Source: Sulfurovaceae bacterium
GTDB taxonomy: Bacteria > Campylobacterota > Campylobacteria > Campylobacterales > Sulfurovaceae
Reading direction: 5' to 3'
Assembly: GCA_016744315.1 (NCBI GenBank)
Contig: JADGER010000002.1
Coordinates: 1-59,470 of the forward strand
Length of the DNA stretch: 59,470 nucleotides
Made by a program: the position numbers and the translations under genes. The notes under the pieces are model-generated. The model was not told where the DNA came from. It saw only the letters and a program-made list of their open reading frames with translations, and did no database searches. Positions 1 to 59,470 of the stretch are shown here, piece after piece. Within the stretch, counting starts at the first letter, position 1. The number at the start of each line of letters is the position of its first letter.

Positions 1-489
1 CATAGGATGACTCATTTCTGGAAACCCAGGAACAAAAAAGTATCTCTCATCCAAAGAGAATGCAGGCATACCATTAAAAGGATTTTCAATAAGATTGGAG
101 CCTTTTGGAAGGTCTGCCATATTAAGAGAGTGTACAGATATTTTGGAGCCTAATTTTTCTTTTATAATCGCTTCTGCTTCTTGATGTCTATACAAATTTC
201 CATCTCGCAACGCAATCGCTGAACATTTACGAGTATAATCATCAGGAGTTGACCCAATACCTCCAAAACTGAAGATAATACTATTTGGCAAAGAAGCAAT
301 AAATCGGATTGTTTTTACAATTAGAGCGGGATCATCTTCTATAATAAAAGAGCCAGAGAGTTTGCGTCCGTACTCTTCTAAAAGAGTTGAAACAAAATCA
401 AAATGAGCATCTACCCTGCGTCTATTTAAAATCTCTGTTCCAATAATAAGAGCAAAAATTTTGGGTTCTGCGTCAAGCGATTTTTGCAT
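1..489 (-). CDS. Molybdopterin-binding (MoCF/CinA N-terminal-like) domain protein, 3' part cut by window edge
   Basis: Own translation from ATG at 489: MQKSLDAEPKIFALIIGTEILNRRRVDAHFDFV...IIFSFGGIGSTPDDYTRKC...FFVPGFPEM; IGTEIL and GGIGSTPDD are typical of the MoCF_biosynth/CinA family. Confidence 0.8.
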   Translation of the reverse strand, partial: MQKSLDAEPKIFALIIGTEILNRRRVDAHFDFVSTLLEEYGRKLSGSFIIEDDPALIVKTIRFIASLPNSIIFSFGGIGSTPDDYTRKCSAIALRDGNLYRHQEAEAIIKEKLGSKISVHSLNMADLPKGSNLIENPFNGMPAFSLDERYFFVPGFPEMSHPM

Positions 490-491
490 TC

Positions 492-2339
492 TTATTCCTC
501 TATATAGTTCTTAAGCTTTCGCCCTACTTTTGGATGTTTAAGCTTTTTGATAGCTGATGATTCTATCTGTCTTACTCTCTCTCTTGTTACATTCAGAGCT
601 TTTCCTATCTCTTCGAGTGTTCTATCACTCTCATCTTCTAGCAATCCAAAACGCATACGAACAACAGCTTTTTCTCGTTCATTTAGTTGATCGAGAACAT
701 CATCAATTTGACTATTTAAGTCATCTTTGAGTACAGCATCCGTAGGACTAAGTGTTGTTTTATCTTCAATAAAGTCACCAAATCTACCATCATCTTCATC
801 TCCTACAGGAGTTTCAAGACTAATAGGTTCTTTTGTAATTTTGATAACATTTTTCACTTTATCTACAGAAAGACCTACTTCTTTAGCAATGCTATCTAAA
901 TCTGGCTCTTTTCCTGTCTCTTGAAGATGTTTTCTAATTATCTTATTAATACGATTAATAGTCTCTATCATATGAATAGGAATACGAATTGTTCTTGCTT
1001 GATCGGCAATGGCTCGTGAAATAGCCTGACGAATCCACCAAGTAGCATAAGTAGAAAATTTATATCCTTTTTGATACTCAAACTTATCAACAGCTTTCAT
1101 CAAACCAATATTACCCTCTTGGATAAGATCCAAAAATGGTAATCCACGATTGGTATATCTTTTGGCAATAGAAACAACTAACCGAAGGTTAGACTTTGCC
1201 ATACGAGTTTTGGCTCGTTCGCTTTTTGCTTTCCCTTGACGAATTTGATTCAAAATCTCTTCAAGCTTTTTAGGATCAAGATTAAAGCTATCTTTACTTG
1301 CTTCTCGCGTTTCAAATAACTTTTTAATCTCCACATAAGTACTTACCATAGTAGTTTCAGGTACAGCATTAGAGATATCTTCTTTGTCCATATTGATAAT
1401 ATCATCAAGAATTTTTGTATGATTTTCTTTGAGATGTTCGTTAAAAAGTGGAAGTTTATACTCTAGTCTCTTTAACTCTTTATCAAAAGAATCATCACTT
1501 TTCAATGCTGTTTCCATAGCTTTTACAAGCTCATTAATAAGTTTACTTGTTGGTCCTAAGTCCAAAAGTGATTTTTTGAGTTGCTCTTTTTTGTAGGCAA
1601 CTTTTAATCTTTCATGTACTATTTTTATTATATCAGTTTCAATATCTTGGACTCGGAGAAGTTCATCTCGTTCTTTCATCCACTCTTTTTTACTTTTTTC
1701 AAGAAGTTTAAAACTATCAACTACCTGCTTGACTCTTTTATTATCTTTGACAGGAGCATCTGAACCTGCACTCTCTTCTACTTCTGTCTCAGTACTATCA
1801 TCAGTTCCAGCATCTTCAAAACTCTTAAAAAGCTCTTTTACTCGTCGCTCTCTATTCAAAAGAGGCTCACGATAATTTATAATATAATCAATTAAATAAG
1901 GAACAGAACAGATAGCATCAATAATGACATCTTCTCCACTCTCAATTTGTTTACTCAAGAAAATCTCTTCTTCTTTTGTTAAAAGAGGTATTTTTCCCAT
2001 TTCTCGTAAATACATTCTTACAGGACTATCACTTCTACTCCACTCAAGAAGCTCTTTTTCTTTGGTAAAATCAAAATCATCTTTAATATTATTTTCTGCC
2101 ATTTTTTTTCTAGCAAGTATTCGTTTTTTACTCTCTTTTTCTGTAAGAAACTTCGCATATTCTGATGCAGATACCATCTCTACTTGATTAGCTTTTGCTA
2201 GTTGCTGTATCTTTTTTGCTTGAGCAACAGTCATCTGCTTATCAAACTCTTTTGCAATATTTTCAAAGGTAATTGCATCGCCTTTTTTTACTGATTTAAA
2301 AAGTTCTTCTACTTGTTTCATTATCTCTTTTGCTGCCAT
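492..2339 (-). CDS. rpoD: RNA polymerase primary sigma factor RpoD (sigma-70)
   Basis: 615 aa; region 2 ([75 protein letters not shown]) and region 4 HTH ([29 protein letters not shown]). Confidence 0.97.
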
Positions 2340-2556
2340 AATTTTGAAACCTTTTGTCGTTAGATGCGTATTATATTTATACTTTGTTATTTTTATATTA
2401 GTAACGGTATATTATACCCAAATACCCTAAAAATTCCTTTTTGCAATATATTTATAAAAGAAAAAGAGCTATATCTCTATAATTTTTAATAACTATTTGA
2501 TTATTTTTCACTTTTTAGCTAAAATGACAAAAATAATCGTTTGAAAGGAACTTAGC

Positions 2557-3057
2557 TTGCAAGGTAAAGTTTGGAAATTTGGTGACAATATCGATACAGA
2601 TTTGATCATCGCAGCACGATATCTCAATACTAGTGAACCAAAAGAGTTAGCAAAATATGTTATGGAGGATGCCGATCCCTCTTTTGTGAATAAAATGCAA
2701 GAGGGTGATATAATAGTAGCAGGTGAAAATTTTGGTTGTGGTAGTAGTAGAGAACATGCACCAATAGCACTGAAAGCTGCTGGTATTAGTGCCATTATTG
2801 CACCAACATTCGCTAGAATATTCTATCGTAATGCTTTCAATATGGGTCTGCCTATCTTTGAGCTTCCACAATCAGCTCAAATAGATGAGGGAGATACTGT
2901 AAAAATAAATATGGTTAGTGGTGAAATTATCAATATCACTCAATCAAAAACTTATAAATTTACTGCTATTCCTGATTTTATGCAGGAATTAGTAGATGCT
3001 GGTGGACTTATACAGTTTGCCAAAAATGAGATTGCAATTCAACAGAGTAAAAGGTAA
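2557..3057 (+). CDS. leuD: 3-isopropylmalate dehydratase small subunit
   Basis: 166 aa, TTG start; GDNIDTDLIIAARYL and GENFGCGSSREHAPIALK are LeuD motifs; followed by leuB. Confidence 0.93.
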   Translation: MQGKVWKFGDNIDTDLIIAARYLNTSEPKELAKYVMEDADPSFVNKMQEGDIIVAGENFGCGSSREHAPIALKAAGISAIIAPTFARIFYRNAFNMGLPIFELPQSAQIDEGDTVKINMVSGEIINITQSKTYKFTAIPDFMQELVDAGGLIQFAKNEIAIQQSKR

Positions 3058-3063
3058 TACAGA

Positions 3064-4134
3064 ATGAATAAAAGTTATAAAATAGGCGTTATCAAAGGCG
3101 ATGGAATTGGACCAGAAATTATTGATGAAGCTATCAAAGTACTTGACGCAGTATCTGTTGCACTAAATTTTAACCTAAAATATCAAGAGATGTTATTAGG
3201 TGGTTCAGCTATTGATGAGACAGGTGTACCACTTCCTGAAGAGACTATTCAAGGTGTCAAAAAGTGTGACAGTGTCCTTTTTGGAGCCATTGGTGGACCA
3301 AAATGGGATACTTTAGAAAGACATCTTCGTCCTGAAAGTGGGCTTTTGGGTCTGCGTAAAGAAATGGGTACATTTGCAAACCTTCGTCCTGCTACTGTGT
3401 ATGATGAACTTATTAATGCTTCTACGCTTAAAGCCTCTGTTATCAAAGGTGTAGACATAATGGTAGTTCGTGAACTTACTGGTGGTATATACTTTGGTCA
3501 GCCAAGAGAACTCTTAGCAGACAAAGCATATAACACTATGGTTTACACAAGAGAAGAGGTTCAAAGAATTGCAAGAGTTGCTTTTGATATTGCAATGCAA
3601 CGAGAAAAAAGAATCTGTTCTGTAGACAAAGCAAATGTACTTGAAGTAAGCCAATTTTGGCGTGAAATAGTCGAAGAGATGGCAAAAGAGTATCCAGAAG
3701 TGGAACTTACACATATGTATGTTGATAATGCTGCTATGCAACTTATTCGTGACCCTAAACAGTTTGATGTAATTCTTACTGGAAATATCTTTGGAGATAT
3801 TCTCTCTGACGCAGCAAGTATGCTTAGTGGTTCAATTGGCTTACTTCCTAGTGCAAGCACAGGAAAAGGCGTTGGTCTCTTTGAACCAATCCACGGTTCT
3901 GCTCCTGATATAGCTGGTCAAGGTATAGCAAATCCTCTTGCAACTATTTCTAGTGCAAGTATGATGCTTCGCTATGCTCTAGGTGAAGATGCTGCAGCTA
4001 ATAAAATAGATGAGGCTATCAAAAAAGCACTCCAAGATGGTTACCGTACAGGTGATATTGGTGATTTTGATGCCAAAGAAATAGTCTCTTGTTCTCAAAT
4101 GGGTGATATTATTGCAGACTACGCTTCGAGATAA
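3064..4134 (+). CDS. leuB: 3-isopropylmalate dehydrogenase
   Basis: 356 aa; [60 protein letters not shown]. Confidence 0.96.
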
Positions 4135-4135
4135 T

Positions 4136-4972
4136 ATGGCACAAAAAGCACGCGTTCTGATAGATTGTCAAGATTCCCAAGGTCTTGTCTATCAGATCTC
4201 TAAGGTTTTCTATGACCGTAAACTCAATATAGATAATAACCGTGAATTTGTAGATAAAGAAAAAAATAAATTTTTTATGCGGAGTGTTATCTCTGGTGAT
4301 TTTGTTATAGATGAGATCAAAGAGGCTCTTACTTTAGCTCTACCTAATGATGCTACAATTCGTATTATAGAACCAAAATCAAAAAAAATTATCCTTATGG
4401 CAACAAAAGAGTCACACTGTTTGGGTGATATTCTCATTCGTTGGGCATCTAATGAGCTTGAAGCGAATATAGAAGCTGTTATCTCTAATCACAATGACCT
4501 CAAAGAGCTTACTAATCGTTTTAATATCCCTTTTATTCATATTGGTACAGAAGATCTAAGCCGAGAAGAGCATGAACAAAAAGTTATTAAAGTATTAGAT
4601 ACTTTTGATTTTGATTATATTGTTTTGGCTAAATATATGCGTATATTAAGTTCTGATTTTGTAGATTACTATCCTAAAAAAATTATTAATATCCATCACT
4701 CATTTTTACCAGCTTTTATAGGTGCAAACCCTTATAAACAAGCCCATACAAGAGGAGTCAAGATAATAGGTGCAACTGCTCATTATGTCACAAGCGATCT
4801 TGATGAGGGTCCTATTATCTCTCAGGATGTTATCTCTGTAAACCACAGACTTGAATGGCGTGATATGCAAAGAGCAGGACGAGATGTAGAAAAAATTGTA
4901 TTAGCACGAGCCCTCTCTTTTGTATTCAATGACCGTGTCTTTGTGCATGGAAATAAAACGATTATCTTCTAG
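4136..4972 (+). CDS. purU: Formyltetrahydrofolate deformylase
   Basis: ACT-like N-terminus (ARVLIDCQDSQGLVYQISKVFYDRKLNI) plus formyltransferase core (IINIHHSFLPAFIGANPYKQAHTRGVKIIGATAHYVTSDLDEGPIISQDV). ATG at 4136 fits better than the track start at 4103, which lies inside leuB. Confidence 0.92.
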   Translation: MAQKARVLIDCQDSQGLVYQISKVFYDRKLNIDNNREFVDKEKNKFFMRSVISGDFVIDEIKEALTLALPNDATIRIIEPKSKKIILMATKESHCLGDILIRWASNELEANIEAVISNHNDLKELTNRFNIPFIHIGTEDLSREEHEQKVIKVLDTFDFDYIVLAKYMRILSSDFVDYYPKKIINIHHSFLPAFIGANPYKQAHTRGVKIIGATAHYVTSDLDEGPIISQDVISVNHRLEWRDMQRAGRDVEKIVLARALSFVFNDRVFVHGNKTIIF

Positions 4973-4980
4973 GATTAAAA

Positions 4981-5484
4981 ATGTTTAATATAGTTCTTGT
5001 AAACCCTCAAATTCCACCTAATACTGGTACAATAGGTAGGCTTTGTGTCAACCTAGATGCAACGCTTCATCTTATTAAGCCTTTAGGTTTTGATATAGAT
5101 GATAAAGCCGTCAAAAGAGCAGGATTAGACTACTGGCATAAACTTAACCTCGTAGTGTGGGAAGATTTTGATACTTTCTTAGAAAAGCATCCTATAGATA
5201 ATAATACACATTTAGCAACAACAAAAACAGATAATATCTATTTTAATGCTTCTTTTGCCAAAGATGATTATATTCTCTTTGGTTCAGAGACAAAAGGCAT
5301 AGATGAGAAGGTTCTCCTAGAGAATCCTAGCCGATGTATCACTATCCCAATGGGTGGAGCAGGACGCAGTCTTAATTTGGGTGTAAGCGTGGGTATCGTT
5401 ACTTATGAAGCCTTGCGACAAAACTTTGATGGTTTCAAAAAAATCTCAATTGAAAATAGTTTAGAGGAGATTTCATGCCAATAG
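4981..5484 (+). CDS. trmL: tRNA (cytidine(34)-2'-O)-methyltransferase (SPOUT family)
   Basis: 167 aa; NIVLVNPQIPPNTGTIGRLCVNL...LFGSETKGIDE...IPMGGAGRSLNLGVSVGIVTYEALRQ. Confidence 0.92.
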   Translation: MFNIVLVNPQIPPNTGTIGRLCVNLDATLHLIKPLGFDIDDKAVKRAGLDYWHKLNLVVWEDFDTFLEKHPIDNNTHLATTKTDNIYFNASFAKDDYILFGSETKGIDEKVLLENPSRCITIPMGGAGRSLNLGVSVGIVTYEALRQNFDGFKKISIENSLEEISCQ

Positions 5485-5621
5485 GTGATATAATTTATAT
5501 ACTAGCTTTGACACTTTTTGCTTTTATGACTTTTGTAATTATCCGTAACTATTATCGCAAAAAGTTTAATGATAAAGGTCAAAGAATGGATATGTTAGAT
5601 GCCTACGAAAAAGAGGAATAA
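5475..5621 (+). CDS. Small single-TM membrane protein (48 aa), uncharacterised
   Basis: Not in the ORF track. MPIGDIIYILALTLFAFMTFVIIRNYYRKKFNDKGQRMDMLDAYEKEE*; ATG overlaps the trmL stop, suggesting translational coupling. Confidence 0.6.
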   Translation: MPIGDIIYILALTLFAFMTFVIIRNYYRKKFNDKGQRMDMLDAYEKEE

Positions 5622-7156
5622 AAACTATTTTTTTGATATACCTCTTTAAAGTAATCTAAACTAATTTGCATACCCATTACTAATAATACATCTCCCTCAA
5701 GGATTATTGTTTGAGGTTGGGGATTAAATAAAAACTCTCCATCATCTCCACCTCGCTCAATTCCAATGAAGAGTAACTTTCTCGCCTCAAAATCAATCAT
5801 TTCTATAGATTTTCCTATAAGTTTATCTTTATTATTTACTCGAACTTCTCCAGTCACTGCTATAGGTTTTCCCATCAAAATAGCATGACTTGCTTTGTAT
5901 ATAATAGGGTTTTTTATTGCTGAGAAGAGCATAATATTAGCAATTTCATTTGGCAAAAGTACATGATTCGCTCCTGCTAAGGTATATTTTTTTACCAAAT
6001 TATTTGTACTTGCACGCGCTATAATACTAATTTTTCGTGAAAGACTTCTAGCATTGAGTGTAATATATATATTTTCTATATCATCATGAGTTAGACACAA
6101 AAGTGTTATCTTCTCATACTTAATATCATATCGACTTAACGATTCTTGTTTGGTTGCATCATCACAAATAGCATGGTATCCGTCATTAATAGCTTCTCTA
6201 ACTCTTTGTGCTTCTTTGTCTATTATAATATAATTTTTAAGTGTCTTTTTCTCTTGATGCAAAAATATTTTAGTCAATTGACCATAGCCACAAATGATTA
6301 AAAACATCTCATTTTTATTAATTTTATCAATAGTTCGATGCTCTTTGAGTTCCCCTAATTTCTCTGAAAATGCTGATACAATTACCGAAGTAGAAAAAGA
6401 GATCATAGCAATTCCAGAAATTATTATAAGAATAGAGATAATACGCCCACCCGTTGTAACAGGTGCTATATCCCCATATCCCACAGTTGAAATAGTTATT
6501 AATGCCCAATAAATAGCGTCAAAAAGAGAGTCTATATCTGGATTAGACTTCTCTTCTAATACATAAATAGCTATCCCTGAAACAACCATCACAAAAAATA
6601 GAATAAAAAGAAGTGTAAAAAGTTCAAACCTTTTATTGGCTAGTACATCTACAAATTGATTAATACTTTTGGTATACCGCAAAAGCTTAAATACACGAAA
6701 TAGTACAAAAAAACGCAAAATTCTAATAGGTCTATAGGCTGGTAAAATAGCCAAAATATCAATAATGGCACTTGGAGTTTTCATATACTCTAATTTTGTT
6801 TTTAATGCAAGTTTGAGTGGCTTCCAAAGAGAAAACTCTCTCCCCAAAAATTGGGACTCTTCATACTCTGTAACAATCATCTTATGCACATCACTATACA
6901 CCCAAAAACGCAAAAGGTACTCAATCAAAAAGATTACAGAAACAAAATAAATATCATAATAATCTATCCAAGGTTCTACAGTATGTTGTACTTCGTAGAT
7001 AAGAATAAGAATAGAACTCAAAATAAAAAATATCATAACAGTGTCAAAATATTTTTTATTCCGATTACGAGGATTATTAAGAAGAGAATTAAAGTACCGT
7101 TTTATCCCTCGGTACTTTATAGAACTATTTAATTTTAGGGCGATATTTACTATCAT
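5603..7156 (-). CDS. Voltage-sensor-like potassium channel with RCK (TrkA-N/TrkA-C) domain
   Basis: 517 aa; selectivity filter TISTVGYGDIAP, S4-like arginine ladder RPIRILRFFVLFRVFKLLRYTKS, then TrkA-N-like Rossmann domain (LIICGYGQLTKIF...IIDKEAQRVREA) and TrkA-C-like end. Confidence 0.88.
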   Translation of the reverse strand: MIVNIALKLNSSIKYRGIKRYFNSLLNNPRNRNKKYFDTVMIFFILSSILILIYEVQHTVEPWIDYYDIYFVSVIFLIEYLLRFWVYSDVHKMIVTEYEESQFLGREFSLWKPLKLALKTKLEYMKTPSAIIDILAILPAYRPIRILRFFVLFRVFKLLRYTKSINQFVDVLANKRFELFTLLFILFFVMVVSGIAIYVLEEKSNPDIDSLFDAIYWALITISTVGYGDIAPVTTGGRIISILIIISGIAMISFSTSVIVSAFSEKLGELKEHRTIDKINKNEMFLIICGYGQLTKIFLHQEKKTLKNYIIIDKEAQRVREAINDGYHAICDDATKQESLSRYDIKYEKITLLCLTHDDIENIYITLNARSLSRKISIIARASTNNLVKKYTLAGANHVLLPNEIANIMLFSAIKNPIIYKASHAILMGKPIAVTGEVRVNNKDKLIGKSIEMIDFEARKLLFIGIERGGDDGEFLFNPQPQTIILEGDVLLVMGMQISLDYFKEVYQKNSFYSSFS

Positions 7157-7161
7157 AATTT

Positions 7162-8346
7162 TTAGACTAAAGCCAAAGCCTTTTCAAATCGTTTAAATCC
7201 TTCGTCTATTTCTTCTTTGGTAATTGTAAGGCTTGGTAAAAAACGAACTGTATTCCGTCCTGCTTTTAATATTATTAAACCTTCATTCATACTATTGGTA
7301 AGTATTTTACCTAATATATCACTATCTTTTGCACGCAATCCACGCATCACACCCAAGCCTACTTCTTTGCTAAAGAGCTGATTATATTTTGTAGCAATAT
7401 CCTGAACTTTTGATTCAAAATAGAGCATCATTTCATGTAATTCTCCACTCTCATACAAATTACTAAGCGTATCTAATACACTTAATCCTGCTGTTGTACT
7501 CAGGTAGTTACCACCAAAAGTACTCCCATGGTCACCTGCACTCAATATATCTTTGTGGCTTGTCATCACAGCACCAATAGGCACACCTCCACCTAAACCT
7601 TTGGCAAGTGTAATAATATCTGGGCTTATCTCATAAAGATTTGATGCCAAAAACTCTCCTGTACGGTAGACTCCTGTTTGCACCTCATCAACTATAAGTA
7701 AAATCTCTTTTGATTTAAGGTGAGTGGCTAGATTTTGAATCTCTTCTTTGGCAAATGGTTCTACCCCACCCTCACCTTGTACAAGCTCTATCAATACAGC
7801 TACAGTCTCATCATCAATAGCCTTATAAACATCTTCTATTGATTTTTCATAGCTAAATCCATCAGGATATGGGGAGAAGTTTGGAGTATGAAAGCTCTCT
7901 TGCCCTGTGGCTTTGACTGTAGTAATGGTGCGTCCATGAAACGAGTGTTCTAGGGTAATCACCTTATAGCGTTTATTATCAAACTTTGTCTCACCATATT
8001 TTCTGGCTATCTTAATAGCACCTTCATTAGCTTCTGCTCCTGAATTAGCAAAAAATAGAGCCATATCATAGCCACTAAGCTCTACAATCTTTTGTGCTAG
8101 TTTTGCCTGTGGTTCTATCACTTGAAGATTTGAGATATGGATTATTTTTTTGGCTTGTTCAGACAAAGCTAGGGCTAGAGCCTCGTTTCCATGACCTACA
8201 GAGTTTACCCCTATTCCACTTGCAAAATCTATATACTCTTGGTTGCTATCATCATAAAGAGTTGAGCCAACACCTCGTACAAAATTTGTATAATTTCTCG
8301 CATAAGTAGGGAGTACAAATGCTTTGTCTAACTGTTCTATATTCAT
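7162..8346 (-). CDS. argD: Acetylornithine aminotransferase
   Basis: 394 aa; FANSGAEANEGAIKIAR, LEHSFHGRT, LIVDEVQTGVYRTGEFLAS, ITLAKGLGGGVPIGAVM, GSTFGGNYLS. Confidence 0.92.
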   Translation of the reverse strand: MNIEQLDKAFVLPTYARNYTNFVRGVGSTLYDDSNQEYIDFASGIGVNSVGHGNEALALALSEQAKKIIHISNLQVIEPQAKLAQKIVELSGYDMALFFANSGAEANEGAIKIARKYGETKFDNKRYKVITLEHSFHGRTITTVKATGQESFHTPNFSPYPDGFSYEKSIEDVYKAIDDETVAVLIELVQGEGGVEPFAKEEIQNLATHLKSKEILLIVDEVQTGVYRTGEFLASNLYEISPDIITLAKGLGGGVPIGAVMTSHKDILSAGDHGSTFGGNYLSTTAGLSVLDTLSNLYESGELHEMMLYFESKVQDIATKYNQLFSKEVGLGVMRGLRAKDSDILGKILTNSMNEGLIILKAGRNTVRFLPSLTITKEEIDEGFKRFEKALALV

Positions 8347-8436
8347 ATCTTTTCCATTTTGTTTAGTTTTCCTATTATAACCAAAACCTCACTATCATTT
8401 AGATAAAATAGCATCAAAAAAGAGTAAAGAAAACTT

Positions 8437-9531
8437 ATGGATGCTTATGAATACAGTGAACTACTAAAGACACTCTCTATCAAAATGGAGAATATACAAA
8501 ATATTGTTAAGCCTGATTTACTCCAATCAAGGCTCAAAGAAATAGAGACCATGCAAGAAGATAGTACCTTTTGGCTCGATGTAAGTAATGCAGGGAAAAT
8601 TTCTCAGGAAAAAACAAAACTAGAGCGAATGCTAGAAAAATTTTCTCTTGCAAAAGATGCAGTGGATGAAGCCCAAGAGTATTTTGAACTCTCTAAAGCA
8701 GAAGGTGATGATGAAACCCTAGAAATGCTTTATGATGAAGCCCAAACGCTCAAAGAGAAAACAGAAGCCCTAGAAGTAACAATGATGCTCTCAGGTGAAC
8801 ATGATGCCAACAATGCCATTGTATCCATTCACCCTGGAGCAGGTGGTACAGAAAGTCAAGATTGGGCAAATATGCTCTACCGTATGTATCTACGATGGGC
8901 AGAACGACGAGGATTCAAGGTTGAAGGCTTAGATTATCAAGCAGGTGATGAAGCTGGAATCAAAGATGTCTCTTTTATGATAAAAGGAGAAAATGCCTAT
9001 GGATACCTCAAAGTAGAAAATGGAATACACCGTCTAGTCCGTATCTCTCCATTTGATAGCAATGCCAAAAGACACACTTCTTTTAGCTCTGTAATGGTCT
9101 CGCCTGAAATAGATGATGATATAGATATAGCCATCGAAGACAAAGATATTCGCATAGATACCTACAGAGCATCAGGAGCAGGCGGTCAGCATGTCAACAA
9201 AACCGAATCAGCCATCAGAATAACCCATGAAGCCACAGGCATAGTTGTCCAATGCCAAAACGACCGAAGTCAACACAAAAACAAAGCCGCCGCGATGAAG
9301 ATGCTAAAATCACGCCTCTATGAATATGAAATGGCAAAAAAACAAGCAGTTATTGATGGTATAGAAAAAAGTGACAACGGATGGGGACACCAAATCCGCT
9401 CCTATGTCCTAGCCCCCTACCAACAAGTCAAAGACACCAGAAGCAATCAACCATTTTCTGATGTAGCTGGAATTTTGGATGGAGATATAAACAAAGTAAT
9501 AGAAGGTGTACTTATTGCACAAGCAAAGTAA
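8437..9531 (+). CDS. prfB: Peptide chain release factor 2
   Basis: 364 aa; GGQ loop [17 protein letters not shown] tripeptide (RISPFDSN), C-terminal RF2 region; single uninterrupted frame. Confidence 0.95.
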
Positions 9532-9598
9532 GATTTTTGTTTTATAAGGTTGACGTTAGCCGACCATAAAAAGGGAAGTTATAACTAATATATTAAAC

Positions 9599-9717
9599 CT
9601 CTTGCAAAACTACTAAATACAATATAAACATGGTGGATTTTATCCACCCTACGACTATATACATTTGTAGGGTGGGAGAATCCCACCAAAATATATTTTG
9701 AATTTTGTAAGAACTCT
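9599..9717. repeat. Hairpin-rich MITE/REP-like element with imperfect terminal inverted repeats (copy 1)
   Basis: GGTGGAT/ATCCACC (9632-9648), CCACCCTAC/GTAGGGTGG (9644-9652 with 9667-9675), GGTGGGA/TCCCACC (9671-9687); flanks CTTGCAAAA ... TTTTGTAAG are imperfect inverted repeats. Confidence 0.6.
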
Positions 9718-9766
9718 ATTTTATACTTCTCAGAGTTTAATTAAAATCAAGGAATAATAAAAATAA

Positions 9767-9901
9767 CTACTCCTCTTTCGAATCCTCATCCACATCATCT
9801 CCTGCGAGTTTGGATAGGAATTTGGTGATGATGAATGCTCCTACAAGCACTACAAAAAACATGGTTACATTATAAAGTATTGCATTGACATCTATATTCA
9901 T
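9767..9901 (-). CDS. Small membrane protein (44 aa), uncharacterised
   Basis: Not in the ORF track. MNIDVNAILYNVTMFFVVLVGAFIITKFLSKLAGDDVDEDSKEE*; ATGA 4-bp overlap with the upstream ABC ATPase stop. Confidence 0.6.
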   Translation of the reverse strand: MNIDVNAILYNVTMFFVVLVGAFIITKFLSKLAGDDVDEDSKEE

Positions 9902-10548
9902 TTGATTCTTTCTAATTTTTTATCTTCTAGGCGGTAGCTTTGGTTGCATCTAAATGCCATCTCTTCGTCATGAGTTACGAGTAATAAAGAGGCATTTTCT
10001 TTTTTGATATACTCTAGGAGTACATCCATAACTAGCTTTGCAGTCTCTTTGTCTAGGTTTCCTGTTGGCTCATCTGCAAAGATAATTTTTGGTTTTTTGC
10101 TTAATACTCTTGCTAGAGAGACTCTTTGTTGTTGTCCTCCTGAGAGTTCGGATATTTTTTGATTTATAAGCATATCAATTTCTAGTTGTTCTAATATTTT
10201 GGTATCTATCTCTTGCCCTGAGAGCATACTTGCTACTTGGATATTTTCTAAGGCACTCATTCCTTTGAAGAGATAATGAAATTGAAATACAATCCCTATA
10301 TCATAGCGTCTTATCTGCTCTATTTTACTCTCTTTAAGAGCATATAAATCTTCTCCTAGGAGTGTTACACTGCCTGAAATAGGTTCTAAAAATGTAGAGA
10401 AAATATGCAAAAGTGTAGACTTTCCACAGCCACTTCGCCCAACTATAGCAGTGCTACAAGAGGCATCTAATGAAAAATTAATATTTTCAAAGAGTTCATA
10501 GTCAAAACTGTGAGAAATATTACTAGCACTCAATAAGGTTTGTGACAT
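9898..10548 (-). CDS. ABC transporter ATP-binding protein, LolD-like
   Basis: 216 aa; Walker A GRSGCGKST, signature LSGGQQQRVSLARVL, Walker B IIFADEPTGNLD, H-loop VTHD. Confidence 0.88.
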   Translation of the reverse strand: MSQTLLSASNISHSFDYELFENINFSLDASCSTAIVGRSGCGKSTLLHIFSTFLEPISGSVTLLGEDLYALKESKIEQIRRYDIGIVFQFHYLFKGMSALENIQVASMLSGQEIDTKILEQLEIDMLINQKISELSGGQQQRVSLARVLSKKPKIIFADEPTGNLDKETAKLVMDVLLEYIKKENASLLLVTHDEEMAFRCNQSYRLEDKKLERIK

Positions 10549-10653
10549 TTAATAACTCCTAAATACGCGAATATAGTAAAAACAAGATTGTAGCCTAAGT
10601 TATCTTTATATAAATATCTTTTTTGCTATGATTCTAAAAAAGCAAGGATTCTT

Positions 10654-11478
10654 ATGGTTACAGTCCATAGCATACAAGAGCTCCAAGATGCCAAAAAAAG
10701 CCTTAGAGGCAATATAGGTTTTGTACCTACAATGGGGGCGTTGCACGAGGGGCATCTCTCTCTTATTCGTCAGGCTAGAGAAGAGAATGAAATAGTCATT
10801 GTTTCTATTTTTGTTAATCCTACACAATTTTTGGAGGGTGAAGACTTAGAGAGTTATCCCCGAAGAGAAAAAGCAGATTATCGGATATGTGAATTAGCAG
10901 GTGTGGATATACTTTTTATGCCTACAATAGATGATATGTATGCAAAAGATGAACTCAAAATAATGGCTCCTGCACTAGGTGGTTATGTATTAGAAGGTAC
11001 AAAACGCCCTGAACATTTTGATGGAATGCTTCAGGTTGTTATGAAACTTTTAAATCTTTCTTCTGCTAACAAAGCATATTTTGGCAAAAAAGATGCCCAA
11101 CAACTGGCACTTATTACACAAATGGTACAAAACTATTTTATTCCTTGTGAGATTATTGCCTGTGAGATTATTAGAGGTGAGAGAGGCTTGGCTTTGAGTA
11201 GTCGTAATGTTTATCTTTCTGAAGAAGAAAAAGAGAGAGCTTTACTGATATCTTCTTCTCTTAAACTTGCTACACAAATTGTACTCTCTGGCGAAATAAA
11301 TTGTAATAAAATAAAAAATAACATGCAAGAACTTCTCCAAGAAAAAACTAATATAGAGTATATAGCCATTGTAAGTAGAGATTTTCACTCCATCCAAACA
11401 GTAGAACTAGGAAATACCATGATACTTGTAGCTGTATGGGTTGGAGAGACGCGACTTATTGATAATATTTGGATTTAG
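10654..11478 (+). CDS. panC: Pantothenate synthetase
   Basis: 274 aa; GFVPTMGALHEGHLSLI, VSIFVNPTQFLEGEDLESYPR, YFGKKDAQQLALI, RGERGLALSSRN. Confidence 0.96.
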   Translation: MVTVHSIQELQDAKKSLRGNIGFVPTMGALHEGHLSLIRQAREENEIVIVSIFVNPTQFLEGEDLESYPRREKADYRICELAGVDILFMPTIDDMYAKDELKIMAPALGGYVLEGTKRPEHFDGMLQVVMKLLNLSSANKAYFGKKDAQQLALITQMVQNYFIPCEIIACEIIRGERGLALSSRNVYLSEEEKERALLISSSLKLATQIVLSGEINCNKIKNNMQELLQEKTNIEYIAIVSRDFHSIQTVELGNTMILVAVWVGETRLIDNIWI

Positions 11479-11536
11479 AATAAAGCTTAACTATGCTAGA
11501 ATCGCAATAATTATACTATACAAAAAAGGCTAAACA

Positions 11537-12793
11537 ATGGTAAAAAGAGAGATTAAAAAAGCAGTACTAGCATATAGTGGTGGACTTGATACAAGTATTA
11601 TCCTTAAGTGGCTTCAAGATGAGTATAAGTGTGAGGTAGTTACATTTACTGCTGACTTGGGTCAAGGTGAAGAGGTAGAACCTGCACGAGCAAAAGCATT
11701 GAAATTTGGTATCAAAGAAGAGAATATCTTTATCCTTGACCTTAGAGAAGAGTTTGTAAAAGATTTTGTATTCCCAATGTTTAGAGCAAATGCTATTTAT
11801 GAGGGTGAATATCTTCTAGGTACATCTATTGCAAGACCTCTTATCTCTAAAAAGCAAATAGAGATCGCTCATGCTACTGGTGCTGACGCAGTTTCTCATG
11901 GAGCTACAGGTAAAGGAAATGACCAAGTAAGATTTGAGCTTGGATATTTGAGTCTTGATCCTTCTATTGCTGTAATTGCACCATGGAGAGAATGGGATCT
12001 CAATTCACGAACCAAACTTCTAGAATATGCACAAGAGCATGGTATAGAGATAGAGAAAAAAGGAAATAAATCACCTTACTCTATGGATGCGAACCTCTTG
12101 CATATCTCTTATGAAGGTGAAGTACTAGAAGACCCAAATCACGAACCTGAAGAAGATATGTGGTTATGGTCAGTTTCTCCTGAGAATGCTCCTGATGAAG
12201 CAGAATATATTACTATCTCCTATAAATTTGGTGACCCAGTAGCTATTAATGGTGAAGAGATGAGTCCTGCTACTTTATTAACAGCATTAAATGCTTATGG
12301 AAACAAACACGGAATTGGTCGTATAGACATAGTAGAAAATCGTTTTGTAGGAATGAAAGCAAGAGGCTGTTATGAGACTCCCGGTGGAACAATTATGCTC
12401 AAAGCTCACAGAGCTATTGAATCTATCACCCTAGACCGTGAAGAAGCACATCTCAAAGATGAATTGATGCCAAAATATGCAAAACTTATCTATAATGGTT
12501 TTTGGTGGTCACCAGAGAGAAAAATGCTTCAATATTCTATAGATGCAACTCAAGAAACAGTTAATGGTGAAGTAAAACTCAAACTCTATAAAGGGAATGT
12601 AATGGTAGTAGGACGAAAGTCTGATGAATCATTATATAGCGAAGAGCATTCAACATTTGAAGAAGATGAAGTATATAACCAAGCAGATGCAGAAGGATTT
12701 ATCCGATTAAATGCTCTAAGATTTATTATCGAAGGCAAAAAACAACCTGAAAGAATCAAAAGCCTAGTAGGTGAATTAAAGTTAAAGGTTTAA
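11537..12793 (+). CDS. argG: Argininosuccinate synthase
   Basis: 418 aa; [62 protein letters not shown]. Confidence 0.97.
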
Positions 12794-12795
12794 AA

Positions 12796-13095
12796 ATGGA
12801 TGTAATATTTGACGCAACCATCAAAATGAATCCACAAGGTGCAGGCTGGTATATAGAGTTAGAAGATACAGAGACCACAGAGAGCTTCGATTGCGAAGAT
12901 CTCAAAGTCTTTGAAACCAAACTCAATGAACTCTCTGAAAAATACACAGGAAGACTCGACGAAGTAAGATGGAGCAAAGATGACGATGTCACTCCATTTT
13001 ATCTTAATGAGGTACGAATGGGTATTATAGCTATGGAAGAACAAATCCAAAAAGAAAAAGAAGAAGCCGAAGCTCATAATGCAGAGTTGAAATAA
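12796..13095 (+). CDS. Small acidic conserved hypothetical protein (99 aa) downstream of argG
   Basis: Clean ORF 2 bp after argG; no family recognised. Confidence 0.7.
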   Translation: MDVIFDATIKMNPQGAGWYIELEDTETTESFDCEDLKVFETKLNELSEKYTGRLDEVRWSKDDDVTPFYLNEVRMGIIAMEEQIQKEKEEAEAHNAELK

Positions 13096-13102
13096 TTTTT
13101 TT

Positions 13103-13963
13103 GTGAAATATACTATAAAAAATAGACAACTCCAAATTATAGTCAATAGTCTTGGAGCAGAGTTAGTGAGTATAGTTAAAGAAAATTATGAATATATGTG
13201 GTCTGGAGATGCTAAGTTTTGGGGGCGTACTTCCCCTGTGCTTTTTCCTATTGTAGGAGCATTAAAAGATGGTCAATATAGCTATAATGGAAAAAACTAT
13301 CAACTTCCCCAACATGGTTTTGCTAGAGATAAAGAGTTTAAGCTTGTAAGCCAAGAAAAAGATAAACTCTCTTTTATTTTATCTGATGATGCAAACTCAC
13401 GAGAGAATTATCCTTTTGGGTTCCAACTATATATTACTTATACACTTGATACTTCTAATGTGACTATTGAATATAAGGTTAAAAACAGTGATAATAAAAC
13501 TATCTATTTTTCTCTAGGGACACATCCTGCTTTTGCTTTGAAACTTGATGATACTATAACAATGGAAGATTATTCTTTGCTGTTTAATGCCAAAGAGTCT
13601 GCTGATAGACTACTTTTGGATGGGGCTTTGATTGGTCTTGAAAAAATGCCTTGTGTAGAGGGAAAAAAGCTTGCTCTTTATGATGGTATTTTTGATAAAA
13701 ATGCTTTGGTTTTTGATAGTATTATATCCGATAAAGTCACACTAAAATGTACAAAAAGCAAACACTCCCTTAGCATATCTTATCCTGATTTTCCCTATAT
13801 TGCATTTTGGTCAGTTCCTAAGGCTCCTTATATTTGTATAGAGCCTTGGGAGGGTATCGCTGATAGTATAGACTCCTCTGGTCAACTAGAAGAGAAACGA
13901 GGAATCAAAAAACTTGAAATAAATAAGCAGTTTATACGCCAGATGAAAATAACTATTCACTAA
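13103..13963 (+). CDS. Aldose 1-epimerase family protein
   Basis: 286 aa, GTG start; NSLGAELVSIVKENYEYMWSGDAKFWGRTSPVLFPIVGALKDG, YQLPQHGFARD, ICIEPWEGIADS. Confidence 0.88.
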   Translation: MKYTIKNRQLQIIVNSLGAELVSIVKENYEYMWSGDAKFWGRTSPVLFPIVGALKDGQYSYNGKNYQLPQHGFARDKEFKLVSQEKDKLSFILSDDANSRENYPFGFQLYITYTLDTSNVTIEYKVKNSDNKTIYFSLGTHPAFALKLDDTITMEDYSLLFNAKESADRLLLDGALIGLEKMPCVEGKKLALYDGIFDKNALVFDSIISDKVTLKCTKSKHSLSISYPDFPYIAFWSVPKAPYICIEPWEGIADSIDSSGQLEEKRGIKKLEINKQFIRQMKITIH

Positions 13964-14032
13964 TATTTAAGAAAAATTATTTTATTATTTGTTATAATAA
14001 TATTATATTATTAATTTTAAAGTGAGATAATT

Positions 14033-15346
14033 ATGAAACAAAAAGAGATTGTAATGGCATGTATTTGTGACTATGCCTCTCAAATGCGTGGTAAAGGGTA
14101 CTGGACAGATAAGCCTGATAAAGCAATAGCAGGTGGTGTGGGATTAGCTCCTACAAACCTAATGATAACGACTTTTGGAGAGATAGTTAATACTCCTTGG
14201 GGTGCAAAAGGTGATATTTTGATGGTGCCTGATATGGAGACTAAAGTTACTCTTGATTTAGATAAAGATAAGAGTAGAGAGCATTTTGTACTTTGTGATC
14301 TTAAAAATCTTGATGGGAGTGCATGGGAATGTTGTCCTCGTGATTGGCTCAAAAGAGGATTATATGTACTCAATAATGAATTTGGGTTATCTCTAAAATC
14401 TGCTTTTGAGCATGAGTTTCACTACTCTGGAGCTAGTAAAAAATTAGGAAATGCTTATGGATTAGATGCTATGCGACTCCAAGGTGAATTTGCCAATACA
14501 CTTATGAATGCTCTTGAAGTCAATGGCGTTAATCCTGAGATGTTTATGCCTGAATATGGAGAGCAACAGTACGAGGTTACTTGTTCTGCTAGTATGGGAT
14601 TAGAATCTGCTGATCGTGCTATCAAACTGCGTGAGATTACTAGAAGTGTAGCAAGACACTTTGGACATAAAGCTACATTCTCTCCTATTATGGGTATGGG
14701 AAAAACAGGAAATGGCGTACATATACATTATAGTTTAGTAGATGCAAAAGGTAATGCAAATAGTTATAATCCAGAATTATTAGGCTCTATAGACAGAGAA
14801 CTAGCATCATTTACTGCTGGAATCCTAAGAGCTATGCCAGAGTTTATCGCACTTACTGCATCTTCTGTAATCTCTTATGAGAGACTCAAACCAAATAGAT
14901 GGAGTGCTACTTATAATAATCTTGCAGATAAAGACCGTGAAGCAAGTATAAGAATATGCCCTCTTCCAAAAATAGATGGTATCAATCCTTCTGAGCGTTT
15001 CAATCTTGAATTTCGTGCTTCTGATGCAAGTGCCAATCCTTATATGGTACTTGCTTCTTTGGTGTGGTCTGGAATAAGTGGACTAAGAGAGGAATTAACC
15101 CTTCCACAAATTATTCAAGATGATCCTAGCAGTCTTACAAAAGAAGAACAAAAAGCATTAAGAGTAAAGAGATTACCTCAAAGTTTAGATGAAGCATTGA
15201 CTTATTTAGAAGAGAGTAAAATGATGAAATCATCTATGGGAGATGCCTTCCACCAAGCCTATCTTATACATAAACGAAGTGAATTATCATTATTAGAAGG
15301 TTTGAGTGATGAAGAAATAGTGAATAAATATGCCCAATGTTACTAA
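14033..15346 (+). CDS. Glutamine synthetase-family protein (non-canonical, GlnA paralogue-like)
   Basis: 437 aa; GS beta-Grasp/catalytic motifs (SAFEHEFHYSG, QYEVTCSASMGLESADRAI, GNGVHIHYSL, SSVISYERLKPNRWSATYNNLADKDREASIRICP, NLEFRASDASANPYMVLASLVWSG). Confidence 0.85.
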   Translation: MKQKEIVMACICDYASQMRGKGYWTDKPDKAIAGGVGLAPTNLMITTFGEIVNTPWGAKGDILMVPDMETKVTLDLDKDKSREHFVLCDLKNLDGSAWECCPRDWLKRGLYVLNNEFGLSLKSAFEHEFHYSGASKKLGNAYGLDAMRLQGEFANTLMNALEVNGVNPEMFMPEYGEQQYEVTCSASMGLESADRAIKLREITRSVARHFGHKATFSPIMGMGKTGNGVHIHYSLVDAKGNANSYNPELLGSIDRELASFTAGILRAMPEFIALTASSVISYERLKPNRWSATYNNLADKDREASIRICPLPKIDGINPSERFNLEFRASDASANPYMVLASLVWSGISGLREELTLPQIIQDDPSSLTKEEQKALRVKRLPQSLDEALTYLEESKMMKSSMGDAFHQAYLIHKRSELSLLEGLSDEEIVNKYAQCY

Positions 15347-15953
15347 GATAACAAGCCGTAACTATCCTATCCAAAAGGGCAATATTGCTCTTTTGATTAT
15401 AGATGTACAAAATGGAACTTACAACGAAAAAGAAGAGAGTAAACGACCTTATTTCTACCAAGAAGCAAAGCAAAAAACTATTCCAAATATTGCCAAACTC
15501 CTTAAGCAATGTAGAGAGTCTAATATAGAAGTTATATATACCACTATTGAGAGTTTGACTGCTGATGGAAGAGATAGAAGTTTGGATTATAAATTAAGTG
15601 GTTTTAACTTTGCAAAAGGGTGTTGGGAATCTAAAGTTATATCAGAACTAAAGCCTTTAGATGATGAAATAATTCTACCCAAAACCTCATCAAGCCTTTT
15701 TAACTCAACAACATTTGATTATATACTCAAAAACATTGGCATAGAACAGATCATCGTCACAGGATTTCTCACAGACCAATGCGTAGATCATACAATCAGA
15801 GATGGAGCAGATAGAGGATATTTAATGATATGTGCATCAAATGGGTGTAATACAGAGAGTATTGAGCGACATGAACAAGCGTTGAGTGCTTTTGGTGGTT
15901 ATTGCCGTGTGGCTAAAGTGGAAGAATTGCTAAGAGAGATAACTATAGAGTAG
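15330..15953 (+). CDS. Isochorismatase-family cysteine hydrolase
   Basis: 207 aa; ALLIIDVQNGTYNEKE (catalytic D), LPKTSSSLFNSTTFDYIL (K), IIVTGFLTDQCVDHTIRDGADRGY (C); start overlaps the upstream GS-like gene by 17 bp. Confidence 0.88.
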   Translation: MPNVTKITSRNYPIQKGNIALLIIDVQNGTYNEKEESKRPYFYQEAKQKTIPNIAKLLKQCRESNIEVIYTTIESLTADGRDRSLDYKLSGFNFAKGCWESKVISELKPLDDEIILPKTSSSLFNSTTFDYILKNIGIEQIIVTGFLTDQCVDHTIRDGADRGYLMICASNGCNTESIERHEQALSAFGGYCRVAKVEELLREITIE

Positions 15954-15960
15954 ATACCAA

Positions 15961-16037
15961 CCATGTCGTGTGACATAGTCACACCTACGACAGTAGAAAT
16001 ATTTGTATAAAGTATATATTAAAATTTTATAAGAACA
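15961..16037. repeat. Hairpin element related to the 9.6-kb repeat (copy 2, diverged)
   Basis: GTGTGAC-ATA-GTCACAC hairpin (15968-15984) then CTACGAC...ATTTGTA...AATTTTATAAGAAC, the same skeleton as 9629-9713; lies between convergent genes. Confidence 0.5.
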
Positions 16038-16040
16038 AAA

Positions 16041-19000
16041 CTACTCATAAACCTCTTCCTCCACCTCATTATCCTTTACCGTCCATATAAACACTATCGG
16101 AATAAAAAGTAGGGTCATAAGTGTACCGATGATGAGTCCGCCTATGGCTACGGCTCCTAATGGGGCTAGTTTTTCTAAACCTATAGCAGAGCCTAGGGCT
16201 ACGGGGAGCATTCCTGCTGATACAGAGAAAGCGGTCATAAGTACAGGGCGACTTCGGAGGTTGATGGCTTCTATCATCGCTTCTTTTTTACTCAATCCAT
16301 CTAGCATCCGTTCTAGGGCGAAGTGTATGAGTAGGATGGCGTTGTTGACTATAATACCTGCTAAGAGGATGAAACCCATCATCGCAGGCATGGAGACATG
16401 GTAGTTGAGAGTCAAAAGCATCCATGAACCACCTATGATAGTGAGAGGGATGGAGAGCAGTATCATAAAAGAGATTTTGATAGAGCTAAACATCGCAATT
16501 AGAGTCAAAAAGATAAACAAAATAGCAAAAAATATCGCCCCTATCATTCGTTTGGCTGACTCGGTAAACTGCTTGACATCACCTATCTGCTCCATCTCTA
16601 CACCATCGGGAAGTGTGAGATTTTGTTCTGTAAATGCTTTGTCGAAGTTTTCCATGATGTGTGATATAGCTACCTTCTCTCTGTTTCCATAGATGTTGAG
16701 TGTATAGTTGAGTCCCTCTCGTGTGATGGTACTTGGCTCTATATGGGAGCTAACCTCTGCAAATGTTTTGAGTGGTACTTTGCCTTTGGGAGTGGAGATG
16801 AGTGTGGAGAGTATGGTCTCTATCGTGTTATTTTGTGATTTGGGGAGCCATACACGCACGGCGTAGTCTGCACTATTTTGTTTTGGGAAACTCGCCACTA
16901 TACCACCACGCAGAAGCATTTGTATCTCACGGATGATCATATCATTGCTGAGTCCATACTCCAGAGCTTTGGCTTCGTCTATCTGCATACTGAGTACTGA
17001 TTTGTCCTCTTCCCAAGTACGAGTGACAGAGATGAGTCCAGCGGTTTGATACATCACAGCTTCTATAGACTTACCTGCCTCTTCTAGCTTCTCTATATCA
17101 GGAGAGCTGAGCAATACATCGACACTGCCTCGGATACTCTTCATCGGACTTCCACCTGCTGGAGTCACTTCTAGTCTCTTGATATGGGCTATAGAGCCTA
17201 ATCTTTCACGCAAATCTCTAGCAATCTTCCATATAGAATCCTCTCTTTCAAAGCGGTTGATATAACTCACTTTCATAGAGATCTGGTCTACACCGCCACC
17301 TGCACCTATACTCATCGTACCAGCTTCACTTCCTATGCTTGTAGAGATTCGTAGTACCTTTGAAGCATAGTTTATGATAGGTGTAGCACTCTTGACAATC
17401 TCTTCGGATTTTTCTATGGGGAGATTGGCATCTGTCGTGATCTTGATAGTAAGTTCACCTGTATCCATAGGAGGTGTGAGCTCTTTGCCTACGAGTGGCA
17501 TCACTCCTTTGACACTGATTACAAAGAGCATGAACAATATAAGAAAATACAAAAACGCTATCTTTTTACTGCCTAATGCAAGCTCCACTGCACCCTTGAA
17601 GAAGCTAGCCGTAAAATGGTTGGCTTTGTTGATATAGTGATGGAAAAAATCTTCAGATTTGCGTATCCATGGACTCTTGATAGAGAGGATATAGAGCGAG
17701 AGCAGAGGTACAGCAGTGATAGAGATAATATAAGATGCTGCCAATGCCAAGAGTAAAGTACCTACAAGTGGTTGGAAGATAGTCTGTGGATAGCCACCGA
17801 TGAAGAGCATAGGTGCAAGAGCTATCATAGTCGTTACTGTACCACTAAGGTCTGCAAACATGATCTCTTTTGTCCCGACAAAGACAGCTTTATGTATCTC
17901 TTCATCCATCTCTTTGTGGTGCCGTTCTATATTTTCCATCACCACTACCGTATCATCAAGCAGTAGCCCTAGAGCGAGGATAATAGCCGTCAGAGTAATG
18001 ACATTGAAATCAATCCCCACAAGCCACATCAAAGCGATAGTCGCAGAGTAGACGAGAGGAATAGTCACTAGTACGATAAGCACTTGTCGGAAACTAGCCA
18101 AAAATAGAAAGACTACGATAATAGCCATCACGATAGCATCCCGAAGCGACTCAAACATATTATCGGTACTGAGTGCTATGATCTCTTTTTGTGTATCTGA
18201 TACTTCAAAAGAGATGTTTTGATACTTGTTCGCATATTTGGCTATGATCTTCTCTGCTGTGGTGATGGTACGGATGACATCTCCTGTAGTGGAGCGTTGG
18301 ATAGAGAGGGCTATTGCTTTTTTGCCATTGCCATAGTAGAGGGAACTGTTTTCATAGTGACCGAAATAGACTTCTGCTACATCAGAGAGCTTGAGGCTTG
18401 GCGTGATTGCCATAGCTTTGAGCTTACTGATCTGATCTCTTTTGCCTGCGACTTTGAGAAGATATCTGCTTTGGGTATTGGAGATGATACCGAGTGCGTA
18501 TTCTGTATTGTTCTTTTGGATGAGACTCATGATAGAGCCTAGAGTGAGACCGTATTGGTTGAGTTTCTCTTTGTCTATGATAATTTGTAACTCTTTTTCA
18601 TACCCACCAAAGATATCGACATTCGCTATGCCCTCTTGTTTGAGTAGTTCTTGGCGTATCTCACCACTGGCAAGCTCTCGTAAGTTTTCGTAAGTTGTCC
18701 CATCCTCTGCACTCTGTTTGGGTATCATTGAGTAGACAACAACAGGTGGGGTAGCTTCGGTAATCTTGATAACTTGTGGCTCTTTGATATCACTAGGGAG
18801 CTTGGCACGAATTTTGGCTATGGCGTTGTTAACATCATTGACTGCATTGTTAATATCCACACTATAATCAAACTCTGCATTGATAACCGTCACCTCATCT
18901 ATAGTCGAAGAGTAAGCTCTACGGATATTATCGAGAGTATAAAGCTCTTCTTCTATAGGCACGGCAATATTGGATGCTATGCTTTCCGCAGATGCTGAGG

Positions 19001-19181
19001 GTTCTATGATGACGATAGCTACTTCAGGATAGTTAGAGTTTGGAAAAAGATTGCGATCCATCTTGCCATAACCCATAAAGCCTATAAAGACGAAGAGGGC
19101 TAAAAAAGAGATGATAAAGTGCGGTCGCTTGAGGAGTCGTTCTACCCATGACTTTTCAGAGTGAGATATTATACTACTCAT
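16041..19181 (-). CDS. RND-family efflux transporter permease (AcrB/HAE1-like)
   Basis: 1046 aa; typical RND features (NLFPNSNYPEVAIVIIEPSASAESIASNIAVPIEEELYTLDNI, GLLLDDTVVVMENIERH, GIIVNNAILLIHFALERM). Confidence 0.94.
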   Translation of the reverse strand: MSSIISHSEKSWVERLLKRPHFIISFLALFVFIGFMGYGKMDRNLFPNSNYPEVAIVIIEPSASAESIASNIAVPIEEELYTLDNIRRAYSSTIDEVTVINAEFDYSVDINNAVNDVNNAIAKIRAKLPSDIKEPQVIKITEATPPVVVYSMIPKQSAEDGTTYENLRELASGEIRQELLKQEGIANVDIFGGYEKELQIIIDKEKLNQYGLTLGSIMSLIQKNNTEYALGIISNTQSRYLLKVAGKRDQISKLKAMAITPSLKLSDVAEVYFGHYENSSLYYGNGKKAIALSIQRSTTGDVIRTITTAEKIIAKYANKYQNISFEVSDTQKEIIALSTDNMFESLRDAIVMAIIVVFLFLASFRQVLIVLVTIPLVYSATIALMWLVGIDFNVITLTAIILALGLLLDDTVVVMENIERHHKEMDEEIHKAVFVGTKEIMFADLSGTVTTMIALAPMLFIGGYPQTIFQPLVGTLLLALAASYIISITAVPLLSLYILSIKSPWIRKSEDFFHHYINKANHFTASFFKGAVELALGSKKIAFLYFLILFMLFVISVKGVMPLVGKELTPPMDTGELTIKITTDANLPIEKSEEIVKSATPIINYASKVLRISTSIGSEAGTMSIGAGGGVDQISMKVSYINRFEREDSIWKIARDLRERLGSIAHIKRLEVTPAGGSPMKSIRGSVDVLLSSPDIEKLEEAGKSIEAVMYQTAGLISVTRTWEEDKSVLSMQIDEAKALEYGLSNDMIIREIQMLLRGGIVASFPKQNSADYAVRVWLPKSQNNTIETILSTLISTPKGKVPLKTFAEVSSHIEPSTITREGLNYTLNIYGNREKVAISHIMENFDKAFTEQNLTLPDGVEMEQIGDVKQFTESAKRMIGAIFFAILFIFLTLIAMFSSIKISFMILLSIPLTIIGGSWMLLTLNYHVSMPAMMGFILLAGIIVNNAILLIHFALERMLDGLSKKEAMIEAINLRSRPVLMTAFSVSAGMLPVALGSAIGLEKLAPLGAVAIGGLIIGTLMTLLFIPIVFIWTVKDNEVEEEVYE

Positions 19182-20238
19182 CCAAATCTCTTATCTTCAC
19201 TTCTTTATAGAAGCCTAGTTTTGTGAGTTTGGCTTCACTCCCTTGGGCTATCTTGCCTTTGGGACAAGGAGTAACAAGAGCCTCTTTGGTGTTTTCATAC
19301 AGTACTTTGAGCTCTATAGCGGAGAATTTACCACTCGTATACTCCATCACTCTCGTACTCTCTTTGCCATATATAAGCGTATCTACAGGGATGATACAGC
19401 CTTTTTCTTTAGCTATAACAACCTCAATAGAGAGGGAACTCCCTTCAGGAAGTAGCATTTTTCGTGTAAGCGTGACTTCTGCTACAGAGAGTCCATTCAG
19501 GGCTTTGGTATAAATAGTTTTAATACTGCCTATAATAGCACCATCAAGGAGAACTGCTTGTCCTTTTTTAATACTTTGGTCTTTGGGAGAAAAAGAAAAG
19601 GTAATCTTTTGTGAAACTTGACTCATCGTCAATATAGTTTGATTTGGTGATGCCAAACTCCCCTCTCTGAGGAGTATATCCCCTATCATTCCATCAAACG
19701 GAGCTTTGATAGCGAGATACTCTAGCTGTATATAGAGCTGTTTTATTTTTTTCTTTGTATTAATAAATTGTGTTAGCTTTCCTTGGAGTGCGAGTTTGGA
19801 AAGGTCTAGTTTCTCTTGGGATAATGCTCCTGCTTGTGTCAGTTTGATATTTCTCTTATGGATTTGATCTGTAAGATCATAATCGTCTTGCTGTTGTTGT
19901 TTTGTGACTTTGAGTGACTTTATCGTGGTCAATAACTCCTCTTCATCTATCTTCACAAGTAAGTCACCCTTATTAATATATTGAGATTCACTGATAGCTA
20001 TTTTTTTGATATAGCCACTGAATTTAGTTGTTATTCTTATCTCTCTTTGTGACTTTAGCTTGGCTAAAAATTTTTCCGATTTAGTTACTTCACCTTGTCG
20101 TGCTTCTACAAGAGAGAGTGTAAGCATAGGTGCTGATGGTGGAGTTGCATCTGCTAGAGATGATTGACGCGTTTTGAAGAGATTCACAGCAGAGATGATG
20201 ACAGCAATAACAACGAGTATACCTATAATCTTCTTCAC
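19174..20238 (-). CDS. RND efflux periplasmic adaptor (membrane fusion protein)
   Basis: 354 aa; N-terminal TM/signal, lipoyl-type halves (INKGDLLVKIDEEEL, IKAPFDGMIGDILLREGSLASPNQTI); overlaps the RND gene start. Confidence 0.9.
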   Translation of the reverse strand: MKKIIGILVVIAVIISAVNLFKTRQSSLADATPPSAPMLTLSLVEARQGEVTKSEKFLAKLKSQREIRITTKFSGYIKKIAISESQYINKGDLLVKIDEEELLTTIKSLKVTKQQQQDDYDLTDQIHKRNIKLTQAGALSQEKLDLSKLALQGKLTQFINTKKKIKQLYIQLEYLAIKAPFDGMIGDILLREGSLASPNQTILTMSQVSQKITFSFSPKDQSIKKGQAVLLDGAIIGSIKTIYTKALNGLSVAEVTLTRKMLLPEGSSLSIEVVIAKEKGCIIPVDTLIYGKESTRVMEYTSGKFSAIELKVLYENTKEALVTPCPKGKIAQGSEAKLTKLGFYKEVKIRDLDE

Positions 20239-21578
20239 TATTTTACCCCTCTTTCTAGTAGATAATCCATATAATAATTTCCTTTTTGATAGTTGTATTT
20301 ACTCTCTATAAGTTTAGCTGTTGCAAGATTGGTTTTACTCTTGGCATAGAGTAAGTCATTGAGAGTGGAAACATTGTTTTGATAGCGAACACTCTCTATC
20401 TTTTCACTCTTTTTTGCTAAATCTAACTGCTGGATATTGCTTTGATAAGTTGCGTATGATTGTTTAAGCTTTTCAGATCCTTCTATAAGTGATCTACGGA
20501 GTTCTAGGATTGTCTGTCCATGGTCTATTTTGGATTTCATTTGCATTATTTTCGCTTGTTGTGTCACAGCATCTGATTTACCAAAGTCAAAAAGTTTCCA
20601 TTTGGCATTAAGCCCTATTTGCCAATTTCTTTCATCTTCCCACTCTCCACTGTTAGTATTAGTACTATCGTTTGGTCCATAGTTATGTCCATAATAGCTA
20701 GAGAGTGAGACTTGTGGGAGAGAACTTGACTCACTCTTTTGGATTACTTTGTCTGCTTTTTGTAGGTTGAGTTGGCTAATCTCTATTTTGGCTAATCCTG
20801 TGGTGTAACCTAATAATCTCTTTATACTTTGCTGAGGATTTTTGACTTTGACTTTGATGGATTTAAGATTTTTTATCTCTTTGACTCCTACAAGTGTCGC
20901 TAGAGATGCTTTAGTAATGACAATATTACTTTGGATAATTTCCAAATATGAGAGATTGGCTTGATAATCACTTTGGGCTTTAATCAGATCTATCTCTGCT
21001 TTTTTTCCTAGTTTGACCTCTATTTTGATAAGGTCATTGAGTATTTTCAGTCTTTTGACATAGCTTTTTTGGGCTTGGTGCATCTCTTGTGTGGCAAGTA
21101 TAGTCAGATAAAGTGAGCGGATATTATAGACCAGTTGCTCTTGACTCAATGCTGATTTACTCTGAGCTATCTGCTGACTGAGAGCTGTCATTTCAATATC
21201 TCGTGTTTGTGCAAACCCAGTAAAAAGTGGCACAGAATATGATATACCTGTCCCAAAAAGATCTTTTGTAGTAGCAACATTTGCTGCTGCTAGAGGGTCT
21301 TTCATAGTCGAGGGTGTGAGCGGTGCTAAAGTACGAGGCAAATTAAACCGCGTATAACTAGCCACAATATCAATACTCCCCAACCGCCCTGCTTCTACTT
21401 CAGAACTCTTCTGCTGTGCATACTTCACATCTAGCTGGCTTTTCTGAACTACACTACTCTTTTGCAATCCCACATGGACAAGTTCAGGCAAAGAAACTGA
21501 CCATACTAGAGAACTCATTATTGGAATAATTATTAATTTTTTTATCACTCGTTTCCTTTGAATGGGGAATATTCCCAT
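20238..21578 (-). CDS. TolC-family outer membrane efflux protein
   Basis: 446 aa; alpha-hairpin OEP repeats, LYLTILATQEMHQAQKSYVKRLKILNDLIKIEVKLGKKAEIDLIKAQSDYQANLSYL; 1-bp junction with the adaptor. Confidence 0.9.
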   Translation of the reverse strand: MGIFPIQRKRVIKKLIIIPIMSSLVWSVSLPELVHVGLQKSSVVQKSQLDVKYAQQKSSEVEAGRLGSIDIVASYTRFNLPRTLAPLTPSTMKDPLAAANVATTKDLFGTGISYSVPLFTGFAQTRDIEMTALSQQIAQSKSALSQEQLVYNIRSLYLTILATQEMHQAQKSYVKRLKILNDLIKIEVKLGKKAEIDLIKAQSDYQANLSYLEIIQSNIVITKASLATLVGVKEIKNLKSIKVKVKNPQQSIKRLLGYTTGLAKIEISQLNLQKADKVIQKSESSSLPQVSLSSYYGHNYGPNDSTNTNSGEWEDERNWQIGLNAKWKLFDFGKSDAVTQQAKIMQMKSKIDHGQTILELRRSLIEGSEKLKQSYATYQSNIQQLDLAKKSEKIESVRYQNNVSTLNDLLYAKSKTNLATAKLIESKYNYQKGNYYMDYLLERGVK

Positions 21579-21645
21579 AGGGTATTTTAGTTGGTTGGAG
21601 TAAATTTTATATGAACTTTTTTATTCTTTATATAAATATGTAAAA

Positions 21646-24600
21646 TCAAGATGATTTTACTAAACGAATACAGCATAAAGTATGTCTAATATATCTATTC
21701 TCTTTTTTATCATACCATAGTACTACAAAATCAACCCTAGCACTCTCTATATGATAGTTATCACTCCAAAGAGATTTAATTTTATTTTGGAAACTCTTTG
21801 ATAAACGACCAATACTATTATTATTATAAACTATAGATAAATTATGGTATTGTCCTCTTGGTTCTAGCTTGATATCACTTCCAGCTATTATATCACCTTT
21901 ATAGTTACTAGTAAATCCTAGATATATATCACTCAAACCCATAATAAATGTTTTACTTTTTTCATCTTTTGGGTATAGATTATCATCAAATGTAGATTTT
22001 GAAAATGGCTTATTTTCTAAAGGTTTATTGTGTCTAATCAAGATATCTAATTCATTTTTTGCTCTTGTCATTCCTACATAATAAAGGCGTAATTTTTTAT
22101 CTACCTTAGGTATCTCTTGAACAAGCATAATAACTTTATCAAACTCCATTCCCTTTGATTTGTGAATAGTAGAGACGGTCACTCGTTGTGAGGAGTCTTC
22201 AAACTCTTCTAATGTAACCTCATCAAGATAAGATAGCCATTGCGTAACATAGTAGTTTTGATTTTCAAGCAAAAATTTCTCTATAATTTTTTGGACAATA
22301 TGTATATTTTTTGATTTTTCAAATCTACTCTCTATACTTTTTAATGCCTCCTCAAAATGTTCTCTTTGATAAAATGGATCATATTTGAGAAAAGAATTAA
22401 GAACCTTGTCAAACTCTACAATCTCAACAATATTCTTAAGTTGAAACTTATCCCTATCTATAATAAATTTAGCATTAATACCAATTTCAATTAGCTTAGA
22501 ATATATCTGCATTACTGCTTCATTACTAAATACTAGTATCGCTATATGCTCTTGTTTAGATGATGCCTCTACAATATTTATAGCTGGAGTAATAAGATTA
22601 TTTGAACTACAAGCATAAATATTTACAATGCCATCTTCTTTGGTCTGTGCTATCAATACATTCTTTTTATAGCGTTTAGATACTCTATTAATAAAATTAT
22701 TACTATATCCAACTATATTTTGTTTACTCCTATAATTGCTAAGAAGTTCATACTGCTTAAATAAATTATCTCCCTCTTCATCTTCTCCAAAACACTCTTC
22801 AAACTTCTCTATATATCCTATATCTGCTCCTGCAAATTCATTAATACATTGATCATCATCTCCTACTGCTATGATTCGCATCTCTTGGTTACTTGTACGA
22901 TAAATTGCTTCTACAAATTCAAAACTCTCTTTACTAATATCTTGATACTCATCTAATACCAAAACCCTCTTAAATGGTAAATGTATATCATTATTTATAA
23001 GTTGTCTTGTAGCTTCTGATATAGCCGTATTGAGTGTATTATCATTCTCTTTTATATTGCGTCCAATCAGTTTGAGTGCATAGGAATGAAATGTACTTAT
23101 TTCTATCTCGTATGAAAGTACACCTATAAGTTGCATAAGTCGTTTTCTAAACTCTTGGACTGCTGTGCGTGAAAAGGTTAACATCATAAACTGTTCTGGT
23201 TTAATATCCTCTGTCAATATCAAAGATGCTATCTTATGCACTAAAACTTTGGTTTTTCCACTTCCTGGACCTGCTAGTATCATCATAGCTTTTGTTTCAC
23301 TATCCTCGATAATAGCTTGCTGGGATGGAGACATTTGAGCAAATATTTTTTCATATCGCATCTGTGTTATGGGTCTGGTAATTTTCTCTTTAAGTAATTT
23401 ATATCTTTGTTTAAATTTTGTATAAGGCATTGAGAAATAATCACTCAAAAATGAGTTTGCCTTTTTGCTATCATTTTGAAGTATCTTGGCATATTCACCC
23501 ATTATATGTATAGACTCTACCTTAATTTGATAATGGTTGAAGAGTCTATTCTTATAATCCAAAAGAGTATATCGCTTGTTTTTTATCTTCATCTTCTCCT
23601 CTTTGGCTATGACCATAGGAGAATAACTGATAAATCTTCCGCTTTGTAGTTGGAGTATACCCAATTGATGCAGATAAAGGAGGGTCTTATCAATATCTTT
23701 AATATTATGTATTTTACCTGTCTCCTGATAGAGTGATTGCAAAGAGAAATGTATACTCTTTTGTTTCTCTTTTCCTTGTATCTCTTTAGCAAAGATAGTG
23801 AGTATCTGCTCAGAAATAAGATGTGTTGTATCTATCTTTTCTCCAATTTTTTCTCTATCTTCAAAGGCAAAATACCATAAATCACTCTGTCTATTAATTC
23901 TACTAAAAATAAAGTTAGGTTTTTGTCTCCAATTTTTGATAATATCTTTGATTAATAAAGATTCACTTTTTGTAATAAGCCCTTTTTGATGGAGTATTTC
24001 ATTGAGCTCTTTGATAGTTACTTGTGTAAATTCTGCCATTTGTATAGTGATAAATAACTCTAGTTCTATCTTTTTTATACTGTGAAATTTTTTGAGAGAA
24101 TTAGTATATACAATCAAACTCAAATCTTTATTACTCCCTAATATTTCCATATCTTTAAGCTGTTGAATTGAAAGAGCTATAGTATCCTTTTCATATCCTA
24201 ATAGATGTGCTAATTCATCTATCTGTACCATATCTTTTTTACCTTGTCCAATAATACTCTGAAGTATATCTTGGAGTCTCTCTTTTTCTTCTGCTGAGAA
24301 TTGGCTACCTTCTAGTTTTGAATGGAGGAGTTCTATACTATTTATTGCAAGGGAGTCAGCAAAAAAGTTTATACTATTTCTCTTACGACTAATATAACCT
24401 TCTCTTTCTAACTCTAAGAGTGCTGTTTTGACTTTTGTACTATAATCATTTGCATTATCATCAACATCCCATCCTGCCTCTTTAGCTATCTCAAAAGTTG
24501 TTTTATTGACTAAATCACCTTTGCTTTTTTTGAGTATTCTAAAAATAGAATTAATTTCACTTGCTGTAATTTTGGATCTATTGAGTGTCTCAAAATGTCT

Positions 24601-26445
24601 ATCAAGATCACTTTCATTATAGAGTATAGGACAAAAAGCATTCAGATTTAGATCCCTAGCACCTCTTCCTGCTTCTTGGGCATAGCTCTCTAATGAGTCT
24701 GAGACTTCATAATGTATCACATTTGTGATATTTGATTTATCCACACCCATGCCAAAAGCTGTTGTAGCTATTATCACATCAATATCATCTGAAATATAAT
24801 CTTTCAAAATCGTCATCTTCTCTTGTGACTCTATTTTGGAGTGAAATGATTTAACTATTTTTTGTGTATCCATAGTAAGTCGTTGGGCTACACTATCACA
24901 CTCTTTAGTTGAGGTAGGAATATATACAAGTGTTGAACCATCATGTTTATGAATAAGTTCAAGTAATTTGGTATACTTATCCTTACTCTGGGAAGGAATA
25001 GATTTGTATTGGAGATTTTTTCTTTGAGGGCTTGCTATATATTCATCTAGTTCAATATCTAATCCTTCTTTAAAAAATTGTTTAATATCTTCTATTACAC
25101 TTGGTTTCGCTGTAGCAGTAAAACAAGAAATAGGTATATGCTCTTGAAAAGATTTGGCATCTAATAAGTCTGTAATATAGTTACATATATAGTAATAATC
25201 TTGCCTAAAATCATTTCCCCAAGTCGAAAGACAGTGAGCCTCATCTATTACAAATCTCTCAATATATCTATTTTTGAGGATAGAAAATATTGCTTTTGAT
25301 CGTAAAGATTCAGGAGCAAGATAGAGTAGATCTGCTTCACCGCTAATCACTTGTTCTACAGCTTCACTTCTTTCTAGTGGACTCATATATCCACTAATAG
25401 CCACCGCTTTATAATTAGCTACTTTGGCATTGAAATTTTTGATATGATCTTCTATAAGTGCTTGCAGAGGGGAAATAACTACTGTGAGTCCTTTGTATGT
25501 TTTTGCCTTAATAATAGCAGGAAGCCAAAAGGTAAAAGTCTTTCCTCCCCCTGTTGGTAAAACTGTCAAAAAAGATTCATCCCTTAAGGAAGCTTCTATC
25601 ACATCTCTTTGAGATATTTGATTACTTCCTAAAAGTGTTGGGTTCATCTTTGGAAAAGGTCGGAAAGTACCAAAGCCAAAAATATCTTTAGCAAGATCAT
25701 TCAATCCACTATTAAGTTTCTCCAAATTAAAACATAATTTTTTCTGTATCTCTACTATATTTTTATGCGTATAGAGTATTTTTGGTGGATGTGATTTAAT
25801 CTCAATATGTGGTGCAAGCAATGCTAATATATACGCTAACTCTATAGGACTACTCTCTATAGTTTTTTGTAGGTGATAGAGATTTGTAATTTGATTTTTA
25901 TAGAGAGTAATAATACTCTTATGCAATGAATTATTATCAATATATTTTAATGCTGTAAAATCATTCAGATATGCAAAAAAACCTTTAAAATGCTCTTTCT
26001 CTCTAAGAAGAGAGTAAAAAATTATTTTCATCTCCTCATCAAGAGCAAAAAACCTTTTAGTAAGTTGCAGTAATAATTCAGATGTAAGCTTCGAGTCCTC
26101 TACAGGATCATTTATAAAATTATCTTCACTTTTATACTCTTTGGGCAGTGCATGCAAACTTTTTTCATTAAGCAATAGCAAAGAGAGTGGCAGAGTATCT
26201 ATAATTGTATAACTTTTGATAGCATCATAGAGAATAGTATCTTTAATCATCTCCAAATCAAAATCTACAAAATTATGACCACAGATATATTTAGCTTGAC
26301 AGAGTTTCATAACATTTGCAATCTTTTTTGGAGAAGATGTTTTGAACTTTTTCTCTTTATAGACTAACCCTATATTTATTATTTTTTTAGATTTTATAGT
26401 GATTTCAAAATCCAAAAAGATAATACTATTTTGATTAATATTCAA
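21646..26445 (-). CDS. Fusion protein: N-terminal DEDD exonuclease-like domain + RecQ-type SF2 helicase + UvrD/Rep-type SF1 helicase (1599 aa)
   Basis: N-term FLDFEIT / CGHNFVDFDLEMI / DPVEDSKLTSELLLQL (DEDD-like); RecQ LPTGGGKTFTFWLPAI, VIDEAHCLSTWGNDFRQDY, TAFGMGVDKSNITNVIHYEV..YAQEAGRGARD; UvrD AGPGSGKTKVLVHKIASL, VLDEYQDIS, VGDDDQCINEFAGA, STIHKSKGMEFDKVIML, LYYVGMTRAKNELDIL. Confidence 0.9.
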   Translation of the reverse strand: MNINQNSIIFLDFEITIKSKKIINIGLVYKEKKFKTSSPKKIANVMKLCQAKYICGHNFVDFDLEMIKDTILYDAIKSYTIIDTLPLSLLLLNEKSLHALPKEYKSEDNFINDPVEDSKLTSELLLQLTKRFFALDEEMKIIFYSLLREKEHFKGFFAYLNDFTALKYIDNNSLHKSIITLYKNQITNLYHLQKTIESSPIELAYILALLAPHIEIKSHPPKILYTHKNIVEIQKKLCFNLEKLNSGLNDLAKDIFGFGTFRPFPKMNPTLLGSNQISQRDVIEASLRDESFLTVLPTGGGKTFTFWLPAIIKAKTYKGLTVVISPLQALIEDHIKNFNAKVANYKAVAISGYMSPLERSEAVEQVISGEADLLYLAPESLRSKAIFSILKNRYIERFVIDEAHCLSTWGNDFRQDYYYICNYITDLLDAKSFQEHIPISCFTATAKPSVIEDIKQFFKEGLDIELDEYIASPQRKNLQYKSIPSQSKDKYTKLLELIHKHDGSTLVYIPTSTKECDSVAQRLTMDTQKIVKSFHSKIESQEKMTILKDYISDDIDVIIATTAFGMGVDKSNITNVIHYEVSDSLESYAQEAGRGARDLNLNAFCPILYNESDLDRHFETLNRSKITASEINSIFRILKKSKGDLVNKTTFEIAKEAGWDVDDNANDYSTKVKTALLELEREGYISRKRNSINFFADSLAINSIELLHSKLEGSQFSAEEKERLQDILQSIIGQGKKDMVQIDELAHLLGYEKDTIALSIQQLKDMEILGSNKDLSLIVYTNSLKKFHSIKKIELELFITIQMAEFTQVTIKELNEILHQKGLITKSESLLIKDIIKNWRQKPNFIFSRINRQSDLWYFAFEDREKIGEKIDTTHLISEQILTIFAKEIQGKEKQKSIHFSLQSLYQETGKIHNIKDIDKTLLYLHQLGILQLQSGRFISYSPMVIAKEEKMKIKNKRYTLLDYKNRLFNHYQIKVESIHIMGEYAKILQNDSKKANSFLSDYFSMPYTKFKQRYKLLKEKITRPITQMRYEKIFAQMSPSQQAIIEDSETKAMMILAGPGSGKTKVLVHKIASLILTEDIKPEQFMMLTFSRTAVQEFRKRLMQLIGVLSYEIEISTFHSYALKLIGRNIKENDNTLNTAISEATRQLINNDIHLPFKRVLVLDEYQDISKESFEFVEAIYRTSNQEMRIIAVGDDDQCINEFAGADIGYIEKFEECFGEDEEGDNLFKQYELLSNYRSKQNIVGYSNNFINRVSKRYKKNVLIAQTKEDGIVNIYACSSNNLITPAINIVEASSKQEHIAILVFSNEAVMQIYSKLIEIGINAKFIIDRDKFQLKNIVEIVEFDKVLNSFLKYDPFYQREHFEEALKSIESRFEKSKNIHIVQKIIEKFLLENQNYYVTQWLSYLDEVTLEEFEDSSQRVTVSTIHKSKGMEFDKVIMLVQEIPKVDKKLRLYYVGMTRAKNELDILIRHNKPLENKPFSKSTFDDNLYPKDEKSKTFIMGLSDIYLGFTSNYKGDIIAGSDIKLEPRGQYHNLSIVYNNNSIGRLSKSFQNKIKSLWSDNYHIESARVDFVVLWYDKKENRYIRHTLCCIRLVKSS

Positions 26446-26507
26446 AATATTTCCTTATGTTAAATATAATAATATAATACCATAATTAGAATAGCCCTTA
26501 AGCATCT

Positions 26508-27710
26508 TTGGCTATTATTCCCTATTCTAACGATAAGGCTCAAAATATGAAAGAAAATTACTTCTTTTCTCAACCCCATCAACCCTTTTTTGTGTTGGCA
26601 TTTACAAATGCCATCATAACAATGCTACTCTTTATGCTTAGCTACAAAGGTGTCTTGACTCTAACTATTTCACCTTCTTCATTTCATGCGTATAGTTTGA
26701 TTTTTCTGCTCTTTAGCCCTGCTTTTTTGGGGTTTATACTTACTACATTTCCTCGATTTTCTAATACATCACCTATAGAAAAATCTCAGTATATAAGTAT
26801 ATTTGGATTCTTCTTATTGGGGTCTTTATTATTTATTCTTGGTGCATTTGTAAGTGTTATTATTTATAAAATTGCTATTGTAGTTACTTTTATTGGGCAG
26901 GCTTGGGCTGTGAAAATATTGGCTGATATATTCAAAAATTCACAGATGTCAGACAAACATGATACTCTTTGGATACTTATATCAATGATACTTGGTCTAC
27001 TTTCACATTTGATATTTGACCTTAGCGAACTCTTTGGACTTGGATTACAAACTATTGCTATAGAGATGGGTATTTATCTATATCTCTTCTTGGTAGCATT
27101 TTCTGTAGCCCAAAGAATGGTTCCTTTCTTTTCACATTGTATGGTAGAACGAAAAGAACATCTACTCAAAATAGTTATTGCTCTTTTATCTTTGCATATC
27201 ATATTAGATATAATACATCCAAATCTCTCTTTTATAAGTGATTTTATTTTGGCATTTATAATAGGCAAAGAGATACTTCGGTGGAACTTACCTTTCCCTA
27301 ATCCAAATCCTCTTTTATGGATTTTGCATATCTCTTTATTTTGGATACCTGTTGCTTTCTTATTTGCTGGAATGAGTAATCTTACTACACTTATAAGTGG
27401 TACAGCATTTCTCTTTTTGGATATTCATATTTTGATGCTTGGATTTGTATTTACAATATTGATAGGATTTGGTACGCGTGTTACACTTGGTCATTCAGGT
27501 AATAGAATGCAAGCAGACAAGTGGGTTAAGAACCTCTTTATCTGGACACAAGTTGTCATAGTTATGCGTCTCTTGACATCTCTTGTAAGTGCTTGGGGAT
27601 ATAATTATATGATACTTTTTGATATATCTATTACTGTTTGGCTACTTATGTTTATACTCTGGGCTATTCGATATTTTGCTGTACTTATACAAGGGAAGAA
27701 ACTACTATAA
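26508..27710 (+). CDS. nnrS: NnrS family heme/NO-stress membrane protein
   Basis: 400 aa multi-TM; ...NYFFSQPHQPFFVLA..., ...DIHILMLGFVFTILIGFGTRVTLGHSG... typical of NnrS. Start may be the internal ATG at 26547. Confidence 0.88.
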   Translation: MAIIPYSNDKAQNMKENYFFSQPHQPFFVLAFTNAIITMLLFMLSYKGVLTLTISPSSFHAYSLIFLLFSPAFLGFILTTFPRFSNTSPIEKSQYISIFGFFLLGSLLFILGAFVSVIIYKIAIVVTFIGQAWAVKILADIFKNSQMSDKHDTLWILISMILGLLSHLIFDLSELFGLGLQTIAIEMGIYLYLFLVAFSVAQRMVPFFSHCMVERKEHLLKIVIALLSLHIILDIIHPNLSFISDFILAFIIGKEILRWNLPFPNPNPLLWILHISLFWIPVAFLFAGMSNLTTLISGTAFLFLDIHILMLGFVFTILIGFGTRVTLGHSGNRMQADKWVKNLFIWTQVVIVMRLLTSLVSAWGYNYMILFDISITVWLLMFILWAIRYFAVLIQGKKLL

Positions 27711-28634
27711 CGCAGTTTCTCCTATAATATCACTACATAAATCAAATCTATTATGAGTCATAAGGTGAACCTTCCCATGGAGGCTCATCACCTCATCATA
27801 GATTCTTTTTGAAAGAGCAAATCCTATTTCTTGTTCTTTCTCTTCTCCATCCATTGCAGCTAAATTCATCTCATCTATTATCTCTTTGGGAACAGAAATA
27901 CCAGGAACTTTATCATCAATAAAATTAGCCGTTCTAGCTCTTACTATTGGAAACTGACCTAAAATAAGATGTGCGTCTTTTGCTGTTTCTCTTATGCTTA
28001 GGCTTTTTGCTTCCTCAAATATTTCTAATAATTCTTTAGTATTATCCAAATCATAAACGGGTTGCGTAATAATAGCTCTTGATCCATAATCTAGTTTTTT
28101 GATAATTCTTTTTTGCAAAGATTTCATATTACGAGAATAAGCATTACTCACAGCAAAAGGATAAATTGGTTTTGGTGCAGGATTCAGTTGTTTATTACTA
28201 TAGTCTACGCCTTTATTGAGGTGATAAATAATGCTCAAAAGCAATGTAGAATCTCTTTCTAATACACCTTTAACTTCTGGTTGATCAGAGAACTTAGCAG
28301 GATCACCTGTAAGAGCCAAAATACATCGAAGGTCAAAATCATTAGCACCTAAAAGTGTTGATTGTAAAGAAAGTTTATTTTTGTCTCGCATACTCATCGT
28401 AGCAATTACAGGCTTTCCAAATCTCTCTTGCAATTTGATTGCACTCAAAACTCCTGACATTTTGAGCTTGGCAAGAGGATTATCAGTTACAGAAAATCCT
28501 GTAACCTTTTTGTCTAATCCTACTGCTTCAATTGATGATAAAAGAGACTCTATTGATGCACCATGCGGTGGATTGACTTCGACAGTAATATAGGGTTGAT
28601 CGCTACAAAGCGTTTCACAAAATTGATCGAACAT
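27705..28634 (-). CDS. Methylenetetrahydrofolate reductase family protein
   Basis: 309 aa; TVEVNPPHGASIESLLSSI, FSVTDNPLAKLKMSG, CILALTGDPAKFSDQPEVKGV, IITQPVYDLD, LGQFPIVRARTANFI. Confidence 0.82.
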   Translation of the reverse strand: MFDQFCETLCSDQPYITVEVNPPHGASIESLLSSIEAVGLDKKVTGFSVTDNPLAKLKMSGVLSAIKLQERFGKPVIATMSMRDKNKLSLQSTLLGANDFDLRCILALTGDPAKFSDQPEVKGVLERDSTLLLSIIYHLNKGVDYSNKQLNPAPKPIYPFAVSNAYSRNMKSLQKRIIKKLDYGSRAIITQPVYDLDNTKELLEIFEEAKSLSIRETAKDAHLILGQFPIVRARTANFIDDKVPGISVPKEIIDEMNLAAMDGEEKEQEIGFALSKRIYDEVMSLHGKVHLMTHNRFDLCSDIIGETAL

Positions 28635-28706
28635 TAATTAACTCTTTTATTGGGGTATATTTCGTTATAATTTTACCCAAAAATACCCAAGAGACAAGGA
28701 TAAGAT

Positions 28707-29333
28707 ATGAAGTTAGCAGTGTTTGATTTTGATTCAACATTAATGGATGGAGAGACTATAGACTTTTTGGCAGCACCACTAGGACTAGAAGAGCAAGTAG
28801 CAGAGATAACTCACCGTGCTATGGCTGGAGAACTAGACTTTTATGACTCTTTGATAGAAAGAGTAAAACTCTTAGAAGGTGCTAATTTAGCAACTGTTAT
28901 TGAAACTTGTAAAAATCTTCCTATGATGGATGGAGCCAAAGAAGTTGTAGCAGGACTCAAAAGCAAAGGCTATACAGTAGTATGTTTTTCTGGTGGATTT
29001 AGATTTGCAACTACTCCTGCTTGCCAAGCCTTGGGAATGGATGCAGATTTTGCAAATTTTTTACACCACAAAGATGGACTTCTTACGGGAAAAGTTGGGG
29101 GTGAAATGATGTATAGTGAGGCAAAAGGTGATATGATTATGCGTCTTCAAAACCTACTAGGTATAGATAGAAAAAATACACTTGTAGTAGGTGATGGAGC
29201 CAATGATTTAAGTATGTTTGCCCATGCTGATACACGCGTAGCTTTTTGTGCAAAACCAATACTTAGACAAGAAGCTACGCATACAGTAGATACCAAAGAT
29301 TTAACACAGATACTAGATATAGTCTCTCTTTAG
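28707..29333 (+). CDS. serB: Phosphoserine phosphatase (HAD family)
   Basis: 208 aa; FDFDSTLMDGETIDFLA, VCFSGGFRFATTPACQALGMDADFANFL, VVGDGANDLSMFAHADTRVAFCAKP. Confidence 0.92.
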   Translation: MKLAVFDFDSTLMDGETIDFLAAPLGLEEQVAEITHRAMAGELDFYDSLIERVKLLEGANLATVIETCKNLPMMDGAKEVVAGLKSKGYTVVCFSGGFRFATTPACQALGMDADFANFLHHKDGLLTGKVGGEMMYSEAKGDMIMRLQNLLGIDRKNTLVVGDGANDLSMFAHADTRVAFCAKPILRQEATHTVDTKDLTQILDIVSL

Positions 29334-30878
29334 TACCTCTTTGTCTACCTCTTTTTCATGCAAAGATTTAAGAGGCATACTCTGCTTAAATTGTATTTTC
29401 TCAGGCAACATATAATTTGGCAGATGCTTTTTCATCTCAAATAAAATTTCATTTTTTGCTAATTCACTTTTGGCACTATAAATAAGTACTATCTCTTCTT
29501 CAATCTCTTCATTAGGCACAGAAAAGACTGCACAAGAACTGATAGCTGTAATATTATCTTGGACTACTTTTTCTATTTCATAAGGACTCACTCGATACCC
29601 ACGCGTTTTTATCATATCATCTTTTCGCGATACAAAATAAATATATCCCTCTTCATCTGCATACACAAAATCCCCACTAGCTATCACAATCTCATCTGTT
29701 AATTGCCCTTGAGGTTTGATAACTTTATCTAATATTTTTATCGACTTAAACCTTTTGGCTGTCTCTTGGGGGTCATTCCAGTATCCTTTGTAGATACATG
29801 CTCCTCTATGAATAAGCTCTCCTATCTCATGAGGCTTACAAGAGACACCTTCTTCATTAATAATATAAAGCTCCACATCAGGAATAGCCTTGCCTATAGA
29901 ATTAGGGCGTGTAGAGAGTTGTAAGGGGTCAAGATAGCTAGAACGAAAGGCTTCTGTGAGTCCATGCATAGCATAAAGTTTACTGCTAGAAAAATGTGTT
30001 TTTATATTCTCTAACATTACAGGCGTAAGATTGCCTCCTGAAGCTGTAATCGTATGAAGATTTTTAAAATGTGCTGATTGAGGAATACGGTGAATATCTT
30101 CATCAAACATTTGCGTAATATGAATAGGCATCAATGCAAGCACTGTAATTTTATCATTAATCAAATGTGTAAAAAAGTCTGATGGCAAAATAAATTTATG
30201 AATTACAAGTGTAGCTCTTCTGTAGAGTGTGGCAAGAATTTGGTTAATACCATAATCAAGGTTAAACGATAGTATCCCTGACAACACATCATTTTTACGA
30301 AGATCAAGATAATTTGCCACTATTCTAGCACCATCAATCAAAGCTCTATTATCAATCACTATCCCTCGTGGATTACCTGATGAACCAAAACTATAAGTAA
30401 TACACGCATTATCATGCCCATGTAATCTACACGATATATCACCCGAATAAAACTTATAAATCTCATCAAAAGAGACATCACTCTGCTCATTAGCTTTGTA
30501 AGAAATAATTTTACCCTGAAAATCAATAGATTTAATACTCTCAATCTTACTCATATCTGTAATAATAGCACTCATCTCACAATCATCAACAATATGCTTA
30601 ACCTGCTCTGCTTTGAGTAACTTTGTAATAGGAACAAAAAGATACTCTGTAGAAAGCACCGCAAGAATAGCTATAACTTGATTTGAACCCTTTGTAGAGT
30701 AAATACCAATACGACTCCCTTTGGGCAAATCAAGGTGAATAAGGTATTGTGCTACCTTATCAACTTTTTCTTTGAGTTGCAAATAGGTATAACGAGTAGC
30801 CCCATCCACAAGCCCTATCTTATCAGGCTCAACCTGAGCAGCTCTCTCAACCAAATTACGAATAGTGTTTACGGACAT
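29313..30878 (-). CDS. AMP-forming acyl-CoA synthetase/ligase family protein
   Basis: 521 aa; ITYSFGSSGNPRGIVIDNRALIDGA (P-loop), YAMHGLTEAFRSSYL, GELIHRGACIYKGYWNDPQETAKRF, SGDFVYADEEGYIYFVSRKDDMIKTRGYRVSPYEIE. Confidence 0.9.
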   Translation of the reverse strand: MSVNTIRNLVERAAQVEPDKIGLVDGATRYTYLQLKEKVDKVAQYLIHLDLPKGSRIGIYSTKGSNQVIAILAVLSTEYLFVPITKLLKAEQVKHIVDDCEMSAIITDMSKIESIKSIDFQGKIISYKANEQSDVSFDEIYKFYSGDISCRLHGHDNACITYSFGSSGNPRGIVIDNRALIDGARIVANYLDLRKNDVLSGILSFNLDYGINQILATLYRRATLVIHKFILPSDFFTHLINDKITVLALMPIHITQMFDEDIHRIPQSAHFKNLHTITASGGNLTPVMLENIKTHFSSSKLYAMHGLTEAFRSSYLDPLQLSTRPNSIGKAIPDVELYIINEEGVSCKPHEIGELIHRGACIYKGYWNDPQETAKRFKSIKILDKVIKPQGQLTDEIVIASGDFVYADEEGYIYFVSRKDDMIKTRGYRVSPYEIEKVVQDNITAISSCAVFSVPNEEIEEEIVLIYSAKSELAKNEILFEMKKHLPNYMLPEKIQFKQSMPLKSLHEKEVDKEVLKRDYI

Positions 30879-30893
30879 TTTTGCTCCTTTATT

Positions 30894-31445
30894 TTATATA
30901 TTAACATCATTTTGTACTATATCAGAAAATTTTATCTCTACTTCACTATTTGCTGTGAAAAATGAGCGTTTTGTATATCGTAAGCGTGTAGAAGCAAAGA
31001 TATTTAAATGTTCTCTCTTATTCCAATTCATCTCTTTTTGGGCCACTAAAATACCAAAAATATTTATTTTTTGCTTAGATTTTCCCTCTAAAAGATGAAG
31101 TAAAATATAAATAAAAGAGAGAGAATTTCTAAATTTATCTAAAATTTTATTTTGATTCCCAACTTGTTCACTTTTTAATTCAACCATAATAATATTTAAA
31201 ATATCATCAGCTGTTTGTTCTAAAATTATATTTTCTACTTTTTTACCTTGTAATTGAAAAGCATTAGATTCTGTATCAATAATCCAGTATTTAGATTTAT
31301 TATCTAATAATCTAATAATAATTTTTTTTAATTTAGCACTCTTATTATTTTCTTCAATAATAATTTTATCTTCACTTATTTCTTGAATAAAAGATTCTGC
31401 CTTAAAAAAATCAAAAATATTTTGTTTATCTAAACTATGCATCAT
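30894..31445 (-). CDS. Uncharacterised 183-aa protein with D..ExK-like motif (possible PD-(D/E)XK nuclease fold)
   Basis: ...WIIDTESNAFQLQGKKVENIILEQTADDILNIIMVELKSEQVGNQNKILDKFRNSLSFIYILLHLLEGK...; start overlaps upstream ATPase stop by 11 bp. Fold assignment is tentative. Confidence 0.55.
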   Translation of the reverse strand: MMHSLDKQNIFDFFKAESFIQEISEDKIIIEENNKSAKLKKIIIRLLDNKSKYWIIDTESNAFQLQGKKVENIILEQTADDILNIIMVELKSEQVGNQNKILDKFRNSLSFIYILLHLLEGKSKQKINIFGILVAQKEMNWNKREHLNIFASTRLRYTKRSFFTANSEVEIKFSDIVQNDVNI

Positions 31446-32544
31446 AACTTTCTAACTTATCCATAATATCTTCATATTGTCTATTTTGTAACTCCTCCAC
31501 TTCTGTAAAAGTCCCAAAGTGTATATCTGAATTATTATCTTTTTTATACGAAATTATAGTCTTACCATTAAAATAATAGATTCCAACATCATTACTTTTT
31601 AAGCTAATATCTATATTCATAGCTAAATTATTTTTTGCTACAAATTCTTTTATATCTATATTCTTCTTTTTCAAATCAAAAAGATGTATATAATTTATAA
31701 TAGTTTTGGCAATAGTAGCACTATGCGTAGCTATCAAAAGTTTATTTTCACTTGCAAAACTCATAAGTAACTCTATAATTTCTATTTTTTTAGATGGATG
31801 TAAATTCATCTCTGGCTCATCCATTATTAAAAAACTATTCTCTTTTTGATACCAATATTTAAAATAGAGATATAAAGTGGAGAGTTGATTGACCATAGAT
31901 GAGCTAAGATACATCGGAATATTTTCACCTGATTTATGAGTGTAAGATATATCTGCCATTCCTATCTCTTCGGCTCTATCTACAGATATATTACCCTCTA
32001 TTATCTGAGCTAATGTATCTAAATATCTATTATGCTCTAAAGGTTTATCAAGAGAGAATATAAGTTTTTTAATTAAATCATCTACTGGTTGAGTATATGA
32101 TGGTGCATAAAATTTTTTATTACTTTCATTAATATTATCAAAATTTCTAAACATAGAGTCTTTAAAATCTTTTTCTGTCTTAAAGATATATTTATAAAAT
32201 GAGGGGAGAAATAAACGGCTTGATGGAAGGAATATAGACTCGCTATATAAGGACTCTCTATCTATTTTCTCTATAATAATTTGAAAAATAGCTTCTATAT
32301 CTTTGTTAAATATTTTTTTTACTAGATACTCTTTGATATATTTTGTAAACTCTATTGATAATTGCTCTAAAGAAGTTGTATCATCCTTTTTTATATAAGA
32401 TAAACTAGAATAAATTCCCCAAATCAACTGTGATAAATATGTTTTACCACTATTGTTTTGTCCTACAAAAAGTGTGAGTTTTTTAGATAAATCTATCTCA
32501 CACCTTTGTGTAATTGGTGGGAATTTATAAATAATTAATTTCAC
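31435..32544 (-). CDS. OLD/ABC-type AAA ATPase (AAA_15/AAA_21-like)
   Basis: Walker A LFVGQNNSGKTYLSQL, signature-like YLSSSMVNQLSTLYLYF, Walker B FLIMDEPEMNLHPSKK, H-loop LIATHSATIAKTI. Preferred GTG start at 32544 (GTGA overlap with upstream stop) instead of track ATG at 32565. Confidence 0.82.
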   Translation of the reverse strand: MKLIIYKFPPITQRCEIDLSKKLTLFVGQNNSGKTYLSQLIWGIYSSLSYIKKDDTTSLEQLSIEFTKYIKEYLVKKIFNKDIEAIFQIIIEKIDRESLYSESIFLPSSRLFLPSFYKYIFKTEKDFKDSMFRNFDNINESNKKFYAPSYTQPVDDLIKKLIFSLDKPLEHNRYLDTLAQIIEGNISVDRAEEIGMADISYTHKSGENIPMYLSSSMVNQLSTLYLYFKYWYQKENSFLIMDEPEMNLHPSKKIEIIELLMSFASENKLLIATHSATIAKTIINYIHLFDLKKKNIDIKEFVAKNNLAMNIDISLKSNDVGIYYFNGKTIISYKKDNNSDIHFGTFTEVEELQNRQYEDIMDKLESYDA

Positions 32545-33731
32545 TCTCCAACCCCATAAGTCCATATCTCGTACTTTTTATCAAGGATAATAGTTGGTGT
32601 ATGGTGGAAGTGGAGTATTTTTTTGTAGAAAAAGAGTGTAATATCATCTACATCTTCTTGGGTGAGTACTTTGGTGATACCGCCTGTGAGGATAATATTA
32701 TTAAGGAGTTCTAGGTTAAGTTCTATATACGATGCATGGTGTTTTGAGACTTTGTAGAGGACTAGGAATATGGAGAGTTGCATGAGAACTCGTATTGCTT
32801 CATCACTATATTCTTCTAGGATGTTTTCTGTAACATTAAGATGTTCAAGAAGTTCAAAAACAAACTCATTTTGTTTGGCTATATGCACAAGACTCTCACG
32901 AGATTTGAATACACCTAGTTTTTTGAATACCAATCTATCATAGCCATGTTCACTTAATATATTATCATTAACTAAATCACGACTATAGTGTATATCTGTT
33001 GTAGCTCCACCAATATCTATAACAATAAAAGGATTGGCAACTTCTAGGTGTTGATCTATTTTGGGGAGGGAGCGATTGACAATATATGGTGTCGAAAATA
33101 TTTGATTGCTTGTAAGTGCATAGAGTTGTTTAATATCTTCTTTACCCACTATATCTGCTTGATAAAGGTCGGTAAGGTAATTTTTGAGTGCTTCTTCTTG
33201 TATTTGAAGTTTGTCTGATATAATATTTTCCAAACAAACAATACTATCCACTTTCTCTTTGAGAAATGTATGATTTGTTTGGCTTCCAACGAAGACTATA
33301 TTTTGGTAGTTTACTTTTGCTAGATACTCTGTAAGCTTTTCATCAAATGGCTGTTGCACGGAGTCAATACCACCTACAACAATCACTACATCTATCATCT
33401 CTTTTGGTATTTCCTCTTGGCTAATCTTAGAGTACAGTACCGTAGAGATAATATTAATCCCTGAATTAAACGCAATATTCACAGCATATTTTAGACTAAA
33501 AGAGTTTGTCAGCCCTATGATAAGTGTGGTTAGCCCACCATTGGCTGAACTACAGATATAAGTATCTTCTTTACTGTATTGTCCTAATACATCACTGCAC
33601 TTACTCTCTAAATCATTTAAAATAGTTGTTTCAAAATTTCTAAAATATTGATTTATTGCTACAGCATTATCTTGAGTTTTCTCTGCAACCTTGAAGTAAG
33701 TACTCCCAATATCTATTAATAATCTACTCAT
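32541..33731 (-). CDS. MutL/GlmL-family (glutamate mutase activator-like) actin-fold ATPase
   Basis: 396 aa; LIDIGSTYFKVAE, YICSSANGGLTTLIIGL, VGGIDSVQQPFDEKLTEYLAKVNYQNIVFVGSQTNH, FIVIDIGGATTDIHYSR. Confidence 0.78.
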   Translation of the reverse strand: MSRLLIDIGSTYFKVAEKTQDNAVAINQYFRNFETTILNDLESKCSDVLGQYSKEDTYICSSANGGLTTLIIGLTNSFSLKYAVNIAFNSGINIISTVLYSKISQEEIPKEMIDVVIVVGGIDSVQQPFDEKLTEYLAKVNYQNIVFVGSQTNHTFLKEKVDSIVCLENIISDKLQIQEEALKNYLTDLYQADIVGKEDIKQLYALTSNQIFSTPYIVNRSLPKIDQHLEVANPFIVIDIGGATTDIHYSRDLVNDNILSEHGYDRLVFKKLGVFKSRESLVHIAKQNEFVFELLEHLNVTENILEEYSDEAIRVLMQLSIFLVLYKVSKHHASYIELNLELLNNIILTGGITKVLTQEDVDDITLFFYKKILHFHHTPTIILDKKYEIWTYGVGE

Positions 33732-33795
33732 TAGTATAATTCCTATATTTTGGATGAATTATAGTATTATAGCTAAATTATTATTGGAGATAAAA

Positions 33796-34863
33796 CTACT
33801 CTTTTCTCCCTCTAAGTACATCTAATACATTTGTAGCATACGAGCCTTTTGGCAAAAAGAATCCTATCTCATAATGGGCTTTTTCTTCAACATATTTCTT
33901 TTCAATATTATTTACTTGTATCCAAGCATATCTTCTTGTACCACTTTGTTTTGTTGGTTGGTCAAACTCTTTTTCTATCTTTTCTGCTACACCTTGGGCT
34001 CGTTTAACTTTGTCTCCTGCTAACAAACCTGTAGGTGCTATATCTTTGCTAGCAAATCGCTCGGCTTCTGTGTTAAGGTCTTCTATATGAAATACGCGTC
34101 CATACGGATAGTGCATCATCAAATCACCCTCCAAAAGTTTAAAAAATTGTGTTTGATTTTTGGTATTTGCAAGAGAACCTTTTTCAAACTGTAGAATAGA
34201 CTCAACTTCATTTTCTGAAAATTGTTCTAATAGCAAAGAAATTTCAACTCTTTTAGATAACCATTGATTAAAAAGATAACTTTGATACGAGCCAATTAAA
34301 AACTCTTTTGTTTTTCTATCTCTTATTTTTAATTTTCCATCTATTATTTTTTTGCCGTCTACCCAGTTATTTCCATCTGTACCAAATCTTTGATTTCCAA
34401 AATAATTTGGTACTCCATTGGCTTTTATCCACTTAAGCACTGAGTCTAATTTATCTTTTTGGACTCCTAGTACCTTTTTAAGTCTAATCTGAAAACGATT
34501 TCCTTTGAGGTGTCCTACTCTAATTTTATTATTATGTCTTGTAGTCTCTAAAATTTTTATTTTATCATGAGTAAAGGCATCTAATTTTGTAGCATTTGAG
34601 GCAAGGAGTGAGATGTATTGTATAGTCATAGCATGTTTGTCTTTGAGTCCTGCATAGCCTATATCTCGTCTTTTGATACCAAGATGATTACTAATTACAT
34701 CTATCATTTCCCAAGTAGTTAACTCTTTTTTGCGTACTTTCAAGATAAGGTGTTCGCCTTCTCCTGTAAACTCATACAAAGGAATTTCTTCGACTGTAAA
34801 ATCTCTAGCAGAGGAGTTAAATACAAACTCATTCATATTATTGAGAGGATAAAGTACTTTCAT
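33796..34863 (-). CDS. truD: tRNA pseudouridine(13) synthase TruD
   Basis: 355 aa; FTVEEIPLYEFTGEGEHLILKVRKKELTTWEMI, IGYAGLKDKHAMTIQYISL, VPNYFGNQRFGTDGNNW. Confidence 0.95.
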   Translation of the reverse strand: MKVLYPLNNMNEFVFNSSARDFTVEEIPLYEFTGEGEHLILKVRKKELTTWEMIDVISNHLGIKRRDIGYAGLKDKHAMTIQYISLLASNATKLDAFTHDKIKILETTRHNNKIRVGHLKGNRFQIRLKKVLGVQKDKLDSVLKWIKANGVPNYFGNQRFGTDGNNWVDGKKIIDGKLKIRDRKTKEFLIGSYQSYLFNQWLSKRVEISLLLEQFSENEVESILQFEKGSLANTKNQTQFFKLLEGDLMMHYPYGRVFHIEDLNTEAERFASKDIAPTGLLAGDKVKRAQGVAEKIEKEFDQPTKQSGTRRYAWIQVNNIEKKYVEEKAHYEIGFFLPKGSYATNVLDVLRGRKE

Positions 34864-35426
34864 TAGTCAATCTCCAAAACAGAATACACTTTGGTATTAA
34901 TCTTCTCTTTGGCATTCAAAAATTTAAGTTCCATAATAAAACAACATTCTACACACTCAGCACCTACTTGAGCAATAAGATCAACAGAAGCCTTAGCCGT
35001 GCCACCTGTAGCTATAAGGTCATCAATCAAAAGTACACGAGATGGATTAGCAAAACTATTCAAACCTCTATCACCAAAAGCATCAATATGTACTTCAACC
35101 TCGTCAACTCCATATTCTAATGAATATTTTTGAGCAACAGTTGTATATGGAAGTTTCCCTTTTTTGCGTATAGGCACAAATCCAATTCCTAGTCTATCAG
35201 CCAAAACAGCACCAAAGATAAATCCTCTTGCATCAATACCTGCAATATAATCTAGCTCATACTCACTATAACGATCAGCTAAATGATCCATTAATGTTTT
35301 AAATGCCTTACTATCTCCAAGCATAGTTGTAATATCTTTAAAAACAATCCCTGCCTTTGGAAAGTCTTGAATATCTCTAATACTCTCTAAAATAATCTTT
35401 TTATCACTTTGACTCAGTTCTTTCAT
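34863..35426 (-). CDS. apt: Adenine phosphoribosyltransferase
   Basis: 187 aa; [41 protein letters not shown] motif [18 protein letters not shown]. Confidence 0.96.
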
Positions 35427-35471
35427 TGTATCTATCCTTCTATAAGTTTGTAATATTATATCACTATAAAA

Positions 35472-35513
35472 GGTAATTTATCAAAACAAACAAAATTATC
35501 TTGATAAATTACC
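35472..35513 (-). terminator. Rho-independent terminator downstream of nirS
   Basis: Perfect 13-bp inverted repeat GGTAATTTATCAA...TTGATAAATTACC; on the minus strand it is followed by TTTTAT. Confidence 0.8.
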
Positions 35514-35550
35514 CTTCCCTCAAGAGAAAGAGGGAAAGAGTAAAAAACAA

Positions 35551-37290
35551 TTAAGCACCAGGGATATGTTGGCGATGCTCTACTGAATATGTAAATGTAG
35601 GAGTTCTCAAGTTATTGATATACTTGATAAACTTACCTGTTTTTGACTCGTAGATACCAATTCTACCAGTTGTCCACTCAGAGATCATTGTCCACTCACC
35701 ATGGTTAGCAGGCTCTGCATGAAGAAGTCTAGGCTGTACAGGTTCTTTTACTGCTTCACCTAACTTGTCAGTATGTGGCATTAATTTCTCTTTGCTCATT
35801 GTAGAAGCAACTTCATTTTGTGGTGCTACAACAGTTTGAGTTGCATCCCATTCTTGAAGTACTTTTTTAGTTTTAGCATCAATCAATTGACCTTTAGTCT
35901 TACCAACTTTGATAATTCTATCAACTTCTAAAGTATCTTTGTTAACAAGGTGAACCTCATTGTATTTATCAGGTTTACCAAGTACACAGTCAGCCCATAG
36001 GTATGGAGTATCATGTGCAGTACCAATAAAGAGACCACCACCAGCAGTTTCTACTTTCTTAACAACTTTCCAGTTAGAATCCCAAATAACAACAGAACCA
36101 ATATTCATACTAACAGTAGCGTGAAGTTGTTTCTTTTGTCCTTCTGAATACCAAGATGAACCTTGACCTGGGTGTGGCTTAGATTTGTCACCTGTATGAA
36201 CTTTAGCTGCAAGTACTTTGTCTTTAAAGTCAACAATACCAACAACATCAGATCCTTGAGATGCAATCATAAAGTATCTACCAAAATCTTCACCCTCATC
36301 TTCATTCAAGAATGCATCATGAAGAATTTTACCAATATTTGGAATATCTCCAACGATTGGGAAGTTAGGTTTAGAGTAATCAATAATATATGTATGACCA
36401 GCATCTTTAAGTGCCATTGCAAAATATGGTCCATAAGGAGTATCTGCTAGAGATGCTACACGACTTGGTCCAATTTCACCATCAGGATCAATTACACGGC
36501 TTGTATCATAAGCTTTAAGTGGCTCAAGTGTATGTGCATCACAAAGTACTGCACCACCTGGGTTGTAGTTACCAGCGATAACATATTTACCATCTGGAGA
36601 AACTGCAAGACCTCTTGATTCTTGACCTACTTGTACTGATGCAAGAGCAGGTTGTCCTGGAGCACCAATATCAAACATAGTTAATTTACCTGAACGAGAG
36701 ATAGAGTAAGCATATCTAGGGTTAGCTTTGTTTGTAACAGTAACATGTACTGCAAATCCAGCTTTATGACGAGAAAGAACTTCACCTGTAGTTGAATCAA
36801 TAAAGTCAACCAAAGATGCATCTCTCTCTGTTGCAAATGTAATATCTTTTACATTTTTAACATCACCATCTTTGATAGTTCCATCTTCTGCAACTGGGTA
36901 CTTTTTAGCCAATGCATCAACATCTGCCATTTTAGTCCAAGTTTTTTTAACTTCTTCAAGATCAAGAGTTAATTCAACAGTATTTTTCCAATCCATCAAC
37001 CAATCAATCATACCAGCAGCATCATCAGCAGAAAAACTAGAGCTCCAAGCAGGCATCGCTGTATTTTCAACACCATTCAAAATTGCTTCACTTAAAAACT
37101 CTCTACTTTTTGCTTTGAGAGCTTTTGGTCTTAGGTCAGAACCAACACCACCTTGGTGAATAGGACCGTGACAACCTTGACATTCTTTTTCAAATACTTC
37201 TGCAAAATTCATCGTTGATGTACCTGCTGTTGCCATTGTCGCGGCTACACATGTTGCAGCTGCTATACTTAAAAGTTTACTCATTCTCAT
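35551..37290 (-). CDS. nirS: Cytochrome cd1 nitrite reductase NirS
   Basis: 579 aa; signal peptide, heme c motif CQGCH, d1 propeller with both distal-His regions (ILHDAFLNED..GRYFMIASQGSDVVGIVD; KPHPGQGSSW), SPDGKYVIAGNYNPGG. Confidence 0.92.
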   Translation of the reverse strand: MRMSKLLSIAAATCVAATMATAGTSTMNFAEVFEKECQGCHGPIHQGGVGSDLRPKALKAKSREFLSEAILNGVENTAMPAWSSSFSADDAAGMIDWLMDWKNTVELTLDLEEVKKTWTKMADVDALAKKYPVAEDGTIKDGDVKNVKDITFATERDASLVDFIDSTTGEVLSRHKAGFAVHVTVTNKANPRYAYSISRSGKLTMFDIGAPGQPALASVQVGQESRGLAVSPDGKYVIAGNYNPGGAVLCDAHTLEPLKAYDTSRVIDPDGEIGPSRVASLADTPYGPYFAMALKDAGHTYIIDYSKPNFPIVGDIPNIGKILHDAFLNEDEGEDFGRYFMIASQGSDVVGIVDFKDKVLAAKVHTGDKSKPHPGQGSSWYSEGQKKQLHATVSMNIGSVVIWDSNWKVVKKVETAGGGLFIGTAHDTPYLWADCVLGKPDKYNEVHLVNKDTLEVDRIIKVGKTKGQLIDAKTKKVLQEWDATQTVVAPQNEVASTMSKEKLMPHTDKLGEAVKEPVQPRLLHAEPANHGEWTMISEWTTGRIGIYESKTGKFIKYINNLRTPTFTYSVEHRQHIPGA

Positions 37291-37370
37291 TCGTTCTCCT
37301 TTGTTAAAATAACTCTAGTCTTTTCAGACACTGAAATAAAGTAAATAATATTAAACTTAATAATATCTAC

Positions 37371-37520
37371 TTATTTATTTAGATTAGCTTTCTCTTGTTT
37401 ATAAATCCAAAACATAGGTAAAATGATTACTGTATGTAAGAATATCGTTAAAGTTAATGGTCCTTGATTAAGCCAACCAAAGAAACTTGGAATCACATCT
37501 GTAAATGGTTCAAAAAACAT
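37371..37520 (-). CDS. Small membrane protein (49 aa) between norB and nirS
   Basis: Not in the ORF track. MFFEPFTDVIPSFFGWLNQGPLTLTIFLHTVIILPMFWIYKQEKANLNK*. Confidence 0.65.
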   Translation of the reverse strand: MFFEPFTDVIPSFFGWLNQGPLTLTIFLHTVIILPMFWIYKQEKANLNK

Positions 37521-37573
37521 CTATATCTCCTTTAAAATTGTTAGATATGAGATAAACCCATATCTAATTTTTA

Positions 37574-39013
37574 TTATATTTGTTGGGCTTTATTCTTCTT
37601 ACCAATAGTAAGAAGATCCCAAACAAGATAGATAAATCCTACGAGCGTAACAACACCCATAATAGTTCTCCAAAGCTGTGCTTGAATATACCAAGGAAGC
37701 TCTTGAGCTACAAAGAATGCATTCCAAGTACCACCTAATTCAGCTCTCTCTACAAGTACTTGTTCATATCCAGCAATAGTCAAGGCAACAGTCATTCCCA
37801 ATACACCAAAAGTGATAAGAAAAATTCCCATTTTTGAATTGAAGTTCATCTTCATTTTTTCAACACCATGAGCTTTTTGCACACCATAATACATCATACC
37901 AATAAGGATAGTTGCATACGCACCAAAGAACGATAAGTGACCGTGAGCAGCTGTAAACTGTGTACCATGTGTATAAATATTAACTTGTGGTAGCGTATGG
38001 AAGAAACCCCAAACACCAGCACCAAGGAAGTTACCAAATGCATTTGTCACAATCCACGCCATAGCAGGACTATTAGTAACAACATTACCTTCTTCACCTC
38101 TACCATGTGCTTCACCTTGCTCTTTACCCCAATCATAAAGGACATGAACAAACATAGCAATCAAAGGAACAGGTTCTAATGATGAAAATAATGCACCAAT
38201 TTCCCACCAGTATTCAGGTGTACCGATCCAGAAATAGTGATGCCCTAAACCAAGTATTCCTGATCCAAAGAGCATCAATACTTCAATCCATAGCCACATT
38301 TCAACAATCTCTCGTTTTGCACCTATAAGTTTAATCAAAGCGTACGCTGCGAGTGTTCCTACAAATACTTCCCAAGTAGCTTCAACCCAAAGGTGTATTA
38401 CCCACCACCACCAGAACTGATCCATAGAAATATTATCTGTAAAGAACATACCAGCAAGATATAAACCAGCTAGAGCCATTAAGTTGGCAACCATAACTGT
38501 CATAATACCTGTTTGTTTACCAGCCATATAAGAGGCAAAAACATTGTAATAGAAAATAAGAACAACAACAACGATACCGATATCAGCCCATCTAGGTGCT
38601 TCGATATACTCACGACCTTCGTGAATCAACCAGATACTAGCTTCCGTACCAGAACCAACTTGAACAAAGATATAAACAAGAACAACAACTGTAACAGCAG
38701 CAGTAAGTACCCAAAATCCAAGTTTACCAAGTTTGATACCAACAGTCTCTACGCCAGTCTCATCAGTAATCATCATATATACAGAACCGATCATCGCATA
38801 AAGCATCCATACTATTAGTGCATTAATATGCACCATTCTAGCTACAGAGAAATCAAAAAGTTCAAATAAAAATCCAGGAACCAAGAACTGAAAAGCAGCA
38901 ATAAGCCCCATAAGAAGTTGTGCCCCAAAGAGTATAATAGCTACCCTAAAGTACATCATTCCTAGCTTTTGTCCTTCGTTAGTGAACGAATTTGTTTTAA
39001 TACTAGCGAGCAT
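37574..39013 (-). CDS. norB: Nitric oxide reductase large subunit (cNOR)
   Basis: 479 aa, 12-TM heme-copper family; HINALIVWMLYAMIGSVYMM, WWVIHLWVEATWEVFVGTLAAYALI, GLGHHYFWIGTPEYWWEIGALFSSLEPVPLIAMF, AHGHLSFFGAYATILIGMMYYG. Confidence 0.94.
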   Translation of the reverse strand: MLASIKTNSFTNEGQKLGMMYFRVAIILFGAQLLMGLIAAFQFLVPGFLFELFDFSVARMVHINALIVWMLYAMIGSVYMMITDETGVETVGIKLGKLGFWVLTAAVTVVVLVYIFVQVGSGTEASIWLIHEGREYIEAPRWADIGIVVVVLIFYYNVFASYMAGKQTGIMTVMVANLMALAGLYLAGMFFTDNISMDQFWWWWVIHLWVEATWEVFVGTLAAYALIKLIGAKREIVEMWLWIEVLMLFGSGILGLGHHYFWIGTPEYWWEIGALFSSLEPVPLIAMFVHVLYDWGKEQGEAHGRGEEGNVVTNSPAMAWIVTNAFGNFLGAGVWGFFHTLPQVNIYTHGTQFTAAHGHLSFFGAYATILIGMMYYGVQKAHGVEKMKMNFNSKMGIFLITFGVLGMTVALTIAGYEQVLVERAELGGTWNAFFVAQELPWYIQAQLWRTIMGVVTLVGFIYLVWDLLTIGKKNKAQQI

Positions 39014-39815
39014 TAGAGCCTCCTACTTTGAATTGATCAACTGATTTAGAGAAGTTTCTAGGGAAACCATTTGTGTCGATACTACTCATATGTTTCAAGA
39101 ATGCAACTAAACCTTTAGCCTCATCTGCTGTGATAGCAAGTTCTGGCATCATTCGCTCATGAGTTGGATAAGATGATGGAAATCTTAAGAATATAGCCAT
39201 CGCCTCTTCTTTAGTAAGCATTTTCCCATTAGCAATATCAATTTTCATATCTTTAATAAGCTGATTATCTTCATCACTAACTGCTTTACCTGCTTCAATT
39301 CTTTCTACTAGTTTTGATGGTAACATACTAGAAATCATAGACACCATTACGCCTTTTGTATCCCATGCAGGATCTAACCATGATTTAGTAAGATCTGGAG
39401 CAAAATAAGCACCATTACCAAGAAGTGTATGACAATTCATGCAGTTTTTTGCTTGTGATGTAAGTTTTCCAAGATGCAGTAAATCTGCAGCCTCTTCTTC
39501 TGTCCATTCTTTACCAAAAAATAGCTCTTTCTCTTCAAATGATGAAGTTCCATTTGCATCTTTACCACCAATAATAGGTATTTCACTCCCTCTTTGTTTG
39601 TTCATCTCATAAGTAATCTTATAATTGATTACTGTTGGAGCTGGAACTCTTTTGGTTGTTCCTGCTTTAAGATCTTCATCTGTACCCATACTAATTTGTC
39701 CAAGTGTGTCAAATGACAACCAGATAAGTAATATAACTGCAAATCCAGTTACCCAAGCTGCTGATCGTCTCCAGAATGGAATACTCGTCCATACTGAAAC
39801 ATTTTTCTTAGCCAT
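39003..39815 (-). CDS. norC: Nitric oxide reductase cytochrome c subunit
   Basis: 270 aa; N-terminal TM, heme c motif CMNCH (SQAKNCMNCHTLLGNGAYFAPDLTKSW); overlaps the norB start. Confidence 0.93.
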   Translation of the reverse strand: MAKKNVSVWTSIPFWRRSAAWVTGFAVILLIWLSFDTLGQISMGTDEDLKAGTTKRVPAPTVINYKITYEMNKQRGSEIPIIGGKDANGTSSFEEKELFFGKEWTEEEAADLLHLGKLTSQAKNCMNCHTLLGNGAYFAPDLTKSWLDPAWDTKGVMVSMISSMLPSKLVERIEAGKAVSDEDNQLIKDMKIDIANGKMLTKEEAMAIFLRFPSSYPTHERMMPELAITADEAKGLVAFLKHMSSIDTNGFPRNFSKSVDQFKVGGSNAR

Positions 39816-39826
39816 GTCTCCTCCTT

Positions 39827-40177
39827 TTATTGTTGTTGCTGTAGTGTTTCATCACTATCATCATATCTCTTAGCAGACTCTTCTATCAAATAAAAATAGA
39901 GATGAGGAATAAAAAGATACGCTAACATCGTAACCATCAATACTTTAGTAGTAAAGTTGCCACTATGAATCATGACAGAAAGATCATACAAGCAGTAAGT
40001 TTGTAATGCCCAAAACACATATCCTAAAGGCATCCACTTTTTAGAGAAAAATCCCATTTTTGAAAGTGTGATAAGAGCTGCATACCCTACCCCAAATAGT
40101 AACACAAGTGTTGACTCTACAAATATAGGGAGAAATTGGTCGATCGCTATCTCAGGTCTCAAAACGGTATTTTCCAT
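39827..40177 (-). CDS. Conserved membrane protein, first gene of the nor/nir operon
   Basis: MENTVLRPEIAIDQFLPIFVESTLVLLFGVGYAALITL...; ATG at 40177 has an AAAGGA ribosome-binding site, and the predicted TSS leaves almost no leader for the track start at 40210. Confidence 0.65.
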   Translation of the reverse strand: MENTVLRPEIAIDQFLPIFVESTLVLLFGVGYAALITLSKMGFFSKKWMPLGYVFWALQTYCLYDLSVMIHSGNFTTKVLMVTMLAYLFIPHLYFYLIEESAKRYDDSDETLQQQQ

Positions 40178-40219
40178 ACGCTTATCCTTTAGTATACTTA
40201 ATTTACACAAGCATACTGA

Positions 40220-40261
40220 ATTATGACACTTTATAAGTTAAAAATGATTGACACACATCAA
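40220..40261 (-). promoter_or_regulatory. CRP/FNR-family activator site plus -10 (class II geometry) upstream of the nor/nir operon
   Basis: Dyad TTGAC-ACAC-ATCAA at 40248-40261, centre 40254.5; minus-strand CATAAT at 40220-40225, centre 32 bp away, as expected for a -41.5 site. Confidence 0.7.
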
Positions 40262-40336
40262 GGAATAGATAAAAAGCAATAAAGAGAAATCAGTTATATA
40301 ATTTTATTTTATTTTAAGCAATAGAGTTCTTACACT

Positions 40337-40702
40337 CTATTTTATAATACATCTAGCAGAATGAAATTCTCTTATATAATTTGGAGAAGCAAAGTTGTCT
40401 CCGTTTATAACCCAATTATTAGATTTTTGAATAATTACACTCTGTGCTACTTTTCGTTGCATTCTACTCTCACAAATAACTATTTTATCAGCCTCAAATG
40501 CCTCTTTGACTTCAGACATTCTACTTGTTGTCACATAAAAATGAGACGCTATAAAAAATGAGAGTATAAGAAAAACCGATAGAGTCCCTTTTTTTAAAGA
40601 ACTTTTTGCCATAAATGGTCGAGTTGTCACAAAAAGTGTAATAAGCATAATTATAAAAGCCATTACTAAATAACCACCCTCTAGAGTAAGGAATTGTTGC
40701 AT
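40337..40702 (-). CDS. Uncharacterised membrane-anchored protein (121 aa)
   Basis: N-terminal TM segments, C-terminal soluble part with two Cys (VICESRMQRK...HSARCIIK); divergent from 40834. Confidence 0.55.
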   Translation of the reverse strand: MQQFLTLEGGYLVMAFIIMLITLFVTTRPFMAKSSLKKGTLSVFLILSFFIASHFYVTTSRMSEVKEAFEADKIVICESRMQRKVAQSVIIQKSNNWVINGDNFASPNYIREFHSARCIIK

Positions 40703-40763
40703 TAAAGTATACCTTTTTTTAAATTTATTAAATTAATGATAACACAAAAATGATTTGAGCAAA

Positions 40764-40805
40764 TTGATACTTATCAAGCATACTTTGGATAAAATTCTCT
40801 ATACT
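40764..40805 (+). promoter_or_regulatory. Perfect FNR-consensus dyad plus -10 (class II geometry)
   Basis: TTGAT-ACTT-ATCAA at 40764-40777 (centre 40770.5) and TATACT at 40800-40805 (centre 40802.5): 32-bp spacing. Confidence 0.75.
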
Positions 40806-40833
40806 CTAAAACAAAAAATAAGGTCATATACTA

Positions 40834-41208
40834 ATGAAAAAATATCTATTTTTATTTCTTACTTTAGCATTTATATTTTTAGGAATTTCAGCCTATATTC
40901 AAGCCAAACCTGAAGCAAGAAATGATCGAATATATAATAAGGTCAAAGAACATAGTCCCTATTATCTACAAAAACGACTCAGTGGTATTACAATACTTAG
41001 CAAAGAAAATGAAGATTTCAAAAGAAAACCCACAAGTATGAAATTTTATCTAATTTTTGATAGTTTACAAAAAGAGTGGGGTAAAACACATCTTAAACTT
41101 ACAAATACAGAACTTATAATTCTTGACAATAATGGTACACACAAAGATACAATTAAATTACAAAATGAAGATGAAGTAAGCTTTATCCGAACATTTTACG
41201 GAGTCTAA
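40834..41208 (+). CDS. Uncharacterised exported/membrane-anchored protein (124 aa)
   Basis: N-terminal signal/TM MKKYLFLFLTLAFIFLGISAYIQA; ORF after an FNR-type promoter. Confidence 0.6.
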   Translation: MKKYLFLFLTLAFIFLGISAYIQAKPEARNDRIYNKVKEHSPYYLQKRLSGITILSKENEDFKRKPTSMKFYLIFDSLQKEWGKTHLKLTNTELIILDNNGTHKDTIKLQNEDEVSFIRTFYGV

Positions 41209-41209
41209 T

Positions 41210-41404
41210 ATGCAAAGTTTAGATATAATACTTACCTTAGTATTTAGTAGTGTGATGATTGTCTTTATGATTTTTCCTGCTATGAAAACAACAGAGTGGA
41301 TAGAGAGTAAAATTACTATTAATGAAAAATGGCACAATCCTATGATGTTGGGTTTTATCCTTCTCTTTTCTCTCTCTATTGGGGTCTTTTTACGCTTCGC
41401 TTAA
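41210..41404 (+). CDS. Small two-TM membrane protein (64 aa)
   Basis: Starts 1 bp after the preceding stop; MQSLDIILTLVFSSVMIVFMIFPAMKTTEWIESKITINEKWHNPMMLGFILLFSLSIGVFLRFA. Confidence 0.6.
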   Translation: MQSLDIILTLVFSSVMIVFMIFPAMKTTEWIESKITINEKWHNPMMLGFILLFSLSIGVFLRFA

Positions 41405-41474
41405 GATAATAATCAATATTTAACCATCTATTAGCTACTATTAACTTCTAATTTTTGGCTTAAATGGAGTAGCA

Positions 41475-42392
41475 ATGAATCAAGCAAAATATATATGGAT
41501 GAATGGTAAGTTAGTACCTTGGCAAGAGGCAACTACACATGTACTTTCACACACACTTCACTATGGAAATGGTGTTATAGAAGGAACAAAAGCCTATAAA
41601 ACAGCTGATGGTTATGCTATTTTCCGTTTGAATGATCATACAAAAAGACTCAAAGAGTCTGCTAAAATGACACTTATAGATATTCCTTACAGTGTAGAAG
41701 AACTTAATAATGCACAGATTGACCTTTTGCGTCAAAATGAGTTTGAAGGCGATAATGTTTATTTGCGTCCTTTTGCATTTTTGGGTTATGGTGTTATGGG
41801 TGTGTATCATAAGGATGCTCCTGTGGAGACTGTTTTAGCAGCGTGGGAATGGGGTGCATACCTTGGTGAAGAAGGTCTAGAAAAAGGTATTAAACTTAAA
41901 ATTGCTTCTATGACAAGACCAGCAAATACATCTAATATGGGCAAAGCAAAAGCAACAGCAAACTATCTTAATAGCCAAATGGCAAAATTTGAAGCTATTG
42001 ATTGTGGTTATGACGAAGCACTTTTATTAGATGATCAAGGCTATGTTGCAGAAGCTAGTGGTGCATGTTTCTTTATGATAAAAGATGGTATATTTATTTC
42101 TCCTCCAAATGATAATTCCCTAGAATCTATTACACAAAAGATGGTTATAGAACTTGCTCAAGACTTAGGCTATACAGTTATAAGACGCAAGATCACAAGA
42201 GAAGAACTTTATGTAGCAGACGAAGCTTTCCTCACAGGGACAGCAGCAGAGATAACACCTGTACGAAATATAGATGCAAGAATCATAGGCGAAGGCTTTA
42301 GAGGAAAAATCACTGAAGAGATACAAAGCACTTATTTTGATATAGTCTTTGGACGCAATGAAAAATACAAACACTATCTAACATATATTTAG
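41475..42392 (+). CDS. ilvE: Branched-chain amino acid aminotransferase
   Basis: 305 aa; WMNGKLVPWQEATTHVLSHTLHYGNGVIEGTKAY, KAKATANYLNSQMAKFEAIDCGYDEALLLD, FLTGTAAEITPVRNID. Confidence 0.95.
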   Translation: MNQAKYIWMNGKLVPWQEATTHVLSHTLHYGNGVIEGTKAYKTADGYAIFRLNDHTKRLKESAKMTLIDIPYSVEELNNAQIDLLRQNEFEGDNVYLRPFAFLGYGVMGVYHKDAPVETVLAAWEWGAYLGEEGLEKGIKLKIASMTRPANTSNMGKAKATANYLNSQMAKFEAIDCGYDEALLLDDQGYVAEASGACFFMIKDGIFISPPNDNSLESITQKMVIELAQDLGYTVIRRKITREELYVADEAFLTGTAAEITPVRNIDARIIGEGFRGKITEEIQSTYFDIVFGRNEKYKHYLTYI

Positions 42393-42424
42393 TATAATCA
42401 CAAAAAATTTAAGGACATAAAAAA

Positions 42425-43582
42425 ATGCCAGCAGATATGAATGACTATTTTAAGAAAAAGAAGCCTAGTGGCTCTAACAATGGGAACAACAAAGGGAATG
42501 GAAATAACGGAGGTGGACTAAAGATGAATAACACTGGTGGAGGTGGTGGAAACACACCTCTAAGCAAAGCAATGCCTTGGCTTATTACACTTGGTGTTAT
42601 TGCTTTTGCCTTTATCTCTTTTAAGCCTTTTACTATTATTAATTCTGGTGAAGTCGGAATCAAAGTAAATACAGGTAAATTTGAACAAACACCTCTTCAC
42701 GCGGGTTTACACTTTTTTATACCAGTACTTCAAAAGATTATTCCTGTAAATACTCGTATTAGACTTATTACATATAGTGATTTAAGCACTGGTGAATTAG
42801 GTGATGATTATAGAGGTTTCGAAGGTGGACTTAGACGAAATCCTGCTATTACAGTACTTGATAAAAGAGGTCTAACAGTTAATATAGATTTAGCTGTTCA
42901 ATATAGACTCAAAGCAGAATCAGCTCCAGCGACTATTGAAAAATGGGGTTCTAGCTGGGAAGAAAAAATTATTAACTCTAAAGTAAGAGAAGTAGTAAGA
43001 GATGTTGTAGGACAATATACAGCAGAACAACTTCCAGAGATGCGTAATCAAATTGCAGCAGCAATAGAAGTTAAGGTCAAAGAGAGTGTAGATATGCTCC
43101 CTAATAAACCTGTAATTCTTACATCTGTAGAACTAAGAACTATTAATCTACCTCCTAAGATTAAAGACCAAATTGAAAGAGTACAGATTGCAAAGCAAGA
43201 TGTAACCATAGCAGAACAGCAAAAAGAAAGATCCAAACAAGAAGCACTAACCAAAGCTGAAATAGCAAAAGGTGAAGCTGAGAGAAATAGAATTGAAGCA
43301 CAAGGTGAAGCAGATAAAATTCGTATCGAAGCAGAAGAGCAAGCCAAAGCAAACAAACTTATATCTCAGTCACTTACAGCACAACTTATAGAATTAGAGC
43401 AGATTAAAACCCAAGGGAAGTTTAACGAAGCACTTAAAGTCAATAGAAATGCACAAATATTCTTAACTCCTGGTGGAGCAGTACCAAATATTTGGGTTGA
43501 TTCAAAAAGTAAATCAAATAATAGTAAGACGGAAACAGAGAATATTGTAAGCCGAATGGAAACACCACAAAATGGAAATTAA
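42425..43582 (+). CDS. SPFH/prohibitin-family membrane protein with Gly/Asn-rich N-terminus
   Basis: 385 aa; low-complexity N-terminus, one TM, SPFH domain (INSGEVGIKVNTGKFEQTPLHAGLHFFIPVLQKIIPVNTRIR), Ala/Glu-rich coil. Confidence 0.88.
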   Translation: MPADMNDYFKKKKPSGSNNGNNKGNGNNGGGLKMNNTGGGGGNTPLSKAMPWLITLGVIAFAFISFKPFTIINSGEVGIKVNTGKFEQTPLHAGLHFFIPVLQKIIPVNTRIRLITYSDLSTGELGDDYRGFEGGLRRNPAITVLDKRGLTVNIDLAVQYRLKAESAPATIEKWGSSWEEKIINSKVREVVRDVVGQYTAEQLPEMRNQIAAAIEVKVKESVDMLPNKPVILTSVELRTINLPPKIKDQIERVQIAKQDVTIAEQQKERSKQEALTKAEIAKGEAERNRIEAQGEADKIRIEAEEQAKANKLISQSLTAQLIELEQIKTQGKFNEALKVNRNAQIFLTPGGAVPNIWVDSKSKSNNSKTETENIVSRMETPQNGN

Positions 43583-44231
43583 TTGGAATAAAAATCCTCT
43601 TATCCCTGCTATAGCTCAAGATGAAAAGAACAATGAAGTACTTATGTTAGCGTATATGAATGAAGAAGCATATACTCTAACTCTTTCAACTGGATATGCT
43701 CACTACTTTAGCAGAAGTAAACAACGCATCTGGAAAAAAGGTGAGAGTTCAGGGCATACACAAAAAGTGAGTGATATGCTCCTTGATTGTGACGCAGATA
43801 CACTTATACTCAAAATTGAGCAAAAAGGTGTAGCCTGTCATACTGGTCGAAAAAGTTGTTTTTTTACCTCTGTGATGCAAGATAAAATCATAGCCCAAAA
43901 AGAAGTAGATACAGATGCTCTCTATGGTGTAGTTGATACACTCTATCATACTATACTAGAACGCAAAAGTGATACTATAAGTAAAAAATCATGGACAAAA
44001 AAATTGCTTAATGATAAAGCTTTACTTCTTTCAAAAATTCGTGAAGAGGCTGATGAAGTCTGTGTCGCGATAGATGAAGAGAGTGATAAGCAAGTTATTT
44101 ATGAATCAGCTGATCTTTTGTATCATACACTTGTTGGTTTAGGTCTACGAGAGATTAGTCCTGATAGAGTCAAACAAGAATTAGCAAGAAGATTTGGAAT
44201 GAGTGGAATAGAAGAAAAAGAGAGTCGATAA
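43572..44231 (+). CDS. hisIE: Bifunctional phosphoribosyl-AMP cyclohydrolase/phosphoribosyl-ATP pyrophosphatase
   Basis: 219 aa; HisI (EVLMLAYMNEEAYTLTLSTGYAHYFSRSKQRIWKKGESSGHTQ...CHTGRKSCFF) then HisE (LLSKIREEADEVCVAIDEES..YESADLLYHTLV). Confidence 0.95.
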   Translation: MEINWNKNPLIPAIAQDEKNNEVLMLAYMNEEAYTLTLSTGYAHYFSRSKQRIWKKGESSGHTQKVSDMLLDCDADTLILKIEQKGVACHTGRKSCFFTSVMQDKIIAQKEVDTDALYGVVDTLYHTILERKSDTISKKSWTKKLLNDKALLLSKIREEADEVCVAIDEESDKQVIYESADLLYHTLVGLGLREISPDRVKQELARRFGMSGIEEKESR

Positions 44232-44233
44232 GA

Positions 44234-44254
44234 AATACCCCAAAGAGGGGTATT
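44234..44254. terminator. Bidirectional terminator hairpin between convergent hisIE and OMP genes
   Basis: Perfect 8-bp stem AATACCCC-aaaga-GGGGTATT between the two stop codons. Confidence 0.75.
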
Positions 44255-44259
44255 ATTGT

Positions 44260-44865
44260 CTAAAAGTGGTAATTTACACCAACAGTATACGAGTTTGCTA
44301 CTGTGTCATCATCTATCATATCAAAAGAGCTATCATCATAAAGTTTTCTAAAGTCTGCAAATATACTTACACTATCTGAAACCATAGCATTTAAACCAAT
44401 ACCATATTGAATACCTGCTTCAGAAGCAGAAGTTCCATCATCAATAGTAAACTCTCCATATCCCAAAAGTGCATACACAGCAAATTTATCATAGTTATAT
44501 TGTGGTTTAAGATATAAACCAATGTTTGACATATCAATACTATCTACATCTACTTCTAGACCTCTTGTATCAACAGTTACATCACTCATACTTGCTGTAT
44601 ATCGACCCTCAACTGCTAAATACTTATTAAAGTTATATCCTACTGTAGCACTCAATGAACTCATTGCACGAGTATCTACATCTGCTTTGTCAAGACCCAT
44701 TTGTAGACATGAATATCCTAGTCCAACATAAAAAGCTGTTGCTTCAACCTCGATAACTGCAGGTATTGCAATAATTGGTTCTTCAACAGGAGCAATATCT
44801 CCACCTGCATACGAATATGCTGAACCTAGTAGCATAAGTGCTACAAATTTATTCATAATTTTCAT
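44260..44865 (-). CDS. Outer-membrane beta-barrel protein
   Basis: 201 aa; signal peptide, alternating beta segments, VGYNFNKYLAVEGRYTASMSDV, terminal aromatic ...NSYTVGVNYHF. Confidence 0.8.
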   Translation of the reverse strand: MKIMNKFVALMLLGSAYSYAGGDIAPVEEPIIAIPAVIEVEATAFYVGLGYSCLQMGLDKADVDTRAMSSLSATVGYNFNKYLAVEGRYTASMSDVTVDTRGLEVDVDSIDMSNIGLYLKPQYNYDKFAVYALLGYGEFTIDDGTSASEAGIQYGIGLNAMVSDSVSIFADFRKLYDDSSFDMIDDDTVANSYTVGVNYHF

Positions 44866-44922
44866 TATTTTTCCTTAATTTTTTATAGTATGATTTATTA
44901 TAGCATACTCTTTGTTAAGAAT

Positions 44923-46257
44923 TTAAGATTCTTCTTTCTTCTGAAATAAAGAAACTTCAATACCCTCTTCATCTTTAATTCCTTGTACTGTAAAATAAAA
45001 CCAAAGAATAGTCCCATATACAAAGATAGAGAGCATAACAACACCTGTTGTCACCACTTCGAAAAGCTCTTTATGCTCAAAGGTCTCAGGAATAAGATGT
45101 ACAAGAATAATAGATAATGCCCCTTTCATTCCACTAAAAGTCAAAATAAACCACCCTTGAACACCTACAGGTTTAATGATATTAAAGCGTTGCCCTAAAA
45201 AAGCAAATTTTGCCATTGATAATGCACGAATAATAGTTGTAATTAAAAACATACTTATTATTTCTACTCTATACTCCCACATCTTATCAAAATCAACCAT
45301 CTCAGCCAATACAAAAAAGATCATAACCGCAGCAATATATCCAAACTCTTTTGCCATATCATAGATATATTCTAATCTTTCATTTGTTGTAGCACGAATA
45401 CCTTCTAATCGCACCTTACGCAAAAAGTTTTTTGTTTTACCCATAGTTTTTGACTTTCTATGTGCAACAATATCCATATCTATCCATGCTTTTGTAGCAA
45501 TAATTGCTGTAATAAGTGTGAGAATACCACTTATATGCATATGTTCTGCAACAACATAAGCGGTATAAGCTTCAATTACAAAAACAAAAAATTCTCCTCT
45601 TTTATCATTAAAAAGCTTCATGAGCATATAAAAAATAAACCCTAATCCCATACCAATACCTATACTAATAATAAATACTCGCAAGGCATTAAATGAAGCC
45701 TCACTTGCTACTATTTCTCCGCTCATCATCCAAGGAAGACCAATAAAGAAAAAGGCAATTACAGCAGTAGCATCATTACCCAAGGATTCACCCTCTATAA
45801 GTACTTTAAGCTGATGAGATATACCATCAAACCGTGAAAGTATAGATTGTACACTTACTGCGTCAGTAGCCATATTGATAGCAAATAACGAAACATATGC
45901 ACCCAAACTTAGTCCTTCAAATATATCCAAATAATAAAGGCTTGCTCCTGCTAAAATGGAAAGCGATACCGAAATAACAGCAAGATAAAATATTTCCCAA
46001 GAATATTTTTGGATGTCGCTAAAATGTAAATGTAATGCATCTCCCATAAATATAAGAGGAATACAAAAAATCACAATTGTATCAAAATGGGGTTTTAGAT
46101 CCAAAGGAACAGCAATAGGAAGGTAATGATAGATTAGATACGAACCTATAAGGAGTAAAAATACGGATGGTATCTTTAGTTTGCCTGCAATTGCATCTGA
46201 TACAACTACCAAGCCTAATATTGTAATCAAAATAATCTCTGGTGAAAAATTATGCAT
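44923..46257 (-). CDS. Na+/H+ (CPA1-type) cation:proton antiporter
   Basis: 444 aa multi-TM; GEGESLGNDATAVIAFF-like core (IEGESLGNDATAVIAFFFIG), AINMATDAVSVQSIL, FSGMKGALSIILVHLIP. Confidence 0.85.
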   Translation of the reverse strand: MHNFSPEIILITILGLVVVSDAIAGKLKIPSVFLLLIGSYLIYHYLPIAVPLDLKPHFDTIVIFCIPLIFMGDALHLHFSDIQKYSWEIFYLAVISVSLSILAGASLYYLDIFEGLSLGAYVSLFAINMATDAVSVQSILSRFDGISHQLKVLIEGESLGNDATAVIAFFFIGLPWMMSGEIVASEASFNALRVFIISIGIGMGLGFIFYMLMKLFNDKRGEFFVFVIEAYTAYVVAEHMHISGILTLITAIIATKAWIDMDIVAHRKSKTMGKTKNFLRKVRLEGIRATTNERLEYIYDMAKEFGYIAAVMIFFVLAEMVDFDKMWEYRVEIISMFLITTIIRALSMAKFAFLGQRFNIIKPVGVQGWFILTFSGMKGALSIILVHLIPETFEHKELFEVVTTGVVMLSIFVYGTILWFYFTVQGIKDEEGIEVSLFQKKEES

Positions 46258-46280
46258 AATACCTCTTTATTTTTTGTAGA

Positions 46281-48368
46281 TTAAAAAAGATCCTCACTCA
46301 CTGATGGAGCAGTTACTTTTCTTTTAAGTTCTCTTTTATTCTCTTCATCAGGATCCATATCCTCATCTTCAATACCATAATCTGCATCAAAAAAATTTTT
46401 TTCTTTTGTTAGTGTAGCTTTGTTTTCTGAATCCATAGTCAAAGTTTTATGAGCTTTAGTTCCAGGAAGAGGTGAAATATCAGTATATAACTCCGATATA
46501 CCTTTTGATTTACCTCTCATAACTCCCTCTGGTTTAGGAAATGTACGAGGCGTATCAGGATAAAGTTTAATCAATTCTTTATAAAAATAAGCAAAAGCAG
46601 GTGCAGCTAAATAGCCTCCTGTAGCCTTTTTACCTATTCTTCGATTATTATCTCTACCAAACCATACAATAGTCTCAATAGTGGGAGAGTAGCCACAAAA
46701 CCATGCATCTACATTATCGTTGGTTGTTCCTGTTTTTCCTGCTAACTCTATCCCTTTGACCTTGGCTCTTTTGCCTGTGCCTCTTTTGATAACATCTTTG
46801 AGTATATCAGTCATCAAATAAGCTTGTGCAGGAGTTGTAAAATTATGTATCTCTTTGGGGCGAGTCTCATAGATTACAGCTCCTTCTTTAGATACAATTT
46901 TACTTACTAGTCGAGGCTCTATCATATGTCCATAGTTAGAAAAAACAGAAAATATTTGTGCCATTTTTAGAGGACTCAATCCTAAATTTCCTAGTGATAT
47001 AGACATATCTCTAGGAATATGTGGCACATCAAGCAATGCTAATCTTTTGCGAATTGTTTGTACACCAATATCATATACTAAGTTTACTGTTGCTAAATTA
47101 CGAGAATGTACTAATGCCTCACGCAAACGAATAAAGCCTTTGAAATCACCCTCATAATTTTTTGGAGACCATATTTTTCTCTCATCTCCTTTATAATACT
47201 GAAAAGTTCGAGAGAGATCAGTAAGATGTGAAGCAGGATTATAGCCCATATCTAAAGCTGTTTGATAAATAAATGGTTTAAATGCAGAACCTGGTTGCCT
47301 TATAGTCTGTGTAATACGATTAAAAGCACTTTTTTTGTAATTTACACCTCCAACCATAGCCAAAATATCCCCAGTTTTACTCTCTACAGCAACTAATCCG
47401 CCATTTAATGTGGTTTTCTTAGGAGTCTCTTTATAGCGTTTAAGCGCTAGTGTATGTGCATGTTTTATTGCTTTTCTTGCAATATGCTGTTGTTTCATAT
47501 CTACTGTAGTATATATCTGATACCCACCTGTACGAATATCATCTAATTTTCCCTTAAATCTTCTTTTAACTTCATCCACAATATAGGGTGCAATGTTTTG
47601 TGTCAATGTGGTTTTGTATACTTTAGGAGTCTCTTTGATAGCTTGTATATAATCTCTTTCTGTTATCCAACCTATACTTTTCATTCTATACAAAACACTA
47701 TTTGCACGAGCCAAAGCCCTTTTATAATGTCGTACAGGATTTAGGTAACTAGGAGCATTAGGCAAACCTACCAAAATAGCCGATTCTTTAAGCGTAAGTG
47801 CATTCATTTCTTTATGAAAAAACCCTTTAGACGCAGTTTTGATACCATAATAACCATTCCCAAAAAATATTTCATTTAGGTAGCGTTCTAATATTTGCTC
47901 TTTAGTAAGTTCTCGCTCTATCTTAAGAGCTAGTATTGCCTCTTTGAGTTTTCTTGTAAGCTTCTTTTCGTTACTAAGAAGTTTGTTTTTGATAAGTTGT
48001 TGCGTAAGTGTACTCCCACCCTCCACAAATTTTCTAGCCTTAATATCTGTAACAATAGCACGAATAATAGCGTCAGGATTTACCCCTTTGTGTTCAAAAA
48101 ATCGTGTATCTTCCACAGCCACCAAAGCCTCTATCACATATCCTGGGATCTCATCATAGCGTGCATAAAGTCTATGTCTTTTTTTGAACACATACGCTAA
48201 CTGCTTTCCATTTCTATCTAAAATTACAGAAGATATTTCAGGCTTATAGTTAATAAGTTTATCTGCATCTAATGTTATCTCTTGATAGGCATAAATAAAT
48301 GCTGATACCAATGCTATTGCAAAGATAAGCATAAGAATAATCGAGCCTTTAATCAATCTATTAATCAT
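46281..48368 (-). CDS. Class A penicillin-binding protein (PBP1A-like)
   Basis: 695 aa; GT51 motifs (VEDTRFFEHKGVNPDAIIRAI, EGGSTLTQQLIKNKLL, RKLKEAILALKIERELTKEQILERYLNEIFFGNGYYGIKTAS) and transpeptidase motifs (RQPGSAFKPFIY, KTGTTND). Confidence 0.95.
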   Translation of the reverse strand: MINRLIKGSIILMLIFAIALVSAFIYAYQEITLDADKLINYKPEISSVILDRNGKQLAYVFKKRHRLYARYDEIPGYVIEALVAVEDTRFFEHKGVNPDAIIRAIVTDIKARKFVEGGSTLTQQLIKNKLLSNEKKLTRKLKEAILALKIERELTKEQILERYLNEIFFGNGYYGIKTASKGFFHKEMNALTLKESAILVGLPNAPSYLNPVRHYKRALARANSVLYRMKSIGWITERDYIQAIKETPKVYKTTLTQNIAPYIVDEVKRRFKGKLDDIRTGGYQIYTTVDMKQQHIARKAIKHAHTLALKRYKETPKKTTLNGGLVAVESKTGDILAMVGGVNYKKSAFNRITQTIRQPGSAFKPFIYQTALDMGYNPASHLTDLSRTFQYYKGDERKIWSPKNYEGDFKGFIRLREALVHSRNLATVNLVYDIGVQTIRKRLALLDVPHIPRDMSISLGNLGLSPLKMAQIFSVFSNYGHMIEPRLVSKIVSKEGAVIYETRPKEIHNFTTPAQAYLMTDILKDVIKRGTGKRAKVKGIELAGKTGTTNDNVDAWFCGYSPTIETIVWFGRDNNRRIGKKATGGYLAAPAFAYFYKELIKLYPDTPRTFPKPEGVMRGKSKGISELYTDISPLPGTKAHKTLTMDSENKATLTKEKNFFDADYGIEDEDMDPDEENKRELKRKVTAPSVSEDLF

Positions 48369-49054
48369 GCTCTAAACTCCCTATTGCCAAAGTTGGACTC
48401 TATTAATTTTTTGGTATACGCATCTTTGGGATTTTGTATAATATCCACAGCTTTCCCTCTTTCTACAACAATACCATCTTTTAAAACTACCATATCTCTA
48501 CAAAGTTTTTGAGCTACCCCAATATCATGTGTGACAAAAAGCATTAAAAATTGAAATCTATCTTGCAATTGTAGCAAAATTTGTATCATCTCTTCTCTAA
48601 GTTTGGGATCAAGTGCTGTAGTAGGTTCATCAAGAAGCAAAAGTTTTGGGTTAGAACTCAAAGCCATAGCCATTACAACTCGTTGTTGCTGTCCACCACT
48701 TAGCTCACTTGGAAAACGATTAATCATAGATCGCTCCAAACCCAAAAGGTCAAATAACTCTTCTTGATGTTCAAAAGAATTTAACCACTGATCTTTGATA
48801 ATACTCATAGGCGAAAGTGCAGTAAAAGCATTTTGTGGAACAAAGGCAAGTGTATCTCCTGCAATCAGTGCAAAATCACTCTCTATATCCATACTGCTTA
48901 TCAAAGTAGAAGGCAAAAGCCCAAGCAGTGCCTTGAGTGTGAGCGACTTTCCACTCCCACTCTGCCCCACAAGTGCAAGAGAATCCAAAAGTTCAAAAGA
49001 GATATTTACAAGCTCTTCTCCCTTATGTCTAATAGTCAAGTTACGACAAATCAT
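48365..49054 (-). CDS. ABC transporter ATP-binding protein (peptide/nickel import-like)
   Basis: 229 aa; GQSGSGKSLTLKALLGLLP, ELSGGQQQRVVMAMALSSNPKLLLLDEPTTALD, VTHDIGVAQKLCRD. Confidence 0.85.
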   Translation of the reverse strand: MICRNLTIRHKGEELVNISFELLDSLALVGQSGSGKSLTLKALLGLLPSTLISSMDIESDFALIAGDTLAFVPQNAFTALSPMSIIKDQWLNSFEHQEELFDLLGLERSMINRFPSELSGGQQQRVVMAMALSSNPKLLLLDEPTTALDPKLREEMIQILLQLQDRFQFLMLFVTHDIGVAQKLCRDMVVLKDGIVVERGKAVDIIQNPKDAYTKKLIESNFGNREFRA

Positions 49055-49111
49055 TCTACCTCTCTTCTCTTAGCATCATAAAGAGATATTATAACATACA
49101 CAATTATTTTT

Positions 49112-50212
49112 TTACACTAGAATCAACTCCAAAACCTTAGACAAATTTTTCTTGCTCACTCCAAGTTGAGGGATAAGTCTCATAATAGGCTCTGTAACTG
49201 TAGGTTGCCGTATCGCTCCCACAATAAAACCCTCTGCTATCAGTTGTTCTTGTATCTCTATAACTTTTTTATTAGATTCCTGAGGCAGTGCTATAATAAG
49301 TGAATTAGCATGAATTCCTGTTAGCTTTTTAACTATCTCCAAACGCTCTTGAATTTTTTTATAATATTTATCAGCTTTTTTGGCTACAAATTCTATATTA
49401 ACAAGGGCTAAAGCTGTATCAAAAACTGATGGAGCTGTAGAATATATCACAGGTTTAGCACGATTTTCAAGAAAAGAGATAATCTCAGAACTAGAGAGTA
49501 TATACGCCCCATAACTTCCATATGCTTTACCTAGTGTTCCCATTTTAATATGATAAGGAGTCACTGCTATATTATAATATTCAAATACTCCTAGCAAATG
49601 TTCGCCTAATACTCCAGAGCTATGAGCCTCATCCACAATCATCAAAGCCTCATGCCTCTCTACCACAGCAAATATCTCACGACTACAGACCACACCACTC
49701 ATAGAATAAACACCCTCTACAGCAACTATCTTTCGTCTAGCATTTGACGCAAGAAGTTTTTTCTCTAAATCTTCTGCATCATTATGAGCAAATAGTACAA
49801 CCTTATCACCCAACAACCCTGAAGCCATCACCCCACTCGCATGATACTCTTCATCCATAAAAAGCATATCCCCTTTGCGAACCAAAGCCTCAATAAGTGA
49901 TATATTTGCCAAAAATCCAGACCCCACCACAAGCCCCTCTTCAAAGCCATTAAGCTCTGCCAGTCTTTCTTCAAAAAGCTTATGAATAGGATGATACCCA
50001 TTCACAAGCATACTCGCTTTTGGTGCAAAAGTATTATATTGTTCCACAAGTTTAATAGCCTTTTTAAACTGCTTTTTATTTGTAGAGAGTCCTAGATAAT
50101 CATTAGATGCTAAGTCTATCAAAGACGCATCAAAAATCTTCCGCTGACGAAATCGCCCTGACCTTTTGAGAGCTTTTAGTTGGGTTTGATACATGTTATT
50201 CACAACTATCAT
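49112..50212 (-). CDS. bioF: 8-amino-7-oxononanoate synthase-like PLP enzyme
   Basis: 366 aa; IDLASNDYLGLSTNKK, VVGSGFLANISLIEALV, VAVEGVYSMSGVV, MIVDEAHSSGVLGEHLLG, IKMGTLGKAYGSYGAYI. True start may be the internal ATG at MYQTQLK. Confidence 0.88.
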   Translation of the reverse strand: MIVVNNMYQTQLKALKRSGRFRQRKIFDASLIDLASNDYLGLSTNKKQFKKAIKLVEQYNTFAPKASMLVNGYHPIHKLFEERLAELNGFEEGLVVGSGFLANISLIEALVRKGDMLFMDEEYHASGVMASGLLGDKVVLFAHNDAEDLEKKLLASNARRKIVAVEGVYSMSGVVCSREIFAVVERHEALMIVDEAHSSGVLGEHLLGVFEYYNIAVTPYHIKMGTLGKAYGSYGAYILSSSEIISFLENRAKPVIYSTAPSVFDTALALVNIEFVAKKADKYYKKIQERLEIVKKLTGIHANSLIIALPQESNKKVIEIQEQLIAEGFIVGAIRQPTVTEPIMRLIPQLGVSKKNLSKVLELILV

Positions 50213-51158
50213 TCAAAGGTATATTCTTTTGTTTACAATATACCTCAACTTCAGATTCAATTAATAAATATTTATCACAAAACTCATCAAATTCTTTCTC
50301 TATTGATTTATAATATCGTTCTTGAACTGCTAATGCTTTTTCTGTTAGTTCAATAAAACTTTCATATTTTTGATTTACTTTACAGAGTTTATCAATAGTT
50401 TTAAAATCTAACTCTCTAAATTTAGATTGGAATAAAATTTTACTTTCATACGGATTTGCTTTTAGTTCAATAATACCAATTCCAAAAGATTGATTGAGTC
50501 GTTCCATTTCATCTTTTAAACTATCACTAATTTCAAAAGCAACTAAATATCCATAATTTGCCCAACTTGAGTTTGATACTGCTTGGAAATAACATTTTTT
50601 TAGTTCATAATCTGTATTTATCTCTTTTTTGATTTCATAAGATGTTAGCTTAAATGTATCAGCCTTATTTAAAATTTTCATAAAAGCTTTATTTACTGTT
50701 GATGTTAAGTTTAAAAACTCAATTCCTATCATATCTGGATGTATCCATTTTTGATGGTCATCTTTGCTATTTTTTGACTCTTCATGAAGAATTGTTTTTG
50801 AATAAATATTTTTACTTTTTAGATAACTACTTAGTAGTATATGCAAATCTCTCTCTTTATAAGTTTTCTTTATTTTTTGTACTTCATTTACTAGAGTATC
50901 CAACTCTTCAATAACTATATTTTGTTCGTTTTTTGATAAATAATAAAAATATGTACCACTATTTGCTTTATTACGATGAACTCTTGAATCATTTTTTCTA
51001 ATAAAATCACCTAAGAGTGCTGATATTGTTGCATCAGGTGTTTTTGCATTTTTAAAATCATAATATTTATTTTTTCGAATATTTGCTAAAACTTCTTTAT
51101 GATTTGATGGTTTTTGTAAATCTTCTAAACTTTTTAATATTGCTTCTTTAACGGTCAT
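50196..51158 (-). CDS. HrgA-like protein: HARE-HTH N-terminus plus putative PD-(D/E)XK-like C-terminal domain
   Basis: 320 aa; MTVKEAILKSLEDLQKPSNHKEVLANIRKNKYYDFKNAKTPDATISALLGDFIRKNDSRVHR (HARE-HTH-like); WIHPDMIGIEFL...SYEIKKEI (D..ExK-like). Reminiscent of the Helicobacter HrgA/COG2958 family. Confidence 0.65.
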   Translation of the reverse strand: MTVKEAILKSLEDLQKPSNHKEVLANIRKNKYYDFKNAKTPDATISALLGDFIRKNDSRVHRNKANSGTYFYYLSKNEQNIVIEELDTLVNEVQKIKKTYKERDLHILLSSYLKSKNIYSKTILHEESKNSKDDHQKWIHPDMIGIEFLNLTSTVNKAFMKILNKADTFKLTSYEIKKEINTDYELKKCYFQAVSNSSWANYGYLVAFEISDSLKDEMERLNQSFGIGIIELKANPYESKILFQSKFRELDFKTIDKLCKVNQKYESFIELTEKALAVQERYYKSIEKEFDEFCDKYLLIESEVEVYCKQKNIPLNDSCE

Positions 51159-51262
51159 TATTTACCTTTTATTCTATTACTAATTACGATTATAACATAC
51201 TTCTTCCAAACTACTAAGTAATAATACCAAGTAAAATAATTAGCAAAAAGACACACTTTTTT

Positions 51263-51811
51263 CTAAATCCATGGCAATAATTTTTCCACTTGTAAACCCA
51301 TAGCAGTACTTTCATATCCTGAGACTTCTAGGATATATTTTTTGCAGAATCCTTCTACCATGCATCCTCCTGCTTTGCCTTGCCAGAGGTTGCTTTCTAG
51401 GTAGGCTTCTAGGTCATCTTTTTGGAATGGGGCAAAGTGGTAGTAGGTGGCAGAGGTATCAGAGAAATATATCTCTTTTGTTTTATAACTCATAGCAGAT
51501 AGTATTGCTATCTTGGAGCCACTTTGGATTTCTAATATTCGTTTGGCATCATCTCTATTTTTGGGTTTACGCAGTATTTGTCCTGAAGATGAAGCAATAA
51601 CACTATCAGCTGTAAGCAGAGGTATTTCTAAGCCAAATTCTTTAATAGCTGATTCAAGTTTGCCTTTGGTAGCTATATATACAAAATCTTTGGCAATGGT
51701 TGTGGTGATTTGTTCTTCATCATATTCTGGTGCTTTTTGAATAAAATCAATAGTAAATTTTTTGAGGAGTGTGGCTCTTGATATGGAGTTTGAGGCAAGG
51801 TGTATAATAAT
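51263..51811 (-). CDS. maf: Maf family nucleotide pyrophosphatase, non-canonical start codon
   Basis: Own translation: (I)IIHLASNSISRATLLKKFTIDFIQKAPEYDEE...PLLTADSVIASSSGQILRKPKNRDDAKRIL...IYFSDTSATYYHFAPFQKDDLEAYLESNLWQGKAGGCMVEGF. The ORF track reports only the last 76 aa; no ATG/GTG/TTG at the expected N-terminus. Confidence 0.8.
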   Translation of the reverse strand: MIIHLASNSISRATLLKKFTIDFIQKAPEYDEEQITTTIAKDFVYIATKGKLESAIKEFGLEIPLLTADSVIASSSGQILRKPKNRDDAKRILEIQSGSKIAILSAMSYKTKEIYFSDTSATYYHFAPFQKDDLEAYLESNLWQGKAGGCMVEGFCKKYILEVSGYESTAMGLQVEKLLPWI

Positions 51812-51850
51812 AAATCCTTTTGTATATAAGCTGTTATAAAAAGGTTGGCG

Positions 51851-51986
51851 TATCCCTTTTATTACTTAAAAAACAAGAAAAAGTAAGGGAAAAGGGATAA
51901 TTTATTAAAAGGAGTTGGACCAAAAGTAAAACAAGGAGTATTTATATTTACTTGAACAAGAAAGTAAATATTTAAACTTTGGTCTC
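51851..51986. repeat. Two adjacent inverted-repeat structures between alaS and maf
   Basis: TATCCCTTTTATTACTT (51851-51867) pairs with AAGTAAGGGAAAAGGGATA (51881-51899); GACCAAAAGT (51918-51927) pairs imperfectly with ACTTTGGTC (51976-51984), enclosing ATATTTACTT/AAGTAAATAT. Confidence 0.6.
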
Positions 51987-52081
51987 AGAGTTAGGAATTT
52001 TCCTTTCTCTTGGTGTCATTATATCTTATAGGAATTAATAGAAAAACAACAAGAGATTAATAGATAGTAAATAACTTTGAG

Positions 52082-54634
52082 CTATTTTCCTAAGATATCG
52101 GCTATATAGGTTTTTGACTGCTCTATTGCCTCAATTATTTTACTAGCATCTTTGCCTCCTGCTTGGGCAAAATCATTGCGACCACCGCCACCACCACCAA
52201 GAATAGGAGCTATTGCTTTTATCCAAGCTCCTGCTTTAATAGGAGATTCTTTGCTTCCACAGGCTATCATTACTTTATCACCCTTTTTTTGAAAGAGCAT
52301 AATAGCAACTTTTGGATATTTATTTTTGGCCTCATCAATAATCTCTTTAATGTCACCTGTATTTGCTTCATCTACAATCACAGTTACACCATTGATTTCA
52401 TCGGCTACTAACTCTTTTTTGCTACTGCTCAGGGCTATTTGAAGTTCACCTTTGAGTGTTTTGATTTGATCTTTGAGTTTTTGTATACCTGCTATTGGAT
52501 TTTGATTTTTCAGTTCTGCTTTGATTTCTACTAAAGAGTTTCTAACTTTATTTACTTCTTCAATAGCAGAATTTCCACAAATAGCTTCTACTCTTCTAAC
52601 ACCTGCTGAAACACCTGACTCTTTTGTAATCATAAAAAGACCTATTTGTGAAGCATTGGATACATGCGTTCCACCACAAAGTTCTACGCAATCACTACCC
52701 ATACTTACAACTCGTACCTCATCACCATATTTTTCACCAAAAAGTGCTGTAGCCCCAGAATTTTTGGCATCTGCTATAGACATGACTTTGCTTTGGCAGG
52801 CTATATTAGCATTGATTTTATCATTTACCCATGCTTCTACAGCTTCTATCTCTTGGCTACTCATAGCTTGTGGATGAGAGAAATCAAAACGAAGTCTCTT
52901 ATCATCATTAAGAGAACCTGCTTGTGCTATATGTTCTCCTAAAATTTCTCGTAATGCAGAGTGTAATAGGTGTGTAGCAGAGTGATGTTTTTGTATCTGT
53001 AAACGACGACTGCCTACTTTGGCTTCTACCTTTTCGTCTACTTTTAAAGAGCCTTCAAATTCTGAAAGATTCATATCCAAAAATTTCTTTGTATCCAAGA
53101 CTTGAATACTCTCATTAATAACTCCACTATCTCCAACTTGACCACCAGACTCTGCGTAAAATGGTGTTTTATCCAAGAGTACCCATCCTTTGCCATCAAT
53201 ACTCTCTACTTGGACAAAGGATTCATCCAAAAGAGCCAAAACAGTACTTTGTACGCTACTTTCTTTATAGCCTACAAACTCATTTACTCCACAAGATTCT
53301 TTAATGGCTTTAAAATCACCTACAGCCAAGGCATCTCCTGTTCCTTTCCATGCAGCTTTTGATTGTGCTTTTTGTACTTGCATTTTATTCTTAAAAGCTT
53401 CTATATCTAAATCTATATTTTTTTCTCTTAGCATATCTTGGGTTAGATCAAGCGGGAACCCATAAGTATCATAAAGTTTAAAGGCAACTTCTCCATCAAA
53501 TATATCACTACTTTTGGCTAACTCTTGATTAAAGAGTTTGATTCCTGCTTCTATAGTGCCGAAAAATCGTTCTTCTTCTAATTTCATAGATGTTTTAATA
53601 GATTTTGCTTTGCTAGAGAGATAGTCATACTGCTCACCCATAAGAGCAACAAGTGTATCAACAAGCTTATAGATAAAAGGCTTACGAAGACCCAAAAGGT
53701 ATCCATGACGAATAGCACGACGCATAATACGACGCAATACATAACCTCTTCCTTCTTTGTCAAAGTTTACACCCTGAGCTAACAAAAAAGAACATGAACG
53801 CAAGTGGTCAGCTATCACACGATAAGATGCACTATTACTTGCTTCATACTTATAAGGAGTTCCCACTAACTCCCCTATTTTTTCCAAAAATGGCATAAAA
53901 AGTGAAGAGTGGTAATTATTTTCTTTTCCCTCTTTGATTGCGATAACTCTTTCTAAACCCATACCTGTATCTATACTTGGGTTTGGAAGTCGATTGAGTG
54001 TGCCTGAGCTATCTCTATCATATTGCATAAAAACCAAATTCCAAATCTCTAAAAAGCGATCACCCTCACCACCCATTTTATCTTCAGGGGAATTAAAATT
54101 CTCTGCACCTTGGTCATAGAATATCTCACTACATGGTCCACAAGGTCCAGTATCTCCCATCTGCCAAAAATTATCTGCGTCACCAAAACGAACTATTCGC
54201 TCTTTGGCAATATGTTTTGTCCATAAGGCATATGCTTCATCATCACTATCATGGATAGTTACCCATAGTTTATCTACAGGAAGTGCCAAGTACTTTGGAT
54301 CAGTAATAAACTCCCAAGCATACGCGATTGCATCTTCTTTAAAATAATCAGCAAAAGAGAAATTTCCAAGCATCTCAAATAGTGTATGGTGTCTTGATGT
54401 ATACCCTACATTATCGAGGTCATTATGCTTCCCTCCTGCTCGTAGGCAAGTTTGTGAAGAAGTAGCACAAGGTATAGATGGGATAGGTGCATCACCTGTA
54501 AATATTTTCTTAAACTGTACCATACCTGCGTTTGTAAACATTAGTGTTGCATCATCAGGTACAAGTGCTGAACTAGCTACAAGTTTGTGTCCTTTACTAA
54601 CAAAAAAGTCTAAAAATTGTTCCCTGATATTCAT
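52082..54634 (-). CDS. alaS: Alanyl-tRNA synthetase
   Basis: 850 aa; [106 protein letters not shown]. Confidence 0.98.
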
Positions 54635-54744
54635 AGAAATACCCTCATTTTAAAATTCAGTTATTTTATCTATAAATCTATTTATTAATGTTTAAATTGA
54701 GGCAAATATCACTTTTACTTTGCTATAATATCTCCTTGTTTCTG

Positions 54745-54763
54745 TAGTTTAATCGATAAACTA
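54745..54763. promoter_or_regulatory. 7-bp inverted repeat TAGTTTA-ATCGA-TAAACTA just after a TATAAT in the hisZ leader
   Basis: Perfect dyad 54745-54763; candidate -10 TATAAT at 54724-54729; hisZ ATG at 54863. Confidence 0.35.
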
Positions 54764-54862
54764 TAGCTAAGAACTATTTTCACCCATGACTAAACAGACT
54801 TTAGATATAATTTTCGTAATTTTGTAAAGCCATAAAAAACTATACTAAACATTAGGTAAAAA

Positions 54863-55711
54863 ATGATATTTGAACATGAGATTCCTAGCGGAAGTAGACT
54901 ATACTTTGGTAAAAGTGCTAAAGTAAAAAGAGAGATAGAAAATATTGCAGGTGAAGCTCTTTGCAATTTGGGATTTGAAGAGATAGTTACACCACTCTTT
55001 TCTTATCACCAACATGAGAGCTTCAAAGATTTAAAACCACTCATCCGTCTCAATGATGAAGCCAATCACAAAGTCACACTACGAGCAGATAGTACAGCTG
55101 ATGTGGTGCGTATAACTACCAAGAGATTAGGTAGAAGTATGGAATCAAAAAAATGGTTTTATATCCAGCCAATAGTAACTTTTCCTACAACTGAACAGTA
55201 TCAAGTTGGTGCAGAGATTATAGGTGGGTCGTTTGATGAAGTTATTAATACAACTGTAACTCTCCTAGAAAAATTAGAGCTTACTGCTATATTACAACTG
55301 GCAAATATTCGTATTCCTCATCTTTTGAATAAGAAATATGCTGTATCTTTGGAGTGGTTGCGTTCTACAAATATTGAAAAAATATTAAGTATAGATCTTC
55401 CTTGGATAGAGAAACTTGTTCGTATCCATTGTGTAGATGACTTGGATGATTTGAGTATCTTTCCAGATGATATAGCTACAGAACTATTACATATCAAAGA
55501 AGCTGTAGCAAAAATAGAGTATTCTAATATTGTTATCTCTCCTTTATACTATGCAAAAATGCGTTATTATGACTCATTGACATTCAAAATGTTTGAGGGT
55601 AATGAGCTATTAGCAAAAGGTGGTATCTATACTATAGAGGGTACAGACGCTTCAGGATTTGCACTCTATACAGATGAGTGTATTGTACAAAAGATGAATA
55701 AAAATAGATAA
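54863..55711 (+). CDS. hisZ: ATP phosphoribosyltransferase regulatory subunit HisZ
   Basis: 282 aa HisRS-like without an anticodon-binding domain; FEEIVTPLFSYHQHESF..LIRLNDEANHKVTLRADSTADVVRI, KGGIYTIEGTDASGFALYTDE. Confidence 0.78.
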   Translation: MIFEHEIPSGSRLYFGKSAKVKREIENIAGEALCNLGFEEIVTPLFSYHQHESFKDLKPLIRLNDEANHKVTLRADSTADVVRITTKRLGRSMESKKWFYIQPIVTFPTTEQYQVGAEIIGGSFDEVINTTVTLLEKLELTAILQLANIRIPHLLNKKYAVSLEWLRSTNIEKILSIDLPWIEKLVRIHCVDDLDDLSIFPDDIATELLHIKEAVAKIEYSNIVISPLYYAKMRYYDSLTFKMFEGNELLAKGGIYTIEGTDASGFALYTDECIVQKMNKNR

Positions 55712-55723
55712 AAGTAGGGAATA

Positions 55724-56974
55724 ATGAATAGAGCAGATTTGATTGTAGGACTCCAATGGGGAGATGAAGGTAAAGGTAAAATTGTTGATCACTTGGCACA
55801 AAAACAAGATTTTGTATGCCGTTTTGCAGGTGGACATAATGCAGGACATACTATTGTAGTAGGTGAAAGTGTCTACGCTCTTCATCTTATTCCATCAGGT
55901 GTACTCAATCCAAAAGCCAAGAATATTGTAGGAAATGGAGTTGTACTCTCTCCTGTAGATTTTATCAAAGAGATGGATCAATTTGATAATTTAGATGGAA
56001 GACTTTTTCTCTCTGATAAAGCGCATCTTCTTTTGCCATATCACGCACTAATAGACCAAGCAAGAGAGAAAATGAAAGGTGAAAAAGCCATTGGAACAAC
56101 AGGAAAAGGAATTGGACCTGCCTATGGTGATAAAGTAGCAAGAGTAGGACATAGAATGGGTGAACTTCTTGACCCTGTGAAACTTACAAATAAAATTATG
56201 GATCATTTTAGCCAAAACGAGAAACTTTTTGAAGTTATGGGTGTAGCTACACCCAAACAAGAAGAACTTCTTGCAGAGCTAGAGGATTATAATAAAATTT
56301 TAGCACCTCATATAGTGGATACAACGCTCCTTGTATGGAAAGCCTTAGAAGATAACAAAAAAATCTTATTAGAGGGTGCGCAAGGAACTATGCTTGATAT
56401 TGACCATGGTACTTATCCTTTTGTAACAAGTTCTACAACAGTGAGTTCTGGAGCATGTAGTGGGTTGGGACTTAATCCAAAAGATTTAGGCGAAGTTACA
56501 GGAATAGCAAAAGCATACTGTACTCGTGTAGGAAATGGTCCTTTCCCTAGTGAAGACTTTGGTGAAGAAGGAGAAAGACTTCGTAAAAATGGTCATGAAT
56601 TTGGCACAACTACAGGTCGTCCAAGACGCTGTGGTTGGTTTGACGCAGTTGCTATGAAACATGCTGTAAGAATTAATGGTGTAGACCAAATAGCTCTTAT
56701 GAAACTTGATGTTCTTGATGGATTTGAAGAAGTTAAAGTTTGTGTTGCCTACAATGTAAATGGTCAAAGAGTAGAACATGTTCCTTATGACCTAGAAGAT
56801 GCCCAACCAATTTATAAAACATTTAAAGGTTGGGATAAAACTGAAGGTGTACGAAACTTTGATGAGCTACCAGAAACTGCCAAAGAGTATATAGAAGCTC
56901 TTGAAGAGATGGTTGGTACAAAAATGGGTATTATCTCTACAAGTCCACAAAGAGAAGATACTATTATAAGATAG
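55724..56974 (+). CDS. purA: Adenylosuccinate synthetase
   Basis: 416 aa; [85 protein letters not shown]. Confidence 0.98.
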
Positions 56975-56983
56975 GAGCTAAAA

Positions 56984-57535
56984 ATGAGACTCAAACCACA
57001 ACAAACAGGGTATGTTGCGACAAAAGTAGGTATTGATCTTGCAAATGCCTCTTTTATTACAATGCCAAAAGGGCGTGAAGCCGTTGTTCAGGCAGTAAAA
57101 AATATTATAGATCAAAGTTTCAAAAAAGAAGCTATCTTAGATGAAAAAATCAAAGAGATTCTTGATGAAAACTATGATGAGATAGAGTTTCAACATGCTG
57201 ATGAGAGACAACTATTTTTTATGATAAAAAAGAAAATGGCACCAGAGTATGGTGTTATTATGAATTATGATGATAGATATAATGATCTAGCACATACTAT
57301 ATTAGATGAACTCTATGAAAACTATCTTATAGAGTATCTTGTAAATGAAAACAAGATAAAAAATGTTATCTTCAAAGCATTTAAAGCATTTGCTGATGCG
57401 TATGATGAGATTGATGATATTGTCTATGAAAAGATTAGAAATATGAAAAAAGAGGTTATCCCAGGGACTCAAGAGTATGAGCTTCTCTATGAGAGATTTT
57501 ATCAAGAAGAGTTAATAAGACGAGGAATGTTATAG
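56984..57535 (+). CDS. DUF507 family protein
   Basis: 183 aa; MRLKPQQTGYVATKVGIDLANASFI... and second half with similar pattern (LAHTILDELYENYLIEY...). Confidence 0.7.
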   Translation: MRLKPQQTGYVATKVGIDLANASFITMPKGREAVVQAVKNIIDQSFKKEAILDEKIKEILDENYDEIEFQHADERQLFFMIKKKMAPEYGVIMNYDDRYNDLAHTILDELYENYLIEYLVNENKIKNVIFKAFKAFADAYDEIDDIVYEKIRNMKKEVIPGTQEYELLYERFYQEELIRRGML

Positions 57536-58653
57536 TGCAGAAAGTATCACTCTATTTAGAAAATGGCATAGTCCTAGAAGCAGAAAGCTTTGGGGCAACA
57601 GGAACAAGTGTTGGTGAAATAGTTTTTAATACATCATTAACAGGCTATCAAGAAATAGTTACAGACCCTAGTTATGCAGGTCAATTTGTCACATTTACTA
57701 TGCCTGAAATTGGTATAGTTGGGTGTAATGATCAAGATATGGAAAGCAAAGGTGCTTATTGCAAAGGTATTATTGTTCGTAACTATCACGATAGAGTTTC
57801 TAACTTTAGATCCCAAGAAACACTTGATACTCTTCTTAAAAGAGAAGGTGTTATGGGAATTACCCAAATAGACACTCGTTATCTTACCAAAATGTTAAGA
57901 AGTGAAGGTGCTATGATGATGGTAGCTTCTACAGAGATGCATGACAAAGATGAACTCAAAGCAATACTAGACGCTTCTCCAAGAATCGAAGATATTAATT
58001 ATATCCAAGAAGTAAGTACAAAAGAGTCTTATACACATGAGCATGCTAGATATGATGCTATGGATTTCAAATACCAAACACCAAAAACAGACAAAAAAAT
58101 TATTGCCTTAGACTTTGGTATCAAAAGAAATATTCTTAATGAACTTACCCATGCAGGTATGGAAGTAGAAGTAGTCCCTAACTCCACAGATGCTACAACT
58201 ATTATCAATAGATTCAAAGCCAAAGAGATAGATGGTGTATTTCTCTCTAATGGTCCTGGTGATCCATTGATTCTCAAAGAAGAACAAACTAAAATCAAAC
58301 AATTGATAGAAGCTAAAATTCCTCTCTTTGGTATCTGTTTGGGACATCAACTCCTCTCTATATCTCATGGATACGATACCTACAAACTTAAATTTGGTCA
58401 CCATGGGGGTAATCACCCAGTCCAAAATAAAGCACTAGGCACAGTAGAAATAACTGCCCAAAACCACAACTATAATGTACCTGACAATATTACAGAAGTA
58501 GCCAAAGTAACACATACGAATCTCTTTGATAATACTATAGAAGGACTAAGATATAACGATTCTCCAATCATATCTGTCCAGCACCACCCAGAAGCCAGCC
58601 CCGGCCCACACGAAAGTGCCTATATCTTTGGAGAGTTTGCCAAGATGTTGTAA
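57535..58653 (+). CDS. carA: Carbamoyl-phosphate synthase small subunit
   Basis: 372 aa, GTG start sharing the last G of the DUF507 TAG stop; VFNTSLTGYQEIVTDPSYAGQFVTFTMPEIGIVG, FLSNGPGDP, LFGICLGHQLLSI, QHHPEASPGPHES. Confidence 0.97.
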   Translation: MQKVSLYLENGIVLEAESFGATGTSVGEIVFNTSLTGYQEIVTDPSYAGQFVTFTMPEIGIVGCNDQDMESKGAYCKGIIVRNYHDRVSNFRSQETLDTLLKREGVMGITQIDTRYLTKMLRSEGAMMMVASTEMHDKDELKAILDASPRIEDINYIQEVSTKESYTHEHARYDAMDFKYQTPKTDKKIIALDFGIKRNILNELTHAGMEVEVVPNSTDATTIINRFKAKEIDGVFLSNGPGDPLILKEEQTKIKQLIEAKIPLFGICLGHQLLSISHGYDTYKLKFGHHGGNHPVQNKALGTVEITAQNHNYNVPDNITEVAKVTHTNLFDNTIEGLRYNDSPIISVQHHPEASPGPHESAYIFGEFAKML

Positions 58654-58689
58654 AAAACTCCCTTTAAATAAGGGAAAATATAAAGTTTA

Positions 58690-59470
58690 TTATTCTAGTA
58701 TATAAACTAATTCATATAATTCACTATTAGACCTATTTAAAGCATAAGAATGATTATTTAATATATATTTGTTACAGCTTTTTTTATATCTTTTAAAAAT
58801 TATTTCCAATTCATCTGATGATGGTATACCATCATTTCTATATGAAAAAATAATTATTTTATCTTGATATTTAGAAATTATTTTTTCTATATCGGTATGT
58901 ATTGTCTCTTTTGATTCAAATTCTTTAGATTGATTAATCATCACTTCTTTATTATTTTTCATTGGATTAATATAATTGATAAAATCATTATAATTAACTA
59001 ATGCTTCTAAAAAATGATATCTTGAATGATAATTTACATGTGAACCTTTTTTTGAGATATATGGAGGATCTATATAGATTAAATCTGCATTTACTCTACA
59101 TTTTAATGCAGAAGAGTTATATGATTTATTTTTTTGATTATTAGAAGTAATATAACTATTTATTTCTAAAGAGAATTTTTGAAAAGTCTCAATTAAATCT
59201 TTGTCCCATGTTACTTTATTTCCAAAAGTTCTTTTTACATCTCTAGTTCTTAGAGATAGATTTTTACGATGAAATGTATTGAAAGGTCTTTTTATAAGTG
59301 TTGTTTGAAAAAGTGCATAATATCCCATAGCTTGTTTTATATTACCTTTTAAATGACTAATGTTTTGAACAATAATATCAATTATTTTATTTTCATCATC
59401 TAAAAAATATATATCTTGATAATTCTTTTCTATATAATTTTTATATTTTATATTTTTGTGTTTAGTAATT
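58690..59470 (-). CDS. D12-class DNA adenine methylase, 5' end outside window
   Basis: IYIDPPYISKKGSHVNYHSRYHFLEALVNYNDFI; own translation stays open upstream of the track start through 59470 (...ITKHKNIKYKNYIEKNYQDIYFLDDENKIIDIIVQNISHLKGNIKQAMGYYALFQTTLIKRPF). Confidence 0.85.
   Translation of the reverse strand, partial: ITKHKNIKYKNYIEKNYQDIYFLDDENKIIDIIVQNISHLKGNIKQAMGYYALFQTTLIKRPFNTFHRKNLSLRTRDVKRTFGNKVTWDKDLIETFQKFSLEINSYITSNNQKNKSYNSSALKCRVNADLIYIDPPYISKKGSHVNYHSRYHFLEALVNYNDFINYINPMKNNKEVMINQSKEFESKETIHTDIEKIISKYQDKIIIFSYRNDGIPSSDELEIIFKRYKKSCNKYILNNHSYALNRSNSELYELVYILE

Follow-up and report, generated by a model that had tools for sequence, protein, structure and literature searches.

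The window (the whole 59,470-nucleotide stretch analyzed, from a Sulfurovaceae bacterium) contains a compact minus-strand locus that is, in our judgment, probably composite: it would combine the displaced glmL-ligase half of a glutamate mutase operon with a self-contained two-gene defence cassette, A/B, inserted at a site that seems replaceable, the same junction being filled by a Septu system in a sister species. The four genes of the locus are real but do not form a single system; the parts are ordinary and only their arrangement is unusual. The features discussed below are the following.

29313..30878, minus strand: AMP-forming ligase, or stand-alone adenylation enzyme (521 aa; AMP-binding 1.4e-55; TIGR03098 2.6e-138, below cut-off)
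30894..31445, minus strand: cassette gene B, small PD-(D/E)xK-like protein (183 aa; PADLOC PD-T4-4_B 9e-4)
31435..32544, minus strand: cassette gene A, OLD/PtuA-class ABC ATPase (369 aa from GTG; PADLOC PD-T4-4_A 3.2e-23; AAA_15 1.3e-15)
32541..33731, minus strand: glmL, MutL family (396 aa; Pfam MutL 1.9e-30; NF040745 GlmL 2.8e-28, below cut-off)
30889..32544, minus strand: inserted segment of 1656 bp (BLASTN of the window against L022, a locus of the sister species, and junction alignment)
33796..35426, minus strand: apt and truD, open reading frames directly upstream of glmL and in the same direction

All four reading frames are open, and the close spacing described in the initial annotation was confirmed: glmL and the ATPase gene overlap by 4 bp (GTGA), the ATPase and small-protein genes overlap by 11 bp, and a gap of 15 bp separates the latter from the ligase. 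The ATPase would start at a GTG inside the glmL stop. An alternative ATG at 32565 would give a protein of 376 aa and a 25-bp overlap; we favor the GTG because homologues of the ATPase begin at this residue (M/V/L-K-L-I-I). The 11-bp A/B overlap recurs where the pair stands alone (L113, L114, and L115) and is therefore a feature of the cassette, not one created by this locus.

As judged from sequence comparison, the two outer genes correspond to the distal half of the conserved operon glmS-glmE-glmL-ligase, which encodes a B12-dependent glutamate mutase (glmS, glmE), GlmL, by family the reactivator of this mutase, and, in last position, an adenylating enzyme. In relatives, glmL and the ligase are preceded by a B12-binding protein of 134–143 aa (family match 3.3e-11) and a methylaspartate mutase E chain of 450–454 aa (Met_asp_mut_E, 2.7e-118). 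GlmS, GlmE, and GlmL are contiguous in these genomes, whereas they are on different contigs in both the window genome and the sister species (G009), which shows the same glmS-glmE/glmL-ligase split. The initial remark that no glutamate mutase is present thus holds for the window, but not for the genome: glmS-glmE lie on contig G000:C266, flanked by a glycerol-3-phosphate dehydrogenase gene and a yebC-like gene, and their products are 87% (GlmS) and 90% (GlmE) identical to the relatives' proteins. Compared with its relatives, the glmL of the window is intact and keeps the native C-terminus WTYGVGE. GlmL was detected in 21 of 60 relatives and GlmE in 20, all of which carry GlmL too; class-wide, GlmL and the ligase were each found in 57 of 397 genomes. 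The operon, exemplified by L214, L218, and L219, is kept patchily, in about one-seventh of the class-wide genomes, and in other genomes is broken at the glmE-glmL junction instead, by a LysM protein (L035 and L039), a sensor-kinase-like protein (L032), or several opposite-strand genes including one for an ankyrin protein (L029). Literature searches returned no work linking glmS-glmE-glmL-ligase to Campylobacterota, nor any that mentions both glutamate mutase and Sulfurovum or both methylaspartate mutase and Sulfurimonas.

The ligase resembles amino-acid adenylation domains in the PDB (VinN-like 3wvn, 5.8e-32, among many adenylation domains), and its invariant D208 falls, in the alignment, on the conserved Asp with which NRPS adenylation domains bind the amino group. 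In vicenistatin-type clusters, glutamate mutase yields 3-methylaspartate, which the adenylating enzyme VinN loads onto a carrier protein (PMC5785472). By analogy, the operon may make and activate the product of the B12 mutase, possibly 3-methylaspartate, which would be the putative substrate of the ligase. We put this product forward as a hypothesis because neither a carrier protein nor a decarboxylase was found beside the operon among the ten neighbors tested. The VinH/VinI/VinN starter pathway is similar in associating glutamate mutase subunits with an adenylating enzyme; the present case differs from it in that lack and in the separation of glmL-ligase from glmS-glmE in the window genome.

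When the searches of relatives, family, and class were pooled, 80 Campylobacterota genomes had both glmL and the ligase on one contig. The two matches lie 5–205 nt apart (median 21) in 78 of them, and genes are present between the two only in the window genome (1665 nt) and in G009 (1889 nt). Other candidates were discarded: as a third filled site, G197, in which a normal ligase start comes after glmL at the contig end and a second ligase fragment adjoins an RHS-repeat protein; and, as interrupted sites, G548, where the ligase follows glmL immediately at a contig end, and G529, with other genes after glmL. In G046 and G007, glmL and the ligase are on different contigs, and no defence pair was recognized beside either in flanks inspected without a PADLOC scan.

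In G009, the junction is occupied by a PtuA1-type ATPase (6.1e-35) and, next to it, a PtuB1-type HNH protein (2.9e-39), that is, by Septu. Nucleotide homology between the window and G009 extends as far as 32545, so that only the final four bases of glmL lie beyond it, and starts again at 30888, ten bases ahead of the ligase ATG; in the interval, none was found between the two cassettes. The ligase start and its ribosome-binding site are kept, and neither neighbor of the cassette is damaged. Both filled genomes have GGAG at each border of the cassette (32549–32546 and 30887–30884 in the window), and in the closest uninterrupted relatives the last glmL codons (AAGGAG-stop) double as the ribosome-binding site of the ligase. 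The two filled genomes share the sequence AGGAGCAAAA ahead of the ligase ATG, from which the short spacers of most empty relatives differ. The GC content is 0.258 in A and 0.221 in B, versus 0.337 in glmL, 0.351 in the ligase, and 0.342 in the window as a whole. By eye, no transposase, integrase, or phage gene was recognized among the neighboring reading frames. The empty state is not visible in the apt-truD context because gene order at truD is not conserved in other species of the genus. Two fragmented draft genomes are the basis for regarding the site as replaceable and for the proposed exchange, exact to the base, of unrelated defence pairs within an operon.

The product of A has the Walker A, signature, Walker B, and H-loop motifs of an ABC ATPase, which are invariant; conserved are G28-x-N30-N-S-G33-K34-T, D242-E243-P-E, and H274. 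Its profile matches an OLD-family structure. The predicted model (pLDDT 81) matches the ATPases of retrons, PtuA, and AriA with E-values of about 1e-7 to 1e-6, at global TM-scores of only about 0.4. No Toprim domain was detected in the Pfam scan of its 369 residues, which comprise the ATPase only; A thus differs from the OLD and Gabija nucleases by the absence of the C-terminal Toprim nuclease domain of that class. Its stretch between the Walker A and signature motifs lacks about 75 residues compared with the closest relative, so that partial decay may have occurred; this region varies in length in the family. We found no match to A in 50,697 phage records that would indicate a phage origin, and viral contigs encode only distantly similar ATPases, a few of which adjoin a weak match to B.

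The assignment of B relies on fainter similarities. Its PADLOC match to PD-T4-4_B is weak (9e-4), and its model (pLDDT 79) has weak fold matches that are not significant (best E 0.046), mostly to PD-(D/E)xK nucleases and including BsmI, McrC, and EndoMS. Five residues are invariant in 14 homologues (E32, E59, E89, K91, and K104), two of which form the motif E89-x-K91; the protein thus carries E-x-K, not HNH, and PtuB models gave no match to it.

A and B together make up a self-contained two-gene cassette, which is probably a divergent relative of two anti-phage pairs, PD-T4-4 and WonAB. PD-T4-4 is a two-gene anti-phage system found on an ICE-like element (Vassallo et al. 2022, PMC9519451); WonAB, from the prophage-borne locus of Vibrio cholerae WASA-1, combines an OLD-class ABC ATPase with a PD-(D/E)xK partner and was related by its authors to PD-T4-4 and to a broader family of ATPase sensors and nucleases (PMC12137116). 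The window A scores 80.6 bits against PD-T4-4_A, compared with 870 bits for a near-canonical copy on an Escherichia marmotae plasmid. We scanned one genome for each of 84,980 species with short conserved peptides, a search that is not exhaustive, and A homologues emerged at 21 other loci, which belong to Campylobacterota, Gammaproteobacteria (Thiomargarita and Parabeggiatoa), Bacteroidota and their neighbors, and Cyanobacteria. A B homologue lies directly downstream of A in 15 of the 21, and none of the fetched flanks contains GlmL, GlmE, or the ligase (0/21). The middle pair is therefore linked to itself elsewhere, just as glmL and the ligase are adjacent without it in nearly all Campylobacterota with both genes. 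The initial annotation also knew of no described system with this gene set, which is correct for the four genes together but not for the parts, since a PD-T4-4/WonAB-like defence pair and a glutamate mutase operon are both of described kinds.

Other loci of the same genome drew our attention. On another contig (G000:C271:27087-29728), two more ATPases distantly similar to A lie close together and are possibly another defence locus. Within the window, and by eye, the minus strand encodes a 1599-aa protein in which an exonuclease-like N-terminus appears to be fused to RecQ-like and UvrD-like helicases (21646–26445), a protein whose N-terminus is HARE-HTH-like and whose gene lies between housekeeping genes (50196–51158) and, near the contig end, an adenine-methyltransferase-like reading frame with a DPPY motif (58690–59328); the last two are possible restriction-modification remnants.

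The genes apt, truD, glmL, A, B, and the ligase are codirectional, with no terminator-like site between them, and the order apt-truD-glmL is the same in G009. The strongest promoter-like site of the region lies upstream of apt (35484–35455; TTGATA-18-TATAAT, 11/12 matches, extended -10) and is preceded by a terminator-like site (35539–35512), whereas none of the listed promoter-like sites falls in the 64-nt gap between truD and glmL; all these sites were called by consensus matching only, and the genome is AT-rich. The simplest interpretation is that housekeeping genes and the defence pair share a transcript, with apt-truD probably at its head.

The most likely function of the cassette, by analogy with its relatives, is abortive phage defence expressed from a housekeeping operon. 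WonAB causes abortive infection with translation arrest, and the toxicity of WonB requires WonA (PMC12137116). On this model, the cassette, seated between the glmL end and the ribosome-binding site of the ligase, would probably depend for its expression on the host operon's transcription and, through the GTGA overlap, on translational coupling. A would dimerize and sense a signal derived from infection; an ATP-dependent rearrangement would then activate B, which, as we infer from WonAB, would cleave nucleic acid, possibly RNA needed for translation, so that the infected cell would stop phage production and the infection would be aborted. GlmL and the ligase would take no part in this defence. 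The explanation is weakened because the profile and fold matches of B are as faint as described above, because the B profile made here also misses the B of the near-canonical E. marmotae PD-T4-4 copy, which served as a yardstick, and because the mechanism is borrowed from WonAB.

How the four genes came to be packed together can be accounted for in several ways. The tight spacing and overlaps led to the initial suggestion of one multicomponent system made of a GlmL-like ATPase, an OLD-type ATPase, a small nuclease-like protein, and a ligase, which could, for example, provide defence with an adenylated signal. This is contradicted by the uninterrupted glmL-ligase junction in 78/80 genomes, by the occurrence of the pair apart from both outer genes at all 21 other loci, and by the unrelated pair at the same site in G009, and we hold it to be extremely improbable. 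The same three observations give strong support to the other suggestion made at the outset, that a MutL-ligase metabolic pair was invaded by an ATPase-effector cassette. The pair might also be a domesticated regulator or a toxin-antitoxin-like stabilizer of the operon instead of a phage defence, as its position between metabolic genes, with translational overlap, and the toxicity of related ATPase-nuclease pairs when unbalanced (WonB, PMC12137116) could suggest. We consider this unlikely, since its relatives are known anti-phage systems and what replaces it in the sister species, Septu, is anti-phage as well.

If A/B is an inserted defence cassette, the history of the site may have taken two courses. 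Septu and the PD-T4-4-like pair could have inserted independently into an empty, permissive junction. The two cassettes share no nucleotide homology, and the GGAG on both borders is the one that ends glmL in empty relatives, so that the junction itself may favor entry. On the other hand, AGGAGCAAAA, common to both filled genomes and unlike most empty spacers, fits a single entry followed by replacement, and no other filled site was seen among the 80 genomes; independent insertion is a real possibility that nevertheless falls short of being probable. More tentatively still, and with some doubt, we propose that compact ATPase-nuclease defence pairs are actively and scarlessly exchanged at the glmL-ligase junction, where they would borrow promoter and translation from the working housekeeping operon and dispense with mobile-element machinery.

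Searches for defence systems generally focus on islands, prophages, and large hotspots. In the present case, a single two-gene defence system would reside inside a metabolic operon, with another one at the same bases in a sister species, and our literature search on defence genes inserted in operons returned nothing relevant. If such arrangements are common, island-based searches overlook these cassettes and operon membership misleads functional guesses, as it did with the apparent four-gene system; and if the exchange-site proposal is true, operon junctions form a reservoir of single defence cassettes that has been overlooked. The locus further draws attention to a conserved operon of Campylobacterota, consisting of glmS, glmE, glmL, and the gene of an adenylating enzyme.

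Among known systems, the window pair resembles PD-T4-4 (PMC9519451) in design, with an OLD-class ATPase first and a small candidate PD-(D/E)xK protein second, but it is divergent, the insert in A is shorter, and no mobile element was recognized beside it. The likeness to WonAB, by description and not by sequence, is in the association of an OLD-class ABC ATPase with a partner that is, in the window, a putative PD-(D/E)xK protein, and the difference in location, within a prophage for WonAB and inside a chromosomal metabolic operon for the window pair. Septu (PtuA/PtuB) is likewise an ATPase and nuclease pair, and A shares its general ATPase fold, whereas B departs from PtuB in the nuclease motif. 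As for the site, at the core defence hotspots of Pseudomonas aeruginosa, too, the defence system found between given conserved chromosomal genes varies, and 29–47% of these sites have no detectable mobile gene (PMC10250203). They differ in size, from 1 to 224 kb (cDHS1) versus one pair of 1.7–1.9 kb; here the borders are base-exact and inside an operon, and two unrelated pairs occupy the space between the same bases, in 2 of the 80 genomes only.
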